From positions 1,766,001-1,830,000 of the forward strand of contig LT629302.1 of assembly GCA_900104375.1 (NCBI GenBank): a stretch of 64,000 nucleotides of DNA. Direction: 5' to 3'. The DNA is from Flavobacteriaceae bacterium MAR_2010_188 (GTDB lineage Bacteria; Bacteroidota; Bacteroidia; Flavobacteriales; Flavobacteriaceae). Shown one piece after another: positions 1 to 64,000 of this stretch (positions within the stretch are counted from its first letter, which is position 1; each line of letters opens with the position of its first letter). The notes beneath the pieces were generated by a model that was not told the origin of the DNA, searched no databases, and was given only the letters and a program-made list of their open reading frames with translations. Position numbers and translations under genes: made by a program.

Positions 1-40
1 AAAATTAAAATCAAATAAAACGTTAAAGAGTTATATTAAA

Positions 41-102
41 TCGATGAAATACATTGTTTTTTAACATATGTCGATGAGATTATGCATTTCACCGATGAAA
101 TG
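41..102. promoter_or_regulatory. Cluster of three CGATGA(A/G)AT boxes, candidate operator
   Basis: TCGATGAAAT (41-50), TCGATGAGAT (71-80) and ACCGATGAAAT (91-101) lie 30 and 21 bp apart, close to whole helical turns. The last is also part of an inverted repeat CATTTC-N6-GAAATG (85-102). They sit 50-110 bp upstream of the -7 element at 148-155. A regulator site is inferred; no family can be assigned from sequence alone. Confidence 0.35.
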
Positions 103-147
103 ACAATCAAAAAAGACAGATTAGCGGCTAAGAACAAATCGAAAAAC

Positions 148-155
148 TATATTTG
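148..155 (+). promoter_or_regulatory. Bacteroidota -7 promoter element TATATTTG
   Basis: TATATTTG matches the Bacteroidota sigma-A -7 consensus TAnnTTTG exactly. No clear -33 TTG is seen. It implies transcription from about 159, which rules out the TTG at 153 as a start codon and favours the ATG at 207 for the gene downstream. Confidence 0.55.
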
Positions 156-206
156 CACCCAAAAATGTCTTTGGCATATTGGTTGAATACATCATGTAAA
201 AACATT

Positions 207-1139
207 ATGAATATAATTAGGTACATATTTATGCTCTTTCTTCCGTTGACGGCATACTGCCAGGAGAATAGCATTAGCAATGAAATTTCTATTAATCGGT
301 ATGTAGATGGTACGTTACTTCTACCTAATTCAGTTGAAAATCCATCATTAGTAATCATCATCCCCGATTCTGGACCCACCGATAGGAACGGAAACCAGAA
401 TTTCCTGAAAAATAATTCCCTTAAAAAACTTGCAGAAGCATTAGCAGCGAATAATATTGCCACATTTAGATATGATAAACGAATCGTAAAAGAGATAAAA
501 CGGGGTAACGTAAACCTTAAAGTTTCCTTTGATGACTTTATGGTGGATAACCGTTCCGTTTTGGATTATTTTGAAGCCCAAAAGGAGTTTAAGAATGTTT
601 TCGTTTTAGGACATGGACAAGGAAGTCTTGTTGGGATGTTATCATTGGATGATAAGATTAAAGGTTTTATCTCAGTGGCTGGGGCCGGTAAATCTCTAGA
701 CTCCACTTTGATTGTGCAAGTACAGAAAACTGCGCCAGGTCTAACCGATGATACCAAAAGGATACTGAACGTTTTAAAGGAAGGAAAGACAACTACAAAT
801 TATCCGCAGGCACTGAGCTCTATTTTCGATATTGAAATTCAGCCATTTATGAGCAGTTGGATAAAGTACGACCCGTTAACAATAATAAAGGACATCCCAA
901 CCCCCATCTTAATTTTGAATGGAACCAAAGATTTGCAAGTGGGTATTCAAGAATCTGAGGAATTAGCCAAAGTAGCACAAAACTCAGAAGTTAAGATTAT
1001 CGACAACATGAATCATGTAATGTTTATAATCGATGGTGACGATTTAGAAAACTCTAAGTCATACAATGAGCCGAGGAGGTCTATTTCGGAAGACTTAGTA
1101 AATGGCATTGTTCAATTTGTTGAAAAGAATAAGGATTAA
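207..1139 (+). CDS. Exported alpha/beta-hydrolase fold protein lacking the nucleophile serine
   Basis: A 310-residue protein with a signal peptide at its N terminus (hydrophobic run ending at A-Y-C-Q, residues 4-18), so it is probably periplasmic. The alpha/beta-hydrolase fold is indicated by the strand VIIIPDSGPTDRNGN with an oxyanion-like loop, the elbow GHGQGS and the late acid and base sites NGTKD and NMNHVMF. Relatives with this fold act as esterases or peptidases on small substrates. The elbow normally reads GHSxGS; here the serine position is glycine (codon GGA), while the Asp and His positions remain. The frame also opens at a TTG (153) and an ATG (165), but 153 lies inside the promoter element and 165 would leave almost no leader and put 14 residues before the signal peptide, so 207 is preferred. 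The fold call is firm; activity is doubtful. Confidence 0.8.
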   Translation: MNIIRYIFMLFLPLTAYCQENSISNEISINRYVDGTLLLPNSVENPSLVIIIPDSGPTDRNGNQNFLKNNSLKKLAEALAANNIATFRYDKRIVKEIKRGNVNLKVSFDDFMVDNRSVLDYFEAQKEFKNVFVLGHGQGSLVGMLSLDDKIKGFISVAGAGKSLDSTLIVQVQKTAPGLTDDTKRILNVLKEGKTTTNYPQALSSIFDIEIQPFMSSWIKYDPLTIIKDIPTPILILNGTKDLQVGIQESEELAKVAQNSEVKIIDNMNHVMFIIDGDDLENSKSYNEPRRSISEDLVNGIVQFVEKNKD

Positions 1140-1150
1140 AACTGTGTTAT

Positions 1151-1225
1151 TCACCGAATAAATAGGCATTTCGGCTAAATTGAGATGTCATTAACGAATA
1201 AACTATTATTCTCGGCGATTAAATA
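1151..1225. promoter_or_regulatory. Paired repeat boxes upstream of the outer-membrane protein gene
   Basis: CGAATAAA occurs at 1155 and again as CGAATAAAC at 1195 (40 bp apart), interleaved with TCGGCTAAAT at 1171 and TCGGCGATTAAAT at 1212 (41 bp apart). The first box, TTCACCGAATAAAT, resembles the TTCACCGATGAAAT box near position 90. The regular spacing suggests a binding region for a regulator of the gene at 1284; this is inference. Confidence 0.3.
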
Positions 1226-1283
1226 ATTATAACAAAATAAACTCTATTAGTTTTACAGACCAATACCCTAATCTACTATTTAT

Positions 1284-2015
1284 ATGAATAAGCTTAAGCT
1301 CCTATTAGCCCTATGTTTATTTTCTACGATTTTTTGTAATTCTCAAGAACTCACCATTGGTATAAAAGGTGGAGTTAACTATAGTTTTATTGGAGATATT
1401 AATTCTCGTGGAGGGTCACTTTCAGGCTTTCCAGTGGATGAAGTGTTCACTCCAAATAAAGAACTCGGAACACAATTTGGTGGACTTGTGATGGTAAGAT
1501 TTGGTAGCCTAATGTTAAGAGGAGAAATTTTATTTAGCAAGCAAAAAAATTACTACGAATTTCCTAGCCGGAATTCTTATTGGAACTCTTCTCGTACAGA
1601 AATTCCTTTAATTATAGGATATGAAGTTTTTAAGCCTTTTAGTCCTTATGTGGGAATTAATGCAACTTCTACTTCTAAATTGACTATTGACGGATTAGAA
1701 AATGATTTAACATACGACAAAAGGGATTTAAATCCAATTATTGGTTTATTGGTAGATTTTGGAAGATTTGGAGTGGATGTTAGATACGAACTTAGTACGA
1801 CGGAAGAACCCTATTTTGACGCAAATTTTGTAAATAATAGCACACAAGGACAGCCAGGATATGGAATAAACAGTGCAGATATATACCCATATAAGTTAGG
1901 AGTGCTTAGCCTTAGTGCTCACATTAACTTATTCACCACTGATAAAGACCGAATGGGAAGCTTCTTCGGTGGTTTATTTAAAGGAGATAAATGCTATTGT
2001 CCTTACGACAACTAA
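1284..2015 (+). CDS. Outer-membrane beta-barrel protein (PorT/OmpW-like porin family)
   Basis: A 243-residue protein with a clear signal peptide (residues 1-20, ending FCNSQ). The mature part starts with ELTIGIKGGVNYS and continues as alternating aromatic/polar strands separated by glycine- and asparagine-rich turns, the pattern of a small 8- to 10-stranded barrel of the kind annotated as porin family or outer membrane beta-barrel in Flavobacteriaceae. It ends with FKGDKCYCPYDN, which carries two cysteines that could form a disulfide. It stands alone, preceded by repeated boxes (1151-1225) and followed by a hairpin (2048-2070), so it is probably monocistronic. The specific role is unknown. 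Confidence 0.75.
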   Translation: MNKLKLLLALCLFSTIFCNSQELTIGIKGGVNYSFIGDINSRGGSLSGFPVDEVFTPNKELGTQFGGLVMVRFGSLMLRGEILFSKQKNYYEFPSRNSYWNSSRTEIPLIIGYEVFKPFSPYVGINATSTSKLTIDGLENDLTYDKRDLNPIIGLLVDFGRFGVDVRYELSTTEEPYFDANFVNNSTQGQPGYGINSADIYPYKLGVLSLSAHINLFTTDKDRMGSFFGGLFKGDKCYCPYDN

Positions 2016-2047
2016 GATTTTAAATTTCTTATAGGTTATAAAAAATA

Positions 2048-2076
2048 GAAGCGCCCACCACAGGCGCTTCTCACTT
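2048..2076 (+). terminator. Hairpin terminator after the barrel gene
   Basis: Perfect 8-bp stem GAAGCGCC (2048-2055) / GGCGCTTC (2063-2070) with a 7-nt loop. It lies 33 bp after the stop codon. The following T tract is poor (TCACTTT), so termination may be partial. Confidence 0.6.
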
Positions 2077-2262
2077 TAACTAACCAACCAAATGTGATCG
2101 ATTGTGTAGATTAGAATCGAGATTCTATTTTATTATCAATCACATTTAATACTTTTCAAATGTCGTGCCAAAGTTTTCATATTAGTCTTTCTGATTATTT
2201 AAGCCTAAGATTTTATGTAAATTCATTATGAAAAAAATAAGGGTGAAACCCACTAAAAATTA

Positions 2263-2270
2263 TATTTTTG
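2263..2270 (+). promoter_or_regulatory. -7 promoter element TATTTTTG
   Basis: Exact TAnnTTTG match ending 20 bp before the TTG start at 2290. The short distance supports that non-ATG start, because no in-frame ATG lies between. The 2077-2262 stretch holds only an 8-bp inverted repeat AATGTGAT/ATCACATT (2091-2150) and no gene. Confidence 0.5.
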
Positions 2271-2289
2271 ATAGAATAAAATATTTCCC

Positions 2290-4485
2290 TTGTTAAGACT
2301 TATAGCTTTATTTATTTTCTGCTCCCCATCGCTAATAACCGCTCAAACAAAGTCCTTTACTGTAAAATTTACCGATGAGGTAATAATTAATGACGGCATT
2401 CTAAATGAAGAAAGCTGGCAAACAGCTGATAGCGCTTCCAATTTCTGGGAGTATTTCCCCTCGGATTCTATACAGGCTAAACAACAGGCGGATATCAAAA
2501 TGCTCTTCGATGATTATAATCTCTACGTTGGTATAAAAGTAAATTCTCCTGGAGAAGATTATGTCATTCCTTCATTAAGGCGTGATTTTAGAGCTGGCGG
2601 TAGTGATAATATCACCTTACTCTTTGACACCTTTCACGATGGAACTAACGCAATAATTTTCGGCACAAATCCCTACGGCGTTAAAAGGGAAATGCTTCTG
2701 TCTGGCGGAGGAGCCGATGTAGATGATTTTGATGAGGCTTGGGATACCAAATGGCTATCAGAAACTATCAGACACGAAGGCTATTACATAATTGAATGGA
2801 CTATTCCGCTTTCAGCATTTAAATATAAGGAAGGTGAAACTCGATGGCGATTCAATTCTTACCATTTTGATACTCAAGAAAACGAGAATAATACTTGGAT
2901 TAATATTCCACAAAATCAAAACATTTACAACCTAGCTTATATGGGCGATATGATTTTTGAAAAACCCTTGGGCAAATCAAAATCACCAATAAGCATCATT
3001 CCATATATTTCAGCTGGATTAGGAAAGGATTACGAATTAGATACTGAAAATTCTGATTTTAGCTTTGGTGGTGATGCAAAGATGACTATTGGCAGTAGTT
3101 TAAATTTAGATTTAACCATCAATCCAGATTTTTCTCAAGTCGAAGCTGATCGATTGGTAACCAACCTAACCAGGTTTGAGATTTCATTACCTGAACAGCG
3201 CCAATTTTTTATTGAAAATAGCGACCTCTTTGCCGATTTTGGTGATAATCGAGATGCGAACGCTTTTTTCTCAAGAAGGATTGGTGTCGCAAAAAATCTA
3301 GATAATGAATTTGTCGCAAATGATATTATCGCCGGGATTAGATTAAGTGGTAAGTTGACGAATAAGCTCCGGATAGGAATTCTAGATGTTCAAACTGAAG
3401 AAGATAAAGCCAACCTCATTGCGGCTACTAACAACTCCGTAGTAACAGCACAGTACAAACTCTTTAGCCGTTCTAATGTGAGTTTCATGTTTATTAATAA
3501 ACAGCCTACGCAGCTACTAGATTCAATGCCGGTGGAGAACCTTTACAACAGAGTTTTGGGTATAGATTACCGACTAGCTTCAAAGAGCAATACTTATATC
3601 GGGAAATATTATTTTCATAAATCATTTTCACCCGAATCTAATAATAAGGACATTTCTGCGGGCGCAAGCACCGAGTATAATTCATTCAATTACAATCTGC
3701 GGCTGTCGGGATTATACATAGGAGAAAATTTCCGATCAGATTTGGGCTTTATTAGAAGAACCGATATTGTAAAGATAGACCCCAAACTAACACGAAATTT
3801 TTGGCCAGAAAATTTACTTTCCATTAACAAATCAAGCGTTTCTATTATGCCTCTGTTTGTTTGGCGGCCTTCCTTAGACATGGAAAATTCCGACTATTCC
3901 ATACGCTCAGAATGGGAAACCAAGTTCGTTAATAGCGCAGAATTAAAATTTCAGATGAATAATGAGTACATAAAACTTTACGGCGATTTTGACCCAACCG
4001 GTTCTGAAGATGAATTGCCCCTACCCGCTTTCTCTAATTATTACTTCAGTAATTTCTCGGCGAGTTTTCGCTCAGATAGAAGAAAGACCTTATCTTATAG
4101 AATAGAACCTGGGTACGGGGGTTTCTTTAATGGTAAAAAATTCTCTTTTGAGTCTAGCATTGATTATAGAATCCAACCTTTTTTCGCTGGGTCTTTTCAA
4201 TTGAATTATGACAATATAAATCTTCCGGACCCGTTTCCCGATGCCAAGATTTGGTTATTAAGCACTAAACTAGATTTCACATTTACAAAAAATCTTTTCT
4301 GGGCTACCTATATACAATATAGTACACAGGCTCAGAATTTCGGCATAAATTCTAGATTGCAGTGGCGATTCGCGCAGTTATCTGACCTTTATCTAGTCTA
4401 CAATGACAGTTATGTAACCGATCAGCTATTCTATCCTCGAGTAAAATCTCTTAATTTGAAGGTAACCTATTGGCTAAATATCTAA
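2290..4485 (+). CDS. DUF5916-family outer-membrane protein with N-terminal CBM9-like domain
   Basis: A 731-residue exported protein. Residues 1-18 are a signal peptide (ending LITAQ). Residues about 25-225 form a CBM9-like sugar-binding-type sandwich (NDGILNEESWQTAD, then a WTIPLSAF strand and MGDMIFEKPL). The rest is the DUF5916 barrel, recognised by NLDLTINPDFSQVEAD and the following LPEQRQFFIEN, which are hallmark segments of the family. It begins at a TTG; the promoter element at 2263-2270 and the signal peptide starting right at this codon support it. The next gene starts 6 bp after its stop, so the two are probably cotranscribed. Ligand and function are unknown, as for most of the family. 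Confidence 0.85.
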   Translation: MLRLIALFIFCSPSLITAQTKSFTVKFTDEVIINDGILNEESWQTADSASNFWEYFPSDSIQAKQQADIKMLFDDYNLYVGIKVNSPGEDYVIPSLRRDFRAGGSDNITLLFDTFHDGTNAIIFGTNPYGVKREMLLSGGGADVDDFDEAWDTKWLSETIRHEGYYIIEWTIPLSAFKYKEGETRWRFNSYHFDTQENENNTWINIPQNQNIYNLAYMGDMIFEKPLGKSKSPISIIPYISAGLGKDYELDTENSDFSFGGDAKMTIGSSLNLDLTINPDFSQVEADRLVTNLTRFEISLPEQRQFFIENSDLFADFGDNRDANAFFSRRIGVAKNLDNEFVANDIIAGIRLSGKLTNKLRIGILDVQTEEDKANLIAATNNSVVTAQYKLFSRSNVSFMFINKQPTQLLDSMPVENLYNRVLGIDYRLASKSNTYIGKYYFHKSFSPESNNKDISAGASTEYNSFNYNLRLSGLYIGENFRSDLGFIRRTDIVKIDPKLTRNFWPENLLSINKSSVSIMPLFVWRPSLDMENSDYSIRSEWETKFVNSAELKFQMNNEYIKLYGDFDPTGSEDELPLPAFSNYYFSNFSASFRSDRRKTLSYRIEPGYGGFFNGKKFSFESSIDYRIQPFFAGSFQLNYDNINLPDPFPDAKIWLLSTKLDFTFTKNLFWATYIQYSTQAQNFGINSRLQWRFAQLSDLYLVYNDSYVTDQLFYPRVKSLNLKVTYWLNI

Positions 4486-4491
4486 ACTCTT

Positions 4492-5757
4492 ATGGAAAAC
4501 ATGCCGCTATTTACAAATGATGCGATAGTATTTGGAATACTAATGCTCTGTCTGGGGTTTGTATTTTATACCGAAGACATTAAAGATGGATTCTGGCCAA
4601 AGTTCTATAAATATGTTCCGGGTTTATTAATGTGTTATATGCTTCCGGCGGTATTTAATTCTTTGGGGATTATTTCAGCCGAAATCACCCAAACATATTT
4701 TATTGCTAGCCGTTATTTATTGCCCGCTTCATTGGTTCTTTTAACTATTAGCATTGACTTAAAAGCAATCTTCAATTTGGGTTGGAAAGCCCTGGTGATG
4801 TTTTTTACAGGAACAGCCGGGATAATTATTGGTGGACCTTTAGCTATTCTTTTAATATCTACTTTTTCTCCAGAAACCGTTGGCGGCGTTGGTCCTGATG
4901 CGGTTTGGCGCGGATTGGCAACTTTAGCAGGAAGTTGGATTGGAGGTGGAGCTAACCAAGCTGCAATGTTAGAAATATATGAGTACAATCAAGAATTGTA
5001 CGGCGGTATGGTAATAGTAGATATAGTAGTGGCAAATATTTGGATGGCGATATTATTATTAGGAATTGGCAAAAGCGAGAAAATCGATAGATGGCTAAAA
5101 GCTGATAATTCTGCCATAAATGAACTGAAATTAAAAGTACAAACCTTCACCGAAAAAATAGCCAGAACCCCAACGTTAACGGATTATATGATGATATTGG
5201 CCTTTGCCTTTGTAGCAGTTGGGATTTCTCATTTTGGGGCCGATAAGATGGCAGTATACCTTACCGATAATTTTGAAGCAGTAAGCAATACAAAAAGTGC
5301 TTTTTCTTCTTTCGGTAGTTCTTTCTTCTGGTTAATAACCATCGCGACTGCTCTGGGGGTTCTTTTATCTTTCACCAAAGCTAAAAATCTTGAAGGAGCC
5401 GGAGCAAGTAAAATAGGAAGTATTTTTATCTATATATTGGTGGCCACCATCGGGATGAAGATGGATCTTTTGCAAATGTTTGATAATCCCGGTTTAATCG
5501 TTATAGGATTAGTCTGGATGGTTTTTCACGCAGGACTCCTAATCCTAGTGGCTAAACTGATAAAAGCTCCATATTTTTTCCTTGCCGTTGGAAGTCAAGC
5601 AAATGTTGGTGGCGCAGCCTCAGCTCCTGTTGTTGCGGCAGCGTTTCACCCTTCATTGGCAACTGTAGGAGCTTTGTTAGCGGTGTTTGGATATGTAGTT
5701 GGGACCTACGGCGCGATTTTGTGCGCAGAACTCATGAAAATTGCCGCAGCAGGTTAG
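4492..5757 (+). CDS. DUF819 family integral membrane protein (putative transporter)
   Basis: A 421-residue polytopic membrane protein with about ten to eleven hydrophobic segments and the DUF819 (YjcL-like) signatures: the glycine-rich GSWIGGGANQAAM near residue 150 and the second-half repeat GSQANVGGAASAPVVAAAF near residue 370. Each half carries a GGxxN/A-type motif, as in two-fold repeated secondary transporters. The substrate is not known. It follows the DUF5916 gene by 6 bp and precedes a DUF4369 lipoprotein gene by 45 bp, so the three may form one transcription unit. Confidence 0.85.
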   Translation: MENMPLFTNDAIVFGILMLCLGFVFYTEDIKDGFWPKFYKYVPGLLMCYMLPAVFNSLGIISAEITQTYFIASRYLLPASLVLLTISIDLKAIFNLGWKALVMFFTGTAGIIIGGPLAILLISTFSPETVGGVGPDAVWRGLATLAGSWIGGGANQAAMLEIYEYNQELYGGMVIVDIVVANIWMAILLLGIGKSEKIDRWLKADNSAINELKLKVQTFTEKIARTPTLTDYMMILAFAFVAVGISHFGADKMAVYLTDNFEAVSNTKSAFSSFGSSFFWLITIATALGVLLSFTKAKNLEGAGASKIGSIFIYILVATIGMKMDLLQMFDNPGLIVIGLVWMVFHAGLLILVAKLIKAPYFFLAVGSQANVGGAASAPVVAAAFHPSLATVGALLAVFGYVVGTYGAILCAELMKIAAAG

Positions 5758-5802
5758 CATTTAAGATATATTAATGAGATATTTGCCATCAAATTTCAAT
5801 AA

Positions 5803-6489
5803 ATGAAGCAAGTAATTCTTTCCGTTTTCGTAGCGCTATCTATTTTTGGTTGTTCAGAAAACGAGTCCAAGGAAAATTTTACGTTACAAGGAAATATTAA
5901 TGGTCTTAAGAAAGGAACGGTCTACTTACAGCACATCCAGGATTCTACCTTTGTTTCATTAGATTCTGTTGTTCTAAATGGTTCTTCGGAATTTGTCATG
6001 ACCCACGAACTTAAAGAACCCGAAATTTTGTTCTTAAGGTTGAATAAAAATGACAACGATGAAAGTATGCTTTCGTTCTTTGCAGATAAAGGAGTTACCA
6101 CAATCAATTCAACATTGAAAAATTTTCTCTTCGATGCTGAAATTAATGGTTCAACCCAACAGAAATTGATTGAGGAATATTCTAAAATTCAATCTCGCTT
6201 TAGCGATATGAACTTAGATTTAATAAAAAAATCCCTTGAAACATCAAAGGATTCTATAAGCGCGGTTAAGCTGCAGAATGAATTTAATTCACTTTTAAAA
6301 AGGAAATATCTATATACGATCAACTTCGCTTTTAATCATACCGATAGTGAAGTTGCTCCTTACCTAGCCGTTAGTGAGATACCAGACGCAAATAAGAAAT
6401 ATTTAGATACCATCTACAATGGTCTAACATCTCCAATCAAGGCTTCTAAATATGGGAAACTCCTAAAGGAATTGATAGATAAGCGTTAA
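5803..6489 (+). CDS. DUF4369-domain lipoprotein
   Basis: A 228-residue protein with a lipoprotein signal peptide ending in the lipobox IFGC (Cys17). The DUF4369 domain follows directly (FTLQGNINGLKKGTVYLQ, then DSVVLNGSSEFVM), a small beta-rich domain that in Bacteroidota often sits at the N terminus of thioredoxin-like, TlpA-type proteins. Here no thioredoxin domain follows: there is no CxxC, only a helical tail of about 110 residues. It may therefore be a stand-alone member or a derivative that lost the redox domain. It is likely anchored in the periplasmic or outer-membrane leaflet. The stop is 3 bp from the stop of the convergent gene on the other strand. Confidence 0.75.
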   Translation: MKQVILSVFVALSIFGCSENESKENFTLQGNINGLKKGTVYLQHIQDSTFVSLDSVVLNGSSEFVMTHELKEPEILFLRLNKNDNDESMLSFFADKGVTTINSTLKNFLFDAEINGSTQQKLIEEYSKIQSRFSDMNLDLIKKSLETSKDSISAVKLQNEFNSLLKRKYLYTINFAFNHTDSEVAPYLAVSEIPDANKKYLDTIYNGLTSPIKASKYGKLLKELIDKR

Positions 6490-6492
6490 GAA

Positions 6493-6759
6493 TTATCCTA
6501 ACTTATTGATACGCTCAACTAATTCGCGAGCTTTTTTCTCTAATTCTGCTTGTATTGCACCGAAGTGAGCTTTGTTATCTTCAACTTTCTTGGTGTTTAC
6601 TCTTACGATCAATTCATCAAAGGTTGCAATTGCATCGTCTATAATCGCTTCACTCTCTTTAGATGGTTTACCATTGGTATTTTCCCATAGATAAACGTTT
6701 TCAATTATATCACCAAGTACGTAATTGATGTCTTTTTTTAAATCTCTAACTTTTGCCAT
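6493..6759 (-). CDS. Small conserved helical protein, function unknown
   Basis: An 88-residue soluble, charged, all-helical protein: it starts MAKVRDLKKDINYVLGDIIE and has further helices around residues 35-55 and 60-88. No catalytic motif or cysteine is visible. It has its own -7 element (6784-6791) 25 bp upstream of the ATG and a plausible reading frame with ordinary codon use, so it looks real. Proteins of this look are conserved in Flavobacteriaceae as hypothetical proteins; I cannot name a family. It is separated from manA by 86 bp. Confidence 0.75.
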   Translation of the reverse strand: MAKVRDLKKDINYVLGDIIENVYLWENTNGKPSKESEAIIDDAIATFDELIVRVNTKKVEDNKAHFGAIQAELEKKARELVERINKLG

Positions 6760-6783
6760 TAATGCCTGTTTTTATAATTCATG

Positions 6784-6791
6784 CAAAAGTA
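6784..6791 (-). promoter_or_regulatory. -7 promoter element TACTTTTG
   Basis: On the minus strand TACTTTTG matches TAnnTTTG. It lies 25 bp before the ATG of the 88-residue protein. No -33 TTG at a proper distance. Confidence 0.45.
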
Positions 6792-6845
6792 GTCAATATT
6801 CTGCTGACTTATAATATAAAATTAAATCGGAAATATAACAGTGAA

Positions 6846-7820
6846 TCAATCTAGGTAAACCTCTAAGAGCTTAGCGTGGTGGGGAACTATCGTGTATTCT
6901 TCTATAATTGCAGAAATCAATATGGTTTGACCATATTCTAAAGTTTCAGTAAAATTATTGTATTTAAAGGTGGCCGAACCTCCTACGCACATATAAATAA
7001 TGAATGAATCCTTATTGTTATGCTTGTTTGTAGGTTCATTTAACTCAAGATAATTGGTAGTAAAAAAATCGCATGACACCATTTTATTGACCTCATTAGC
7101 CTCACGGTTGTAGCTGACCCTAAAATCATCTTTCATATTAAAATCTAGAGCATCTAAAGCTAGCTCAGTATGTAGTTCGCGATGGTTACCATTATCGTCT
7201 GTCCTATCCCAATCATAAATACGGTACGTAATATCGCTGGTTTGTTGTATTTCGGCCAAGAGCACACCAGCGCCAATTGCATGGACTCGACCCGATTCTA
7301 TAAAATAAGTATCACCTTCTTTTACCTCATCAAAATTTAGGATTTTTGTAAGACTGTTCGTTTGTAAATGTTCCTGATAGTTCTCTAAAGTAACGCCATC
7401 TTTTAATCCTACGATAAGTTGAGCGCCTTGATCAGCTTGCATAACATACCACATTTCTGTTTTTCCAAATGAATTATGTCTCGATTTAGCAAGCTTATCA
7501 TTAGGGTGAAGTTGAATAGATAAATCTTCTTTAGCATCAATAAATTTGATTAGGAGGGGAAATTTATTCGAAAAACGTTGATAGTTTTTTTTACCGATTA
7601 AATCGCTCTTATAAGTACTGAGTAAATGTCTCAAAGATTGATTTTCTAAAGGTCCATTGGCAACTATGGAAGTATCTCCTTCAACATCGCTTATCTCCCA
7701 GCTCTCGCCGATATTTGGCAAATTGCTTTGCCTATTAAGCACTTCTTTAAGTTTTTGGCCTCCCCAAATCTTATCCTTTAAGATGGGTGTAAATTTTAAA
7801 GGGTAGAGTTCGCTTTTCAT
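6846..7820 (-). CDS. manA: Mannose-6-phosphate isomerase, class I
   Basis: A 324-residue cupin enzyme that interconverts fructose-6-phosphate and mannose-6-phosphate using zinc. The class I signatures are present: LKDKIWGGQKL near the N terminus, QLHPNDKLA (metal-binding His) and the adjacent KTEMWYV (metal-binding Glu) near residues 100-125, and ESGRVHAIGAG (metal-binding His) near 178. Length fits the short bacterial form. It feeds GDP-mannose and surface-polysaccharide synthesis. Its ATG overlaps the queD stop by 4 bp (ATGA type), so it is translated from the idi-queD-manA transcript. Confidence 0.93.
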   Translation of the reverse strand: MKSELYPLKFTPILKDKIWGGQKLKEVLNRQSNLPNIGESWEISDVEGDTSIVANGPLENQSLRHLLSTYKSDLIGKKNYQRFSNKFPLLIKFIDAKEDLSIQLHPNDKLAKSRHNSFGKTEMWYVMQADQGAQLIVGLKDGVTLENYQEHLQTNSLTKILNFDEVKEGDTYFIESGRVHAIGAGVLLAEIQQTSDITYRIYDWDRTDDNGNHRELHTELALDALDFNMKDDFRVSYNREANEVNKMVSCDFFTTNYLELNEPTNKHNNKDSFIIYMCVGGSATFKYNNFTETLEYGQTILISAIIEEYTIVPHHAKLLEVYLD

Positions 7821-8227
7821 TGACCAGTATAGGTTACAAAATTTCTAGGAGTTTCATAAAGGATGATTTCCAAGTCATTTGAAGCATCGATGTAAGGTCG
7901 AAGCTTATTGTAAATTACTACGGAAATATTCTCGGCAGTCGGATTCAAGTCTTTGAATTCAGGTACCTCTAAATTGAGATTTTTATGATCGAATTTTTCT
8001 TCAATCTCAGATTGAATTAAATCTTTTAGAGTTTTAATATCGATTACATAACCCGTATCTGGGTCTATTTCGCCGGTAACCGAAACAATCATTTCATAAT
8101 TGTGACCATGAAAGTTCGGGTTATTGCATTTTCCAAAAACCTCATCGTTCTTCTCATCTGACCAATTTTTTCGATACAGCCTATGAGCTGCATTAAAATG
8201 TGCTTTCCTACTCACCTTCACTTTCAT
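7817..8227 (-). CDS. queD: 6-carboxytetrahydropterin synthase / 6-pyruvoyl-tetrahydropterin synthase family
   Basis: A 136-residue T-fold enzyme. Zinc ligands are the His in FNAAHRL and the two in NFHGHNY; the catalytic Cys is in GKCNNPNFHGHNY. QueD converts dihydroneopterin triphosphate into 6-carboxytetrahydropterin in queuosine synthesis. The spacing is CxxxxxHGHNY, as in 6-pyruvoyl-tetrahydropterin synthases, rather than the CxxxHGH of E. coli QueD, so the pterin product is not certain from sequence. Later TAENISVV and ETPRNFVTY fit the family (Glu near the C terminus binds pterin). It overlaps idi upstream and manA downstream by 4 bp each, so the three are one operon. Confidence 0.85.
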   Translation of the reverse strand: MKVKVSRKAHFNAAHRLYRKNWSDEKNDEVFGKCNNPNFHGHNYEMIVSVTGEIDPDTGYVIDIKTLKDLIQSEIEEKFDHKNLNLEVPEFKDLNPTAENISVVIYNKLRPYIDASNDLEIILYETPRNFVTYTGQ

Positions 8228-8751
8228 TCTTCGTCGCGATTGATTAGTTCATAAAATTTATCGAATATAATTTTGAACCATACGGTATAGTCTGAAGGAT
8301 TCTTGGTCAAATCTTCTTTTACATCTTCCAAGACCATCCATTTATAATCTTCTACTTCACTTTTATTGATTGAAGGAGCGTCATTGTAGTAGCCGACCAG
8401 AACGTGGTCGAATTCATGTTCCGTTAGCCCATTATCAAAAGGAGATTTATAAATAAAAGAGAAGCAATCTTCTAGTTCTGTAGTAAAACCCATTTCCTCT
8501 TCCAATCGGCGCATACCGGCTTCGAGATTCGTTTCGCCTTGTCGTTGGTGGCTGCAACAGGTGTTTGTCCATTGCCCTGGAGAATGGTATTTATCTAAAG
8601 CCCTTTGCTGTAATAGCAATTCGCCTTTTTTATTAAATACGAAAACAGAAAACGCTCTATGAAGTATCCCCTTTTCATGGGCTTCCATTTTCGCCATAAT
8701 TCCCAGCTCATTATCATCCGTATCTACAAGGATTACCATTTCTTCGTTCAT
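8224..8751 (-). CDS. idi: Isopentenyl-diphosphate delta-isomerase, type I
   Basis: A 175-residue Nudix-fold enzyme that interconverts IPP and DMAPP for isoprenoid synthesis. The catalytic Cys is in WTNTCCSH and the catalytic Glu in TEHEFDHVLVGY. The Nudix helix region reads EAGMRRLEEEMGF. The His and Glu metal ligands are in place. It is the first gene of the overlapping idi-queD-manA cluster. The -7 element at 8756-8763 is only 5 bp from the ATG, so the transcript may be almost leaderless. Confidence 0.93.
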   Translation of the reverse strand: MNEEMVILVDTDDNELGIMAKMEAHEKGILHRAFSVFVFNKKGELLLQQRALDKYHSPGQWTNTCCSHQRQGETNLEAGMRRLEEEMGFTTELEDCFSFIYKSPFDNGLTEHEFDHVLVGYYNDAPSINKSEVEDYKWMVLEDVKEDLTKNPSDYTVWFKIIFDKFYELINRDEE

Positions 8752-8755
8752 TCTA

Positions 8756-8763
8756 CAAAAATA
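8756..8763 (-). promoter_or_regulatory. -7 promoter element TATTTTTG for idi
   Basis: Exact TAnnTTTG on the minus strand, ending 4 nt before the idi ATG. If used, the RNA 5' end falls at or within a few nt of the start codon. Confidence 0.4.
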
Positions 8764-8786
8764 CCAACTAAAACTTGAAAGTGAGG

Positions 8787-8818
8787 AATAAAAAAAGCCG
8801 CTTTTAGATAGCGGCTTT
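8787..8818 (-). terminator. Rho-independent terminator after the OmpA-family gene
   Basis: 8-bp stem AAAGCCGC (8794-8801) / GCGGCTTT (8811-8818), followed on the minus strand by a run of seven T. It lies 23 bp beyond the stop of the OmpA-family gene and ends the T9SS cluster transcript. Confidence 0.85.
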
Positions 8819-8840
8819 GATTTTATATAATTGTTAACAC

Positions 8841-10775
8841 TTACATTTCTTTGATAATAAAGTCACTTCTTCGGTTTAATTGATGCTCTTCTTCGTTACA
8901 ATCTACACCATTGCTACATTTATTCAGCAATTGGCTTTCGCCGTAACCTTTGCCGCTTATACGCCCTGCATCGATGCCACCAACTTCGACAATGTACTTT
9001 ATGGTAGATTTATTCCTTCTTTCGGATAAGGCCTGGTTGTAGGTGTCACTAGCCCGACTATCAGTATGCGACCTAACATCTAGGTTAATCTTAGGGTATT
9101 TCTTAAGAACAGATATTACTTTTTGAAGTTCTATCTCCGCATCAGGGCGAATATTAGACTTATCTAAATCGAAATAAATCGGATTTAAATCTAGCGCATC
9201 GCGAAGGTTGGTTGCCTCTGCAATGGCGACTTCATCTTTATCTAATAACAATTCTACCACCAATTCTTGGGAGGTACGAGGCGTTAAAAAACGTTTTTCA
9301 TCTGAAATATATAATTCTTTTTCACCTCTAACCAAGAACTCTTTATCACATTCAATATTGAATTTATACTCTCCATCTACCTTGGTAGTCATTCTTTGAA
9401 GCTCTTTACCTTCCTTATCAAACAAAATTACCGTTGCGTCGGCTAAAAGTTCAAGGGTCTTTTTATCTTTTACAGTACCCTCAACCGTTTGCTCACATTC
9501 TGGAATGGTAAAACTGTAGATATCATCATCACCTTTACCACCATCTCTATTTGAAGAGAAAAATCCTTCTCTAGTTCCGTTATTTTCATAATAGCCGAAA
9601 TCATCTTTACTACTATTTACAGGCTTCCCAAGATTTTGTGTTCCTAAGGCTTCATTGTTTTCCATCTTCTTTTCAAACCCTCTAACCACATATACATCAA
9701 AGCCACCTAGCCCTGCTTTTCCATTAGATGAATAGAACAGGTCTCCTTCAGCATTAATGTAAGGAAAAGTCTCTTTAGCTTCAGTATTGATGACAGAGCC
9801 TAAATTTACTGGCTTGCCCACATTACCATCTTTATCGATTTCTGACATAAAAATATCTGAAGCACCAAGTGTTCCTGGCATATCCGACGCATAGTAAAGT
9901 TTGGTGCCAGCAGCATTGATGGTTGGGTTTGCTACGCTATAGGCATCATTATTTATTATTAATGATTCTGGATCACTCCAATTACCTTCATCATCTAAAG
10001 TTGATCGGAAAACTTTAAGTCTTACTGTACCACCTTCATCTTTTTTAAGTCTATTATTTACATAACTATTTCGGGTGAAATAAATCGTTCTATCATCTGA
10101 AGTGAAAGTTGGTGTCGATTCATGAAATTTTGAATTTAAACTTTCATCAAATTCTTCAACATGGATATAAGAACCATCTGGCTGTTTTACTGCTTGGTAT
10201 AAATTAAGAAATGGTTGCTCGTTCCATTGATATTCTTTTCCACCCCCACGGGTAGAAGAAAACACAAGTAAATTTTTATATTGAACAGTACCAAATTCTG
10301 AAAGCTCCGTATTGATACTCATATTATTTACGGTGAAATCATCGCTCAATTTTTCTATGGTTGAAAGATAATCGACATTGCTAGCGAAGGCTTTTCCTCT
10401 TAAATCAGCTTTGTCTGCTTCATAAAATTTCTTCATCCATCTATCCGATTCGTCGTAATTTTTGATTGCTTTAAGTGATTGCGCATAGCGAAACATATAT
10501 TCGCGATCCACATCTTCTGTAAGCTGCATCAATTCTCCGTACCACTTGGCCGCTTCTTCCATTCTATTTCTGAAATAGAAGGAGTTTCCGAGTTTTTGAA
10601 AAAGATCTACAGACTTATATCCTTTGTTCGCTACTTCTAATAATATCTCACTGGTCTTAACATAGGCAAAGTCCCTATATTCTTTATCTGCCTGTCTTAG
10701 CTTTGCATTTTGGGCGAAGCTTAAACTCAAAAACATACTAGAAAGAAGTAATAGGTAGATTCTTTTTGCTTTCAT
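8841..10775 (-). CDS. OmpA-family protein with TPR and PD40 repeats, T9SS-associated
   Basis: A 644-residue exported protein (signal peptide 1-21, ending LSFAQ). Order of parts: helical TPR-like repeats (residues about 22-135), WD40-like PD40 beta-propeller repeats (about 160-430, with motifs such as YFTRNSYV, LYYASDMPG, FYSSNGKAG, FFSSNRDGG), a CNA-B/carboxypeptidase-regulatory-like sandwich (about 435-510), and a C-terminal OmpA peptidoglycan-binding domain (YFDLDKSNIRPDA, RSHTDSRASDTYNQALSERR, GYGE). This is the typical partner of PorP/SprF and type B T9SS substrates in Flavobacteriia. It is third in the cluster, 10 bp after the PorP gene. It probably anchors the exporter or the secreted adhesin to peptidoglycan; that role is inferred. 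Confidence 0.9.
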   Translation of the reverse strand: MKAKRIYLLLLSSMFLSLSFAQNAKLRQADKEYRDFAYVKTSEILLEVANKGYKSVDLFQKLGNSFYFRNRMEEAAKWYGELMQLTEDVDREYMFRYAQSLKAIKNYDESDRWMKKFYEADKADLRGKAFASNVDYLSTIEKLSDDFTVNNMSINTELSEFGTVQYKNLLVFSSTRGGGKEYQWNEQPFLNLYQAVKQPDGSYIHVEEFDESLNSKFHESTPTFTSDDRTIYFTRNSYVNNRLKKDEGGTVRLKVFRSTLDDEGNWSDPESLIINNDAYSVANPTINAAGTKLYYASDMPGTLGASDIFMSEIDKDGNVGKPVNLGSVINTEAKETFPYINAEGDLFYSSNGKAGLGGFDVYVVRGFEKKMENNEALGTQNLGKPVNSSKDDFGYYENNGTREGFFSSNRDGGKGDDDIYSFTIPECEQTVEGTVKDKKTLELLADATVILFDKEGKELQRMTTKVDGEYKFNIECDKEFLVRGEKELYISDEKRFLTPRTSQELVVELLLDKDEVAIAEATNLRDALDLNPIYFDLDKSNIRPDAEIELQKVISVLKKYPKINLDVRSHTDSRASDTYNQALSERRNKSTIKYIVEVGGIDAGRISGKGYGESQLLNKCSNGVDCNEEEHQLNRRSDFIIKEM

Positions 10776-10785
10776 ATTCTATTTT

Positions 10786-11715
10786 TTAGAAAAATCTTGG
10801 GGACAATATTCTACTTAATTTTTGTATTTCAAATCTCAACATAATCTCATGCGACCCGCTATTATAGTTGTTTAAGTTGCTAGTATTAGCGTCATAAGCA
10901 TAGCCAATATACAAACTTTCTGAAATTTGAAAACCTGCCAATGCACTTATAGCGTCGTCCCATCTATAAGCTAGTCCCAGCGTAAACTTTTCATTAAACA
11001 AAAAGTTTGCCGACACATCAGCAATAATCGGCGCACCAGAAACGGCTTTAATCAAAGCCGCGGGTTTAAACTGGGTACTACCGCTTAAATCAAAAACATA
11101 GCCTCCAATAACGTATAAATGAACTCTTTCATCAGCAACTGATTCCTGCAGGTCGTTATAATGCTTAGTGGTTAAAATGTTTGGAACAGATACACCAAAA
11201 TAACCCTGTCTGTTGTGAATGTAAACACCTGCTCCCACGGTTGGAGAAAATCTGCTGATATTTTCATTGAATACTGCATCTGGATCTCTAAATCTTCCTT
11301 TGCTCCAATCTGTAGTTAAAGAATGAAAACCTGCTTTTAGACCAAACGTCATCTTAGAATACAAACGGTCTAATGGTATAGTATAGGCAAAATTTCCATC
11401 TACATATATTTCCTTAGCTGGTCCCAAAGCATCATTGGCAACCGACAGCCCTAAACCGATTCTTTCGTTTCTTAGCGGTGTATGTATGCCAAGAGTCTGT
11501 GACTTAGGAGCACCATCTAAACCCACCCATTGCGTTCTGTACAATCCTGTAATGCTCAAAGTTTCTCTTTGTCCAGCATAGGCAGGATTAACACTCATGG
11601 TATTGTACATGTACTGGGTATACTGTGGATCTTGTTGCGAAAATCCATCATTAGTAGTCAGTGCTATTAAAACCAATAGTATAACTCCTTTAAAAACTGA
11701 TAATTTCTGTATCAT
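10786..11715 (-). CDS. PorP/SprF family type IX secretion outer-membrane protein
   Basis: A 309-residue outer-membrane barrel with a signal peptide (1-26, ending DGFSQ) followed by the family hallmark QQDPQYTQYMYNTMSVNPAY, then repeated barrel strands with GLGLSVANDALGP. In Flavobacterium johnsoniae SprF is needed for secretion of its partner SprB, and members of this family are generally encoded next to type B CTD substrates. Here it sits 29 bp downstream of the giant type B substrate gene and 10 bp upstream of the OmpA-family gene, which makes it the likely dedicated exporter partner of that substrate. Confidence 0.93.
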   Translation of the reverse strand: MIQKLSVFKGVILLVLIALTTNDGFSQQDPQYTQYMYNTMSVNPAYAGQRETLSITGLYRTQWVGLDGAPKSQTLGIHTPLRNERIGLGLSVANDALGPAKEIYVDGNFAYTIPLDRLYSKMTFGLKAGFHSLTTDWSKGRFRDPDAVFNENISRFSPTVGAGVYIHNRQGYFGVSVPNILTTKHYNDLQESVADERVHLYVIGGYVFDLSGSTQFKPAALIKAVSGAPIIADVSANFLFNEKFTLGLAYRWDDAISALAGFQISESLYIGYAYDANTSNLNNYNSGSHEIMLRFEIQKLSRILSPRFF

Positions 11716-11744
11716 CTTTATATTCGTTTTTGCCTGCTTTTAAT

Positions 11745-14700
11745 TTATCTATTTATATATAACCAACCAGACTTAGGCTCACTGCCGTTCTTAAGATCTA
11801 TAACGTAATAATATGTTCCTACAGGTAAATCTTCTCCTTTTCCTATTACTGCTCTGCCGTTAGAAGTTCCACTCCAGTCATTTTTATAACCAGTTGTTTC
11901 GTAGACGATGTTACCCCAACGATTGTAAACTTCTAACTTACTAGTCGGATAGTTTTCTATACAATCTATTATGAAAGTTTCATTTACACCATCACCGTTT
12001 GGAGAGAATTCATTGTAAACAATTAGGCAGATTGGTTCTACATCGGCAGAATCAGTATCATTTGAAGGATCATCATCTGGTCCTCCATCAGAATCAGTAA
12101 TGCTCGCAATATTTAGATAGTCACCAAAGCCAAGTACCTCTGCTGTGATTTCTAACATTTCTATTTGTCCAGGATTTAGTAAGTCTACCGTCCAATCACC
12201 ACTACTTTCTGAATATGATCCAGCTGTAGTAGTTGAGGATACAAAATTATAGCCAGTTGGCAGAAGGTCAGACAAAGTAATATTTACTGCAGTGACCAGC
12301 CCGTCATTAGATAGCGTTATGGTAAAGACAACGTTCTCACCAATCATTGGCTCTCTATTATCAACATCCTTGGTGACTGAAAGATCGTAGTCAGAATCAG
12401 TTAATGTTTCTGTAGGATCATCATCTGTATTTCCGTCATTGTCATCCCCATCGTCACTAGTATCCGTTACGTCGGTACCATCAGTATCCGTTCCTGATGT
12501 TACAACACTATTTGTAAGACCACCGGCATCGACATCATTCTGAGTGATGGTGTAAGTAGCGGTATAGGTGGCAATCTCACCAACGACCAGACTTCCTTCT
12601 GCACTTCCCATTGAAGAACTAACATAGCTAGGTCCATCACTGAATTCGAGCGTTGTTCCTAATAAGTCAGTGAACGTATCAGTTATAGTAATTAACTCAA
12701 CATCAATATTACCTGTATTTTCAACTGTAATTGTATAAGTAACTACATCTCCCACACCTACTAAACCATCACCGTTATCGGCTACATCGGCTATTTTGGT
12801 TGTTTCTAATTGTGTAACTATTGGGATTGGTGTTTCTGTCGGGTCATCTTCAGTATTTCCATCGTCATCATCTCCATCATCACTTCTGTCGGTAGTGTTA
12901 CCGCCAGAACCATCTCCTTCAGCTAAAACTGTATTACTTAGTCCACCAGCTTCCACATCACTTTGGGTAATGGTGTAGGTGGCAGTGTAAGTTGCTATTT
13001 CACCAGGAACTAAAATCCCTTCCGCACTTCCCATATCGGATGAATCGAAAGTTGGACCTGCGGTTAACGCTAATATATTTCTTGAGAAATCTGATAGAGA
13101 GTCAACAATACTTACACCGATTAAGGTAGTATTTCCTGTATTCTGAACAGTGATAGTGTAATTAACAACGTCTCCCGCGCCAAGTACATCACTACCGTTA
13201 TTAGTAATGGTATATGTTTTTGTTGCTTCTAAACCTAGAGTTTCAGAGATAGGAGTTTCGGTTGGGTCATCCTCAGTATTTCCATCTGTATCATCGCCAT
13301 CGTCACTAGTATCTGTGACGTCTGTACCACCTGCGGTATCACCATTTGCGATAACTATGTTTCTAACTCCTCCAGCGTCTACGTCTGATTGTACAATTAT
13401 ATAAGTAGCGGTATAGGTCGCAGTTTCTCCCACTTTCAAGGTTCCTTCAGAACTTCCAGCAGATGCTGTGACGAAAATAGGCCCAGAAGTTAGATTAATT
13501 GATGACCCTAAGAAATCGGTAAGTGTATCAACCAAATTAATATTATTGACCGTTACCGTACCTGTATTCTCTACGGTTATGGTATAAGTAATAGTATCCG
13601 CTGCTCCTAAGAAGGTATCTCCATTATCATCCACCGTAAAAGTCTTGGTAACTTCAATACTTGGATTCTCAGCGATTGGTGTTTCAGTTGGATCATCATC
13701 AGTATTGCCATCTGTATCATCCCCATCATCTGTAGTATCAGTAACCTCAGTGTCATCAGGACTATCGGCCGAAATATCAGCACTGTTTCTCACTCCACCC
13801 GCATCAACATCATTTTGAGTGATATCATAGGTTGCGGTATAGGTAGCGATTTCACCTGAAACTAACGTTCCTTCTGCGCTTCCCATAGAAGAACTAACAA
13901 ATGTAGGTTGCGTAGTTAAACTTAAGCCATTACCCAGAAAGTCAGTAAGGTTGTCAGTTATTGTAACATTATCTAAAGTTACATTCCCAGTATTTTCTAT
14001 TTCGAAAGTATAGGTGATTGTATCTCCTAAACCTACGATGCCATCACCTTCATCTGTTACTACTGCAGTTTTATTTGCATTAATGCTCGGTGTTTGACTA
14101 ATTGGTGTTTCTGTTGGGTCATCTTCCGTATTACCATCCTCATCATCACCATCATCACTTGTATCCGTAACATTTGTATCGGTTGGACTATCACCTGAAA
14201 CATTTGCGATATTTCTAATACCCGCAGCATCTACATCAGATTGTGTAATAATATAGGTGGCAGTATAAGTTGCACTTTCCCCCGCTTGTAATGAACCTTC
14301 TGGACTGCTAGCGTCGGCACTTACAAAGTCAGGACCAGATGTTAAGTTTAAGGAGGTGCCATTGAAATCGGTTAATATGTCTTCTAACGTTATATTATTT
14401 AAAGTTACATTTCCTGTATTCTGAACGGTAATTGTATAGGTAATTATATCATCTACGCCCAAAATGTCATTACCATTATCTGTAATTCCAGCTATTTTAG
14501 TAGCTTCAATGCTTACTACTTCAGGAATTAAAGTCACGGTTGGATCATCTTCCGTATTGCCATCAGTGTCATCTCCGTCGTCACTAGTGTCAGTTACGTC
14601 CGTTCCTAAAACACTACTTGCGGAAGCTTCAATACTATTGCTTACACCACCAGCATCGACATCATTTGAAGTTATTATATAAGTTGCTGAATACGTAGCA

Positions 14701-17700
14701 ATTTCACCTGGAACTAATATGCCTTCAATCCCTAACAGATTTGTTTCAACAAAAGTTGGGCCCGAAGTCAGAGATAGTGAGTTTCCAGCTAAATCGGTCA
14801 AAGTATCATCTGCAGAAACATTTAATAATGGAACGTTTCCTGTATTTTCTATCGTAATGGTATAGGTAATTGTGTCTCCTGCACCGATAATCCCATCGCC
14901 TTCATCTGTTACCACTGCTATTTTAGTTGCTTCCAACATAACAATCTCTATAATTGGAGTCTCAGTTGCATCATCTTCTGTATTTCCGTCATCATCATCT
15001 CCATCGTCACTAACATCAGAAACCGGGTCACCATCAGGACTTGAGCCAGAGCCAGTAACGGTATTGCTTAGACCTCCGCCTACTATATCGGCATCAACGA
15101 TTATATAAGTCGCAACAAACGTGGCCGTAGTACCTGGTAAAAGATTCGTTTGAGTACTACCGCCGGTAGCGCTCTGAAAAGTAACTGGGGTAGACAGAGT
15201 ACGCGGATTACCCAATAAATCAGTGAGTGTATCAACCAATGAAAGTGCAGTGATTGCTATATCTCCAGTATTTTCAACTGTGATTGTATAGGTAATGGTA
15301 TCATCAGTTCCCAATAGGCCATCTCCGTTATCGGTTACAGCAAAGGTTTTGGTAATTTCCATTTTTGGAATCAATGTTTCGGTAGGATCGTCGGTTGTAT
15401 TACCATCAGTATCATCCCCATCGTCACTTGTATCTGTTACGTTGGTATCTCTTGGGCTGTCGCCAGATACTACTACACTGTTTCTAACACCACCCGCTGT
15501 CACATCGCTGTCTGTGAGCACATAAGTCGCGATATAAATAGCAGTTTCTTCTGGTAATAGGGTGCCTTCTAGACTTCCGAAATCAGAACTTTGATAAGTT
15601 GGCCCCGACGCTAAAGTTAAGTCATTGCCCAGGAGATCTTGAAGAGTGTCAACCAATGTAATACCGGTTAAACTCACTGTACCTGTATTTAGAACAGAAA
15701 ATGTATAGGTTATGGTATCGCCTTCACCCAAAGAACCATCTCCATTGTCAGTTATATCAGCCGTCTTTGTAGCCTCAATACTTGGGTCTTCTGGGATGAG
15801 CGTTTCAGTTGGATCGTCTTCCGTATTGCCATCTGAATCGTCACCATCGTCACTAGTGTCGGAAATTGTAATACCAAATGGACTTCTACCTTCAGATATT
15901 GCGCTGTTGCTAACTCCACCGGCATCTACGTCGGACTGGGTAAGGACATAAACAGCGGTATACGTTGCAATTTCCTCTACTAATAAAACACCTTCAGAAC
16001 TTCCTTTATCGGCCGCGATAAATGTAGGACCCGTGGTTAAGGACAGGCTATTTCCTAGCAAATCGGTAAGATTGTCGGTAATATCGACATTATTTAAATT
16101 GACATTTCCTGTATTTTTTACGGTGATCGAATAATTAAGAATATCTCCCGGGCCTAATATCCCATCACCGTCATCCACGATTCTAGCAATTTTGGTAGTT
16201 TTAAGAATAGGGAATTCTGGAGTTATGGTTTCTGTAGGATCATCTTGTGTATTTCCATCAGTATCATCACCATCATCACTTACATCCGTCACAATTATGC
16301 CAACGGGACTTTCACCTTGTGCAGTTACAGTGTTAGATATACCGCCAGCATTAACATCTGCTTGTATTATAGAATAAGTTGCTGTATAAGTTGCAGTTTC
16401 TCCTACCAAGAGATTGCCCATTGTGCTACCAAACTCTGCACTGACAAAGGTTGGGCCTGAAGTTAATGATCGGCTATTGTTATTAAAATCTTCCAGAGTG
16501 TCCGTAAAATTGACATTTATTAAGTCAACATTACCAGTGTTTTTAATGAGAATAGTATAATTAACAGTATCTCCCACTCCTAGTACACCATTGCCATTAT
16601 CACTAAGACTCGCTATCTTGGTCGCTTCAATACCAGGGTTTTGATCGATTAAAGTTTCTGTCGGGTCATCTACTGTATTGCCATCGCTGTCAATGCCGTC
16701 ATCACTCACGTCACTCACAGGAGTTGAATTAGGACTTATTCCATTTACGGTTACACTATTTCTAACACCTCCAGAATTTACATCACTTTGGGTAAGAACG
16801 TATGTTGCCGTATATGTAGCAATTTCTCTAGATTTAATTCTTCCGGCAGGGCTTCCTAAATCAGCATCTACAAAAGTTGGTCCTGTTGTAAGATTTAAAG
16901 GAAGACCATCCAAATCAGTTAAAGTGTCAACAATATTTAAATTCCGTATTGTAACGTTTCCATTATTTTGAATTGTTATTGTGTAACTAACAACATCATC
17001 AATCCCAATAACACCATCGCCATTATCTGCCAATGATGCAACCTTGGTCACTTCCATTGCGGTAGTCTCAGGAATCAGAGTTTCTGTTGAATCATTCAAG
17101 GTATTTCCATCGGCGTCGTCCCCATCATCACTTACATCCGTAACATTAACATTTTGAGGGCTACTCCCATTAACGAGGACACTGTTGATTACTCCTCCCG
17201 CGTCTACTACAGCTTGAGTTAAGGCGACGGTTGCGGTATAGGTTGCTGTTTCGCCTGTACGTAAAGTGCCCGCAGAACTTCCACGATTAGCACTAAGAAA
17301 AGTTGGACCAGTTGTTAATGATATTGCATTACCGTTAGCATCAGTGAGTGTATCAATTAATCCAACCCCAACTAATAATACATTCCCACTATTGCGAACC
17401 TGTATAGTATAGCTTATAATATCATCTACTCCTAAAATACCGTCCCCGTTATCGGAAATTGTAAAGGTTTTGGTAGCTTCAATCGCTGGATTTTGGACAA
17501 TAATCGTGACCGTGGGGTCGTTTGTTGTATTTCCATCTGAATCGATACCATCATCACTAACATCGGTAATATTCGTCCCTCCTGCTGTTGAAGATCGCCC
17601 AAGAACGGTATTAGATACACCGCCAGCATTGACATTGCTCTGTGTAACTGAATAAGTTGCTGTATATGATGCTGTCTCTCCAACAAGTAAAGAGCCAACA

Positions 17701-19757
17701 GCACTTCCTCTGTTTGATCCAAAATAGGTAGGACCGGTGGTTAAGGTGAGGGGATTACCCAACAAATCGGTTAGGGTATCGGTCATCCCGACATTTATGA
17801 GGTTAACATTACCTGTATTTCTTATCGTAATTGTATAAGTTATAACGTCATCTAATCCGGTTACTCCGTCACCATTATCAATTAAAGATGATGTTTTGGT
17901 CACTTCAATTGAAGGGCTTAAGACAATAGGTGTTTCAGTAGAGTCATCAACAGTATTTCCATCAGTATCATCATTATCATCGCTAACATCAGAAATTGTA
18001 TTACCAGCTGGGGTGGTTGCTCTTGCCGTTGCCGAATTTCTTACGCCGCCGGATTCAACATCACCGGATCTTATAACATAAGTAGCTTGGTAATTGGCTC
18101 TTTCACCAACTTTAAGAGTGCCAGGGGGACTTGATTGTGTGGAACTAATAAATGTCGGTCCGGTAGCCAAGGTACGGGAGGTCCCTGAAAAATTCTCTAT
18201 GTTATCCACAAGATTAAGACCCGTAAGAGTAACGTTACCCGTATTACGAACCCTTATTGTATAAGTGATAACATCATCGGCTCCCAATACACCATCACCA
18301 TTGTCTACGATAGAATAGATTTTATCGACATCCACAATTGCATTTTCCGGAATCACGGTTAGGGTGGGATCATTTGAGGTATTTCCATCGCTATCATTAC
18401 CATTATCACTAACGTCGGAAACTGTACCATTTGCTGGGCTTGCTCCTTGGGCGGTGACCGTGTTCCTAAGACCACCTGCATCAACAATGGCTTGAGTAAT
18501 AAGTTTGGTAGCTCTATAGGTCGCGATTTCGCCTGGAATGAGTGTCCCTGCAACATTTGGGCCCGTAGACGATATAAAAGTTGGTCCCGATGTCAAGGTG
18601 AGAACATTTCCATTAAGATCAGTAAGGGTATCAGTAAGATTTACCCCTGTAAGAGGTACATTTCCTGTATTCTCCACTCTAATGGTATATGTAACGGTAT
18701 TGCCTACACCTGTTACAACAGATGCTGTTTTAGTAACTTCAATAGCAGGATTTGCTGCAACATTTACTGTTATTGTAGCTATATTAGAACTAGCCGCTCT
18801 ACTAACTCCGTCTAGTACGAAGTTATCATTGACAGTATAGTTAATTGTGGCTGCCCCGGAGAACGTATTATTTGCAGTAAAAGTTACGTTACCAAGATTA
18901 TCTACCGACCAAGTTCCACTGCTATTTGTAGCAGTCTGCTGAATTCCAGCCGTTGTTGTGTTTAAATCAACAGTGGCAACGTTAATCGATCCACCATCAT
19001 CTATATCTGTAGCAGTTACGTTAATTGTAACAGGAGTGGTTCCTGTGGTAGCCGCAACATCATTACTGGCAACCGGCACACTGTTTACTGCACCAGCAGA
19101 AACTGAAAGTTGCACTGTTTCATATTGTTCATATCCAACAGGATTAGGATCTCCATTTGCCGTTGAATTTGCGCCACCTCTAAGTGTGAATAACTGATTA
19201 GCAGATGATGCTGTAAATCTCAACGTTGAAGAAGACCAGCTATTTTGGCTTAAGGAACTTACAGCTTGAGTTGTAGCAGTAGGAAATTGAAAGTTATAAG
19301 AGTCATTGTATTTACCCGCATATTTTCTATTTGCTTGACCAATATTTGTAACGGCTGTTAAGGAGTAAAGCGTAACCTCATAAGTCCTATTCGTTACTAA
19401 ACCGGTAATGGTAGTAGAAATTGCTTCCTGAACAGCACTACCCGTATCTTGTAACGATGCCCAATTAGAATGTCCATTGATTGGACTTGGTAATGTTATG
19501 GTTGAAGATGAACCCGGAGAAGCGACCCAGTTGGCCCCACCCCCTTGTACAGATGTTGTCGCGGCAGTGGTTCGATTAGACACATCTGGTTGACCAGAGA
19601 CTATGCTCCATCCAGATGGTGTACAATTGCCGCAGTTGGCGGTACCATTTGTAGGCGTAATCGTTTGGGCGAATGCTAAATCAGAGGAAATTAAAATAAT
19701 CAGTACGAAAATGCTGTGTACAAGGTTCCTGATCGAGAATCGTTTATAGATTTTCAT
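11745..19757 (-). CDS. Giant T9SS type B surface protein with 15 tandem DUF11-like repeats
   Basis: About 2,670 residues. A signal peptide (1-31, ending LAFAQ) leads into a galactose-binding-like/ceramidase-like N-terminal region (about 32-230), an Ig/VCBS-like domain (about 235-330), 15 tandem repeats of about 141 residues (about 335-2455), one canonical DUF11 domain (about 2456-2575), and a C-terminal gliding-motility-associated domain (FSPNGDGVNETF, LEVYNRWGNIVYE, GTYYYVID), which is the T9SS type B sorting signal. It is exported across the outer membrane by T9SS and likely displayed as an adhesin or motility fibre. The frame is open further upstream to 19862, but only the ATG at 19757 places the signal peptide at the N terminus, and a promoter lies at 19888-19918. 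Downstream are its PorP and OmpA partners. No frameshift was seen. Confidence 0.9.
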   Translation of the reverse strand: MKIYKRFSIRNLVHSIFVLIILISSDLAFAQTITPTNGTANCGNCTPSGWSIVSGQPDVSNRTTAATTSVQGGGANWVASPGSSSTITLPSPINGHSNWASLQDTGSAVQEAISTTITGLVTNRTYEVTLYSLTAVTNIGQANRKYAGKYNDSYNFQFPTATTQAVSSLSQNSWSSSTLRFTASSANQLFTLRGGANSTANGDPNPVGYEQYETVQLSVSAGAVNSVPVASNDVAATTGTTPVTINVTATDIDDGGSINVATVDLNTTTAGIQQTATNSSGTWSVDNLGNVTFTANNTFSGAATINYTVNDNFVLDGVSRAASSNIATITVNVAANPAIEVTKTASVVTGVGNTVTYTIRVENTGNVPLTGVNLTDTLTDLNGNVLTLTSGPTFISSTGPNVAGTLIPGEIATYRATKLITQAIVDAGGLRNTVTAQGASPANGTVSDVSDNGNDSDGNTSNDPTLTVIPENAIVDVDKIYSIVDNGDGVLGADDVITYTIRVRNTGNVTLTGLNLVDNIENFSGTSRTLATGPTFISSTQSSPPGTLKVGERANYQATYVIRSGDVESGGVRNSATARATTPAGNTISDVSDDNDDTDGNTVDDSTETPIVLSPSIEVTKTSSLIDNGDGVTGLDDVITYTITIRNTGNVNLINVGMTDTLTDLLGNPLTLTTGPTYFGSNRGSAVGSLLVGETASYTATYSVTQSNVNAGGVSNTVLGRSSTAGGTNITDVSDDGIDSDGNTTNDPTVTIIVQNPAIEATKTFTISDNGDGILGVDDIISYTIQVRNSGNVLLVGVGLIDTLTDANGNAISLTTGPTFLSANRGSSAGTLRTGETATYTATVALTQAVVDAGGVINSVLVNGSSPQNVNVTDVSDDGDDADGNTLNDSTETLIPETTAMEVTKVASLADNGDGVIGIDDVVSYTITIQNNGNVTIRNLNIVDTLTDLDGLPLNLTTGPTFVDADLGSPAGRIKSREIATYTATYVLTQSDVNSGGVRNSVTVNGISPNSTPVSDVSDDGIDSDGNTVDDPTETLIDQNPGIEATKIASLSDNGNGVLGVGDTVNYTILIKNTGNVDLINVNFTDTLEDFNNNSRSLTSGPTFVSAEFGSTMGNLLVGETATYTATYSIIQADVNAGGISNTVTAQGESPVGIIVTDVSDDGDDTDGNTQDDPTETITPEFPILKTTKIARIVDDGDGILGPGDILNYSITVKNTGNVNLNNVDITDNLTDLLGNSLSLTTGPTFIAADKGSSEGVLLVEEIATYTAVYVLTQSDVDAGGVSNSAISEGRSPFGITISDTSDDGDDSDGNTEDDPTETLIPEDPSIEATKTADITDNGDGSLGEGDTITYTFSVLNTGTVSLTGITLVDTLQDLLGNDLTLASGPTYQSSDFGSLEGTLLPEETAIYIATYVLTDSDVTAGGVRNSVVVSGDSPRDTNVTDTSDDGDDTDGNTTDDPTETLIPKMEITKTFAVTDNGDGLLGTDDTITYTITVENTGDIAITALSLVDTLTDLLGNPRTLSTPVTFQSATGGSTQTNLLPGTTATFVATYIIVDADIVGGGLSNTVTGSGSSPDGDPVSDVSDDGDDDDGNTEDDATETPIIEIVMLEATKIAVVTDEGDGIIGAGDTITYTITIENTGNVPLLNVSADDTLTDLAGNSLSLTSGPTFVETNLLGIEGILVPGEIATYSATYIITSNDVDAGGVSNSIEASASSVLGTDVTDTSDDGDDTDGNTEDDPTVTLIPEVVSIEATKIAGITDNGNDILGVDDIITYTITVQNTGNVTLNNITLEDILTDFNGTSLNLTSGPDFVSADASSPEGSLQAGESATYTATYIITQSDVDAAGIRNIANVSGDSPTDTNVTDTSDDGDDEDGNTEDDPTETPISQTPSINANKTAVVTDEGDGIVGLGDTITYTFEIENTGNVTLDNVTITDNLTDFLGNGLSLTTQPTFVSSSMGSAEGTLVSGEIATYTATYDITQNDVDAGGVRNSADISADSPDDTEVTDTTDDGDDTDGNTDDDPTETPIAENPSIEVTKTFTVDDNGDTFLGAADTITYTITVENTGTVTVNNINLVDTLTDFLGSSINLTSGPIFVTASAGSSEGTLKVGETATYTATYIIVQSDVDAGGVRNIVIANGDTAGGTDVTDTSDDGDDTDGNTEDDPTETPISETLGLEATKTYTITNNGSDVLGAGDVVNYTITVQNTGNTTLIGVSIVDSLSDFSRNILALTAGPTFDSSDMGSAEGILVPGEIATYTATYTITQSDVEAGGLSNTVLAEGDGSGGNTTDRSDDGDDDDGNTEDDPTETPIPIVTQLETTKIADVADNGDGLVGVGDVVTYTITVENTGNIDVELITITDTFTDLLGTTLEFSDGPSYVSSSMGSAEGSLVVGEIATYTATYTITQNDVDAGGLTNSVVTSGTDTDGTDVTDTSDDGDDNDGNTDDDPTETLTDSDYDLSVTKDVDNREPMIGENVVFTITLSNDGLVTAVNITLSDLLPTGYNFVSSTTTAGSYSESSGDWTVDLLNPGQIEMLEITAEVLGFGDYLNIASITDSDGGPDDDPSNDTDSADVEPICLIVYNEFSPNGDGVNETFIIDCIENYPTSKLEVYNRWGNIVYETTGYKNDWSGTSNGRAVIGKGEDLPVGTYYYVIDLKNGSEPKSGWLYINR
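12392..18752 (-). repeat. 15 tandem ~424-bp coding repeats within the giant surface protein
   Basis: Fifteen in-frame units, about 141 residues each. Each has the order (I/L)E(A/V)TK, DNGDGxLGxDD, ITYTITVxNTGNV, DTLTDLLGN, LTxGPTF, GETATYTATY, (D)VDAGGVxNS, then an acidic linker built on DVSDDGDDTDGNTEDDPTE. Units are diverged in DNA but very uniform in length, so they are old duplications kept in register. The first unit (start at 18752) lacks the DNGDG segment; the ninth begins with a shortened linker. Confidence 0.92.
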
Positions 19758-19887
19758 ATGTTGTAGGGTAAAATTATTATATATCCTATTATTTATTAAT
19801 ATAGATAAAGACCTGACGGTCTTAGTGATAAGCATAAATAAACTTCTATAAAGTATCGACAAAATGCATAATTTATCCGATGAAAGG

Positions 19888-19918
19888 CAAATCTATATAA
19901 AAAAATATTATAATACAA
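19888..19918 (-). promoter_or_regulatory. Promoter of the T9SS adhesin-PorP-OmpA cluster
   Basis: On the minus strand a TTTG at about -33 (CAA on the plus strand at 19916-19918) is separated by 20 bp from TAGATTTG (19888-19895), an exact TAnnTTTG. Transcription would begin near 19881, giving a leader of about 125 nt before the ATG at 19757. Confidence 0.6.
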
Positions 19919-20152
19919 AGCTTTTGTAGCATAAAATTCATAGTCAAATTACTTATACCCATATGATATATAGCAAATTCTGCATTTCTAGGGCATTTCT
20001 TTATATTTTACAAGATGAAAAAATTAAAAACCATATTAGATGGTGGTCGAAAAATTTTTCAACAGACTTATTAAGAAAATTTTAAGAGATTATACGCAAC
20101 ATACTTCGATTAATTACACTGTACTAAAAAAATCTAATCTGTAGAATATAGT

Positions 20153-20160
20153 TATTTTTG
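20153..20160 (+). promoter_or_regulatory. -7 promoter element TATTTTTG for prfC
   Basis: Exact TAnnTTTG ending 19 bp before the ATG at 20179. It overlaps the TTG at 20158, which therefore cannot be the start codon. Confidence 0.55.
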
Positions 20161-20178
20161 CAGCCACAATCATTTTAT

Positions 20179-21768
20179 ATGAGTTTTAAAAAAGAACTAG
20201 AGAGAAGACGGACCTTTGGTATTATCTCACATCCGGATGCCGGAAAGACCACTTTGACCGAAAAGTTACTTTTATTTGGTGGTGCTATACAAGAAGCTGG
20301 CGCCGTTAAAAGTAATAAGATAAAGAAAGGGGCCACTTCAGATTTTATGGAAATTGAACGTCAGAGAGGTATTTCTGTTGCAACCTCGGTTCTGGCTTTT
20401 AACTATAATGGTATTAAAATTAATATCCTTGATACACCAGGGCACAAGGATTTTGCTGAAGATACATTCCGTACCCTCACAGCGGTAGATAGTGTAATTG
20501 TGGTTATTGATGTTGCCAAAGGTGTAGAAGAACAGACAGAGAAATTAGTGGAGGTCTGCCGTATGCGCAACATTCCCATGATTGTTTTTATCAATAAATT
20601 AGATAGAGAAGGTAAAGATGCTTTTGACCTATTAGATGAAGTTGAACAAAAGTTGGGCCTTAGAGTTGTTCCCTTAAGTTTTCCTATTGGGATGGGCTAC
20701 GATTTTAAAGGAATCTATAATCTTTGGGAAAAGAATATTAACCTATTTAGTGGCGATAGCCGTAAGGATATCGAAGAAACCATAGAGATTTCAGATCTAG
20801 ATTCACCTGAATTAGTAAAGTTAGTTGGTGAGAAAGCGGCACAGACTCTACGGGACGATATAGAATTAGTAGACGGCATTTATCCAGATTTTGATAAAGA
20901 AGCTTATCTAAATGGAGAACAGCAACCAGTATTTTTTGGTTCTGCGTTAAATAATTTTGGGGTGAGGGAATTATTGGATTGCTTCGTTGAAATCGCTCCG
21001 AGGCCACGTCCAAAGAAAAGTGAGGAACGTTTGGTCATGCCAGATGAAGATCAGTTTAGCGGTTTTGTATTTAAGATTCATGCTAATATGGATCCTAACC
21101 ACCGTGACCGTCTGGCTTTCGTTAAAATTGTTTCCGGTAAGTTTGAAAGAAATAAACCTTACTTACATGTTAGGCACGATAAAAACTTAAAGTTTTCTAG
21201 CCCAAACGCCTTCTTTGCTGAAAAGAAAGAGATTGTAGATGTATCTTATCCTGGTGACATTGTTGGTTTACACGATACCGGTAACTTTAAGATTGGCGAT
21301 ACTTTAACCGAAGGTGAAAAGATTCACTATAAAGGTATTCCAAGTTTTTCTCCTGAACACTTTCGTTACATCAATAATGCGGACCCAATGAAATCCAAAC
21401 AGTTGAATAAAGGAATTGATCAGCTTATGGACGAGGGTGTTGCACAATTGTTCACATTAGAACTAAACGGCAGAAAAGTTATTGGTACGGTTGGCGCGCT
21501 TCAATATGAAGTTATTCAATATCGATTAGAGCACGAATATGGCGCTAAATGTACTTATGAAAACCTTAATGTACACAAAGCGTGCTGGGTTGAGCCTAAG
21601 AATCCAAAGAGCGAAGAGTTCTTAGAATTTTTGAGGGTGAAACAACGATTCCTAGCAAAGGATAAAAGAAATCAACTTGTATTTTTAGCCGATTCATCAT
21701 TTTCCTTGCAGATGACTCAACAAAAATATCCTAATATTAAGTTCCATTTTACTTCGGAATTTGACTAA
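20179..21768 (+). CDS. prfC: Peptide chain release factor 3 (GTPase)
   Basis: A 529-residue cytoplasmic translational GTPase, the same length as E. coli RF3, which recycles RF1 and RF2 from the ribosome after termination. G1 is SHPDAGKTTL, G3 DTPGHKDF, G4 NKLDRE; the switch region has GATSDFMEIERQRGISV. The C-terminal part has the RF3 signatures FVFKIHANMDPNHRDR and GALQYEVIQYRLEHEYG. The ATG at 20179 gives MSFKKELERRRTFG, the usual start. It is monocistronic, with a promoter 19 bp upstream and a good terminator at 21790. Confidence 0.95.
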   Translation: MSFKKELERRRTFGIISHPDAGKTTLTEKLLLFGGAIQEAGAVKSNKIKKGATSDFMEIERQRGISVATSVLAFNYNGIKINILDTPGHKDFAEDTFRTLTAVDSVIVVIDVAKGVEEQTEKLVEVCRMRNIPMIVFINKLDREGKDAFDLLDEVEQKLGLRVVPLSFPIGMGYDFKGIYNLWEKNINLFSGDSRKDIEETIEISDLDSPELVKLVGEKAAQTLRDDIELVDGIYPDFDKEAYLNGEQQPVFFGSALNNFGVRELLDCFVEIAPRPRPKKSEERLVMPDEDQFSGFVFKIHANMDPNHRDRLAFVKIVSGKFERNKPYLHVRHDKNLKFSSPNAFFAEKKEIVDVSYPGDIVGLHDTGNFKIGDTLTEGEKIHYKGIPSFSPEHFRYINNADPMKSKQLNKGIDQLMDEGVAQLFTLELNGRKVIGTVGALQYEVIQYRLEHEYGAKCTYENLNVHKACWVEPKNPKSEEFLEFLRVKQRFLAKDKRNQLVFLADSSFSLQMTQQKYPNIKFHFTSEFD

Positions 21769-21789
21769 TTAGAGAAAACTATAACGTTT

Positions 21790-21823
21790 TCGGTTGAAAA
21801 ATTTGCATTTAACCGATTTTTTT
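21790..21823 (+). terminator. Rho-independent terminator of prfC
   Basis: 9-bp stem (one G-T) TCGGTTGAA (21790-21798) / TTTAACCGA (21808-21816), then seven T. It starts 22 bp after the stop. Confidence 0.8.
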
Positions 21824-21905
21824 ATACATTTAATCCTGAATGTGAAAATCGGCTTAAAATAATTTTTACTTTCAAAATAGATTTCAACCCCAAATTGAAC
21901 TACTT

Positions 21906-22133
21906 ATGAATGTTAATTCTACTGTTTTCAGTAATAGCGATATTACTGTTACCTACACTCCACGAGTTTGCATAAATGCCGAGCGTTGTGCTAAAGAACT
22001 CTCCGAAGTATTTCGACAATCTGTAATTCCCTGGATAGATATTGACGGTGCCTCTGCGAAGAAAATCGAGAAGCAAGTCAAGAAGTGTCCCTCTGGAGCA
22101 TTGCAATGTATCCGCAACAGAAAAGTTGCTTAA
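21906..22133 (+). CDS. Small divergent 4Fe-4S mono-cluster protein (Fer4_19)
   Basis: A 75-residue protein with the Fer4_19 pattern: RVCINAERCAKEL (two Cys), then VIPWIDIDGAS and KKCPSGALQCI (two more Cys). Four cysteines can hold one iron-sulfur cluster; the CPSGAL motif is the family hallmark. Such proteins are small electron carriers or domains attached to redox enzymes; the partner here is unknown. It stands alone, 137 bp after prfC, and ends at a bidirectional terminator. Confidence 0.85.
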   Translation: MNVNSTVFSNSDITVTYTPRVCINAERCAKELSEVFRQSVIPWIDIDGASAKKIEKQVKKCPSGALQCIRNRKVA

Positions 22134-22140
22134 AATAAAA

Positions 22141-22166
22141 AAACCTCTATATCGCTATAGAGGTTT
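22141..22166. terminator. Bidirectional terminator between the 4Fe-4S gene and DUF3467
   Basis: Perfect 11-bp stem AAACCTCTATA / TATAGAGGTTT with loop TCGC, flanked by an A run on the left and a T run on the right. It can end both the plus-strand 4Fe-4S gene and the minus-strand rpoBC-DUF3467 transcript. Confidence 0.9.
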
Positions 22167-22175
22167 TTTTATTAT

Positions 22176-22490
22176 TTATGCCTGACCGGTCGGTCCAAAA
22201 TTCAATGGAATTGGTGGTCGTTCATAATCTTTTATCTCGCCGTGTGCTTTTTCGAATCTCGCAACATTATCTTTTAATGCTTTAAGAAGTCTTTTAGCGT
22301 GTTGTGGCGTTAAGATGATTCTAGACTTAACCTTGCTCTTTGGTGTACCTGGCATAATATTGACAAAATCTACAACAAATTCAGACACCGAATGATTGAT
22401 TATTGCTAGGTTGGAATAGGTTCCATCCGCAATAGCTTCATCTATTTCAATGTTTATCTTTCCTTGTGTTTGGTCTTTATTATCTGCCAT
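22176..22490 (-). CDS. DUF3467 family protein
   Basis: A 104-residue cytoplasmic protein matching DUF3467: KINIEIDEAIADGTYSNLA, then the NHSVSEFVVDFVNIMPG strand and SRIILTPQHAKRLLKAL. Members are widespread in Bacteroidota, of unknown function; the sequence looks like a small mixed alpha/beta fold. It is 51 bp downstream of rpoC on the same strand and ends at a strong terminator, so it is likely the last gene of the rpoBC transcript, a placement seen often in this phylum. A link to transcription is suggested only by position. Confidence 0.88.
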   Translation of the reverse strand: MADNKDQTQGKINIEIDEAIADGTYSNLAIINHSVSEFVVDFVNIMPGTPKSKVKSRIILTPQHAKRLLKALKDNVARFEKAHGEIKDYERPPIPLNFGPTGQA

Positions 22491-22541
22491 GTGTAAATTT
22501 CAAGATTAATTCTAATTATACTATAAAGCGATGACCATCAA

Positions 22542-25500
22542 TTAAGATAAGTTCATCTCTTGTTTAGCTCTCATCATTTGGTCAAACTCTTCCCTTGATC
22601 CAACAATAATGTTCTCGAACTTACGAACTCCAGTACCTGCAGGTATTCTATGACCTACAATTACATTCTCCTTAAGACCATCTAGATCATCGACTTTAGC
22701 GCTAACTGCAGCTTCGTTCAATACTTTAGTGGTTTCTTGGAAAGATGCCGCACTGATAAATGATTTAGTCTGAAGTGACGCTCTAGTAATACCCTGAAGG
22801 ATTGGCGTAGCAGTGGCTGCATCTGCATCCCTTGCGGTTACCAATTTCTTATCTTCTCTTCGAAGAATAGAATTTTCATCCCTTAGATCTCTAAGAGTAA
22901 GTATCTGACCAGGCTTCAATTTAGATGAATCACCCGCGTCTTCAACAACCTTCATTCCAAAGATTTTATCATTTTCTTCGATAAAGTCAGACTTATGTAC
23001 CAATTGGTTTTCAAGGAAAATGGTATCACCAGAATCAATGATTCTAACTTTACGCATCATCTGTCTTACTACAACTTCGAAATGCTTATCATTAATCTTC
23101 ACACCTTGCAAACGATAAACTTCTTGTACTTCGTTAACCAAATACTGTTGAACAGCAGATGGGCCTTTGATGTTAAGAATATCATCTGGAGTGATAGAAC
23201 CATCAGAAAGTGGCATACCAGCTTTAACGTAATCATTTTCTTGTACCAAGATTTGGTTAGAAAGTTTCACAAGATATTTTTTAATCTCACCTAATTTAGA
23301 TTCGATTATTATCTCACGATTACCTCTCTTGATTTTTCCAAAGGAAACAACACCGTCAATTTCACTAACAACAGCAGGATTTGATGGGTTACGTGCTTCG
23401 AAAAGCTCGGTTACCCTAGGAAGACCCCCTGTAATATCACCAGCTTTCGCTGATTTTCTAGGAATCTTCACCAAAATCTTACCAACATCAATCTTCTCGC
23501 CGTCGTCGATCATTAAGTGAGCTCCAACCGGTAAGTTATAAGAACGGATAGTTTCACCTTTCTTATCTTCAATATGAAGGGTCGGGATTAACTTCTTGTT
23601 TCTAGAATCAGAAATAACTTTTTCTTGGAAACCAGTTTGTTCATCAATCTCAACTTGATAGGTGATTCCTTGTTCGATGTTTTCATATTTAACTTTACCA
23701 GCAAATTCTGAAATAATAACACCGTTATATGGATCCCACTTGCAAATTAGATCGCCTTTCTTAACCTTATCACCACTCTTCACATAGATAAATGAACCAT
23801 AAGGAATATTATTTGTACTCAAAGTAATACCGGTTTTGGCATCGACCAACTTCAATTCTGAAGTTCTAGAGATTACAACATTTACCTTATTGCCTTCTGT
23901 ATCTACACTTGTAACAGTTTTAAGATCTTCTATTTCTGCAATACCGTCATACTTAACGGTTAATTTATTTTCTTCTGAAATGTTACCCGCAATACCACCC
24001 ACGTGGAATGTACGAAGCGTTAACTGTGTACCTGGCTCCCCAATAGATTGAGCAGCAACTACACCTACAGCTTCACCTCTTTGCACCATCTTACCGGTTG
24101 CAAGGTTACGTCCGTAACACATAGAACAGATTCCTTGTTTTGCCTCACAGGTTAACGCAGAACGAACTTCTAAAGATTCTATCGGAGAATCTTCAATCTT
24201 CTCAGCGATATCTTCGTAAATATGTCCACCTGCCTTAACAATAAGTTCTTCTGTTACAGGATTATAAACATCATTTAATGACGTACGACCAACGATTCTA
24301 TCAGATAGTTTCTCTACAACTTCTTCATTTTTCTTTAAAGCTGAAACTTCGATACCTCTTAGAGTACCACAGTCTTCGCTGTAGATAATTACATCTTGAG
24401 AAACGTCTACCAAACGTCTGGTTAAGTAACCAGCATCGGCAGTTTTAAGAGCCGTATCGGCAAGACCTTTACGAGCACCGTGAGTTGAGATAAAGTACTC
24501 TAAAATTGAAAGTCCTTCCTTAAAGTTAGAAAGAATTGGGTTTTCAATAATCTCCCCACCTCCTGCATTAGATTTCTTAGGTTTCGCCATTAATCCACGC
24601 ATACCTGTTAACTGACGGATTTGTTCTTTAGAACCCCTCGCACCAGAGTCAAGCATCATATACACTGAGTTGAAACCTTGTTGGTCTTCACGAATACGTT
24701 TCATCGACAACTCGGTCAATTCAGCATTTGTAGAGGTCCAGATATCAATAACTTGGTTATATCTTTCGTTGTTGGTAATAAGACCCATATTATAGTTGAC
24801 CATAATTCCGTCTACCAAAGTATTTGCCTTATCAATCATATCTTGCTTCTCAGCAGGGATAATGATATCTCCCAAACTAAATGATAACCCACCTTGGAAG
24901 GCGAACTTATATCCTAAAGTCTTGATTTCATCTAAGAACTCAGCTGTTTCAGGAACACTTGTTTTCTTCAAGATATTACCAATAATATCACGCAGTGATT
25001 TTTTGGTCAATACTTGGTTAATGTAACCTGCTTTTGCTGGTACAGTAGCGTTAAATAAAACTCTACCAACTGTGGTCTCAATAATTTGAGAAACAAGTTC
25101 TTTATTTTCATTAAAGTCTTTTGTTCTAACTCTTATCGAAGCGTTAAGATCAACCTTTTTCTCGTTGTAAGCGATAACCACTTCATCTGGAGAATAGAAA
25201 GTAAGACCTTCACCTTTAATTTTAACTTCGTCAGTAGACTTACGCTCTTTGGTCATATAATATAAACCAAGTACCATATCCTGAGAAGGAACAGTTACTG
25301 GTGAACCATTTGCAGGGTTCAAAATATTATGTGAAGCCAACATTAAAAGTTGGGACTCCAAAATAGCTTCTGGTCCAAGTGGTAAATGTACCGCCATCTG
25401 GTCACCATCAAAATCCGCGTTAAACGCAGTACATACCAATGGGTGAAGTTGAATAGCCTTACCTTCGATTAATTTAGGCTGAAAAGCTTGGATACCAAGT

Positions 25501-26843
25501 CTGTGCAAAGTTGGAGCACGGTTTAGAAGAACTGGATGTCCTTTAAGAACGTTTTCCAAGATATCCCAAACTACTGGCTCTTTTCTATCTATTATTTTCT
25601 TAGCAGATTTTACCGTTTTTACGATTCCTCTTTCAATCAGTTTTCTGATGATAAAAGGTTTGTAAAGTTCGGCCGCCATATTCTTTGGCAATCCACATTC
25701 AAACAATTTTAATTCTGGTCCAACAACAATTACCGAACGAGCTGAATAATCAACACGTTTACCTAAAAGGTTTTGACGGAAACGTCCTTGTTTTCCTTTT
25801 AATGAATCTGACAGGGATTTTAATGGTCTATTGGAATCGGTCTTAACTGCTGAAGCTTTACGAGTATTGTCGAACAAGGAATCAACGGATTCTTGAAGCA
25901 TACGTTTCTCATTACGCAAGATTACCTCTGGCGCTTTAATCTCCACCAATCTCTTAAGACGGTTGTTTCTAATAATTACCCTTCTATAAAGGTCATTTAA
26001 ATCTGAAGTCGCGAAACGTCCACCATCCAAAGGCACCAAAGGTCTTAATTCTGGTGGGATAATTGGAATAGCCTTCATGATCATCCACTCAGGTTTGTTC
26101 TCCCTGTTAGCGTTAGAATCCCTGAAAGCTTCAACAACCTGAAGACGTTTTAATGCCTCCATCTTACGTTGTTTAGATGTTTCGTTATTCGCTTTATGTC
26201 TTAAATCATAAGAAAGTTCATCTAAATCGATTCTTGCCAAAAGGTCAATAAGACATTCAGCTCCCATCTTAGCGATGAATTTATTAGGATCATTTTCATC
26301 TAGATATTGATTTTCCTGTGGAAGTGATTCAAGAATATTCAAATACTCTTCTTCAGTTAAGAAATCCATCTTTTTTAATGGCTCTCCATCAATATTTTTA
26401 GCATTACCCGGTTGAATAACCACATAACGCTCGTAATAGATAATCATATCCAATCTCTTGGATGGCAATCCTAGCAGATACCCAATTTTGTTAGGCAATG
26501 AACGGAAATACCAAATGTGCGCAACAGGTACAACTAAATTAATATGACCAACTCTATCTCTTCTTACTTTTTTCTCAGTAACCTCAACACCACATCGATC
26601 ACAAACGATTCCTTTATATCGGATTCTTTTATATTTTCCACAGGCACATTCAAAATCCTTTACTGGACCAAAAATACGCTCACAGAACAATCCATCTCTT
26701 TCCGGCTTATGAGTACGGTAATTGATGGTTTCAGGTTTTAACACCTCACCTCTAGAAGCTGCCAACACAGATTCTGGTGATGCTAAACCTATAGAGATTT
26801 TGTTAAACCTCTGAATAGTATTCTTTTCTTGTCTTCTTGCCAT
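22542..26843 (-). CDS. rpoC: DNA-directed RNA polymerase beta' subunit
   Basis: A 1,433-residue catalytic subunit. The N-terminal zinc ribbon reads [20 protein letters not shown] (about residues 66-85), the active-site loop [12 protein letters not shown] binds the catalytic Mg2+, and the second zinc site has [16 protein letters not shown] near residue 900. The trigger-loop and bridge-helix regions ([34 protein letters not shown]) are intact. It has the Bacteroidota-type length. It lies 106 bp downstream of rpoB, with a spacer that carries a short tandem repeat (26859-26882). Confidence 0.98.
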
Positions 26844-26858
26844 GTTTTTTATAGTATT

Positions 26859-26882
26859 CAGTTTGCAGTTTGCAGTTTTCAG
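26859..26882. repeat. Short CAGTTTG tandem repeat in the rpoB-rpoC spacer
   Basis: CAGTTTG, CAGTTTG, CAGTTTT, CAG in tandem within the 106-bp spacer. Short runs of this type are common in flavobacterial spacers. A 6-bp inverted pair AGGCAG / CTGCCT brackets the next 40 bp. No effect on transcription can be claimed. Confidence 0.6.
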
Positions 26883-26949
26883 AAGGCAGACATTGGTAAT
26901 TTAATACTTTTGACTGCCTGCTGATTACTGTTTACTTGGCACTGTTTTA

Positions 26950-29900
26950 TTATTCTTCTAATCTTATATCCAATCCTAATCCTTTCAATTCGTGCATTAA
27001 CACGTTGAAAGATTCAGGAAGTCCTGGTTCTGGCATCGGCTCACCCTTAACGATTGCTTCGTAAGTCTTAGCTCTACCAATAACGTCATCTGATTTTACC
27101 GTAAGGATTTCTCTTAAGGTTGCAGAAGCTCCATAAGCCTCAAGCGCCCAAACCTCCATCTCACCAAATCTCTGACCACCGAACTGTGCTTTACCACCAA
27201 GTGGCTGCTGAGTGATCAATGAGTAAGGTCCGATAGATCTAGAGTGCATCTTATCGTCAACCATATGTCCTAGTTTCAACATATAGATGATACCTACTGT
27301 TGCTGGTTGATCAAATCTATCTCCGGTCCCACCATCATATAAGTAGGTATGTCCAAATCTTGGGATACCTGCTTCGTCGGTGAATTCGTTAATTTGATCA
27401 AGGGTTGCACCATCAAAAATTGGAGTCGCATAATTCTTCCCTAACTTTTGACCTGCCCAACCTAGAACAGTTTCATAAATCTGCCCGATGTTCATACGAG
27501 ATGGTACACCAAGTGGATTTAATACGATATCTACAGGAGTTCCGTCTTCTAAGAAAGGCATGTCCTCTTGTCTTACGATACGAGCAACGATACCTTTGTT
27601 ACCGTGACGACCTGCCATCTTATCCCCTACTTTTAATTTACGTTTTTTAGCAACATATACTTTAGCAAGTTTTATGATTCCTGCAGGAAGTTCATCCCCA
27701 ACAGAGATGGTAAACTTCTCACGTCTAAGTGAACCTTGTAAATCATTTTCCTTAATCTTGTAATTATGGATAAGATCCGCAACCAATTCATTCATATGGT
27801 CGTCGGTGGTCCAAGTTCCTGACGTTAAATGCGCATAATCATCTACTGCATTTAACATTTTTAAGGTATACTTTTTACCTTTTGGAATTATTTCCTCACC
27901 AAGATCATTATAAATACCTTGTGCAGTTTTTCCATTTACAAGTTGAAATAACTTATCGACCAAGACATCTTTAAGATCATCAAACTTTTTATCGTAAATA
28001 GTCTCTAAGGTTTCGATATCCTCTTTATCCTTAGCTCTCTTACGTTTATCTTTTATAGCTCTCGAGAACAATTTCTTCTCGATAACAACACCGTGTAATG
28101 ATGGAGAGGCTTTTAACGAAGCATCTTTTACATCACCAGCCTTATCGCCAAATATCGCTCTAAGTAATTTTTCTTCTGGAGTCGGGTCTGATTCTCCTTT
28201 TGGAGTAATCTTACCGATAAGAATATCACCTGGCTTAATTTCGGCACCAATTCTGATCATACCATTTTCATCAAGGTCTTTTGTAGCCTCTTCTGAAACG
28301 TTTGGTATATCATTAGTTAATTCCTCATTACCAAGTTTAGTATCTCTAACCTCTAAAGAATATTCATCAATATGAATCGATGTGAAAATGTCATCTCTAA
28401 CAACTTTTTCAGAAATTACGATAGCATCCTCAAAGTTATAACCTTTCCATGGCATGAAGGCAACCTTCATGTTTCGACCTAGAGCCAACTCACCATTTTG
28501 GGTAGCATAACCTTCACAAAGAACCTGACCTCTTACAACCTTATCACCTTTTTCAACAATTGGCTTAAGGTTAATAGATGTACCTTGGTTAGTTTTTCTA
28601 AACTTAACCAAAGGATAGGTTTTAGTATCGCTTTCAAAACTTACTAGAGCAGCTTCTTCTGATCTATCGTACTTGATAGTGATTTCATTTGCATCTACAT
28701 ATTCTACTGTACCATCACCTTCAGCATTAATCAATACTCTAGAATCTGACGCTACTTGTCTTTCTAGACCAGTCCCAACAATAGGAGCTTCTGGTCTAAG
28801 AAGTGGTACCGCTTGACGCATCATGTTTGATCCCATCAATGCACGGTTAGCATCATCATGTTCTAAGAAAGGAATAAGCGAAGCAGAAATTGAAGCAATC
28901 TGGTTAGGAGCAACATCCGTATAATTAACATTTATCGGGTCAATTACTGGGAAATCACCTTCTTGACGAGCAATAATTTTGTCCGCTAAGATTTTACCTT
29001 TCTCATCAACTTTTATTGTCGCTTGAGCGATTAATGCATCTTCTTCTTCTTCAGCACTTAGGTAAGTTGGAATATTTTTAATATCCACTACACCATTATC
29101 AACTTTTCTATAAGGAGTTTCAATGAAACCCATTGAATTTACTTTCGCAAAAACAGATAGAGAAGAGATAAGTCCAATATTCGGTCCTTCTGGAGTTTCA
29201 ATTGGGCAAAGTCTACCGTAGTGAGTGTAGTGAACGTCACGTACCTCAAAACCTGCTCTTTCTCTAGAAAGTCCACCTGGTCCAAGAGCCGATAGACGAC
29301 GCTTATGTGTTATCTCGGCCAATGGATTGGTTTGATCCATAAATTGAGATAACTGGTTTGTACCAAAGAACGAATTGATTACAGAAGATAAAGTCTTCGC
29401 ATTAATCAAATCTATAGGAGTAAAAACTTCGTTATCACGAACGTTCATTCTCTCACGGATTGTTCTTGCCATACGCGCAAGACCTACACCAAACTGAGAA
29501 GACAGTTGTTCTCCTACTGTCCTAACACGACGGTTAGACAAGTGATCGATATCATCTATCTCTGCTTTAGAATTTATAAGCTCTATTAAATATTTAATAA
29601 TGGTTATGATATCTTCTTTGGTAAGAACTTGTTTGTCCATACCGATATCTAACCCTAATTTCTTGTTCATTCTATAACGACCAACTTCTCCAAGAGAATA
29701 ACGTTGATCACTAAAGAACAATTTATCGATGATACCACGAGCGGTTTCCTCATCTGGCGGCTCAGCGTTACGAAGTTGACGATAAATATGTTCTACGGCT
29801 TCTTTTTCGGAGTTTGTTGGATCCTTTTGAAGTGTATTATGGATTATCGCATAATCTCCTTGTTGAGCACTTTCCTTATGAAGTAGAACGGTTTTAACAC

Positions 29901-30762
29901 CGGCTTCTAGTATCTCCTCAATATTATCTTTATCAATCGTGGTATCACGATCTAAAACGATTTCATTTCGTTCGATAGAAACAACTTCACCAGTATCTTC
30001 ATCCACAAAATCTTCATGCCAAGTGTTTAGAACACGAGCAGCTAATTTTCTACCTAATACTTTTTTCAAGCCTGTTTTAGAAACCTTAACTTCTTCAGCA
30101 AGATCGAAAATCTCCAAGATATCCTTATCACGTTCAAATCCGATAGCTCTGAAAAGCGTAGTTACAGGTAATTTTTTCTTTCTATCGATATAAGCGTACA
30201 TAACGCTGTTGATATCGGTAGCAAATTCTATCCAAGATCCCTTAAAAGGAATTACTCTTGCAGAATATAGTTTTGTACCATTTGCATGGAAGGACTGGCT
30301 AAAGAAAACACCAGGCGATCTGTGCAATTGAGAAACTACAACACGCTCCGCACCATTGATAACAAAAGTACCGCTAGGAGTCATATAAGGAATCGTACCT
30401 AAATATACATCTTGCACGATAGTTTCGAAGTCTTCGTGCTCAGGATCAGTACAGTATAATTTTAGACGTGCCTTTAATGGAACGCTATAGGTAAGACCTC
30501 TTTCAATACATTCTTCAATTGAGTAACGAGGAGGATCGATAAAATAATCCAAAAACTCAAGTACAAATTGGTTTCGTGTATCTGTAATAGGAAAGTTTTC
30601 CATAAAGGTATTATACAGACCTTCATTTCCTCTTTCTTCTGATTTTGTCTCTAATTGGAAAAAATCCTGGAAGGATTTAATTTGAATATCCAAGAAATCG
30701 GGATAATCAGTTCTATTGACAATGGAAGAGAAATTTAATCTTTCAGCTTGTTTTGCTAACAT
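26950..30762 (-). CDS. rpoB: DNA-directed RNA polymerase beta subunit
   Basis: A 1,270-residue core subunit. The rifampicin-pocket segment is intact and of the sensitive type: [20 protein letters not shown] followed by [14 protein letters not shown], with Asp, His and Ser at the positions most often changed in resistant strains. Later the [12 protein letters not shown] and the C-terminal [20 protein letters not shown] are clear. It lies 132 bp downstream of rplL; that spacer contains a large hairpin (30827-30871). No other anomaly was seen. Confidence 0.98.
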
Positions 30763-30826
30763 CGACGAACGAGATTTTGATTAAAAAAATAAATTGTGGT
30801 GTACATACTAATTATATACACAAAAG

Positions 30827-30871
30827 GGTCTAGGTCAACTTACGCCTTTACAAGCGCAATTGACCTAAACC
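30827..30871 (-). promoter_or_regulatory. Large hairpin between rplL and rpoB, candidate attenuator or processing site
   Basis: On the minus strand GGTTTAGGTCAA and TTGACCTAGACC pair over 12 positions with a single mismatch, enclosing TTGCGC / GCGTAA-type inner pairing and a small loop. The right arm is followed by CCTTTTG, a weak T run. The rplL-rpoB gap in E. coli holds an attenuator and an RNase III site; an analogous role here is inference. Confidence 0.6.
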
Positions 30872-30894
30872 ATATAATGTAGGTTGGAGTGAGC

Positions 30895-31272
30895 TTATTT
30901 AAGCTCAACTTCAGCTCCTGCTTCTTCTAATTGAGCTTTAAGGGCTTCAGCTTCATCTTTAGACACACCTTCTTTGATTGGGCTTGGTGCATCGTCAACC
31001 AATTGCTTGGCATCTTTTAATCCTAAACCAGTAAGTTCTTTTACCAATTTAACTACTGCCAATTTAGAGGCACCAGCTGCTTTAAGGATTACATCGAATT
31101 CTGATTTTTCTTCAGCGGCTTCTTCACCACCACCAGCACCGCCAGCAGCAACAGCTACTGCAGCAGCAGCAGGCTCGATACCATATTCTTCTTTTAAAAT
31201 AGTAGCTAATTCATTAACTTCCTTAACGGTTAAGTTAACTAATTGCTCTGCGAAATCTTTTAAATCTGCCAT
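30895..31272 (-). CDS. rplL: 50S ribosomal protein L7/L12
   Basis: A 125-residue stalk protein. Its N-terminal dimerisation helices ([20 protein letters not shown]), the Ala/Gly-rich hinge (residues about 35-52) and the C-terminal factor-binding domain ([40 protein letters not shown]) are all present. It binds L10 and recruits translational GTPases. It follows rplJ by 57 bp. Confidence 0.98.
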
Positions 31273-31329
31273 TTTCTATCGTTTTAATAAATTTTAATAA
31301 TATAATTGTTTAAGTGCGTACTGTTTTGA

Positions 31330-31851
31330 TTATCCTTCTTTTTCGGATAAAGTCTTAAGGATGCCTGCAAGCTTACCACCACTCGATTTAAGAGCAGAAA
31401 TAACGTTTTTAGCAGGAGATTGTAGCAATGCAATAACATCAGCAACTACCTCTTCTTTAGACTTAATGTTTACTAGTGATTCTAATTGGTTGTCACCAAT
31501 GTAAACCGACTCTGCGATATAAGCTCCTTTTAATAAAGGCTTATCAGATTTTTTACGGAATGCTTGAATAACTTTAGCTGGTCCATTTCCAGTTTCAGAA
31601 TACATCACAGATGTATTTCCTTTTAATACGGAAGTTAAATCCCCGAAATCTTTTTCCGAAGCTTCCATAGCTTTTGCCAATAAAGTGTTCTTTACAACTG
31701 CTAGTTGTACGTCTGCTTTAAAGCAAGCTCTTCTTAAGTTTGATGTATTAACTGCATTTAAGCCCGATATATCGGCCAAGTAAATGTTAGATGCATTTTC
31801 TAATTGTGCAGTTAAGTCTTCTATAACTTGTGATTTTTCTTCTCTTGTCAT
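31330..31851 (-). CDS. rplJ: 50S ribosomal protein L10
   Basis: A 173-residue protein that forms the base of the L7/L12 stalk. The N-terminal rRNA-binding region (MTREEKSQVIEDLTAQLENA, NIYLADISGLNAVNTSNLRR) and the C-terminal helix that binds L12 dimers are present. Start and length are standard. It is 16 bp downstream of rplA. No obvious L10 leader structure fits in that short gap; any autoregulatory site would have to lie further upstream. Confidence 0.97.
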   Translation of the reverse strand: MTREEKSQVIEDLTAQLENASNIYLADISGLNAVNTSNLRRACFKADVQLAVVKNTLLAKAMEASEKDFGDLTSVLKGNTSVMYSETGNGPAKVIQAFRKKSDKPLLKGAYIAESVYIGDNQLESLVNIKSKEEVVADVIALLQSPAKNVISALKSSGGKLAGILKTLSEKEG

Positions 31852-31867
31852 AATATTAAAGTTTTAA

Positions 31868-32560
31868 CTACTTCCCGATTTTTGTTTCAACCGGAATACT
31901 TGGACTCATTGTGCTCGAAATCGATACACTCTTAACGTAAGTTCCTTTAGCCGTAGTAGGTTTCAATTTCATTAATGTAGTTAACAGTTCGTTTGCATTA
32001 CCTACCAATTTGTCAGCTGTAAAAGATGCTTTCCCAATTGGAGCGTGGATAATTCCTGTTTTGTCTACCTTAAAATCGATTTTACCAGCCTTAACTTCTG
32101 CAACTGCTTTAGCAACATCCATTGTTACTGTACCAGTCTTTGGGTTAGGCATTAAACCTCTTGGTCCTAAAACTCTACCTAATGGTCCTAGTTTACCCAT
32201 AATTGCGGGCATAGTGATAATAACATCAACATCAGTCCAACCACCTTTAATCTTATCTAAATATTCATCTAGACCAACATAGTCGGCTCCTGCTTCCTTA
32301 GCTTCCTCTTCCTTATCTGGAGTAACAAGCGCCAATACTTTCATATCTTTACCTGTTCCGTGAGGAAGTGAAACAACACCTCTTACCATTTGGTTTGCTT
32401 TACGTGGATCTACACCCAAACGTACCGCCATATCTACTGATGCATCAAACTTAGTATAAGTAATATCTTTTACCAGTTCTGCAGCTTCTTCTATAGTATA
32501 AAGTTTTGTTCTATCAACTTTAGTTCTAGCGTCTTTTTGCTTTTTAGTTACTTTTGCCAT
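31868..32560 (-). CDS. rplA: 50S ribosomal protein L1
   Basis: A 230-residue protein of the L1 stalk at the E site. Family motifs include [40 protein letters not shown] and [11 protein letters not shown]. It is 14 bp downstream of rplK, and the pair is cotranscribed. In E. coli L1 represses its own mRNA at the rplK leader; here the 69 bp before rplK would be the place to look. Confidence 0.98.
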
Positions 32561-32574
32561 TTCAAAAAATGTTT

Positions 32575-33015
32575 TTAGTTAGGAGCTTGACCGCCTCTAA
32601 CTGTTATACCCATGGATCTTGCGGTACCAGCAACCATCTTCATTGCAGAATCAATTGTAAATGCATTTAAATCTTGCATTTTATCCTCTGCGATAGCTTT
32701 AATCTGATCCCAAGTTACTTTCGCAACTTTTTTCCTGTTCGGTTCTCCTGATCCTTTTTTTACTTTGGCCGCTTCCATTAACTGTACCGCAGCTGGAGGA
32801 GTTTTAATAACAAAGTCGAAAGACTTGTCTTTGTAAACAGCGATAACGACCGGAAGAACTTTACCAGGTTTATCCTGAGTTCTAGCGTTAAACTGCTTGC
32901 AAAATTCCATGATATTAACTCCAGCAGCTCCTAAAGCGGGTCCAACCGGTGGCGACGGATTCGCAGCACCTCCCCGAACTTGTAACTTAACTACTTTACT
33001 TAATTCTTTTGCCAT
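32575..33015 (-). CDS. rplK: 50S ribosomal protein L11
   Basis: A 146-residue protein of the GTPase-associated centre. The proline-rich N-terminal segment [20 protein letters not shown] and the C-terminal rRNA-binding domain ([20 protein letters not shown], then MGITV) are present. It binds 23S rRNA near L10. Standard length; 69 bp downstream of nusG. Confidence 0.98.
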
Positions 33016-33084
33016 TTTACTATTTTTAGTGTCGCATACATTTTAAATGGAAGCTAAAAGTGTACACTATAATTGTAACTATTA

Positions 33085-33642
33085 TTAAACTTTTTCTACT
33101 TGCATATAGCTTAACTCCAATGGTGTCTTTCTTCCGAAAATCTTAACCATTACTTCAAGCTTGCGTTTTTCTTCGTTTATTTTTTCTATTACACCATCAA
33201 ATCCATTAAACGGACCATCGATAACCTTAACGGTTTCTCCAGTGGTGAATGGTATTGCAATGTTAGAATCAGCACCAAGCGTAAGCTCATCTACCTTACC
33301 TAACATTCTATTTACTTCAGATTGTCTCAATGGAACAGGATCACCTCCCTTTGTCTCACCCAAAAATCCTATCACATTAGTAATGGATTTAATAATATGA
33401 GGGATTTCACCACTAAGATTAGCCTGAATCATAATATATCCAGGAAAATAAACTCTTTCTTTATGGATTTTCTTTCCGTTGCGTATCTGAACCACCTTTT
33501 CGGTTGGAACAAGAACTTGATCCACATAATCCTCGAGCCCCAATCTTGTGATTTCGTTCTCAATGTATGTTTTGATTTTGTTCTCTTGACCGCTAACGGC
33601 TCTAACAACGTACCATTTTTTGTTACTTATTTCTTCAGACAT
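33085..33642 (-). CDS. nusG: Transcription termination/antitermination factor NusG
   Basis: A 185-residue protein with the NGN domain (KKWYVVRAVSGQENKIKTYI, then RVYFPGYIMIQ) and a C-terminal KOW domain (GETVKVIDGPFNGFDGVIEK). It binds the RNA polymerase clamp and couples transcription to other processes. The frame extends two codons upstream to a TTG, but the ATG at 33642 gives the usual MSEEIS start. It is 16 bp downstream of secE. Confidence 0.96.
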   Translation of the reverse strand: MSEEISNKKWYVVRAVSGQENKIKTYIENEITRLGLEDYVDQVLVPTEKVVQIRNGKKIHKERVYFPGYIMIQANLSGEIPHIIKSITNVIGFLGETKGGDPVPLRQSEVNRMLGKVDELTLGADSNIAIPFTTGETVKVIDGPFNGFDGVIEKINEEKRKLEVMVKIFGRKTPLELSYMQVEKV

Positions 33643-33658
33643 TCTCAATCTACTTTTT

Positions 33659-33853
33659 TTAGTTAATCCAACTAAAATACGCCTCTATCACTCTACTGAA
33701 AACCGTATCAACTCCCCAAACTGCCAATGCAAAAACTACCGAAAAAACCGCAACTAGTACAGTTAATCTTTGAGCTTCGGGCCATTCTGGCCAAGTAACA
33801 TTGTTTCTTAACTCGTTAAAAGACTCTTTAACATAATTTGCAATTCTGGCCAT
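33659..33853 (-). CDS. secE: Preprotein translocase subunit SecE
   Basis: A 64-residue protein with one C-terminal membrane helix (LTVLVAVFSVVFALAVWGVD) preceded by the amphipathic SecE motif ESFNELRNNVTWPEWPEAQR. It is the short form typical of non-enteric bacteria. It is the first protein gene after tRNA-Trp in the cluster, in its usual place before nusG. Confidence 0.96.
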   Translation of the reverse strand: MARIANYVKESFNELRNNVTWPEWPEAQRLTVLVAVFSVVFALAVWGVDTVFSRVIEAYFSWIN

Positions 33854-33954
33854 GTGTTGTTTCTTATTTATTTAAGTGGAATAAATCCAACTTATCAATT
33901 TCTAATAGCTTTCTTGAGAATAGCACTACGCTTTTCTCTTGTTGCCAGGGATGT

Positions 33955-34104
33955 GAGGCTTCCCTCAACTTTGCCCGATATAAACTTCTCGCTTCTCCTC
34001 CCTCGCTTCGCACGCTTCGACTGCCCTCAGCGCAGGCTTGTTGAGAGGCTTCCCTCGACTTAGCTCGGGATAAACTTCTCGCTTCTCCTCCCTCGCTTCG
34101 CACG
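33955..34104. repeat. Two 60-bp direct repeats abutting the 3' end of tRNA-Trp
   Basis: Copies at 33955-34014 and 34045-34104 begin GAGGCTTCCCTC and end CCCTCGCTTCGCACG, with about 5-6 differences in 60 bp. The second copy runs into the last 4 nt of the tRNA. Between them is CTTCGACTGCCCTCAGCGC, a variant of a dispersed CTTCGACAGGCTCAGTG element also found at 45.8 and 46.0 kb. Open frames across this stretch are by-products of the repeats. Confidence 0.75.
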
Positions 34105-34173
34105 GGTTGAGAGGCTCGAACTCCCGACACCTGGTTTTGGAGACCAGTGCTCTACCAACTGAGCTAAACCCGT
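34101..34173 (-). tRNA. tRNA-Trp (anticodon CCA)
   Basis: 73-nt cloverleaf: acceptor ACGGGTT/AACCCGT, D arm TAGCTCAGTTGGTAGAGCA, anticodon stem CTGGT with loop CTCCAAA giving CCA, T arm with GTTCGAGCC. No CCA is encoded. It lies between tuf and secE as in the E. coli-like cluster order, apart from the repeats at its 3' side. Confidence 0.97.
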
Positions 34174-34234
34174 AAATATGGATTAAGGCATTCGCCAATG
34201 ACGAACACCTTAACCATATATATTATAATATAAT

Positions 34235-35422
34235 TTAGTCTAAGATTTCAGTAACCTGACCAGCACCTACTGTACGACCACCCTCACGGATTGCGAAACG
34301 TAAACCTACAGTCATTGCAATCTTTTGGATTAATTCTACAGTAATTGTCAAGTTGTCTCCTGGCATAACCATTTCAACACCATCAGGAAGCAAAATGTTA
34401 CCAGTTACATCAGTTGTACGTACGTAAAACTGTGGACGATAGTTATTATGGAATGGAGTGTGACGTCCACCTTCTTCTTTCTTAAGAACGTAAACCTCAG
34501 CTTTAAATTTAGCGTGTGGTGTTACTGAACCTGGCTTAACGATAACCATACCTCTAGAGATTTGAGATTTCTCAATACCTCTTAAAAGGATACCAGCGTT
34601 ATCTCCAGCTTCACCTCTATCAAGAATCTGACGGAACATTTCGATACCAGTTATAGTAGAAGTCAATTTTTCAGCTCCCATACCAATGATCTCAACTGAA
34701 TCTCCAGTTTTGCCAATACCAGTTTCGATACGACCTGTCGCAACAGTTCCACGACCAGTAATAGAGAATACATCCTCGATAGGCATTAAGAAAGGTTTGT
34801 CTATTTCACGTAATGGTTCTTCAATCCAAGTATCAACAGCAGCCATCAATTCTATTACAGAATCAACCCATTTTTGTTCACCGTTAAGTGCACCTAAAGC
34901 AGAACCAGCAATTACAGGTCCATTATCTCCATCATATTGATAGAAAGATAATAAATCTCTGATTTCCATCTCAACCAATTCTAATAGCTCTTCATCATCA
35001 ACCATATCAACTTTGTTCATGAAAACAACCATACGAGGGATACCAACCTGGCGTCCTAATAGGATGTGCTCACGAGTTTGTGGCATTGGACCATCTGTAG
35101 CAGCAACCACCAATATAGCACCGTCCATTTGGGCAGCACCTGTAACCATGTTCTTTACGTAATCCGCGTGACCTGGACAGTCAACGTGAGCGTAGTGACG
35201 ATTTGCAGTTGCATACTCAACGTGAGATGTATTAATTGTAATACCTCTTTCTTTTTCTTCTGGTGCATTATCGATCTGATCGAACGATTTTGCTTCAGAA
35301 TAACCTGCATCAGCTAATACTTTAGTGATAGCAGCAGTTAATGTTGTTTTACCGTGATCTACGTGTCCAATTGTACCTATATTTAAGTGTGGTTTTGAAC
35401 GATCGAAAGTTGCCTTTGCCAT
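34235..35422 (-). CDS. tuf: Elongation factor Tu
   Basis: A 395-residue GTPase that delivers aminoacyl-tRNA to the ribosome. G1 is GHVDHGKTT, the effector region [14 protein letters not shown]3 [12 protein letters not shown] and G4 NKVD. Domains 2 and 3 are complete, ending [13 protein letters not shown]. The kirromycin-site region is normal. It lies between tRNA-Thr(GGT) and tRNA-Trp, so the tRNAs and tuf are probably cotranscribed. Confidence 0.98.
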
Positions 35423-35475
35423 GTTTAATTTATTTAATCTAAATTTATAATTATCTACTCTTTGTTTAATTTTTG

Positions 35476-35547
35476 AGCCAATGACGGGAATTGAACCCGT
35501 GACCTCTTCCTTACCAAGGAAACGCTCTACCCCTGAGCTACACCGGC
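35476..35547 (-). tRNA. tRNA-Thr (anticodon GGT)
   Basis: 72-nt cloverleaf: acceptor GCCGGTG/CATTGGC (two G-T pairs), D arm TAGCTCAGGGGTAGAGC, anticodon stem-loop TTCCTTGGTAAGGAA giving GGT, T arm ACGGGTTCAATTCCCGT. It is 53 bp upstream of tuf, equivalent to E. coli thrT. Confidence 0.96.
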
Positions 35548-35617
35548 GTAAAGTATTTAATTCCTCTCCTTAATTAACTCATAGAAGGAAGAGATTCCTG
35601 CCTTCGCAGGACTGTTA

Positions 35618-35973
35618 GAATGAGAAACCGGATTTACCGCAAAACGTGCGGCACAGGCTTCTCACCTTTCATTATAACTAACCTGAAAATTCTAAAATCA
35701 AATAGAATTCTCAAACTATCAATGAACTTTGAGCGAGAGACCGGGTTTACCGCAACAAGTGCGGCACAGGCTTCTCACACTTCATTATAACTAACCTGAA
35801 AATTCTAAAATCAAATAGAATTCTCAAACTATCAATGAACTTTGAGCGAGAGACCGGGTTTACCGCAACAAGTGCGGCACAGGCTTCTCACCCTTCATTA
35901 TAACTAACCTGAAAATTCTAAAATCAAATAGAATTCTCAAACTATCAATGAACTTTGAGCGAGAGACCGGGTT
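35618..35973 (-). repeat. Three tandem 113-bp repeats carrying the 3' end of tRNA-Gly
   Basis: Units 35618-35730, 35731-35843 and 35844-35956, followed at 35957-35973 by the tRNA-Gly 3' end itself, so 3 full units plus 17 bp. Units 2 and 3 differ at one base; unit 1 is diverged where it matches the tRNA end. Units 2 and 3 each hold an exact copy of the last 16 nt of tRNA-Gly, AACCCGGTCTCTCGCT, in the same orientation. Each unit also has two hairpins: GAGAATTCTA/TAGAATTTTC and CCGCA/TGCGG. The array occupies the spacer between tRNA-Gly and tRNA-Thr(GGT) and must be transcribed. A palindrome CCTGCCTTCGCAGG (35597-35610) lies just beyond it. Confidence 0.95.
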
Positions 35974-36030
35974 CGAACCGGCGACATTCAGCTTGGAAGG
36001 CTGACGCTCTACCAACTGAGCTACTCTCGC
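35958..36030 (-). tRNA. tRNA-Gly (anticodon TCC)
   Basis: 73-nt cloverleaf: acceptor GCGAGAG/CTCTCGC, D arm TAGCTCAGTTGGTAGAGC, anticodon stem GTCAGCC region with loop CTTCCAA giving TCC, T arm CCGGTTCGAACCCGG. No encoded CCA. Its 3' terminal 16 nt recur in the tandem array directly downstream. Confidence 0.97.
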
Positions 36031-36045
36031 AATATTGAAGAAAAT

Positions 36046-36204
36046 TAATCCTTCTTGGTTTTCATTATGTAATGAACGTTTTCCTGCTGATTAGGATTAA
36101 CTCACTCTCGCTCGTTGTTCCTGTTCGGGTGACCCCCGAACAAAGATTTTAAAACACTGTCCTACAAAAGCAACCTTTTGACGCCAGATTATCTAAAATC
36201 TTTG
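36046..36204 (-). other. Structured spacer between tRNA-Tyr and tRNA-Gly
   Basis: The spacer holds four inverted repeats: an 11-bp pair CAAAGATTTTA (36141-36151) / TAAAATCTTTG (36194-36204), TTCGGG/CCCGAA (about 36124-36140), TTAATCCT/AGGATTAA (about 36047-36102) and TTCATTA/TAATGAA inside it. They would fold in the primary transcript and may guide tRNA processing. No T run suggests a terminator. Confidence 0.5.
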
Positions 36205-36286
<82 letters not shown>

Positions 36287-36350
36287 AATTTATTTCAATA
36301 TTTCAAGAGATTTTGCTTATCAAACAATCTCTAAAGAGCTTTTTAAAAAG

Positions 36351-36424
36351 AGCCGATGGAGGGACTCGAACCCACGACCTGCTGATTACAAATCAGCTGC
36401 TCTAGCCAGCTGAGCTACATCGGC
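36351..36424 (-). tRNA. tRNA-Thr (anticodon TGT)
   Basis: 74-nt cloverleaf: acceptor GCCGATG/CATCGGC, D arm TAGCTCAGCTGGCTAGAGC, anticodon stem-loop CTGATTTGTAATCAG giving TGT, T arm with GGGTTCGAGTCCC. It is the first gene of the tRNA-tuf transcript, equivalent to E. coli thrU. Confidence 0.97.
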
Positions 36425-36446
36425 TTTTTAGACCTTTTTACATCAT

Positions 36447-36472
36447 AAAAAAGCCCGCTATTTCTAACGGAC
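36447..36472 (-). terminator. Terminator after hpf, overlapping the start of the tRNA operon
   Basis: On the minus strand GTCCGTT (36472-36466) pairs with AGCGGGC (36459-36453), 7 bp with two G-T pairs, followed by six T. It sits 53 bp after the hpf stop. Its left arm coincides with the expected transcription start of the promoter at 36475-36505, so it should stop read-through from hpf more than the tRNA transcript. Confidence 0.55.
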
Positions 36473-36474
36473 TG

Positions 36475-36505
36475 CAAATGTATAGATATTTTTTTTTATT
36501 CAAAA
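36475..36505 (-). promoter_or_regulatory. Promoter of the tRNA-tuf-rpo cluster
   Basis: Minus strand TTTTG (36505-36501), 18-bp spacer, TACATTTG (36482-36475): near-perfect Bacteroidota -33/-7 promoter. Predicted start near 36471-36473, about 48 nt before tRNA-Thr(TGT). It is the best promoter match in the window, as expected for a stable-RNA operon. Confidence 0.75.
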
Positions 36506-36524
36506 CATTTTGGCAAATATTTTC

Positions 36525-36827
36525 TTAGTTATGTTGTCGAATTTTATCCTTTCTCTTCTTTAGCTGCCTTTCTAAGGAAGAAATTGCCATATCGGCGCCT
36601 TCTTCGAACGATTTACATTGTTTCTTAATGATAAAACTATCTCCCGGAACTTTAACCTTTGCCTCGAAGATTTTATTTTCTTTTTGGCTGGTGTTTTCAA
36701 CTTTTAGATAGACATTAGATTGTATAACTTTATCGTAATACTGGTCTAACTTATCCATTCTCTTTTGAATGAAATTGATCAATTTTTGATCTGCATTGAA
36801 GTTAACTGATTGGGTTTCAACTTTCAT
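36525..36827 (-). CDS. hpf: Ribosome hibernation promoting factor, short form
   Basis: A 100-residue protein of the HPF/RaiA (S30EA) family: NADQKLINFIQKRMDKLDQYY, then NVYLKVEN, and the basic tail LERQLKKRKDKIRQH. It binds the 30S decoding region in stationary phase and promotes inactive ribosome dimers. It lacks the long C-terminal extension of the HPF-long type. Position between the tRNA operon and xerC/rpsU matches a common Bacteroidota arrangement. Confidence 0.93.
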   Translation of the reverse strand: MKVETQSVNFNADQKLINFIQKRMDKLDQYYDKVIQSNVYLKVENTSQKENKIFEAKVKVPGDSFIIKKQCKSFEEGADMAISSLERQLKKRKDKIRQHN

Positions 36828-36921
36828 CTTTTTTGGTTTTAAGGTTAATATTGAAGATGTTAGACAAGCCTCGTTTTTTATAAGACCAATCTAAAATTTG
36901 GGTATTTTTATATCATATATC

Positions 36922-37812
36922 TTAATTTTTGCTCCTTGGGTGAGCATTAGAGTAAACCTTTTTAAGCTCTGCGATACTGCTATGAGTATACACTTGGGTT
37001 GCGGCTAAACTTGTGTGACCTAGTAATTCCTTTACAGAATTTAAATCTGCACCTTCATTTAAGAGATGGGTAGCGAAAGAATGTCTGAGGACATGCGGGC
37101 TACATTTTACTTTAGATGAAGCTTTACTAAAGTAATCATTTATGGTTCTATATACAAGAGTTTCATACACTTTTGTCCCTCGTTTGGTCAAAAACAAATC
37201 CTTATCGTCCATAATGTTAGGCAGTGATTGACGTGCGACCATATAAATTTTAAAACTGTCGAGTACCGAACTTATAAGGGGAATGATACGCTCTTTATTA
37301 CGCTTTCCTAAAACCTTTAAGGATTTATTATCAAAATCGAAATTGCTAAGCTTTAGATTTACCAACTCTATCCTCCTTATCCCGGTCGAATAAAAAAGTT
37401 CAACGATGAATTGATTGCGGATAGCTTCAAAATCGTCTGTTTCATTTATACGAGTTATTACTCTAGATATTTCCAATTCTGAGAAGGGGACCAGAACTTT
37501 CTTTTCGGTTTTAAGAGCTTTGTGCTTCGCCAATGGGTTAGTCGTAATCTGCTCGGTCTTCACCAAAAACTTGTAATAAGAATTTAAGGATGAAATTTTT
37601 CTGTTTATGCTCCGGTTACTAATTCCAGTATCAACAAGATTTACGATCCAGTTTCTAATTTCTCCGTAGCTCACGTCCATAATATTTCTGCTTCCAGAAT
37701 TTATTTCAGCAAAGTCAATGAAGGCATTTAAATCTGCACGGTAAGAGATGATAGTATTAGAAGAGTATTTTTTTTCTAGTTCTAAATAGTCTATAAAAGA
37801 TTGAATGGGCAT
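36922..37812 (-). CDS. xerC: Tyrosine recombinase XerC family
   Basis: A 296-residue tyrosine recombinase with an N-terminal SAM-like DNA-binding domain (residues 1-85) and a catalytic domain. Catalytic residues are visible: Arg in YSTGIRRIELVNL, Lys in LGKRNKERIIPL, His-x-x-Arg in SPHVLRHSFATHLL, His in LLGHTSLAATQVYTH and Tyr in the same segment. Full length and the conserved setting hpf-xerC-rpsU argue for the housekeeping chromosome-dimer recombinase and against a phage integrase. It starts 60 bp after the rpsU terminator and so has its own transcription. Confidence 0.9.
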   Translation of the reverse strand: MPIQSFIDYLELEKKYSSNTIISYRADLNAFIDFAEINSGSRNIMDVSYGEIRNWIVNLVDTGISNRSINRKISSLNSYYKFLVKTEQITTNPLAKHKALKTEKKVLVPFSELEISRVITRINETDDFEAIRNQFIVELFYSTGIRRIELVNLKLSNFDFDNKSLKVLGKRNKERIIPLISSVLDSFKIYMVARQSLPNIMDDKDLFLTKRGTKVYETLVYRTINDYFSKASSKVKCSPHVLRHSFATHLLNEGADLNSVKELLGHTSLAATQVYTHSSIAELKKVYSNAHPRSKN

Positions 37813-37871
37813 AAAGATTTGGTCTGAGTTAAATGTACAAAATCTTATATCTCTCTTTTTTGAATTGACGA

Positions 37872-37909
37872 CAAAAAAAATCCGCTGAAGTTTTCACTCT
37901 TCAACGGAT
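37872..37909 (-). terminator. Rho-independent terminator of rpsU
   Basis: 11-bp stem (one G-T) ATCCGTTGAAG / CTTCAGCGGAT read on the minus strand, loop of 8 nt, followed by eight T. It begins 28 bp after the rpsU stop. Confidence 0.9.
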
Positions 37910-37936
37910 ATCATTGCTATAAATTTATTTCTAAAC

Positions 37937-38131
37937 TTAAATGTTTTCTAGTTCTCGAAGAGACTGAACATATTGAGCTTTTTGAATCTGAGCCCTACGT
38001 TCTACAGAAGGTTTGTTAAACTGCTTACGTTCGTGCAGTTGACGCTTAGTTCCAGTTTTGTCGAACTTACGTTTGTAACGTTTCAACGCTCTGTCTATAT
38101 TCTCTCCTTCTTTTACCGGTATTATTAACAT
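37937..38131 (-). CDS. rpsU: 30S ribosomal protein S21
   Basis: A 64-residue basic protein: MLIIPVKEGENIDRALKRYK followed by the arginine/lysine-rich helix and ERRAQIQKAQYVQSLRELEN. In Bacteroidota bS21 belongs to the pocket that hides the 3' end of 16S rRNA, which explains why most genes lack Shine-Dalgarno sequences. This gene is different: AGGAGGT lies 9 nt before its ATG. It has a consensus promoter (38169-38198) and its own terminator, so it forms a single-gene unit. The strong ribosome site fits autoregulation, translation rising when ribosomes lack S21. Confidence 0.96.
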   Translation of the reverse strand: MLIIPVKEGENIDRALKRYKRKFDKTGTKRQLHERKQFNKPSVERRAQIQKAQYVQSLRELENI

Positions 38132-38140
38132 AGAATCTTA

Positions 38141-38147
38141 ACCTCCT
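38141..38147 (-). promoter_or_regulatory. Strong Shine-Dalgarno site of rpsU
   Basis: AGGAGGT on the minus strand, within GAGAGGAGGTT, 9 nt upstream of the ATG at 38131. I found no equally strong site before the other genes I inspected in the window. Confidence 0.85.
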
Positions 38148-38168
38148 CTCTTTTAGATTTTGAGATCG

Positions 38169-38198
38169 CAAAGTTAAACTGGATTTTTATACTTGCAA
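38169..38198 (-). promoter_or_regulatory. Promoter of rpsU
   Basis: TTG (38198-38196), 19-bp spacer and TAACTTTG (38176-38169) on the minus strand: matches both parts of the Bacteroidota promoter. Predicted leader about 35 nt. Confidence 0.7.
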
Positions 38199-38220
38199 GA
38201 AAAAAATTAAAAATTTCTAA

Positions 38221-39393
38221 CTATAAATCAGCTGCCGGTTTGTATTCCTTTTTATCGATAATCATTTTGGCGATAATCTCGCGAAGTATTTCTGAAGTTC
38301 CTCCACCAATTGGGCCTAGCCTACTATCCCTAAACATTCTAGCCAAAGGATAATCTTCCATATACCCATAACCTCCCAAGAACTGTAGACATTGGTACAT
38401 AACGTCATCAGACATTTTGGTAGATTTCAATTTAGCCATCGTTGCTTCCTTTACTACGTACTCACCTTTATCCAAGCGATAAGCGGTAACATAATTAAAG
38501 GTCTTGCAGTGTTCTTGTTCCGAGTAAAGTTCTGCGATGGTATGCCTAAGGGCCTGGAATTTATCAATGGTTTTGCCGAAGGCTTGGCGCTCTCCCATAT
38601 ACTCCAATGTATATTCTAAGGCAAACTCCGCACGGGCATGGGCATTCACGGCCATAATCAATCTTTCTAATGCAAAATGCTGCATGATGTATGGAAATCC
38701 CTTATTCTCTTCTCCCATTAAGTTGGAAGCTGGAATCTTTACATTGTCAAAAGCAATTTCTCCGGTATCCGAAGCTCTCCATCCAAGCTTATCGAGCTTC
38801 GTAGCAGAAATGCCTGGGGTATCGCGATCCATTATAAAAATACTGATTCCTTTATTGCCAAGTGACGGGTCGGTTTTGGCAGCAACTACCAGATAATCGC
38901 TGTAAACCCCATTAGTGATAAAGGTTTTAGATCCGTTGATGATATAACTATCTCCTTCCTTTACTGCGGTAGAACGCATACCTGCAACATCACTTCCGCC
39001 AAAGGGTTCTGTGATACAAAGGCAGCCAATTAATTCTCCACTTATACTACCATTTAGGTATTTTTCCTTTATTTCCTGGCTTCCTTCCTTATTAACATGG
39101 GTCATTGCAAGATATGCGTGTGCCCACATTGCAGCTGCAAATCCTCCAGAATTAATCTTCTGAAGTTCTTCCAATAAAATAACGGTATAAAAAATATCCA
39201 GATCAAGTCCTCCAAATTCTTCAGGATAAGGCAACCCAAAAAATCCCATCTCACCAAATTTCTCCCAAATAAAGCGCTCAATCACTCCAGTCTTTTCCCA
39301 TTTATCTATATGAGGTGTGACTTCTTTTTTCAAAAAATCCTTCAAACTCTGCCTAAACAAATTATGTTCTTCGGTGAAGTACATTCCTGTCAT
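38221..39393 (-). CDS. Acyl-CoA dehydrogenase
   Basis: A 390-residue flavoenzyme of the acyl-CoA dehydrogenase family, which puts a double bond between C2 and C3 of acyl-CoA and passes electrons to ETF. N-terminal helical domain, FAD-binding middle (CLCITEPFGGSDVAGM, GSKTFITNGVYSDY) and C-terminal helical domain (GGGTSEILREIIAKM) are complete. The usual YEGT-type Glu position reads GGGT, so the catalytic base is more likely the Glu in FALERLIMA, as in isovaleryl- and long-chain-type enzymes. The substrate cannot be fixed. The frame starts at a TTG (39417) overlapping the upstream stop, but ATGs at 39393 and 39384 (MYFTEEHNLFR) give the usual N terminus; 39393 is chosen, 39384 is equally plausible. 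Confidence 0.9.
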   Translation of the reverse strand: MTGMYFTEEHNLFRQSLKDFLKKEVTPHIDKWEKTGVIERFIWEKFGEMGFFGLPYPEEFGGLDLDIFYTVILLEELQKINSGGFAAAMWAHAYLAMTHVNKEGSQEIKEKYLNGSISGELIGCLCITEPFGGSDVAGMRSTAVKEGDSYIINGSKTFITNGVYSDYLVVAAKTDPSLGNKGISIFIMDRDTPGISATKLDKLGWRASDTGEIAFDNVKIPASNLMGEENKGFPYIMQHFALERLIMAVNAHARAEFALEYTLEYMGERQAFGKTIDKFQALRHTIAELYSEQEHCKTFNYVTAYRLDKGEYVVKEATMAKLKSTKMSDDVMYQCLQFLGGYGYMEDYPLARMFRDSRLGPIGGGTSEILREIIAKMIIDKKEYKPAADL

Positions 39394-39413
39394 ATCTTTA
39401 TTTTTCAGTGAAA

Positions 39414-40289
39414 TCAATTCAGACGCAAATATAGCTTAATTATCTCGTATTTATTGACGGGAAAAAACTTAACTTTTGTTAATTCGTCCAATGATTTAAA
39501 CCCTTCGTGGAGTGTTCTGTATTCGATGATGTGGTGGGCCAGTTCGTAATCTACGTACTTTATTTTCACAAGTTCGTCACGGGTAGCTTGGTTGATATTG
39601 ATTGTTTCAAAATCAGCTGGGGGACTGACAAAAAAATGTTTTAAGAGCTCCTCGATTACCTCATCTTTTAACCCATATATTTCCTTCAGCTCAACCCCAT
39701 CTATAAAACCGTTTGCTTGTCTGCTTCGATATTCAATAATGCGTTCCGAGAGCTTCTCGCCTATTCCATTAACATTTATTAGTTGTTCTTGTGATGCTAG
39801 GTTTAAATCGATTTTTTGGTTTGAAGTCTTTGAAGTTGAAAATTTGTTGGTTGTAGGGTTTGAAACCTTTGGATTAGTCACCCAATCTGGAAATTTGAAG
39901 TATGGAGAAATTGCGGCCAGCAGCGAATCGGAAACCCCGGTCACCGATTGAAAATCCTCAGCAGAATTGATCCACTTACTTTCAGCTCTAAATTGAAGTA
40001 AACGGTCAATTTCACCCGGGCTCATTCCTAGGGTATAACCTTTATGGTCGGTGATGTAATTTGGATTGAATGGAAAAAGTTTTGGTGCATTAGTTTGTGG
40101 TTTAACCAGCTTTAACGAGTCTACTTCCTGCTGAAACTTCAGTATTTCCTGGTTTTCCAATTCTGGAGGTTTAAAACTATATTTTACAAAAAAATAAATC
40201 CCTTGAAGAATAATGATTAGTACAATCAAAAGAAAAATCCCATTTCGTTGGCCTTTACTAAACCTGAAATGGGATTTTATATGTTTCAT
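39414..40289 (-). CDS. ComEA-like helix-hairpin-helix protein with one membrane helix
   Basis: A 291-residue protein with a basic N terminus, a membrane anchor at residues about 17-35 (IFLLIVLIIILQGIYFFVKY) and three HhH DNA-binding motifs in the C-terminal half: LNLASQEQLINVNGIGEKLS, the GLKDEVIEELL segment and ININQATRDELVKIKYVDYE. ComEA-type proteins bind incoming DNA in competence; in Bacteroidota this family is widespread and its role unproven. It starts 20 bp after the symporter gene on the same strand and precedes the acyl-CoA dehydrogenase directly. Confidence 0.85.
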   Translation of the reverse strand: MKHIKSHFRFSKGQRNGIFLLIVLIIILQGIYFFVKYSFKPPELENQEILKFQQEVDSLKLVKPQTNAPKLFPFNPNYITDHKGYTLGMSPGEIDRLLQFRAESKWINSAEDFQSVTGVSDSLLAAISPYFKFPDWVTNPKVSNPTTNKFSTSKTSNQKIDLNLASQEQLINVNGIGEKLSERIIEYRSRQANGFIDGVELKEIYGLKDEVIEELLKHFFVSPPADFETININQATRDELVKIKYVDYELAHHIIEYRTLHEGFKSLDELTKVKFFPVNKYEIIKLYLRLN

Positions 40290-40309
40290 TCGTTATCTGA
40301 CCAAATAAA

Positions 40310-41980
40310 TTACATATGCTTAGTAATATCTTCAGCACCATCCTTAAGAGCTTCCCTCTTAATGGAAATCGCACCAATATATCTCGTCATTTCTTGTCTT
40401 ACTTTCGGGAATAAGAAGAACAATCCAATCATATTTGGAAATACCAAAGCTAAAATCATGGCATCGGAGAATTTAATAACTGCGTCCAAGGTAGCAGCCG
40501 CTCCAATCACTACAAAGAGCAGGAATAATACTTTATATACAATATCCGCAGTCTTTCCTTTTCCGAAAAGAAATTTCCATGCCTGTAAACCATAATAGGA
40601 CCATGATATCATGGTAGAAAAAGCAAACAGAACTATAGCAATCGTCAAAACATAGGAGAAGTGAGGAATAACAGAATCAAAAGCCATAGATGTAAGATCT
40701 ACTCCACTAATCGGAGAACCAGACGATTTTAAAATGACACTGCTTCCATGGGCAGCAGTATAATCGAAAACCGATTGGGCGTCGGCGCCATTGATATTAA
40801 AGAAAATAATAACCAAGGCGGTCATGGTACAGATTACCACGGTATCAATAAAAGGTTCTAAAAGTGCCACAATACCTTCTGATGCTGGATATTTAGTTCG
40901 AACGGCCGAGTGAGCAATAGCGGCAGAACCTGCACCAGCCTCATTAGAAAATGCTGCTCTTTGAAATCCTACTATTAAGACACCGACCAAGCCGCCAAGA
41001 CCGGCCATCGGTGTAAATGCTCCATCAATTATCAATGAAAATGCCAAGCCAATATCACTAATGTTTGCGAATATTATAACGAGGGAAGCTAGGATATAAA
41101 GACCAGCCATAAACGGAACAATTTTTTCCGTAATTGAAGCAATACGCTTTATACCCCCAATGATTACAATTCCGACCAGCACTGCAAGAACGATTCCTAT
41201 AAGGACGCCAGTTGCTCCTCCGCTAAGATTGAATAAGGTGCTGATTTGTACGGCTGCCTGATTGGATTGAAATGCATTTCCACCTCCGAAAGAAGCACCG
41301 ACACATAGTATGGCGAATAGTACGGCCAAAACTTTCCCAATGCCACCAAAGCCAATTTCTTTCATTCCTTTAGAGAGGTAATACATAGGTCCACCGTATA
41401 CAGTACCATCCTTACCAACGTCTCTATATTTTACACCAAGTGTACATTCTACAAACTTAGTAGACATACCCAACAATCCACATACAATCATCCAGAAGGT
41501 AGCTCCAGGACCACCCATACCAATAGCTACAGCCACACCTGCTATATTTCCTAAACCGACAGTTCCTGAGACCGCTGTCGCCAAAGCTTGAAAATGTGAA
41601 ACCTCACCATGAGCACTTTCATCACGAATGGTGTTTGGAATGTCTTTCACCGCCAATGCTTCATCATTATTATATAATTTGTCAACACCGTGTTTTTCAA
41701 TATCTACATATTTTCCTCGAACCGTGTTAATAGCAGTCCAGAATTTGGTGACGCTTGGTACTTTAAAATAAATAGTAAAAAACGTGGCCCCAAGGACCAA
41801 AAGAATAACGACAAAAGGAATATCATATTCACCTATGGGAATTCTAGTTAAAATAAATCCTTCCCACCATGATGCAAAAGGCATAAAGGCATCGTTAACT
41901 TTTTCATCCAGACCCTTCTCTTGAGCTAAAGCAACGAATGGTAATAATAAAGTTGAAAGGAAAAATAGAAATTTCTTCAT
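40310..41980 (-). CDS. Alanine/glycine:cation symporter family protein
   Basis: A 556-residue membrane protein of the AGCS family with an N-terminal signal-like segment (ending LPFVALAQ), then about 11 transmembrane helices. Family motifs are clear: GLGNIAGVAVAIGMGGPGATFWM, with its core GNIAGVA, plus CTLGVKYRDV, VYGGPMYYLSKG, FSNEAGAGSAAIAHSA and the helix TMISWSYYGLQAW. Members import alanine or glycine with Na+ or H+. The exact substrate is not readable from sequence. Downstream genes on the same strand are the HhH protein and acyl-CoA dehydrogenase. The 96 bp between this gene and the pseudogene hold nothing recognisable. Confidence 0.92.
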   Translation of the reverse strand: MKKFLFFLSTLLLPFVALAQEKGLDEKVNDAFMPFASWWEGFILTRIPIGEYDIPFVVILLVLGATFFTIYFKVPSVTKFWTAINTVRGKYVDIEKHGVDKLYNNDEALAVKDIPNTIRDESAHGEVSHFQALATAVSGTVGLGNIAGVAVAIGMGGPGATFWMIVCGLLGMSTKFVECTLGVKYRDVGKDGTVYGGPMYYLSKGMKEIGFGGIGKVLAVLFAILCVGASFGGGNAFQSNQAAVQISTLFNLSGGATGVLIGIVLAVLVGIVIIGGIKRIASITEKIVPFMAGLYILASLVIIFANISDIGLAFSLIIDGAFTPMAGLGGLVGVLIVGFQRAAFSNEAGAGSAAIAHSAVRTKYPASEGIVALLEPFIDTVVICTMTALVIIFFNINGADAQSVFDYTAAHGSSVILKSSGSPISGVDLTSMAFDSVIPHFSYVLTIAIVLFAFSTMISWSYYGLQAWKFLFGKGKTADIVYKVLFLLFVVIGAAATLDAVIKFSDAMILALVFPNMIGLFFLFPKVRQEMTRYIGAISIKREALKDGAEDITKHM

Positions 41981-42076
41981 AGGATAATTTAGTTAGTTAT
42001 ATAAAGGAGCTTGTGATTAAAGGTCGACAAGATGCTAAAAATAATTCATTTTTTAAAACATCCGTTGTTAAAAGAC

Positions 42077-42687
42077 CTAATCTCTATTAATGTTATAGGA
42101 AGAGCTTAATTTTTGAATTTGTACTGTTCTTCCCAAAACGATAATCTTTGAATGCGGGAACAATTTTGTTTCAGCCTCGGGATTAAGTATGTATTCTCCC
42201 TCTCGCATGTTTAAAACCTATTACGGTGCATTCTCATTTTGAAGTTTATCTATAACATCCTTATTCTTTTCTACCACCACGAATGATCTTCCAAACTCTC
42301 TATTTCAGCGCCGTTTGCTTCCCGTTTCTACCATATCTACAGATAATGACATGATTCTTTAAACCATCGATTTTTTCTGCATCTTTTTGTGTTTTAATTC
42401 TTCAAAATTGTTTTTGGTCAGAATGTATTCGTAATAGTGGACAAAGCATAACCTAAAATCACGATACTTGTAAGTATAAGTACCATCGTAAATATCTTGG
42501 CAACGTCATCCAAAGGCTGTACTTCGCCAAATCCCACAGTGGTTATGGTTATGACCGTCATATACATTGCGTCTAGCCAAGAAAAACCTGATATAATCCT
42601 AAAACCGAGCACGCCCATTAACAGCACAATCAACATAAGGGCAAATGAGGTATAGATTTTAGATTTAAATATGTTTAGGAATGCCAT
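42077..42687 (-). pseudogene. Decayed two-helix K+ channel with TrkA-type regulatory domain
   Basis: The first 89 codons are intact: two membrane helices around the selectivity filter TVGFGEV. After TITNTF a stop intervenes (42418), but the expected continuation YILTKNNFEELKHKKMQ is present in another frame. A further shift gives KIDGLKNHVIICRYGRNGKQ (TrkA-N, NAD-binding), another gives EFGRSFVVVEKNKDVIDKL, and then, after a deletion of most of TrkA-N, a TrkA-C-like piece MREGEYILNPEAETKL ... KIIVLGRTVQIQKL. At least three frameshifts and a deletion exclude a functional full-length channel. The 89-residue pore part could still be made. Sequencing error is unlikely to explain the deletion. Confidence 0.85.
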
Positions 42688-42696
42688 AAAAGCGTA

Positions 42697-42924
42697 TTAA
42701 AGGTCGAATACAGATGACCTTTTAGTATATAAAATATCTTTAATTTTCATCCAAAAAGCCAGGAAAAGATAAAGAGCAAAGCCAAAACCAAGGGTAACAA
42801 ATGTTAGGTACATAAAAGAAGTCCTGACTATCTTCGCTCTAATACCCAACCTATCTGCTATTCTCTGACAGACATAATAACCATGTTTCTGGAAAAAGAG
42901 TAAGGCTTTATAGAAAATATTCAT
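42697..42924 (-). CDS. PspC-domain membrane protein
   Basis: A 75-residue PspC-family protein: MNIFYKALLFFQKHGYYVCQ, then RIADRLGIRAKIVRTSF and a hydrophobic helix YLTFVTLGFGFALYLFLAFW. PspC proteins sense or respond to membrane stress in enterics; small stand-alone versions are common in Flavobacteriia. The frame opens further upstream to 42984, but that segment runs through the terminator at 42950-42981, so the ATG at 42924 is chosen. It ends 9 bp before the start of the K+ channel pseudogene. Confidence 0.85.
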   Translation of the reverse strand: MNIFYKALLFFQKHGYYVCQRIADRLGIRAKIVRTSFMYLTFVTLGFGFALYLFLAFWMKIKDILYTKRSSVFDL

Positions 42925-42949
42925 GTAACAAAAATGATGAAATTTTGAC

Positions 42950-42981
42950 GAAAAAAAAACCAGAGAACAAAGTTCTCTGGT
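42950..42981 (-). terminator. Rho-independent terminator of the S8 peptidase gene
   Basis: Perfect 10-bp stem ACCAGAGAAC (42959-42968) / GTTCTCTGGT (42972-42981), loop AAA, followed on the minus strand by nine T. It lies 39 bp after the peptidase stop. Confidence 0.92.
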
Positions 42982-43020
42982 CATTTATATTTAAAGATCT
43001 AGCTAGACCTAAATTAAAGA

Positions 43021-44238
43021 TTAGATATGGATGATTGGATCCGGGTTACCGTCGGGATCTCCATTTACAGTTCCGCTTGTAATCGGGTTACCAAGAAGTA
43101 ACACACCAGCCGCGTGCGGGGCAGCCATAGATGTACCACTAATCGTATTGTAACCTCCGTCTTTCCAAGTTGAGTATACCCCAACTCCAGGAGCGCAATA
43201 TTCTACTGCATTACCAAAGTTAGAGAATGATGCCCAATTATCTAAATTGTTCATAGCAGAAATGGTATAAACATTATCGTTAGAGCTTTTACCCCCTGCG
43301 CGTGCGGGAGAGTGATTGTTTGCATTATCGGACTCATTACCAGCAGCCAACGTGAATATAACATTTTTCGAGGCGGCAATGACCGCTGCGTCCAATGCAT
43401 CAGACACTCCTCCGCCTAGACTCATATTCGCAACATCACCAGCAACTCCGGTTGAGCCAACGTAGTCAACGCCCGCAATAACACCAGAATAAGCTCCACT
43501 ACCTCTACGGTCTAAAACTCTAACTGCTGCAACCAATGTTCCTGGTGCAACTCCTAAAGAACCAATTTCGTTATCTTTTGCCCCAATAGTTCCAGCAACG
43601 TGCGTACCATGACCGTTTTGATCATCAGGATTGTTATCTCGCGACAGAAAGCTTATACTTCTTGCCGTATCTACATTAAGATCAGGATGGTCCTGGTCTA
43701 TGCCACTATCTATTATCCAAGCTGTACCACCAGCCATAGTCGTTCCACCACCGACTCTCGTTGTGCCATAAGGAGTTTCTTGGGCAGGGGGGGTAGCAGT
43801 GCCTCCTCCTGGTTTACCTCCACCAGGCGCAAGAGTTATAACCTTATCTTCTTCGATATATAATACTCGAGGGTCCTTTTTTAATGACGATAATTGCGCA
43901 GAATTTAATTCAGCTGCGAAACCTTTTACGGTGTGACCGTAAGTCTGTACAATATTTTCTTCATTTAAATCTATATCGCTGAATTCAGCCAAGAATGTAG
44001 ATTTAAGTGTACGCATCTGGGCAGAATATTCTGCGGATGACCTAGTTTTTTGTAGGGGAGCAATTTTGCCAGTAGAGTTATCATAAACCACTATATACCT
44101 TCCGGTTATAGTTTCTGGTTTTTGAAAAGTAATATTGTCAACCTCTGTAGGCTGATTTTCAATTTCGTCGGTTTGACAGCCAACCATAGCCATTCCTAGG
44201 CAGCCGACAGCAAAATACTTTAGATTTTTTACATTCAT
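43021..44238 (-). CDS. S8 (subtilisin-like) serine peptidase lipoprotein with I9 propeptide
   Basis: A 405-residue protein. Lipobox VGC at residues 19-21 suggests lipidation. Residues about 45-137 are an inhibitor I9 propeptide (GRYIVVYDNSTGK ... VKGFAAELNSAQLSSLKKDP). The catalytic triad is complete: Asp in WIIDSGIDQDHPD, His in NGHGTHVAGTIG, Ser in SGTSMAAPHAAG; the oxyanion Asn is in LAAGNESDN. A Gly/Pro-rich linker joins propeptide and catalytic domain. The C-terminal tail is short, with no T9SS sorting domain, so it is probably a cell-attached protease. It is a single-gene unit ending at a strong terminator. Confidence 0.93.
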   Translation of the reverse strand: MNVKNLKYFAVGCLGMAMVGCQTDEIENQPTEVDNITFQKPETITGRYIVVYDNSTGKIAPLQKTRSSAEYSAQMRTLKSTFLAEFSDIDLNEENIVQTYGHTVKGFAAELNSAQLSSLKKDPRVLYIEEDKVITLAPGGGKPGGGTATPPAQETPYGTTRVGGGTTMAGGTAWIIDSGIDQDHPDLNVDTARSISFLSRDNNPDDQNGHGTHVAGTIGAKDNEIGSLGVAPGTLVAAVRVLDRRGSGAYSGVIAGVDYVGSTGVAGDVANMSLGGGVSDALDAAVIAASKNVIFTLAAGNESDNANNHSPARAGGKSSNDNVYTISAMNNLDNWASFSNFGNAVEYCAPGVGVYSTWKDGGYNTISGTSMAAPHAAGVLLLGNPITSGTVNGDPDGNPDPIIHI

Positions 44239-44349
44239 TTTAATTAATGTTTGGGTTATATTAATTCTTAACGTTTTGTTAAAACTTCGTCAATTTAAAA
44301 ATTAATTAAGAATAAACAACCCTCAAATGTTAATCTTTCGACAAACTGT

Positions 44350-45621
44350 TTAATTTTTTATAAGATGATTGCCAATTTCACAATGTAGGCAAAGATTTAC
44401 ATCACAATAATTTTTTTTAAGCTGAAGAAGTGCTTGGGATGCTTTAGAATTGTTGTCTATTGGCCTGAGCTTCATAAATCTCTCAATGATAGAATTTTTT
44501 TCGGCCGGAATCATTTCAGCCAGAGCAATCAAGTTTTCATTATCGGAAACCCCTAAACTTTTGTGATAACTGAACTTGATTGGAATAATGGTATTGATAA
44601 TTAGAAGATCGATAAAGCTGGTGGAAATCTGTTTTTTTGAAAATCTGGAATCGGTAGCGAATGTGTAATGGGTTTTCCAAAAGTTCGACGCTTCAACCTT
44701 TAACAAGGTTTGTATTTCTGAATAAGTCTGTAAATTTTGTATCTGTGAGAATATCGCAGATTTATGGTGATAAAGTGTTGCAAGTTGAGAAAGTCTTATG
44801 GTCGGGAAATTGGGTGGCCGCAGTCTAAAGAAATTGACCACTAAGGTGCTAGAATTATCTAATTTGAATTTGGTCTTTAAGAATTTATATTCTTCAACTA
44901 GCTTTCTTTCATATTCTATTTCTGAAGTATAATTAAGGAGATGAGATTGTCCAAAAAATAGAGCTTCAAGTTGAAACCGGTTTAAACTTAGTTTTCTAAT
45001 CACCGAAAAATCTATGGAATTGGCCATCGAAAAAAACGGATCGCCGTTCACTTTTAGACCAAAATTTTTAGCAATCATCTTGAAGAATACCGCTTCCCAA
45101 TCATTATTCGATTTCTTAAGTAATTCGAAGATTTGTTCGGACTTTCGTTCTAATCTTTCAAAGTAAAGCCGTTCTAACCAATGGGAAATTGTAAAATCAT
45201 CTACGGTCCTAAAATCGCGTTCGCAATTAATAAATTGATTTTTATTGGCCATCAGCTCATAATATTTATGAGCGACTTTCTCGTCTACAATATTCTTAAG
45301 TTCTAAGGTTGGGATTGCACTATTGTCCTTGCGGTGAATGTCGGCATCGTGATTCCAGACCACGTGCAAAATAACATTATCGTAATTAGAATCATTTTCG
45401 TGATTGTGGATATACCAATCTGAAGAATTAATATGGATTTCTACATTTCCCGCCCATAATTGCCCGGCGAAGCGGAGATGAGAATTAAAGAAATCTGGAC
45501 CAGAATTTTGGTTATGTTCACCAACTTTAACTATGCTAAGTAGATTTCCATCGGTAGACTTTAGATCTACCGACTTAAATTTCTGGAACTTCCAGACGTA
45601 GTGTAGAAAATCCTCTTGCAA
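44350..45621 (-). CDS. DUF2851 family protein
   Basis: A 423-residue soluble protein of the DUF2851 family, widespread in Bacteroidota and of unknown function. Features: the opening QEDFLHYVWKFQKFKS, then NSGPDFFNSHLRFAGQLWAG and NVEIHINSSDWYIHNH, LHVVWNHDAD, and a C-terminal CLHCEIGNHLI with two Cys. The DHxD/His-rich N-terminal part suggests a metal-binding nuclease-like fold, but this is speculation. The frame is open upstream to 45792, but that part is translated from a heptanucleotide repeat and a duplicated spacer and is not family sequence. The TTG at 45621 starts exactly where the conserved N terminus begins, and gives the usual family length. Confidence 0.8.
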   Translation of the reverse strand: MQEDFLHYVWKFQKFKSVDLKSTDGNLLSIVKVGEHNQNSGPDFFNSHLRFAGQLWAGNVEIHINSSDWYIHNHENDSNYDNVILHVVWNHDADIHRKDNSAIPTLELKNIVDEKVAHKYYELMANKNQFINCERDFRTVDDFTISHWLERLYFERLERKSEQIFELLKKSNNDWEAVFFKMIAKNFGLKVNGDPFFSMANSIDFSVIRKLSLNRFQLEALFFGQSHLLNYTSEIEYERKLVEEYKFLKTKFKLDNSSTLVVNFFRLRPPNFPTIRLSQLATLYHHKSAIFSQIQNLQTYSEIQTLLKVEASNFWKTHYTFATDSRFSKKQISTSFIDLLIINTIIPIKFSYHKSLGVSDNENLIALAEMIPAEKNSIIERFMKLRPIDNNSKASQALLQLKKNYCDVNLCLHCEIGNHLIKN

Positions 45622-45631
45622 CTTAGTGTTA

Positions 45632-45701
45632 GTTTTTGGTTTTTGGTTTTTGGTTTTTGGTTTTTGGTTTTTGGTTTTTGGTTTTTGGTTTTTGGTTTTT
45701 G
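45632..45701. repeat. Perfect (GTTTTTG)10 heptanucleotide tract
   Basis: Ten uninterrupted GTTTTTG units, 70 bp, ending 10 bp upstream of the DUF2851 start codon. On the minus strand it reads CAAAAAC. Seven is not a multiple of three, so copy-number change would shift any frame running through it and alter promoter-to-start spacing. Confidence 0.95.
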
Positions 45702-45743
45702 AGAATTTTAAATTAGGAAAAATAACTTTCCACTTTTCAATTC

Positions 45744-46128
45744 TCCTGCAAAAAAAACCTAAACGTTCAAAAAGACCTTTAGCATAGAGCACATCGACAG
45801 GGTCAGTGGGACAAGATTATTGTTTTTTTAAGAATCTATTTACTAATCTCTCCATTCGCTATTATCTCAATTCGCTAATTTCCCAATTCGCTAATTCGCA
45901 TATCTGTTTTCTCTTATCTCTTTTCTATTCTCTTTCAAAAAACCTAAACGTTCAAAAAGACCTTTAGCATAGCACTTCGACAGGCTCAGTGTGACAAGAT
46001 TATTGTTTTTTTTTAAGAATTTATTTTCTAATCTCTCCATTCACTATTATCTCTATTGGCTAATTTCCCAATTCGCTAATTCGCATATCTGTTTTCTCTT
46101 TTCTCTTTTCTCTTTTCTCTTTTCTCTA
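45744..46128. repeat. Two ~185-190-bp direct repeats between DUF2851 and cysteine synthase
   Basis: Copies at about 45744-45935 and 45936-46128. Both start with CAAAAAACCTAAACG, contain CCTTTAGCATAG, a dispersed CTTCGACAGGCTCAGTGTGACA-type element (45790-45813 and 45973-45996), TTATTGTTTTTTT, ATCTCTCCATTC and AATTTCCCAATTCGCTAATT, and end in TTTTCTC runs. They differ by scattered substitutions and small indels. The roughly 340 bp hold no gene. Confidence 0.9.
46092..46126. repeat. (TTTTCTC)5 heptanucleotide tract
   Basis: Five perfect units at the right end of the second duplicated copy, 7 bp from the stop codon of the cysteine synthase family gene. The equivalent place in the first copy is degenerate. 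Confidence 0.85.
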
Positions 46129-46133
46129 AATCC

Positions 46134-47114
46134 CTATTCAATATACCCCATCTTTTTCATCCAATCATTATTGAACATTTTACCTACGTAACGACTTCCG
46201 TGGTCATGAAATAGAACTACCACAACATCGTCTTTGGTAAAATGTTCTTTAAGTTGAAGGACACCCTTTATAGCGGCACCTGCCGAATTCCCCAAGAACA
46301 TTCCTTCTTCCCTTGCAAGCAATTGAGTGTATACTGCTGCATCCTTATCCGTTACTTTCGTGAACCCATCAATGATATCGAAATTCACATTTTTTGGCAG
46401 AATATCTTCACCGATTCCTTCTGTGACGTATGGATAGATTTCGTTCTCATCAAAAATACCCGTTTCGTGATACTTTTTAAAGACACTTCCATAAGTATCG
46501 ATTCCCCAAATCTTGATATTTGGATTTTTCTCTTTCAAATATTTACCAACACCAGAAATTGTACCTCCAGTACCAACACCTACTACAAAATGGGTAATCT
46601 TTCCATCGGTCTGCTCCCAGATTTCTGGACCGGTGCTTTCATAATGGGCCTTGGTATTACTAAGATTATCATATTGATTCACGTACCAAGAATTTGGCGT
46701 TTCTTCACCCAAACGTTTTGAAACCGAATAGTAACTTCTAGGATCAGTTGGAGCCACATCGGTTGGGCATACAACCACTTCTGCTCCTACCGCTCTAAGT
46801 ATATCCATCTTTTCCTTGGATTGCTTATCGGAAATCACGAAAATACATTTGTAGCCTTTCACTATTGCGGCAAGCGCTAGACCCATTCCGGTGTTGCCAG
46901 AAGTCCCTTCAATAATAGTTCCTCCTGGTTTTAAGCGTCCATCTGCTTCTGCATCTTCAATCATTTTAACTGCCATTCGGTCCTTAACAGAATTCCCAGG
47001 ATTAAAAGTTTCATATTTAGCTAAAACCAAACAAGGAAGGTCCTTGGTAAGCTTATTCATTTTGACCATCGGCGTGTTACCAATAGTTCCTAATATATTT
47101 TCAGCGTATTGCAT
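46134..47114 (-). CDS. PLP-dependent cysteine synthase / cystathionine beta-synthase family
   Basis: A 326-residue fold-type II PLP enzyme. The PLP lysine is in NPGNSVKDRMA, the substrate loop is GTSGNTGMGLA, the phosphate-binding loop GVGTGGTISG and the C-terminal GNSAGAA contacts the PLP ring nitrogen. The sequence YDNLSNTKAHYESTGPEIWE and the HDHGSRYVGKMF ending resemble the catalytic core of cystathionine beta-synthases rather than CysK; no CBS regulatory domains follow. It could make cysteine from O-acetylserine or cystathionine from homocysteine and serine. It is flanked on its 3' side by the repeat cluster. Confidence 0.88.
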   Translation of the reverse strand: MQYAENILGTIGNTPMVKMNKLTKDLPCLVLAKYETFNPGNSVKDRMAVKMIEDAEADGRLKPGGTIIEGTSGNTGMGLALAAIVKGYKCIFVISDKQSKEKMDILRAVGAEVVVCPTDVAPTDPRSYYSVSKRLGEETPNSWYVNQYDNLSNTKAHYESTGPEIWEQTDGKITHFVVGVGTGGTISGVGKYLKEKNPNIKIWGIDTYGSVFKKYHETGIFDENEIYPYVTEGIGEDILPKNVNFDIIDGFTKVTDKDAAVYTQLLAREEGMFLGNSAGAAIKGVLQLKEHFTKDDVVVVLFHDHGSRYVGKMFNNDWMKKMGYIE

Positions 47115-47213
47115 CGTAAGTCTTTATAATTATACAAAGGTAAATTTTTGAGCGAAAAACTCGAATCTTTTCTGGATGGATGTCTAACAGATATGATTAA
47201 AAAGAGCCAAAAA

Positions 47214-48452
47214 TCAATCAAATCTTATGGCCTTTACCGGAGAGATTTTGGTAATAATATAAGATGGAATCAATAACATCAACATACATGCGACGAATGT
47301 TCCGATATTCAACATTAAGATGTTCTGTAATTTTAATGAAACAGGAATAATGGACATATAGTACTGATCTGGATCAGGAAAATGGAGAAATTCAAATTTA
47401 TCTTGGGCGAAAATTAATCCTAGGCCAATGATATTTCCCCACAATAAACCAAGCCCAATCAAATAAGTAGCGTTGTAAAGAAAAACTTTCCGGATACTCC
47501 AATTTGTGCTTCCCAAAGATTTTAAAATTCCGATCATTTGAGTCCGTTCTAAAATCAGGACCAAAAGAGCTGTTATCATGTTTATACCGGCAACCAAAAT
47601 CATAATACCGATAATGCCGTAAGTATTATTATCAAAGATTTTAATCCATTCAAAAGTGGTTAAATATTTCTGCTCTACGGTAGTGCTATTGATTGTTGAT
47701 GGAACCGAGCGATAGATTTCTTCACCCTTTTCAGCGATTTTGGTGAAGTCATCAATAAACACTTCAAAGCCACCAACTTGATCTTCTTCCCATTTATTAA
47801 GACGTTGAACCTGACGAATATCTCCTATCATATAGGTTTTGTCCAACTCCTTAAAACCAGAATCGAAAATACCAACGATTTTGAAGCTTCTAATATTCGG
47901 GATTTCTTCTATGGATTCCTTGCCAAAAACAGTCTGAAATTTTTCTCCAACTTTAAGATTCAAGCGATCCGCGATGTATTTAGAAATCATCACATCATTG
48001 CTCGTCTCTTCTCCAAATGTTGGCGTTTCTCCTGCAATCAAAAACTCCTGTAGATAACGCCAATCGTAATCTGAACCTACACCTTTAAGTACGATTCCTT
48101 CAAAGTCAGTTTCCGTTCTAATAATGCCAAATTTAGTAGCGATGGCCTGCACATGATCAACACCTTCTACCGATTTAAAGTCTGGATAGAAATCCTGATT
48201 TTTGCTAATTGGGACAATAGTTTCATCTGAAATATTGCTATCGAAATTAGTGAGGCTAACGTGGCCATTAAAAGCAACTACCTTATCCCGAACCTTTTCT
48301 TGAAGTCCCAAACCCGTTGCAATAGCTACCAACATCACCACAATACCTACGGCAATTGCAGTAATCCCGATTTTAATTATCGGAGCCGATACACTACTTT
48401 TATACGCTTTATCGCCTATAATCCGTTTAGCTATAAATAATTCGTAATTCAA
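47214..48452 (-). CDS. FtsX/LolE-like ABC transporter permease
   Basis: A 412-residue permease with the LolC/E-type topology: one N-terminal membrane helix (IKIGITAIAVGIVVMLVAIA), a large periplasmic domain (about 50-270) and three C-terminal helices (GIIGIMILVAGINMITALLV, IGLGLLWGNIIGLGLIFA, IGTFVACMLMLLIPSYI). Members release lipoproteins from the inner membrane or act on the cell envelope with an ATPase partner; no ATPase gene is adjacent. The start is a TTG, consistent with the family opening (x)NYELFIAKRI. The divergent lipoprotein gene starts only 9 bp away. Confidence 0.87.
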   Translation of the reverse strand: MNYELFIAKRIIGDKAYKSSVSAPIIKIGITAIAVGIVVMLVAIATGLGLQEKVRDKVVAFNGHVSLTNFDSNISDETIVPISKNQDFYPDFKSVEGVDHVQAIATKFGIIRTETDFEGIVLKGVGSDYDWRYLQEFLIAGETPTFGEETSNDVMISKYIADRLNLKVGEKFQTVFGKESIEEIPNIRSFKIVGIFDSGFKELDKTYMIGDIRQVQRLNKWEEDQVGGFEVFIDDFTKIAEKGEEIYRSVPSTINSTTVEQKYLTTFEWIKIFDNNTYGIIGIMILVAGINMITALLVLILERTQMIGILKSLGSTNWSIRKVFLYNATYLIGLGLLWGNIIGLGLIFAQDKFEFLHFPDPDQYYMSIIPVSLKLQNILMLNIGTFVACMLMLLIPSYIITKISPVKAIRFD

Positions 48453-48461
48453 ATTAAAAAT

Positions 48462-49745
48462 ATGGGTTTAAGATCGCTCAAAAATACTGCTTTATTATTG
48501 GTTATTTTTCTAGTATCGTGCGCCAATGCTCAAAAGGATAAATTTGAGGCAGCCGACGAGAGTACCGCTATGAAAACGGAACCAATCATAATAACGGCGG
48601 CGGATCAGACAGAATTATACCTTCCGAAATTAACAGGAAAAAGAGTTGGCGTGGTGGCCAATCAGACTTCGGTGATTTTCAAGGTTCAAAATTTTCAATC
48701 TATTAATCCAAATAAAGGTGAATATAAAGAACGGACAATCGAAAATAGATTTACCCATTTAATTGATTCATTGATTTCCCTAAATATTAAAGTTGAAAAA
48801 GTTTTTTCTCCAGAACATGGCTTTAGAGGAACGGCAGATGCAGGAGAGTTAGTGAAGGACGGAATTGATGCCAAAACCGGATTATCAATTATTTCTCTTC
48901 ACGGGAAAAATAAAAAACCTACTCTAGAACAGATGCAAAATATCGATATTATGGTTTTCGATATACAAGATGTTGGAGTACGGTTTTACACGTATTTATC
49001 GACGCTTCACTATGTGATGGAGGCCTGCGCCGAGGCAAATATTCCGCTTTTGGTTTTAGATAGACCAAATCCAAATGGTCAATATGTTGACGGCCCGGTG
49101 ATGGAAAAAAGGAATTTCAATTTCTTGGGATTACATCCGGTGCCTTTGGTTTATGGAATGTCTATCGGTGAATATGCGAAAATGATTAATGGCGAAAAAT
49201 GGTTGGCAAATGAAATTCAATGTGATCTGACCGTGATTAATTTGAAGAATTACACCCACGATTCTGAATATAATCTAGCGATAAGACCTTCTCCAAATCT
49301 TCCAAACGACCAAGCGATAAAACTATATCCGAGTTTAGGGTTATTTGAAGGTACCGATGTTAATGCCGGCCGCGGGACAGATTTTCAGTTTCAAAGATAT
49401 GGTGCTCCATTTTTGGATAGTACTTACTTTGATTTTAACTATACGCCCGTTGAAAATTTTGGAGCAAAATTCCCCAAGCATAAGGATGAAACCTGTTTTG
49501 GCGAAGACCTTTCTAAAACTCAAATAGGTAGAGAGATGACTTTGAAATGGATTATCGAAGCCTATCAATATTCCTCGGATAAAGCGAAAGTTTTCAACTC
49601 AAAAAACTTTACCGCGCACGCCGGAACTGATAAACTACAAAAACAAATTGAAGAAGGATTGAGCGAAAAAGAAATAAAAAATTCTTGGAGCGCAGATATT
49701 GAAGCCTTCAAGAAAATTAGAGAAAAATATCTTATTTACAACTAA
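48462..49745 (+). CDS. DUF1343 exo-beta-N-acetylmuramidase (NamZ-like) lipoprotein
   Basis: A 427-residue protein with a lipobox LVSC (residues 17-20). The DUF1343 domain covers nearly all of the mature part: GKRVGVVANQTSV, VFSPEHGFRGTADAGE, ISLHGKNKKPT, DIQDVGVRFYTYLSTLHYVM, LDRPNPNGQYVDGPV and the FEGTDVNAGRGTDFQF segment. Characterised members (NamZ of Bacillus, and Tannerella homologs) remove N-acetylmuramic acid from the non-reducing end of peptidoglycan fragments, in wall recycling. It is divergent from the LolE-like gene with overlapping control regions. Confidence 0.9.
   Translation: MGLRSLKNTALLLVIFLVSCANAQKDKFEAADESTAMKTEPIIITAADQTELYLPKLTGKRVGVVANQTSVIFKVQNFQSINPNKGEYKERTIENRFTHLIDSLISLNIKVEKVFSPEHGFRGTADAGELVKDGIDAKTGLSIISLHGKNKKPTLEQMQNIDIMVFDIQDVGVRFYTYLSTLHYVMEACAEANIPLLVLDRPNPNGQYVDGPVMEKRNFNFLGLHPVPLVYGMSIGEYAKMINGEKWLANEIQCDLTVINLKNYTHDSEYNLAIRPSPNLPNDQAIKLYPSLGLFEGTDVNAGRGTDFQFQRYGAPFLDSTYFDFNYTPVENFGAKFPKHKDETCFGEDLSKTQIGREMTLKWIIEAYQYSSDKAKVFNSKNFTAHAGTDKLQKQIEEGLSEKEIKNSWSADIEAFKKIREKYLIYN
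48479..48486 (-). promoter_or_regulatory. -7 element TATTTTTG for the LolE-like gene, inside namZ
   Basis: Exact TAnnTTTG on the minus strand 26 bp upstream of the TTG start at 48452. It falls inside codons 6-9 of the divergent gene. No -33 TTG at normal spacing. Confidence 0.35.
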
Positions 49746-49781
49746 AAAACCGCTACCAAAAAGTTTTTCTTGGTAGCGGTT
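49744..49781 (-). terminator. Terminator at the 3' ends of namZ and the next minus-strand gene
   Basis: Perfect 12-bp stem AACCGCTACCAA (49748-49759) / TTGGTAGCGGTT (49770-49781), followed on the minus strand by six T. It serves the convergent 132-residue gene; the plus-strand gene may also use it, with a poorer tail. Confidence 0.85.
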
Positions 49782-49815
49782 AAGTAGGGATAAAGTTTAA
49801 TTCAGTTAGGCCAAA

Positions 49816-50214
49816 TTAATCTTCTTGTGTAACCAGATTTTCAAGTTTAGCGGCAATTAACTCTGGTTCGTCCCTAATGACTTTCAAAACAAATACCACG
49901 AGCTTGGCAAGATGTGAAACTACCATCACATGTTTACCCGGCGAGAGCCCGTTTATTGCGACCTTAAAATCCTTTCTACCGGCATAGGTATCGATCTCTC
50001 GAAGGTATTTATCATTAATAGAATAGACATATCTAATTTTGTCCGACCCCTTTAGAATTAACGAGTCTTTTGTTTCATTAAGTTCATGAATAAGGTCAGA
50101 TGCTCGGAAATTGAGATTTTTTTCGAGAATCGCGAAGTTAGATTGTGCACTCACTGTTTTTTGGATAGCAAAAGTCGCCATCGAGGCCAAAACAAGCCTG
50201 CGGTATTTCCTCAT
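49816..50214 (-). CDS. Small exported protein, function unknown
   Basis: A 132-residue protein with a signal peptide (residues 1-23, ending TVSAQ). The mature part SNFAILEKNLNFRASDLIHE and then HVMVVSHLAKLVVFVLKVIR has an amphipathic and a hydrophobic helical stretch, with acidic residues at the C terminus. No family motif or cysteine is visible. It has a clear start, a strong terminator and normal codon use, so it is probably real. It is 158 bp from the GDPD gene on the same strand. I do not recognise it. Confidence 0.6.
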   Translation of the reverse strand: MRKYRRLVLASMATFAIQKTVSAQSNFAILEKNLNFRASDLIHELNETKDSLILKGSDKIRYVYSINDKYLREIDTYAGRKDFKVAINGLSPGKHVMVVSHLAKLVVFVLKVIRDEPELIAAKLENLVTQED

Positions 50215-50372
50215 ATTGTAGCTATTACTCTTAATAGGTATTGAGTTAATAGCAAATTTCCCGTAAAACGAATCTAATGAGAACGGGAGTTAGTCTGGTA
50301 AAAAAATCCATCAAATACCAAAATATCAGAGGAAAGACGAATTTCTGTTCATAACTTGTTAATAAGTACTTA

Positions 50373-51248
50373 CTAGTTGCCGAGGATTTTCTGGAGCAAG
50401 TGAGGATAGTCCGTGATGATCCCGTCAACTTTTAGATCAATCATCTTCTTCATTTCTGTTTCCTCGTTAACCGTCCAAGGAATTACTTTATAACCTTTTT
50501 GATGCAATTCATTTACTGTTTCTTGATCCAGCAATGGGTATGCAGGACTAATAATTTCCGGCTCAAAAGTCAATTTTTGAAGTAAGGCATTTATATCTTG
50601 ATCTCCCTCAACCAAAAGAGCTAGTGGGATATCAGGATATTTTCGATGGATTTCTTCTAGCGCCCTCAAGTCGAAAGATTGCAGGTTAAACCGATTTTCT
50701 AGCGGAAATTTAGAGATTTCATCTACGACCAGCGCCACGAAGGTTTCAATATCTGGCGTAAAAGTATGATCCCATGCTTGGTTACTTTTTAATTCAATAT
50801 TATACCTTATTGTACCAGCGGATTTTTCCTCAGCCATTTCGATGACTTCGGAAAGTAACGGTTTGTGAGCTTTCATAGCAACCTGCTCAGGAAATCTTGA
50901 ATTACCCTTTAACCCACAATCATACTTTCTTATACTGTCGTAGGTCATTTCGTAAAGATTGAACGACTTTTCATTTTCCTGGGTTATCTCATGACCATCT
51001 AAACCTGTACAAATGTCATGATGCATATAAGGGTCATGCGAAACCACCACTCTGTTGTCTTGCGATATTACCACATCTAATTCTAAGGTGGTAACGCCTA
51101 AATCTATTGCTTTTTCAAATGCTTCAAGGGTGTTTTCGGGCAGAAGTCCTCTGCACCCTCTATGTCCTTGCACATCCATAGGATTCTGAGAATTACAACT
51201 GTTAATTAATAAAAAACTAAAGCTGAAGATTAAGATTATATTATTCAT
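50373..51248 (-). CDS. Glycerophosphodiester phosphodiesterase
   Basis: A 291-residue GDPD-family protein with a signal peptide, possibly lipoprotein (LINSC). It cleaves glycerophosphodiesters to sn-glycerol-3-phosphate and an alcohol. The TIM-barrel motifs are complete: QGHRGCRGLLPENTLEAFE (catalytic His, Arg and Glu), LELDVVISQDNRVVVSHDP (Glu, Asp, and second His), and YNIELKS with Glu-Lys. The C terminus VDGIITDYPHLL is also typical. It overlaps the upstream sterol-desaturase-like gene by 8 bp, so the two are cotranscribed. Confidence 0.92.
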   Translation of the reverse strand: MNNIILIFSFSFLLINSCNSQNPMDVQGHRGCRGLLPENTLEAFEKAIDLGVTTLELDVVISQDNRVVVSHDPYMHHDICTGLDGHEITQENEKSFNLYEMTYDSIRKYDCGLKGNSRFPEQVAMKAHKPLLSEVIEMAEEKSAGTIRYNIELKSNQAWDHTFTPDIETFVALVVDEISKFPLENRFNLQSFDLRALEEIHRKYPDIPLALLVEGDQDINALLQKLTFEPEIISPAYPLLDQETVNELHQKGYKVIPWTVNEETEMKKMIDLKVDGIITDYPHLLQKILGN

Positions 51249-52113
51249 TCTTATTATAAATTGTAGGTCGACTATAATTTTGAAAAGGTTGCTTAAGCAG
51301 GTTTACGATGCTGCTATTTTCTTTTTCATCTGGGAACACATCGACCCCATAGACCAAATCTTCCCTTTCCATATAACTATACGTTCCCAAAAGCCTATCC
51401 CAAATAGAAAAAATATTCCCGTAATTAGAATCCGTATAAGGCAGCACGTAATGATGGTGAATTTTGTGCATATCTGGTGAAACAAATACGTAGCTTAAGG
51501 CCTTATCGACAGGCTTAGAGAATTTTATGTTTGCGTGATTTAATTGCGCAAACACAACCGATAATGATTGGTAAAGCAGAATTATACCAATCGGTGCTCC
51601 AACTATAAAAACTCCGGCTAAGGTGAAAATAAAGCGGATAACACTTTCTATCGGATGATGCCGATTTGCGGTAGTAGTATCGACATTATGATCGGTATGA
51701 TGCACCAAGTGTACCATCCAAAGCACATTGATTTTATGCTCTACCAAATGTGCGAGATACGCTCCAAAGAAATCGAGTAGCATCACTCCCAGCAAAACAT
51801 AGATTAGAAGTGGCATTTCTGGCAACCAATTGATGATTCCAAAATCATTAGCAGTTACCCAATCGGCAGTCCATAAAAGAAGAAAGGCAAAAGCAAAATT
51901 TATAATAATAGTGGTTAGCGTAAAAAAGAAATTTGGCAGTGCATGTTTCCATTTTTTATAGGTAAACTTAAAAAGCGGAAGCGCGCCTTCCAACAACCAA
52001 AAAAAAGTTATACCACCAATAAGTATTAAACTTCGGTGAGATGAAGGAATATTTTCAAAATAATTTATTAGACTTTCGACCAATTTTAATAGAGGATTTA
52101 CAGCAAGATACAA
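51241..52113 (-). CDS. Sterol desaturase / fatty acid hydroxylase family membrane protein
   Basis: A 290-residue membrane protein with about four hydrophobic segments and the diiron histidine boxes of the FA_hydroxylase superfamily: AHLVEHK, HLVHHTDHN, NRHHPIES, and the C-terminal HKIHHHY plus YGNIFSIWDRLLGTY. Such enzymes add hydroxyl groups or double bonds to lipids; bacterial members act on fatty acids, hopanoids, carotenoids or alkylglycerols. The overlap with the GDPD gene suggests a lipid-related unit, but the substrate is unknown. Confidence 0.88.
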   Translation of the reverse strand: MYLAVNPLLKLVESLINYFENIPSSHRSLILIGGITFFWLLEGALPLFKFTYKKWKHALPNFFFTLTTIIINFAFAFLLLWTADWVTANDFGIINWLPEMPLLIYVLLGVMLLDFFGAYLAHLVEHKINVLWMVHLVHHTDHNVDTTTANRHHPIESVIRFIFTLAGVFIVGAPIGIILLYQSLSVVFAQLNHANIKFSKPVDKALSYVFVSPDMHKIHHHYVLPYTDSNYGNIFSIWDRLLGTYSYMEREDLVYGVDVFPDEKENSSIVNLLKQPFQNYSRPTIYNKNE

Positions 52114-52252
52114 ATAAAGAAAATATGGAAATTAAGGGTTGAAAGTTTTTAAGCTTCGGATTATACTACCGTTCAATTAAAGAAATGAACACAATATTGA
52201 AGAAATGACGCAACTGAAAGTAATATCTGTCATCTAATATAAAATACCGATC

Positions 52253-52918
52253 ATGAAAAAATCTCTAATCCTTATACTATTGCTTTCAATGGCGCTGATT
52301 CGTTGCCAGTGCGAGCCAGATATAAAAGATAACGAGCGCAGTTTGTTAGATGGGATTATTACGGATACAAATGATAATCCTCTCGGGGATGTGACGGTTA
52401 GCCTCAAAGTGCATGATTTAAATCTAGGTAAAGGTCTGACTGATCAAAATGGATTTTTTCAATTTATCTCATTGGTTTCTTCGCGGAATGATTATTCGCT
52501 TATTTTAAAACCACTTGATCCACAATCAGAATATAGTGATTACAAAATAGATTTCTTAAACCGGCTTTTCAACGGAAGCAATAATCTTGGTACTATCCCT
52601 CTTTCTAAAAAAGCGCTTTTAAAACTTCAAATTCGGAATACCTCAAATAATTCAGCTTCAATTTCATACAGTATTACGTATAGAATCCCTGAATGTACCG
52701 TGTCTGGTGATGATAGCGTTTCGGTAGATTATTACAATTGTTTTGATACCAATTTTTATTCAGACAGAATTACTCCAGCAGAATCAAATCTGGATATTGA
52801 ATTTATTTCCATTCTCGGCTCGACAGCAGTTCTCACTTATACACTTGAAAATGCTGAAACCCAATTAGAAAATATTCTTCTTAACCAATCACAGACCAAT
52901 TATATACTTGAATATTAA
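52253..52918 (+). CDS. Exported protein with carboxypeptidase-regulatory-like domain
   Basis: A 221-residue protein with an N-terminal signal segment. The region LLDGIITDTNDNPLGDVTVS followed by the GKGLTDQNGFFQF segment is a CarboxypepD_reg-like beta sandwich, a fold often found on Bacteroidota surface proteins. A poor lipobox (LIRC) is followed by CQC, so lipidation is possible but the -1 Arg is unusual. The second half has a Cys pair (PECTVSGDD, YYNCFDT) that could be a disulfide. It overlaps the next gene by 11 bp, so the products are likely to work together. Confidence 0.65.
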   Translation: MKKSLILILLLSMALIRCQCEPDIKDNERSLLDGIITDTNDNPLGDVTVSLKVHDLNLGKGLTDQNGFFQFISLVSSRNDYSLILKPLDPQSEYSDYKIDFLNRLFNGSNNLGTIPLSKKALLKLQIRNTSNNSASISYSITYRIPECTVSGDDSVSVDYYNCFDTNFYSDRITPAESNLDIEFISILGSTAVLTYTLENAETQLENILLNQSQTNYILEY

Positions 52919-53537
52919 AAGTTGGGTATTATATGCTTTTCTCATAAGTTCATCGATTGGTTTTTCGCAATCAGAAACTCCAGTGTCAGATGAAAATGAA
53001 AATGGAAATTGGGACGATGACCACTATGCTAATTTCACGGTTGGTCTTTATTATCCGATTGCCTTCGGAGACAACTTCTCTAGCAAGGCACTAAAACATG
53101 AACCAGGCTTTGAAATTAATGGATTCGTAAATCTTGGCGAATCCAAACTGTTGCTGGGACTTCACTACAATCAGTTTAGCGCTGATGTTTCTCAAATTTC
53201 ACTAATCGGAGATTATGATAGAACAAGAGTGACTGGTATTGGACCGATGCTGGGTTATCATCTTATAAGGACCAAGGATTGGAGAATAATACTATCAGCA
53301 GGGGGCGGCGCCGTTAGATATCTTAATTATAAAGGAACAAAACAATTTAGCGATAGCGGAACAAGTTTTTGGGTGAATCCTTCAATCCAATATCATGTTA
53401 ATAAAACTCTCGGCGCTTATTTTTCAACCACATATCGATACGATAGAATGCAGATTGAAGCTCCTGAAGAATACCGAGATTTCTTTAAATCCGCCAAATA
53501 TCTAAACTTAAGTCTAGGTTTAAGCATTGTATTTTAG
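52908..53537 (+). CDS. Outer-membrane beta-barrel protein
   Basis: A 209-residue exported protein (signal peptide ending SIGFSQ) with barrel strands such as YANFTVGLYYPIAFGD, LLLGLHYNQFSADV, ILSAGGGAVRYLNYKG and a C-terminal YLNLSLGLSIVF, which ends in aromatic F as in barrels inserted by BAM. It resembles OmpW/OmpA-like small barrels. The start is a TTG inside the end of the previous gene; any later start would cut into the signal peptide, so it is accepted. The pair may form an envelope complex, lipoprotein plus barrel. Confidence 0.72.
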   Translation: MNIKSWVLYAFLISSSIGFSQSETPVSDENENGNWDDDHYANFTVGLYYPIAFGDNFSSKALKHEPGFEINGFVNLGESKLLLGLHYNQFSADVSQISLIGDYDRTRVTGIGPMLGYHLIRTKDWRIILSAGGGAVRYLNYKGTKQFSDSGTSFWVNPSIQYHVNKTLGAYFSTTYRYDRMQIEAPEEYRDFFKSAKYLNLSLGLSIVF

Positions 53538-53550
53538 ATAAAGTCTGAAT

Positions 53551-54045
53551 TTAAATCTTGATTCTCCTTTTCATCTCTTCCACAATATTGAACGCTGCAG
53601 GACAGATTGCCAAATTTTTTATGGTAAGGTTAGATATCTGTTGAAATTTTTTTCGGTCCGTATGCGGAAATTCTCGGCAGGCTTTTGGCCTGACCTCATA
53701 AATTGAGCAGTACTTATCCGCTCCTAGAAATGAACAGGGTACAGTTTTTAGCACATAATCATTCTCTTCATCGAGCCTTAAATATTGTTCAATAAACTGT
53801 TGAGGCTTCATCTTAAAATGCTTAGAAATCCTTTCAATGTCCTTATCCGTAAACAGAGGACCAGTGGTTTTGCAACAATTTCCACATTTTAAACAATCGG
53901 TACGTTCAAATTCTTCTTCATGAAGTTCTTGCATCAAATAATCTAATTGTTTAGGCGGCTTCTTCTTCAATTTCTTGAAAAAGTTTTTATTCTCGTTATG
54001 TTTATCTTTGGCCCTAGCAGCTAGGGTCGAAATTTCTTCCTCCAT
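53551..54045 (-). CDS. YkgJ-family cysteine cluster protein
   Basis: A 164-residue cytoplasmic protein. The motif CLKCGNCCKTTGP is the CxxCxxCC cluster of the YkgJ/DUF3109-like family, thought to bind zinc or iron-sulfur; further Cys lie in VPCSFLGADKYCSIY and RPKACREFPH. Function unproven. It ends 13 bp from the stop of the convergent barrel gene. Confidence 0.87.
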   Translation of the reverse strand: MEEEISTLAARAKDKHNENKNFFKKLKKKPPKQLDYLMQELHEEEFERTDCLKCGNCCKTTGPLFTDKDIERISKHFKMKPQQFIEQYLRLDEENDYVLKTVPCSFLGADKYCSIYEVRPKACREFPHTDRKKFQQISNLTIKNLAICPAAFNIVEEMKRRIKI

Positions 54046-54101
54046 GCTGCAAAGTTAATGAATGTGTTTCAGCATTTAAACCTAGAAACAAGTCCAATTC
54101 T

Positions 54102-54803
54102 ATGAGAGATATGTTTGGTAAGGCGCTCCTTGATTATCAAAACGGAAATTATTCTGAAGATATCATTACTTCAACCAATATTTCAGATGAAGATGTTTTG
54201 CCACTGCCCTATCTTTTTCGTGATTATTCAGAGATGCCCAAGCTTGAAAAGAAGGCGCTTTCATTAGCAATTGGTAAAGTACTCGACGTAGGTTGCGGAA
54301 GTGGCTCCCACAGTTTACACCTTCAAAAAAAAGGGTTGGACGTTACCGCAATTGATATCTCAAAAGGTGCAATTGAAGTAACAAAACTTAGGGGCGTTAA
54401 TAAAGTGGAATTGAAAAATATACTTGAAGTTGAAGAGACTTACGATACCATTTTATTATTGATGAATGGAACCGGAATTTTTCAAGAGCTAAATAAAGTT
54501 TCAGATTATTTGAAGCATTTAAAATCATTGCTGAAAGAAAATGGTCAGATTTTAATTGATTCTTCGGATATAAAATACATGAACGAAGATGAGGATGGTG
54601 GGCTTTGGATTGATACTAATTCCGATTATTACGGGGAACTAGATTATTTCATTTCTTATAAAGGTGAAGATGAAGACCCAATGAAGTGGCTTTACCTTGA
54701 TTTCGAAACCTTGAGAAACGCTTGCGAACTTAATGGATTAAAATGTGAAAAAGTTATGGATGGCGAGCATTTTGATTATTTGGCAAAACTCAGCATTAAA
54801 TAA
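54102..54803 (+). CDS. Class I SAM-dependent methyltransferase
   Basis: A 233-residue Rossmann-fold methyltransferase. Motif I is VLDVGCGSGSHSLHL, motif II VTAIDISKGAIEV, and the strand TILLLMNGTGIF is motif IV-like. N-terminal residues 1-50 form a helical cap and DLNLF-type substrate residues are not recognised, so the substrate is unknown. It begins 56 bp from the divergent YkgJ-type gene and ends 4 bp from the convergent amidohydrolase stop. Confidence 0.88.
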   Translation: MRDMFGKALLDYQNGNYSEDIITSTNISDEDVLPLPYLFRDYSEMPKLEKKALSLAIGKVLDVGCGSGSHSLHLQKKGLDVTAIDISKGAIEVTKLRGVNKVELKNILEVEETYDTILLLMNGTGIFQELNKVSDYLKHLKSLLKENGQILIDSSDIKYMNEDEDGGLWIDTNSDYYGELDYFISYKGEDEDPMKWLYLDFETLRNACELNGLKCEKVMDGEHFDYLAKLSIK

Positions 54804-54807
54804 CGTT

Positions 54808-56436
54808 TTATTTCAGCATTGGTTTACCGCCGATATAGGTTTGAATCACATTAGTTTTAGGAACTTCATAGATATCAACTTCCATGATATCTCTATCCAA
54901 CAAAATAAAATCAGCAAATTTCCCTACCTCTATACTTCCTTTTTCATGTTCCTCAAAGTTTGAATAAGCTGCCCAAATCGTCATTCCTTTTAAGGTTTCT
55001 TCACGCGACAGTCCATTTTCAATTTGGTAGCCATCTTCAGGAAATTTATCTAAATCCTGACGTGCTACCGCGGCATAAAAGGTCAGGAAAGGATTGACTT
55101 GCTCAACTGGAAAATCAGTTCCCAGCGTAATTCTGCCATTTGCCTTGAGCAGTTCTTTCATGACATAAGCAGTTTTAATACGTTCTGCTCCCAATCTATC
55201 TTCGGCCCAATACATGTCGCTGGTTGCATGAGTAGGCTGTACGGAAGGTATAATATTATCGAATTCCTTAAAATCTTCAGGTGAAACGATTTGTGCATGT
55301 TCAATCCTCCAACGTCTGTCCGATTGCCCGTGTAAAACTCGCTTGTAAGTTTGAATAATCGAATGATTAGCTGAATCTCCAATGGCATGGGTATTCATTT
55401 GGAATTTTGAATTCGCGACTTTTTCGGCTATCTCATTTATCTCTTTATTACTGGTAACCGGTAAACCATATTTCCCCGGACTATCGCTATAGGGTTCTCT
55501 TAAGAGCGCACCTCTAGAACCTAAGGCGCCATCTCCATAAACCTTAAATGATCTCACGTTTAAATAATCTGTTTTATAAGGACCGGTTTCTAAATAATAT
55601 TTCAGGTTTGAAGAATCAGCCGAAACCATAGCATATAATCTGATGTTTAGCTCGTTGTTCTTCTGCATTTGGTCAATCAATTCTATTTCATTTCGATCCA
55701 ATCCTGCATCATCAACTGTGGTTAAACCATATCCAATACACATATCTTGAGCAAGGATTAAAGCTTTCTTCATATTTTCAGCTGACTCAGCCGGAAATTT
55801 AGAGTTTACTAAATCTTGGGCCATATCAACAAAAACACCCGTGATTTTTCCATTTTTAAGAATCACATCCCCACCTTCGATTTTGTCTTTTTCGGTAACT
55901 CCAGCTTTTTTAATGGCAGCATCATTGTAAATAGAAGCATGACCGTCAATTCTTTCTAGCATCACTGGAGTGTCAGGAAAAAGAGAATCTAACTTATCTT
56001 TAGTCGGAAATTCTTTAACCTCCCAGTCATTTTGATCCCAACCACGACCATAAATGACCTGCATTTGGTTCTTCTTTTGAAATTCCACTACCCTATCCAA
56101 AACTTCATCCATGCTTTTGGTACCGCTTAACTCGACCGATTGCATAGCAATTCCCTGACGTAAGAAATGACAATGAGCATCGATTAAGCCAGGTAGAATC
56201 GTTTTCCCCTGAGCGTCAATAATCGTATCTGCGCTATATTTATTTTTAAGGTCTTTGGAAGAACCGATTTCTACAAATTTGCCATCCTTAATTGCAAAAG
56301 CTTCCGCCTTTGCAAAATTTGCGCTAACCGTATAAACGTTGGCATTGATAATAAGCGAATCGACTTTCTCTTTATTTGATTTTTGTTCGCATGAAAGCAT
56401 CAAGAAAATAAGGAGAAGTGGAAAAAGATTTTTCAT
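54808..56436 (-). CDS. Amidohydrolase (YtcJ-like) lipoprotein
   Basis: A 542-residue metal-dependent hydrolase of the amidohydrolase superfamily. A lipobox LSC at residues 14-16 marks a lipoprotein. The composite domain begins SLIINANVYTVSANF; the metal-binding motif is GLIDAHCHF, with later YGRGWDQNDW, NTHAIGDSANH, RIEHAQIVSPEDF and LGTDFPVEQVNPF, all family hallmarks of YtcJ-type amide hydrolases. Substrate unknown, likely a cyclic amide or N-acyl compound in the periplasm. It is followed upstream by a spacer holding a palindromic repeat. Confidence 0.9.
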   Translation of the reverse strand: MKNLFPLLLIFLMLSCEQKSNKEKVDSLIINANVYTVSANFAKAEAFAIKDGKFVEIGSSKDLKNKYSADTIIDAQGKTILPGLIDAHCHFLRQGIAMQSVELSGTKSMDEVLDRVVEFQKKNQMQVIYGRGWDQNDWEVKEFPTKDKLDSLFPDTPVMLERIDGHASIYNDAAIKKAGVTEKDKIEGGDVILKNGKITGVFVDMAQDLVNSKFPAESAENMKKALILAQDMCIGYGLTTVDDAGLDRNEIELIDQMQKNNELNIRLYAMVSADSSNLKYYLETGPYKTDYLNVRSFKVYGDGALGSRGALLREPYSDSPGKYGLPVTSNKEINEIAEKVANSKFQMNTHAIGDSANHSIIQTYKRVLHGQSDRRWRIEHAQIVSPEDFKEFDNIIPSVQPTHATSDMYWAEDRLGAERIKTAYVMKELLKANGRITLGTDFPVEQVNPFLTFYAAVARQDLDKFPEDGYQIENGLSREETLKGMTIWAAYSNFEEHEKGSIEVGKFADFILLDRDIMEVDIYEVPKTNVIQTYIGGKPMLK

Positions 56437-56552
56437 AGGGATTTTTATATCTGAAGATCAAATTTATGAAAAACAAAGTTTTAAATTTAGAATTGCAGAG
56501 AAACAAAGCTGCAGAGATACGAAGGATTGCAGTTTTCGGACCATTCTGTGTC

Positions 56553-56573
56553 ATGCTGAATTTATTTCAGCAT
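56553..56573. repeat. Dispersed palindromic element
   Basis: Perfect inverted repeat ATGCTGAA (56553-56560) / TTCAGCAT (56566-56573) within TGTCATGCTGAATTTATTTC, a REP-like sequence of a kind often seen in flavobacterial spacers. The 200-bp spacer holds nothing else besides a terminator. Confidence 0.6.
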
Positions 56574-56603
56574 CTAATAAGATTTCAATTGATAAGGGAT
56601 TAG

Positions 56604-56633
56604 TTAAAAAAAGATTCCCGCTTTCAAGGGAAT
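56604..56633 (-). terminator. Terminator of the TPR-barrel operon
   Basis: 6-bp stem ATTCCC (56614-56619) / GGGAAT (56628-56633), followed on the minus strand by CTTTTTTT. It ends 3 bp before the stop of the barrel gene; stem is short but the T run is good. Confidence 0.65.
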
Positions 56634-56636
56634 TTG

Positions 56637-58364
56637 TTAAAAATCAAACTGATAAGTTGCTCCAGCCATAAATTGAATTCCCTGAACAGGATAGTTGACC
56701 CATCGGTTGTAATCCTGATCACCGATATTATTCACTTTTCCATAGATAGAAAGGTAGTCTAAAATCTTATAGCCTACATGAGCGTTGGCATCAAAATAAC
56801 TATCCAAGGTAACTGTTGTAGTCAATGGTTCATTAACTAAAGAGCCTTCATATGAAATTTGGTCCTTACGCTCTCCGATATAGTATAAACCTAGGCCAGC
56901 AAAGAACTTTTCGCTAATCTGATAATCTAGAAACAAGGATGCCTTAACATCCGGAAGGTTCCAAGCCTCTTCTTCTACATCGGTTGAATAGCCCAAAAAT
57001 TCACCTTTGATCCCCAATTTAAAATTTCGATTTACGTCTAAATTCAATTCCCCCGCGGCAGAAAATGTCTTAACATTATCGTAAGCTATACCAAACGAAT
57101 TGCCATAAGTGTAATTTTCTTGTCCTGTAAAATCTTGAATAGGATTGCTCTTATATAGACCTTTAGCATTTTCGGCTCTATAATTTCCGCTAAAACTATA
57201 GCTCATACTATTAGAAAGCTTTCCTTTAATACCTAACGTGGCATTATATTTTTGGTCTGTTGGCGTAATATATAAGGTTGGAGACACAAATGGATTTTCA
57301 TTAGCAAAATCGTAATAAGAATTTTGAATAAGCCCTCCTTCAATTCCACCAAAAGCAATCACTGCATCTTCCAATAATCGATAGCTTGCCGTAATGTTCG
57401 GATAAATAAAAATGTCGTTATCATTTGCCTCGGTGTCCTTTAAGTAAACAAAATTAATCCCAAGGTTAATGGTTAAGTCATCCTGTCTAAGTTGATATTG
57501 TGGAGCTATAGAAAAATTGACGTTTCCATATTTAAATTCCTCATTTAAAAAATAGCTCCGGTCAAAATTACCGTTGATATAATCCAGCCCGAGTTTTGTA
57601 ATAATGACTTCGTCGTTGATAGGAATATTGAACTCAGTTCCTGCAGTTAATCTGTTTTCGCCAGACTTACTATCATCACCAAATCTTCTGAACTTTACAT
57701 TTGCTTTCTTAAGAAAAGATTCCATAAAATCGATTTCACCTCCAAAATAACCAGAATAGAACGAGTGCATCACATCAAAATCTTCTGAGAAAACGGTTTG
57801 GTCTGGTACGCCATACCAATTGTAAGTATCATACTCAAAACCGCCATCAAGATTCCAGTTAAAATTTCTGGCCTGTGCGCTGTAATTCAAATTTAAGTTG
57901 GTTTCAGAAAATGAATCCTCCAAAACTACACCTTCAATCCCGCCCTGAGAGGAATGATGGCTGAGATATGCCCCAACACTATTAGAATTATCTAAATCGT
58001 GGTTCAAATAAAGTTCCCCCAATAACGTTGTATAAGATCCAAACCCTACTGAAGCATAATTATCGTAAATCCTTTGCGGCGCATCTTTAGTTACATTGGC
58101 AGCCTTACCTTTTGCAGGTGTAAAGGTGGAGGCCACAGGAATGGAAAATATATTATACTTCACATTCTTTTTCACGCCCGTTATAGAGTCGTTGATTACC
58201 GGAGTTTCCTTAATCTTGAAAGCATCGGAAATACTTGGAGTATAAGGTTTTACGACATTCACCACATCGGTGTCAATCGTATCTTTCATTTGTCTTTGTT
58301 GAGCAAAGGCGAAAGAGCTAATGAACAATAAGAATATGGTTGAAAATTTTAAATGATTTGGCAT
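56637..58364 (-). CDS. TonB-dependent-receptor-like barrel without plug domain
   Basis: A 575-residue outer-membrane protein with a signal peptide (ending SFAFAQ). A short periplasmic segment with a proline-rich VVNVVKPYTPSISDAF is followed by about 20 barrel strands, ending FMAGATYQFDF with the C-terminal aromatic residue expected for BAM substrates. There is no plug domain and no TonB box as in true receptors; the nearest look is the C-terminal barrel of TonB-dependent receptors. The frame starts at an ATG (58424) that overlaps the TPR stop as TAATG, but the signal peptide begins at the ATG at 58364. The TPR gene upstream is almost certainly cotranscribed. Confidence 0.8.
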   Translation of the reverse strand: MPNHLKFSTIFLLFISSFAFAQQRQMKDTIDTDVVNVVKPYTPSISDAFKIKETPVINDSITGVKKNVKYNIFSIPVASTFTPAKGKAANVTKDAPQRIYDNYASVGFGSYTTLLGELYLNHDLDNSNSVGAYLSHHSSQGGIEGVVLEDSFSETNLNLNYSAQARNFNWNLDGGFEYDTYNWYGVPDQTVFSEDFDVMHSFYSGYFGGEIDFMESFLKKANVKFRRFGDDSKSGENRLTAGTEFNIPINDEVIITKLGLDYINGNFDRSYFLNEEFKYGNVNFSIAPQYQLRQDDLTINLGINFVYLKDTEANDNDIFIYPNITASYRLLEDAVIAFGGIEGGLIQNSYYDFANENPFVSPTLYITPTDQKYNATLGIKGKLSNSMSYSFSGNYRAENAKGLYKSNPIQDFTGQENYTYGNSFGIAYDNVKTFSAAGELNLDVNRNFKLGIKGEFLGYSTDVEEEAWNLPDVKASLFLDYQISEKFFAGLGLYYIGERKDQISYEGSLVNEPLTTTVTLDSYFDANAHVGYKILDYLSIYGKVNNIGDQDYNRWVNYPVQGIQFMAGATYQFDF

Positions 58365-58423
58365 ATTTATATGATTAATCCAATCTTTTGAAAAAAGTTG
58401 CGATTGGCGATAGATGATACTCA

Positions 58424-61400
58424 TTAATTTTGTTCAGGTAAGATTGAAGAATTTGTTTTTGATTCTTCACTTTTTATCCTTCGTAATTCTTGCTTAGCTT
58501 CAGAATTAACATCCGGGAATTCTGGGAAATTCTTGATGACACTTTCTAAAATGTACGTCGCTTGAAAGGCATCATCTAAAGCATAGAAATTCTTCGCCAT
58601 AACAATCAAACCTTTTGCGCTATAATACTTATAACTAGAATAATCCTTGGCCAGTCTTTGCACTGCAGCGTTGGAAGATTCAAAATTACCATCCTTATTT
58701 TTAAAGTAAGCATTATAATAAAGTGCCTCTGCAGCCAATGCGCCCTGTGCGATTTTTTCAACTTTAGCATAAGCAACTCTAGCTTTTGCCTCGTCACCCA
58801 TTTCTATCGCTGAACGTGCGATAATGGTTTGGGCATCGCTTTTCACCTTATTATCTATTTTAGAATTGTTAAGCACTTTCTCGGCATAGGCTTCAGCTGA
58901 ACTATAATTCTTCAAATTAAAATAAGCATTCATCAAGTTAGACTGCGCGTAGATGATGTTCTGCGGATAATCTGCTTCTCTCTCCAATCTTTCCAAAAGC
59001 GGCAAAGCTTTGTTCCAACTCTTCGCATTTAGATAACTCTCTGAAACTTTGACCAACGCCTGCTCGGTAAATTCACCGCTTGGCCTGGATATTACATACT
59101 CGTAATGGGTTTGCGCATTTTCTGGCTGACCTTTTTTATTATAAAGCTCGGCGATATAAAAATGGGCTTTTAAGGCATTTTGACCATTTGGAAATTCCTT
59201 TAGATAGCTATTAAATTGCTTAATCGCATTATCGGTATTGTTATCGAGGTATTGCTTTTCGGCGGCTAAATACGTTGCGCTTTCTAACTCTGCATCCGTA
59301 ACATCTATATAATCCAAAGTTTTAACCCAAGCTGCATATTCATCTACTCTCCCAAGATCGATATAGATTAATCTTGCGGTTGCAACGGCCTGTACCGCTT
59401 CTTCAGAATTACGATAACTTGAAGCAACCTCCTTAAATTTTCTTAGAGCCTGCTCATTATCATTACTGTTATAATACGTCAGTCCCTGTCTTAAAAGTAC
59501 TTTTGAAACAAAAATGCTGTTCTTGTATTCTGACGTTAATCGGTCGTACATGGAATTTGCCTTATTAATGTCATTACTCTTTACATACTGATTAGCGAGC
59601 TCGTACATGGCATCATCCCGTAAAGCTGAAGACGGATAAGCCTTGATGAAACTTTCTAATTCATTTATTTTGTTAGAAGTCCTACCCAAATAACCTTGGC
59701 TCATCGCCTTTTGAAATGTCGGATAATCGGTCGGGATTTCGTTTAGAGAAATGGCCTTTTCATAAGCATTTATAGCATCGGAATAATCGCTTGAAACAAA
59801 ATAACCATCGCCCAATCTTAAATAGGCATCATTCAACCTAAGTTGATCAGCCCCATTTTTTGAAATGAATTTTTTGAAATTTTCTGTGGAAGATTGATAT
59901 TCTTTCAACTTGAAATAAGTGTAGGCAAGATTGTATTCTAAATTTTTGTATTCTGGCGTTGAGGAGGCAGAAGAGGTTTGCTGAAATTTCTTAAATCCAC
60001 TTAATGCATTGGCGTACTCATTTAGATTATAATCGGTTTCTGCATTCCAAAAAGTCGCCCGTGAAGTAAACAAAGGATCGATTTTAGAATCCAATGATTT
60101 CACGAACATTTTCTTGGCATTTTGGTAATTGCCTTCATTATATAATTCTAACCCACGATAGAACGCCACCTTCTGATACGCCGCTTTGTATTCTGGGCTA
60201 TTTTTACCTTCTAGTAATTGAATAGCTTCAGAATAATTTTTTGACGTGATATAACTATCGATCAATAGGATTTCGATTTCTTCCTTTTCTTTGGTATTAG
60301 GGTATTTTTGAAGATAACCGGTTAAAACCTGTGGAACTGACTGATATGGATTACCAATTTCGTAACTAATCTTCGCATAATTTAACCACGCATCTTCTTG
60401 AATCTTTAAGTCGAAATCCATTTGGGACGCATTCCTAAAGGCGTTCAACGCTTCCTGCTTTTTATCTAACTTGGTGTAACTTTCACCCAAATGGTAATAG
60501 GCATTTTGTGCCACACTGTTAGAACCTTCAACTATTTTATTGAATTCTGAAATGGCTTTTTCAAAGTCGTTTTGCTTGTAATACGCATAACCAAGTTGGT
60601 AATAATCGGTATTATTCCATTTACCACGAGTTCCTTTATATTGTTTTAAATAAGGAATTGCCTCTTCATATTTTTCTAGGTTGAAATAGCTTTCACCAAT
60701 AATTTTATTTAATTGTGAAACTTCGGTGGCATCACTTTTTGGAAGCTGCTCCTTTGCCAATTCTATGGCCTTTTCAAACTTTCCTAGTTTAAAATTAAGG
60801 TCGGCTTGATAGTAACTTAGCTTCTCCTTGTATTTATCGTCTTCACTTACCTGTTCAAAATATTCGTTGGCCTGTTCGTAATCATCGCCTTCATAAGCCA
60901 TATAGCCGATATAATATTTAGCTTGCGATCCATATTCCTGAGAATTAGATACACGTTCTAAATACTTTTTTGCGTCGGCTTCGCTTCCAGACTTGTATAA
61001 AGTGTACCCATATTGAAAGTTGAATTTATCTCGCTCAGAGCGCGCCATACTATTCTGGTCAACTTTGTCGTACCATTTTCTGGCCTGTGGAAATTTGGAA
61101 TTTTCATAATAATAATTTCCCGTATCCAAGAACGCAGTATTTCTCTTTGTGCTTGTCGGATATTCTTCAACAAACTGCGTAATAAGCTCGTCTGCGTTAC
61201 GCTGATTTAAGCGTACAGCGCAATTAGCGATGTAGTAGGCGCAATCTGATTTTAGTTTTTCAGTTTCCGCATCGTCTTCAATCGCATCAAATAAAGCTTG
61301 TGCTGCCAGATATTGAGAATTATTGTAAAGTGTAAGCGCCTTTTGATATTCTACCAAGTCATTTGTGTAGGTAGCTGTTTGCTGGGCTAAGAGGGTTGAT

Positions 61401-61447
61401 CCTAAAAATAGAAATCCTATTAGAATCTTTAATTTGCCATTAATCAT
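58424..61447 (-). CDS. Large periplasmic tetratricopeptide-repeat protein
   Basis: A 1,007-residue exported protein (signal peptide ending TLLAQ) built almost wholly of TPR/Sel1-like helical repeats from residue about 30 to 990. Repeats show the pattern YYxxG...A...F, for example AYYHLGESYTKLDKKQEAL and YELANQYVKSNDINKANSMY. It has no enzymatic motif. It is a protein-interaction scaffold in the periplasm, probably for the barrel encoded immediately downstream; the two reading frames touch as TAATG. A BamD-like or polysaccharide-secretion-like role is possible but unproven. Confidence 0.88.
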   Translation of the reverse strand: MINGKLKILIGFLFLGSTLLAQQTATYTNDLVEYQKALTLYNNSQYLAAQALFDAIEDDAETEKLKSDCAYYIANCAVRLNQRNADELITQFVEEYPTSTKRNTAFLDTGNYYYENSKFPQARKWYDKVDQNSMARSERDKFNFQYGYTLYKSGSEADAKKYLERVSNSQEYGSQAKYYIGYMAYEGDDYEQANEYFEQVSEDDKYKEKLSYYQADLNFKLGKFEKAIELAKEQLPKSDATEVSQLNKIIGESYFNLEKYEEAIPYLKQYKGTRGKWNNTDYYQLGYAYYKQNDFEKAISEFNKIVEGSNSVAQNAYYHLGESYTKLDKKQEALNAFRNASQMDFDLKIQEDAWLNYAKISYEIGNPYQSVPQVLTGYLQKYPNTKEKEEIEILLIDSYITSKNYSEAIQLLEGKNSPEYKAAYQKVAFYRGLELYNEGNYQNAKKMFVKSLDSKIDPLFTSRATFWNAETDYNLNEYANALSGFKKFQQTSSASSTPEYKNLEYNLAYTYFKLKEYQSSTENFKKFISKNGADQLRLNDAYLRLGDGYFVSSDYSDAINAYEKAISLNEIPTDYPTFQKAMSQGYLGRTSNKINELESFIKAYPSSALRDDAMYELANQYVKSNDINKANSMYDRLTSEYKNSIFVSKVLLRQGLTYYNSNDNEQALRKFKEVASSYRNSEEAVQAVATARLIYIDLGRVDEYAAWVKTLDYIDVTDAELESATYLAAEKQYLDNNTDNAIKQFNSYLKEFPNGQNALKAHFYIAELYNKKGQPENAQTHYEYVISRPSGEFTEQALVKVSESYLNAKSWNKALPLLERLEREADYPQNIIYAQSNLMNAYFNLKNYSSAEAYAEKVLNNSKIDNKVKSDAQTIIARSAIEMGDEAKARVAYAKVEKIAQGALAAEALYYNAYFKNKDGNFESSNAAVQRLAKDYSSYKYYSAKGLIVMAKNFYALDDAFQATYILESVIKNFPEFPDVNSEAKQELRRIKSEESKTNSSILPEQN

Positions 61448-61551
61448 TAACTCCGTTTTTTAATTGATGTGTAAAAATATCCAATCGTATTGCTATAACG
61501 CCGTATTGGATTTTTAATTATAAACTAATTTATCAAATACTAAAATTGTGA

Positions 61552-61559
61552 TACTTTTG
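61552..61559 (+). promoter_or_regulatory. -7 promoter element TACTTTTG for ftsE
   Basis: Exact TAnnTTTG ending 19 bp before the ATG at 61579. No TTG at normal -33 spacing. Confidence 0.5.
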
Positions 61560-61578
61560 CTTCAAATTTCCAAAGAAT

Positions 61579-62259
61579 ATGCCAGAAACTGTTTTAGAAT
61601 TAAAAAATGCTTCGATTTATCAAGGTGGCAACATGGTTCTAGCGGACGTAAACTTTGAAATGAAGAAAGGAGACTTCGTCTATTTAATAGGAAAGACGGG
61701 AAGTGGCAAGAGTAGTTTTATGAAAACTCTGTACGGTGATATATCTTTAACTGAAGGTGAAGGATCCATTGTAGATTTTAATCTTAGAACACTAAAAGAA
61801 AAAGATATTCCATTTTTGAGAAGGAAATTAGGAATCGTTTTTCAGGATTTTAAGCTTTTACCGGATAGAACTATTAATAGTAATTTAGAATTTGTTCTAA
61901 AAGCGACCGGCTGGAAAGAAAAGAACAAAATAAAAGATAGGATTGAATCAGTGTTGGATAAAGTGGCGATGAAAACCAAAGGCTTTAAGTTTCCACACGA
62001 ACTCTCGGGTGGCGAACAACAGCGTATTGCTATTGCGAGAGCGTTATTGAATGATCCAGAATTAATCTTGGCCGATGAGCCTACGGGGAATCTCGATCCA
62101 CAAACAAGTGTTGAAGTCATGAAGGTTCTTAAAGCCATCAACGAAAACGGAAACACCATCCTTATGGCCACCCACGATTATGCTTTACTTCTAAAATATC
62201 CTAGTAAAACCATAAAGTGCGATGAGAACAAGGTTTTTGAAGTGGTACAAAGACGTTAG
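61579..62259 (+). CDS. ftsE: FtsE-family ABC transporter ATP-binding protein
   Basis: A 226-residue ATPase: Walker A IGKTGSGKSS, Q loop VFQDFKLLPDRT, signature LSGGEQQRIAIARALL, Walker B LILADEPTGNLD, H loop ATHDY. The KLLPDRTINSNLEFVL segment after the Q loop is typical of FtsE, which works with FtsX to activate peptidoglycan hydrolases at division. No ftsX lies beside it; in Bacteroidota the two genes are often apart. It starts 131 bp from the divergent TPR gene, and its stop is 1 bp from that of the beta-helix gene. Confidence 0.9.
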   Translation: MPETVLELKNASIYQGGNMVLADVNFEMKKGDFVYLIGKTGSGKSSFMKTLYGDISLTEGEGSIVDFNLRTLKEKDIPFLRRKLGIVFQDFKLLPDRTINSNLEFVLKATGWKEKNKIKDRIESVLDKVAMKTKGFKFPHELSGGEQQRIAIARALLNDPELILADEPTGNLDPQTSVEVMKVLKAINENGNTILMATHDYALLLKYPSKTIKCDENKVFEVVQRR

Positions 62260-62260
62260 T

Positions 62261-63862
62261 TTAGTTATCGTTTCTGCCTAAAATATCGAGTATCCTATCT
62301 ATAATAGTTTCTTTTGGACTTGGAGTTGAATTTGGGCTGAATTCAATAATATAAACCCCATAATTGCTTAACGTCTTAATTGCACTTGATTCCCCGTTCG
62401 GCAGCTGTAATTTGTTGCCATTTAAAGGAATTGTTACTTTATTATCGGCCTTAAGATCTCCTTCAAAAAAAGTTTCATTTGGATTTTCAGCATCAATTAG
62501 TCTATATGGCGTTCCATTTGTAATATTATATTCTGAGAAATCAATCTCTGAAGTTGCTTCGGTTACATCGAAAATCGAAACTTTAAATTTATTTTCCTGA
62601 TTGTTGAATTTGGTTATCGTTGGCTCTATATTATTTTTAAAGTTCTTATTCAAAAACCAGCTACTTGCATCATCAATTTTAAAGGCATTAGTCCACTCCT
62701 CGAATGTGTAGTCTTTATCTTTCATAATTCTAAAAGACTTAGCTCGCTTAGTATAATAAATATTATGATCGGTTTTCCAATTTTTGATATTAGAAAGTAC
62801 CGAAGAGTTTAAGTGGACATAGCCACAGTAGGCTATATTATTACTTAGAATTAAATTGTTTGCATGCAGGATTCTGAAAGCGTTATTTCTACCAATGATT
62901 AAATTGTTTTTGAGCAGGATATTGTCAACTGGAGAAGAGGCATTAAACCCTAGTGTAACAGAAGCAGCATCGCCTCCCACCTCTCCTGATTTAACGTCAG
63001 TGTTATGATAGAAAGTATTATTTTCAACAACAATATTCCTGGCAATATTAATTCCGTTTCTATCGTCAGTACCCACAATTAAATTATCCTTATAACCGCC
63101 TGCTGGAGAACCATTATTAAAGACATCGTTCTTCTTCAGAATAATATTTTGTACATAAGAGTTGTTAGCATCTTTATTGGCAGACCACACTTCAATTCCT
63201 TTATAAAAATTATTGAAAATGACATTATTTTCAATCAGTCGATTGCTAGAACTATTATTTTGAACATAAATGCCAACACCGCCACCTCTTCCTGCTAGTG
63301 ATATAAATCCGTTGTTGAAAATAATGCAATCGAGAATCTCACTCCCGCCAGTTTCTTTCCAAGAACCAAATCCTGAACCTGGATTATCATATATTTTTAA
63401 ATTTATGAATTTGCAATCAATACCATTGGTATGGTTAATTCCATCAACTTTTAGGAAAGAATCGTTTTGGATTCTGTTATAATCTCCAAGAAAAGTCACA
63501 TCGAAATCTTTATATATGACATTCATACCTTTTACCTCTAAAACAGATTTTCTATTGGATGAAAGATTGCCGTTCAAAATGACTTTCTCGCCAGATACGG
63601 AAGTTACAGTAACAGGTTTCTCATTTTTTTCGCTTGATAACGTACTCAAAAACCTTCCGGTATAAATCCCTCCGTGCAGGTAAATTATATCACCACCTTT
63701 AATTTTTTCAGGTTTTTGCTGAAGTGCGGTTTGCAAATCCCATGGATTTTTTATAGATCCATCGCCTGATGATTTTCCTTCGCTGGTTACGTGAAATTCT
63801 TGTTGGGTAAACCCAAAAATGCTACATAGCAATATGATAAAAAGTGAGATTGTTGCCTTCAT
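62261..63862 (-). CDS. Exported right-handed parallel beta-helix protein
   Basis: A 533-residue protein with a signal peptide (residues 1-19, ending GFTQ). The region from about 20 to 400 is a right-handed beta-helix, opening with GDIIYLHGGIYTGRFLSTL, as in polysaccharide lyase-like and pectate-lyase-like folds, with many NN- and N-x-stack residues (NSYVQNIILKKNDVFNN). The C-terminal 130 residues form a beta-sandwich-like tail (VTIPLNGNKLQLPNGESS). No catalytic residues can be fixed, and there is no T9SS CTD. It could be a lyase, an alginate epimerase or a binding protein on an extracellular glycan. Confidence 0.82.
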   Translation of the reverse strand: MKATISLFIILLCSIFGFTQQEFHVTSEGKSSGDGSIKNPWDLQTALQQKPEKIKGGDIIYLHGGIYTGRFLSTLSSEKNEKPVTVTSVSGEKVILNGNLSSNRKSVLEVKGMNVIYKDFDVTFLGDYNRIQNDSFLKVDGINHTNGIDCKFINLKIYDNPGSGFGSWKETGGSEILDCIIFNNGFISLAGRGGGVGIYVQNNSSSNRLIENNVIFNNFYKGIEVWSANKDANNSYVQNIILKKNDVFNNGSPAGGYKDNLIVGTDDRNGINIARNIVVENNTFYHNTDVKSGEVGGDAASVTLGFNASSPVDNILLKNNLIIGRNNAFRILHANNLILSNNIAYCGYVHLNSSVLSNIKNWKTDHNIYYTKRAKSFRIMKDKDYTFEEWTNAFKIDDASSWFLNKNFKNNIEPTITKFNNQENKFKVSIFDVTEATSEIDFSEYNITNGTPYRLIDAENPNETFFEGDLKADNKVTIPLNGNKLQLPNGESSAIKTLSNYGVYIIEFSPNSTPSPKETIIDRILDILGRNDN

Positions 63863-63899
63863 ATTAAACGTTTAGACAATTATCATACCATTGAGGGAA

Positions 63900-64000
63900 T
63901 CATTTTTTGTCCTTCTCGTAGATGTGAGGGTTTTTACGAACGCCTTTTTTAAAAATCTTTCTGATCAGCATTCTTGCTTCAGAATCGGCTTTAAGAATTA
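63900..64000 (-). CDS. 3' end of a gene running off the right edge
   Basis: Partial: the last 33 codons and TGA, ending LIRKIFKKGVRKNPHIYEKDKK. It is open to the window edge. The basic C terminus gives no family. It ends 38 bp before the ATG of the beta-helix gene, same strand, so the two may be cotranscribed. Confidence 0.5.
   Translation of the reverse strand, partial: ILKADSEARMLIRKIFKKGVRKNPHIYEKDKK

Follow-up and report, generated by a model that had tools for sequence, protein, structure and literature searches.

The three tandem repeats behind a tRNA-Gly gene of Flavobacteriaceae bacterium MAR_2010_188 are one case of a large family of hairpin units that lie behind tRNA genes in the Flavobacteriaceae. 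Units of this family measure 63-120 bp and contain an element of 29-30 nt with the layout GAGAAG-(TTTAT or CCTGT)-stem-loop, followed by A58 of the tRNA; the hairpin of a family unit can be given as GAGAAGUUUA. No description of the flavobacterial unit family was found in the literature searched on rtT, on flavobacterial REP sequences or on the core sequence, and as far as that literature goes, the family, its tRNA-matched arms and the common GAGAAG are new. The window analysed here is a stretch of 64,000 nucleotides of contig LT629302.1, and all positions refer to it.

A tandem array of tRNA-tail units in the tuf operon

Tandem Repeats Finder placed the array at 35622-35973, with a period of 113, 3.1 copies, 97% matches and a score of 662. 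The host gene, tRNA-Gly(TCC) at 35957-36030 (ARAGORN, Rfam RF00005), and all three 113-bp units are on the minus strand, and the last 17 nt of the tRNA (35957-35973, AACCCGGTCTCTCGCTC) are the source of the tail copies. Unit 1 (35844-35956), which scores 43.2 bits with covariance model R1 and is part of its training set, comprises a trailer hairpin (35894-35952), a left arm AAGGGT (35890-35895), the GAGAAG element (35861-35889) and an exact tail copy (35844-35860). Unit 2 (35731-35843) has its left arm at 35777-35782, its GAGAAG element at 35748-35776 and an exact tail copy at 35731-35747. In unit 3 (35618-35730), detected like unit 2 by Tandem Repeats Finder and model R1, the left arm at 35664-35669 and the GAGAAG element at 35635-35663 are followed by a decayed tail at 35618-35634 (13/17). 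Units 1 and 2, both closed by exact 17-nt tRNA-Gly tails, differ at a single base (GGGTGAG and GTGTGAG, respectively); compared with unit 1, unit 3 carries 7 differences in 113 bases, and 4 of the 17 positions of its tail are changed (AATCCGGTTTCTCATTC). An earlier note on this DNA had described three 113-bp units behind tRNA-Gly, two of them with tail copies and one base apart, and this was confirmed at 35618-35973. Its claim of two hairpins per unit was also borne out, with folding z values of -5.2, -5.7 and -6.4 for units 1, 2 and 3 and 0/200 shuffles equally stable. The tRNA-Gly units of the window are of the CCTGT form and have a divergent apical loop, GCCGCACTTGTTGCGG, while GAGAAG and the inner-stem base are retained. 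With the tRNA-Gly tail, the window's units can also fold differently, GGGUGAGA and UCUCGCUC then forming a helix.

The array lies inside a gene cluster on one strand, Thr-Tyr-Gly-Thr-tuf-Trp-secE-nusG, and E. coli shows the same order in thrU-tyrU-glyT-thrT-tufB. A search for terminator-like sites from tRNA-Gly to tuf found none. Downstream on the minus strand follow tRNA-Thr(GGT) at 35475-35547 and tuf (elongation factor Tu) at 34235-35422, the latter identified by reading its open reading frame and translation. The segment between unit 3 and tRNA-Thr (35548-35617, minus strand, TAACAGTCCTGCGAAGGCAGG...) was identified by spacer comparison as the displaced ancestral Gly-Thr spacer: in several relatives TCCTGCGAAGGCAGG... 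stands immediately after tRNA-Gly, and in the window this sequence is found behind unit 3. The new DNA therefore comes after the tRNA tail and ahead of the old spacer. Most relatives have a distance of 8-200 bp from tRNA-Gly to tRNA-Thr and no repeat. The sole other genome of the genus has no repeat at the tRNA-Gly locus and none elsewhere by covariance model. Relatives also have tandem duplications of whole tRNA-Gly genes, and one locus (L007, genome G034) holds at least six complete tRNA-Gly genes in tandem, spaced about 137 bp.

Units behind other tRNAs and across the Flavobacteriaceae

A second host gene in the window is tRNA-Trp(CCA) (34100-34173, minus strand), whose units at 33953-34086 had been missed in the earlier note. 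Trp unit A (34010-34086, minus strand) is of the canonical GAGAAGTTTAT type and scores 57 bits with model R1 (E 1.4e-14), being outside the training set. Its arm is at 34081-34086 and its element at 34051-34080, and its tail copy (34040-34050 plus 34010-34014) is interrupted by a nested palindrome at 34015-34039. Trp unit B (33953-33996, minus strand), 90 bp from unit A, is decayed and scores 27.2 bits (E 1.3e-5), also outside the training set. The folding of the Trp units is not unusually stable (z -0.08). The covariance model found two further units in the same genome, one behind tRNA-Met and one behind tRNA-Ile in a ribosomal RNA operon. The tRNA-Ile unit has the unusual apical loop of the Gly units, and a search that allowed up to 2 mismatches found this loop nowhere else in the genome. 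Tail units inside ribosomal RNA operons behind tRNA-Ile were seen both in this genome, in the 16S-tRNA-Ile-tRNA-Ala spacer, and in Gillisia limnaea. The cultured strain G. limnaea DSM 15749 has four tRNA-Ile units, each of 63 bp; Gelidibacter gilvus and Salinimicrobium terrae are further cultured carriers. Elsewhere in the window, at 45632-46127, there are simple and 185-bp tandem arrays (GTTTTTG x10, TCTCTTT) with the palindrome CGACAGGCTCAGTGGGACAAG.

A tail-first search of 397 family genomes looked for tRNA-Gly tails without a preceding T-loop, with the tail sequence as the sole query. Such tails occur in 20 of the 397 genomes, from 19 genera, several as arrays of 2-5, and the reversed control gave 0. 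GAGAAG lies within 70 nt upstream of 26 of the 30 distinct tail copies, mostly exactly 30 nt ahead, against a background of 4%; three of the remaining four are broken by contig ends and one has AAGAAG. Scanning GTDB representatives for the TTTAT-type core gave at least 120 stretches, nearly all from Flavobacteriaceae among the matches listed; the core was fixed in that scan, and its conservation is to be judged from the tail-first search instead. The host tRNAs cover at least 13 amino-acid types: Thr, Trp, Gln, Leu, Gly, Ile, Asn, His, Met, Ala, Pro, Ser and Lys. Among the matches listed in the core scan, the tail always copies the neighbouring tRNA, beginning at A58 and running to the 3' end, at least 120 core matches have an upstream tRNA on the same strand and 0 have an antisense tRNA only. 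The check by which the earlier note proposed to refute its reading, conservation of tRNA ends in relatives, came out in its favour, with tails kept and always matching the neighbouring tRNA. One reservation is that the other genome of the genus carries no units.

Model R1 was built from 55 units, including the three tRNA-Gly units of the window. At E <= 0.01 it has matches in 130 of 249 family genomes, and in 118 of the 210 of high quality; the weakest of these matches may be due to chance. In a sample of the phylum at E <= 1e-6, matches occur in 13 of 395 genomes, 11 of those Flavobacteriaceae. Two contigs labelled as CPR bacteria (L157, L180) have units behind tRNA-Ser and tRNA-Pro, which may reflect wrong binning.

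Two loci involve a protein gene. At L223, tRNA-Leu tail units come after a truncated manA-like gene, and the left arm (GGGGAGGC) belongs to the manA-like gene itself but is complementary to 8 nt of the tail. At L084, the 3' end of a dnaK-like gene (...DFEEVK stop) is seemingly duplicated around a CCTGT-type palindrome, in the same arrangement as at tRNAs but on a protein gene.

Pairing, covariation and turnover of the units

The hairpin is closed by the upstream arm with tail positions 59-62 or more, and the 5' bulge GAGAAG(UUUA or CCUG), in which GAGAAG is near-invariant, sits opposite A58. Over 152 units, the arm pairs with tail positions 59, 60, 61 and 62 in 97, 97, 94 and 85% of cases, wobble included. 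Contiguous pairing of the outer arm averages 4.9, compared with 2.9 when arms are shuffled among units (highest value in 500 shuffles, 3.2). The two innermost arm pairs extend into the T-loop and vary by tRNA type (GT/AC, GC/GC, AC/GT, TC/GA), and because of this variation a plain copy of the T-stem would not yield them. In the 55-sequence alignment, the inner helix is paired in 275/275 cells, all pairs together are paired in 90.1% of cells compared with 75.5% when shuffled and at most 52.6% when slid, and double changes occupy 126 cells compared with 45. Wobble in the inner stem, read on the sense strand, is U.G in 26 cases, G.U in 17 and C.A in 0, and a larger set has 19 G.T and 1 C.A. Sense-strand G-U wobble without C-A argues for selection on a single sense strand, which would most simply be RNA.

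At its own locus, the trailer after the tRNA resembles the trailer after the tail with a similarity of 0.44, compared with about 0.2 between genomes. We rejected a travelling cassette for this reason: the trailer resembles its own locus more than other genomes, so the unit does not travel together with it. Tail positions 58-73 of 89 last copies match the tRNA at 94% identity, compared with 49% for the adjoining trailer (ungapped). In genome pairs with trailers 70-85% alike, the tails differ at 1.3 of 16 positions and the sequence behind the tail is 70% alike. These values suggest that arm, element and tail evolve more slowly than their surroundings. Some distal tails are decayed or split by other palindromes, so the tail's acceptor part is not essential everywhere. 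Such nested insertions and decay also leave only a weak case for purifying selection on this part. Copy number is variable and presence in the family is patchy. The core AAG(TTTAT/CCTGT) with its stem also occurs away from tRNAs, there without GAG, which fits a mobile palindrome. Units of different tRNAs within a genome show 7.1 differences compared with 6.0-6.2 between genomes, and concerted evolution of the hairpin within genomes was rejected as a general process on these figures.

Comparison with E. coli rtT and other systems

The earlier note had likened the array to E. coli rtT, and the comparison bears this out more strongly than the sequence by itself could show. In the tyrV/rttR region of E. 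coli K-12, there are three tail copies, each starting exactly at A58 (AATCCTTCCCCCACCACCA), and 90 nt upstream the Tyr units carry GGGGAAGGAT, a perfect complement of positions 59-68 that is directly followed by GAGAAG. The Rfam RtT consensus retains GGAUGAGAA, in which GGAU pairs with AUCC. RtT (RF00391) is also matched at lysV and after each tRNA-Lys in the lysT operon, and the tails there begin at position 58; a 5-nt arm is present in 4 of these 6 Lys matches, GAGAAG in none, and the record carries no annotation of them. Tail copies in the E. coli tRNA loci tested are confined to Tyr and Lys, none being found at the Gln, Met, Leu, Gly, Cys, Arg, His, Pro, Thr, Val and Ala loci.

RtT (rttR, tyrT/tyrV) and the flavobacterial units are thus alike in their tandem arrangement on the strand of the tRNA, in tails that start at A58, in an arm complementary to position 59 onward (10 nt in E. 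coli Tyr), and in a closing helix of arm and tail after which GAGAAG follows. They differ in size, the E. coli unit being 178 bp long, with about 90 nt in its apical region, and the flavobacterial unit 63-120 bp with an element of 29-30 nt; in CCA, which lies within the tail in E. coli RtT, unlike in the flavobacterial units; and in host range, which is at least 13 tRNA amino-acid types in Flavobacteriaceae and only Tyr and Lys among the E. coli loci tested. The likeness therefore stood in the A58 start, the complementary arm and GAGAAG, but not in the covariance models: RF00391 found nothing in the window at E <= 10 and nothing in 15 related loci at E <= 1, model R1 gave no match in E. coli, and Rfam 15 at gathering score returned only tRNAs in the window. 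The flavobacterial units are rtT-like by layout and not proven members of RF00391. The chance of GAGAAG at that fixed place is about 1 in 4096, and homology with E. coli rtT is likely on this sequence comparison, with convergence as the alternative.

REP and Rickettsia palindromic elements share with the units a short hairpin, and related palindromes are dispersed in flavobacterial genomes; the units differ in their place at tRNA 3' ends, their single orientation, their matched tail and arm, and the lack of a linked transposase. Another small RNA from the trailer of a tRNA transcript is 3'ETS-leuZ (E. coli glyW-cysT-leuZ), which acts as a small RNA sponge and, unlike the flavobacterial units, has neither a tRNA-tail copy nor tandem units.

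Discussion

The E. coli rtT has been reported as a small RNA released by tRNA 3'-processing. We give roughly even weight for and against the reading that the flavobacterial units are its counterpart, a family of tRNA-tail hairpins released as small RNA. A unit would be transcribed together with its tRNA and cleaved at the tail by tRNA 3'-processing enzymes, which would free a stable small RNA roughly as long as one unit and tRNA-like at its 3' end, with the invariant bulge as a possible contact for a common partner. Copy number would shift when tail copies recombine with one another, and the tail farthest from the tRNA would decay. In favour of this reading are the tRNA specificity, the covarying sense-strand structure, the spread in the family and the features shared with E. 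coli rtT. Against this reading speak the patchy distribution, with no units in the other genome of the genus, the decayed distal tails and the Trp units, which lack unusual fold stability; the sense-strand bias could stem from a single-stranded DNA intermediate. More tentatively, rtT may belong to a class of tRNA-tail RNAs across Proteobacteria, Bacteroidota and CPR whose defining features would be a host-tRNA copy that begins at A58, a complementary arm and a GAGAAG bulge, and which tRNA-processing enzymes would free as small RNAs.

A close rival of the small-RNA reading, somewhat less probable in our estimate, is a selfish palindromic element of the REP or Rickettsia kind, specialised for T-loops, that enters at TTCG|A58 and leaves the tRNA intact; a tail copy on both sides would keep the gene, and the hairpin would be the recognition structure in single-stranded DNA or RNA. 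Such an element would account for a junction that is always G57|A58, for the ancestral spacer behind the distal tail with new DNA between, for trailers that are local (0.44 own against own, about 0.2 between genomes), and for patchy presence with variable copy number, extending to the two CPR contigs. The apical loop common to the tRNA-Gly and tRNA-Ile units of the window's genome and the related palindromes away from tRNAs, where GAG is missing, point the same way. However, GAGAAG with the tail is bound to tRNAs, general homogenisation within genomes is not seen (7.1 versus 6.0-6.2 differences), and no transposase is linked to the units. Y1 transposase (PF01797) is present in 12 of 18 carriers versus 5 of 18 non-carriers and absent from the window's genome, and on this absence a Y1/RAYT transposase (REP, IS200-type) was rejected as the driver. 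Phage carriage was likewise rejected, the core being found in no viral contig. The RNA and selfish readings may both apply, if a once mobile palindrome was retained as RNA.

Two further explanations appear improbable. Replication slippage at the T-arm could have produced neutral tandem duplications, and template switching the perfect arms; this would fit the tandem arrays, the tandem duplication of whole tRNA-Gly genes in relatives, the partly duplicated trailers and the decay of the last copy; it is already disfavoured by the junction sequence common to the units, and slippage alone cannot account for a common GAGAAG and a covarying stem in many genera and at least 13 tRNA types. Att sites typically show identity that runs from the T-loop to the end of the tRNA, and the units might be att-site scars left by tyrosine-recombinase islands, which use the 3' ends of tRNAs for integration. 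That identity and the island-type tRNA-Leu 3' halves upstream of units at two loci (L143, L145) are in its favour, but units of 63-120 bp, in tandem, with the same hairpin at every tRNA and no island genes, make this the least probable of the explanations.

E. coli rtT has long been a lone curiosity without clear function. The many independent copies described here lie behind many tRNAs, show strong covariation and share one invariant single-stranded motif; they provide a comparative basis together with cultured test organisms. If the units are RNAs, the tRNA operons of this major family of marine bacteria would hold an overlooked class of small RNAs. Selfish units would show how a small element can inhabit essential genes, always leaving the tRNA end intact.
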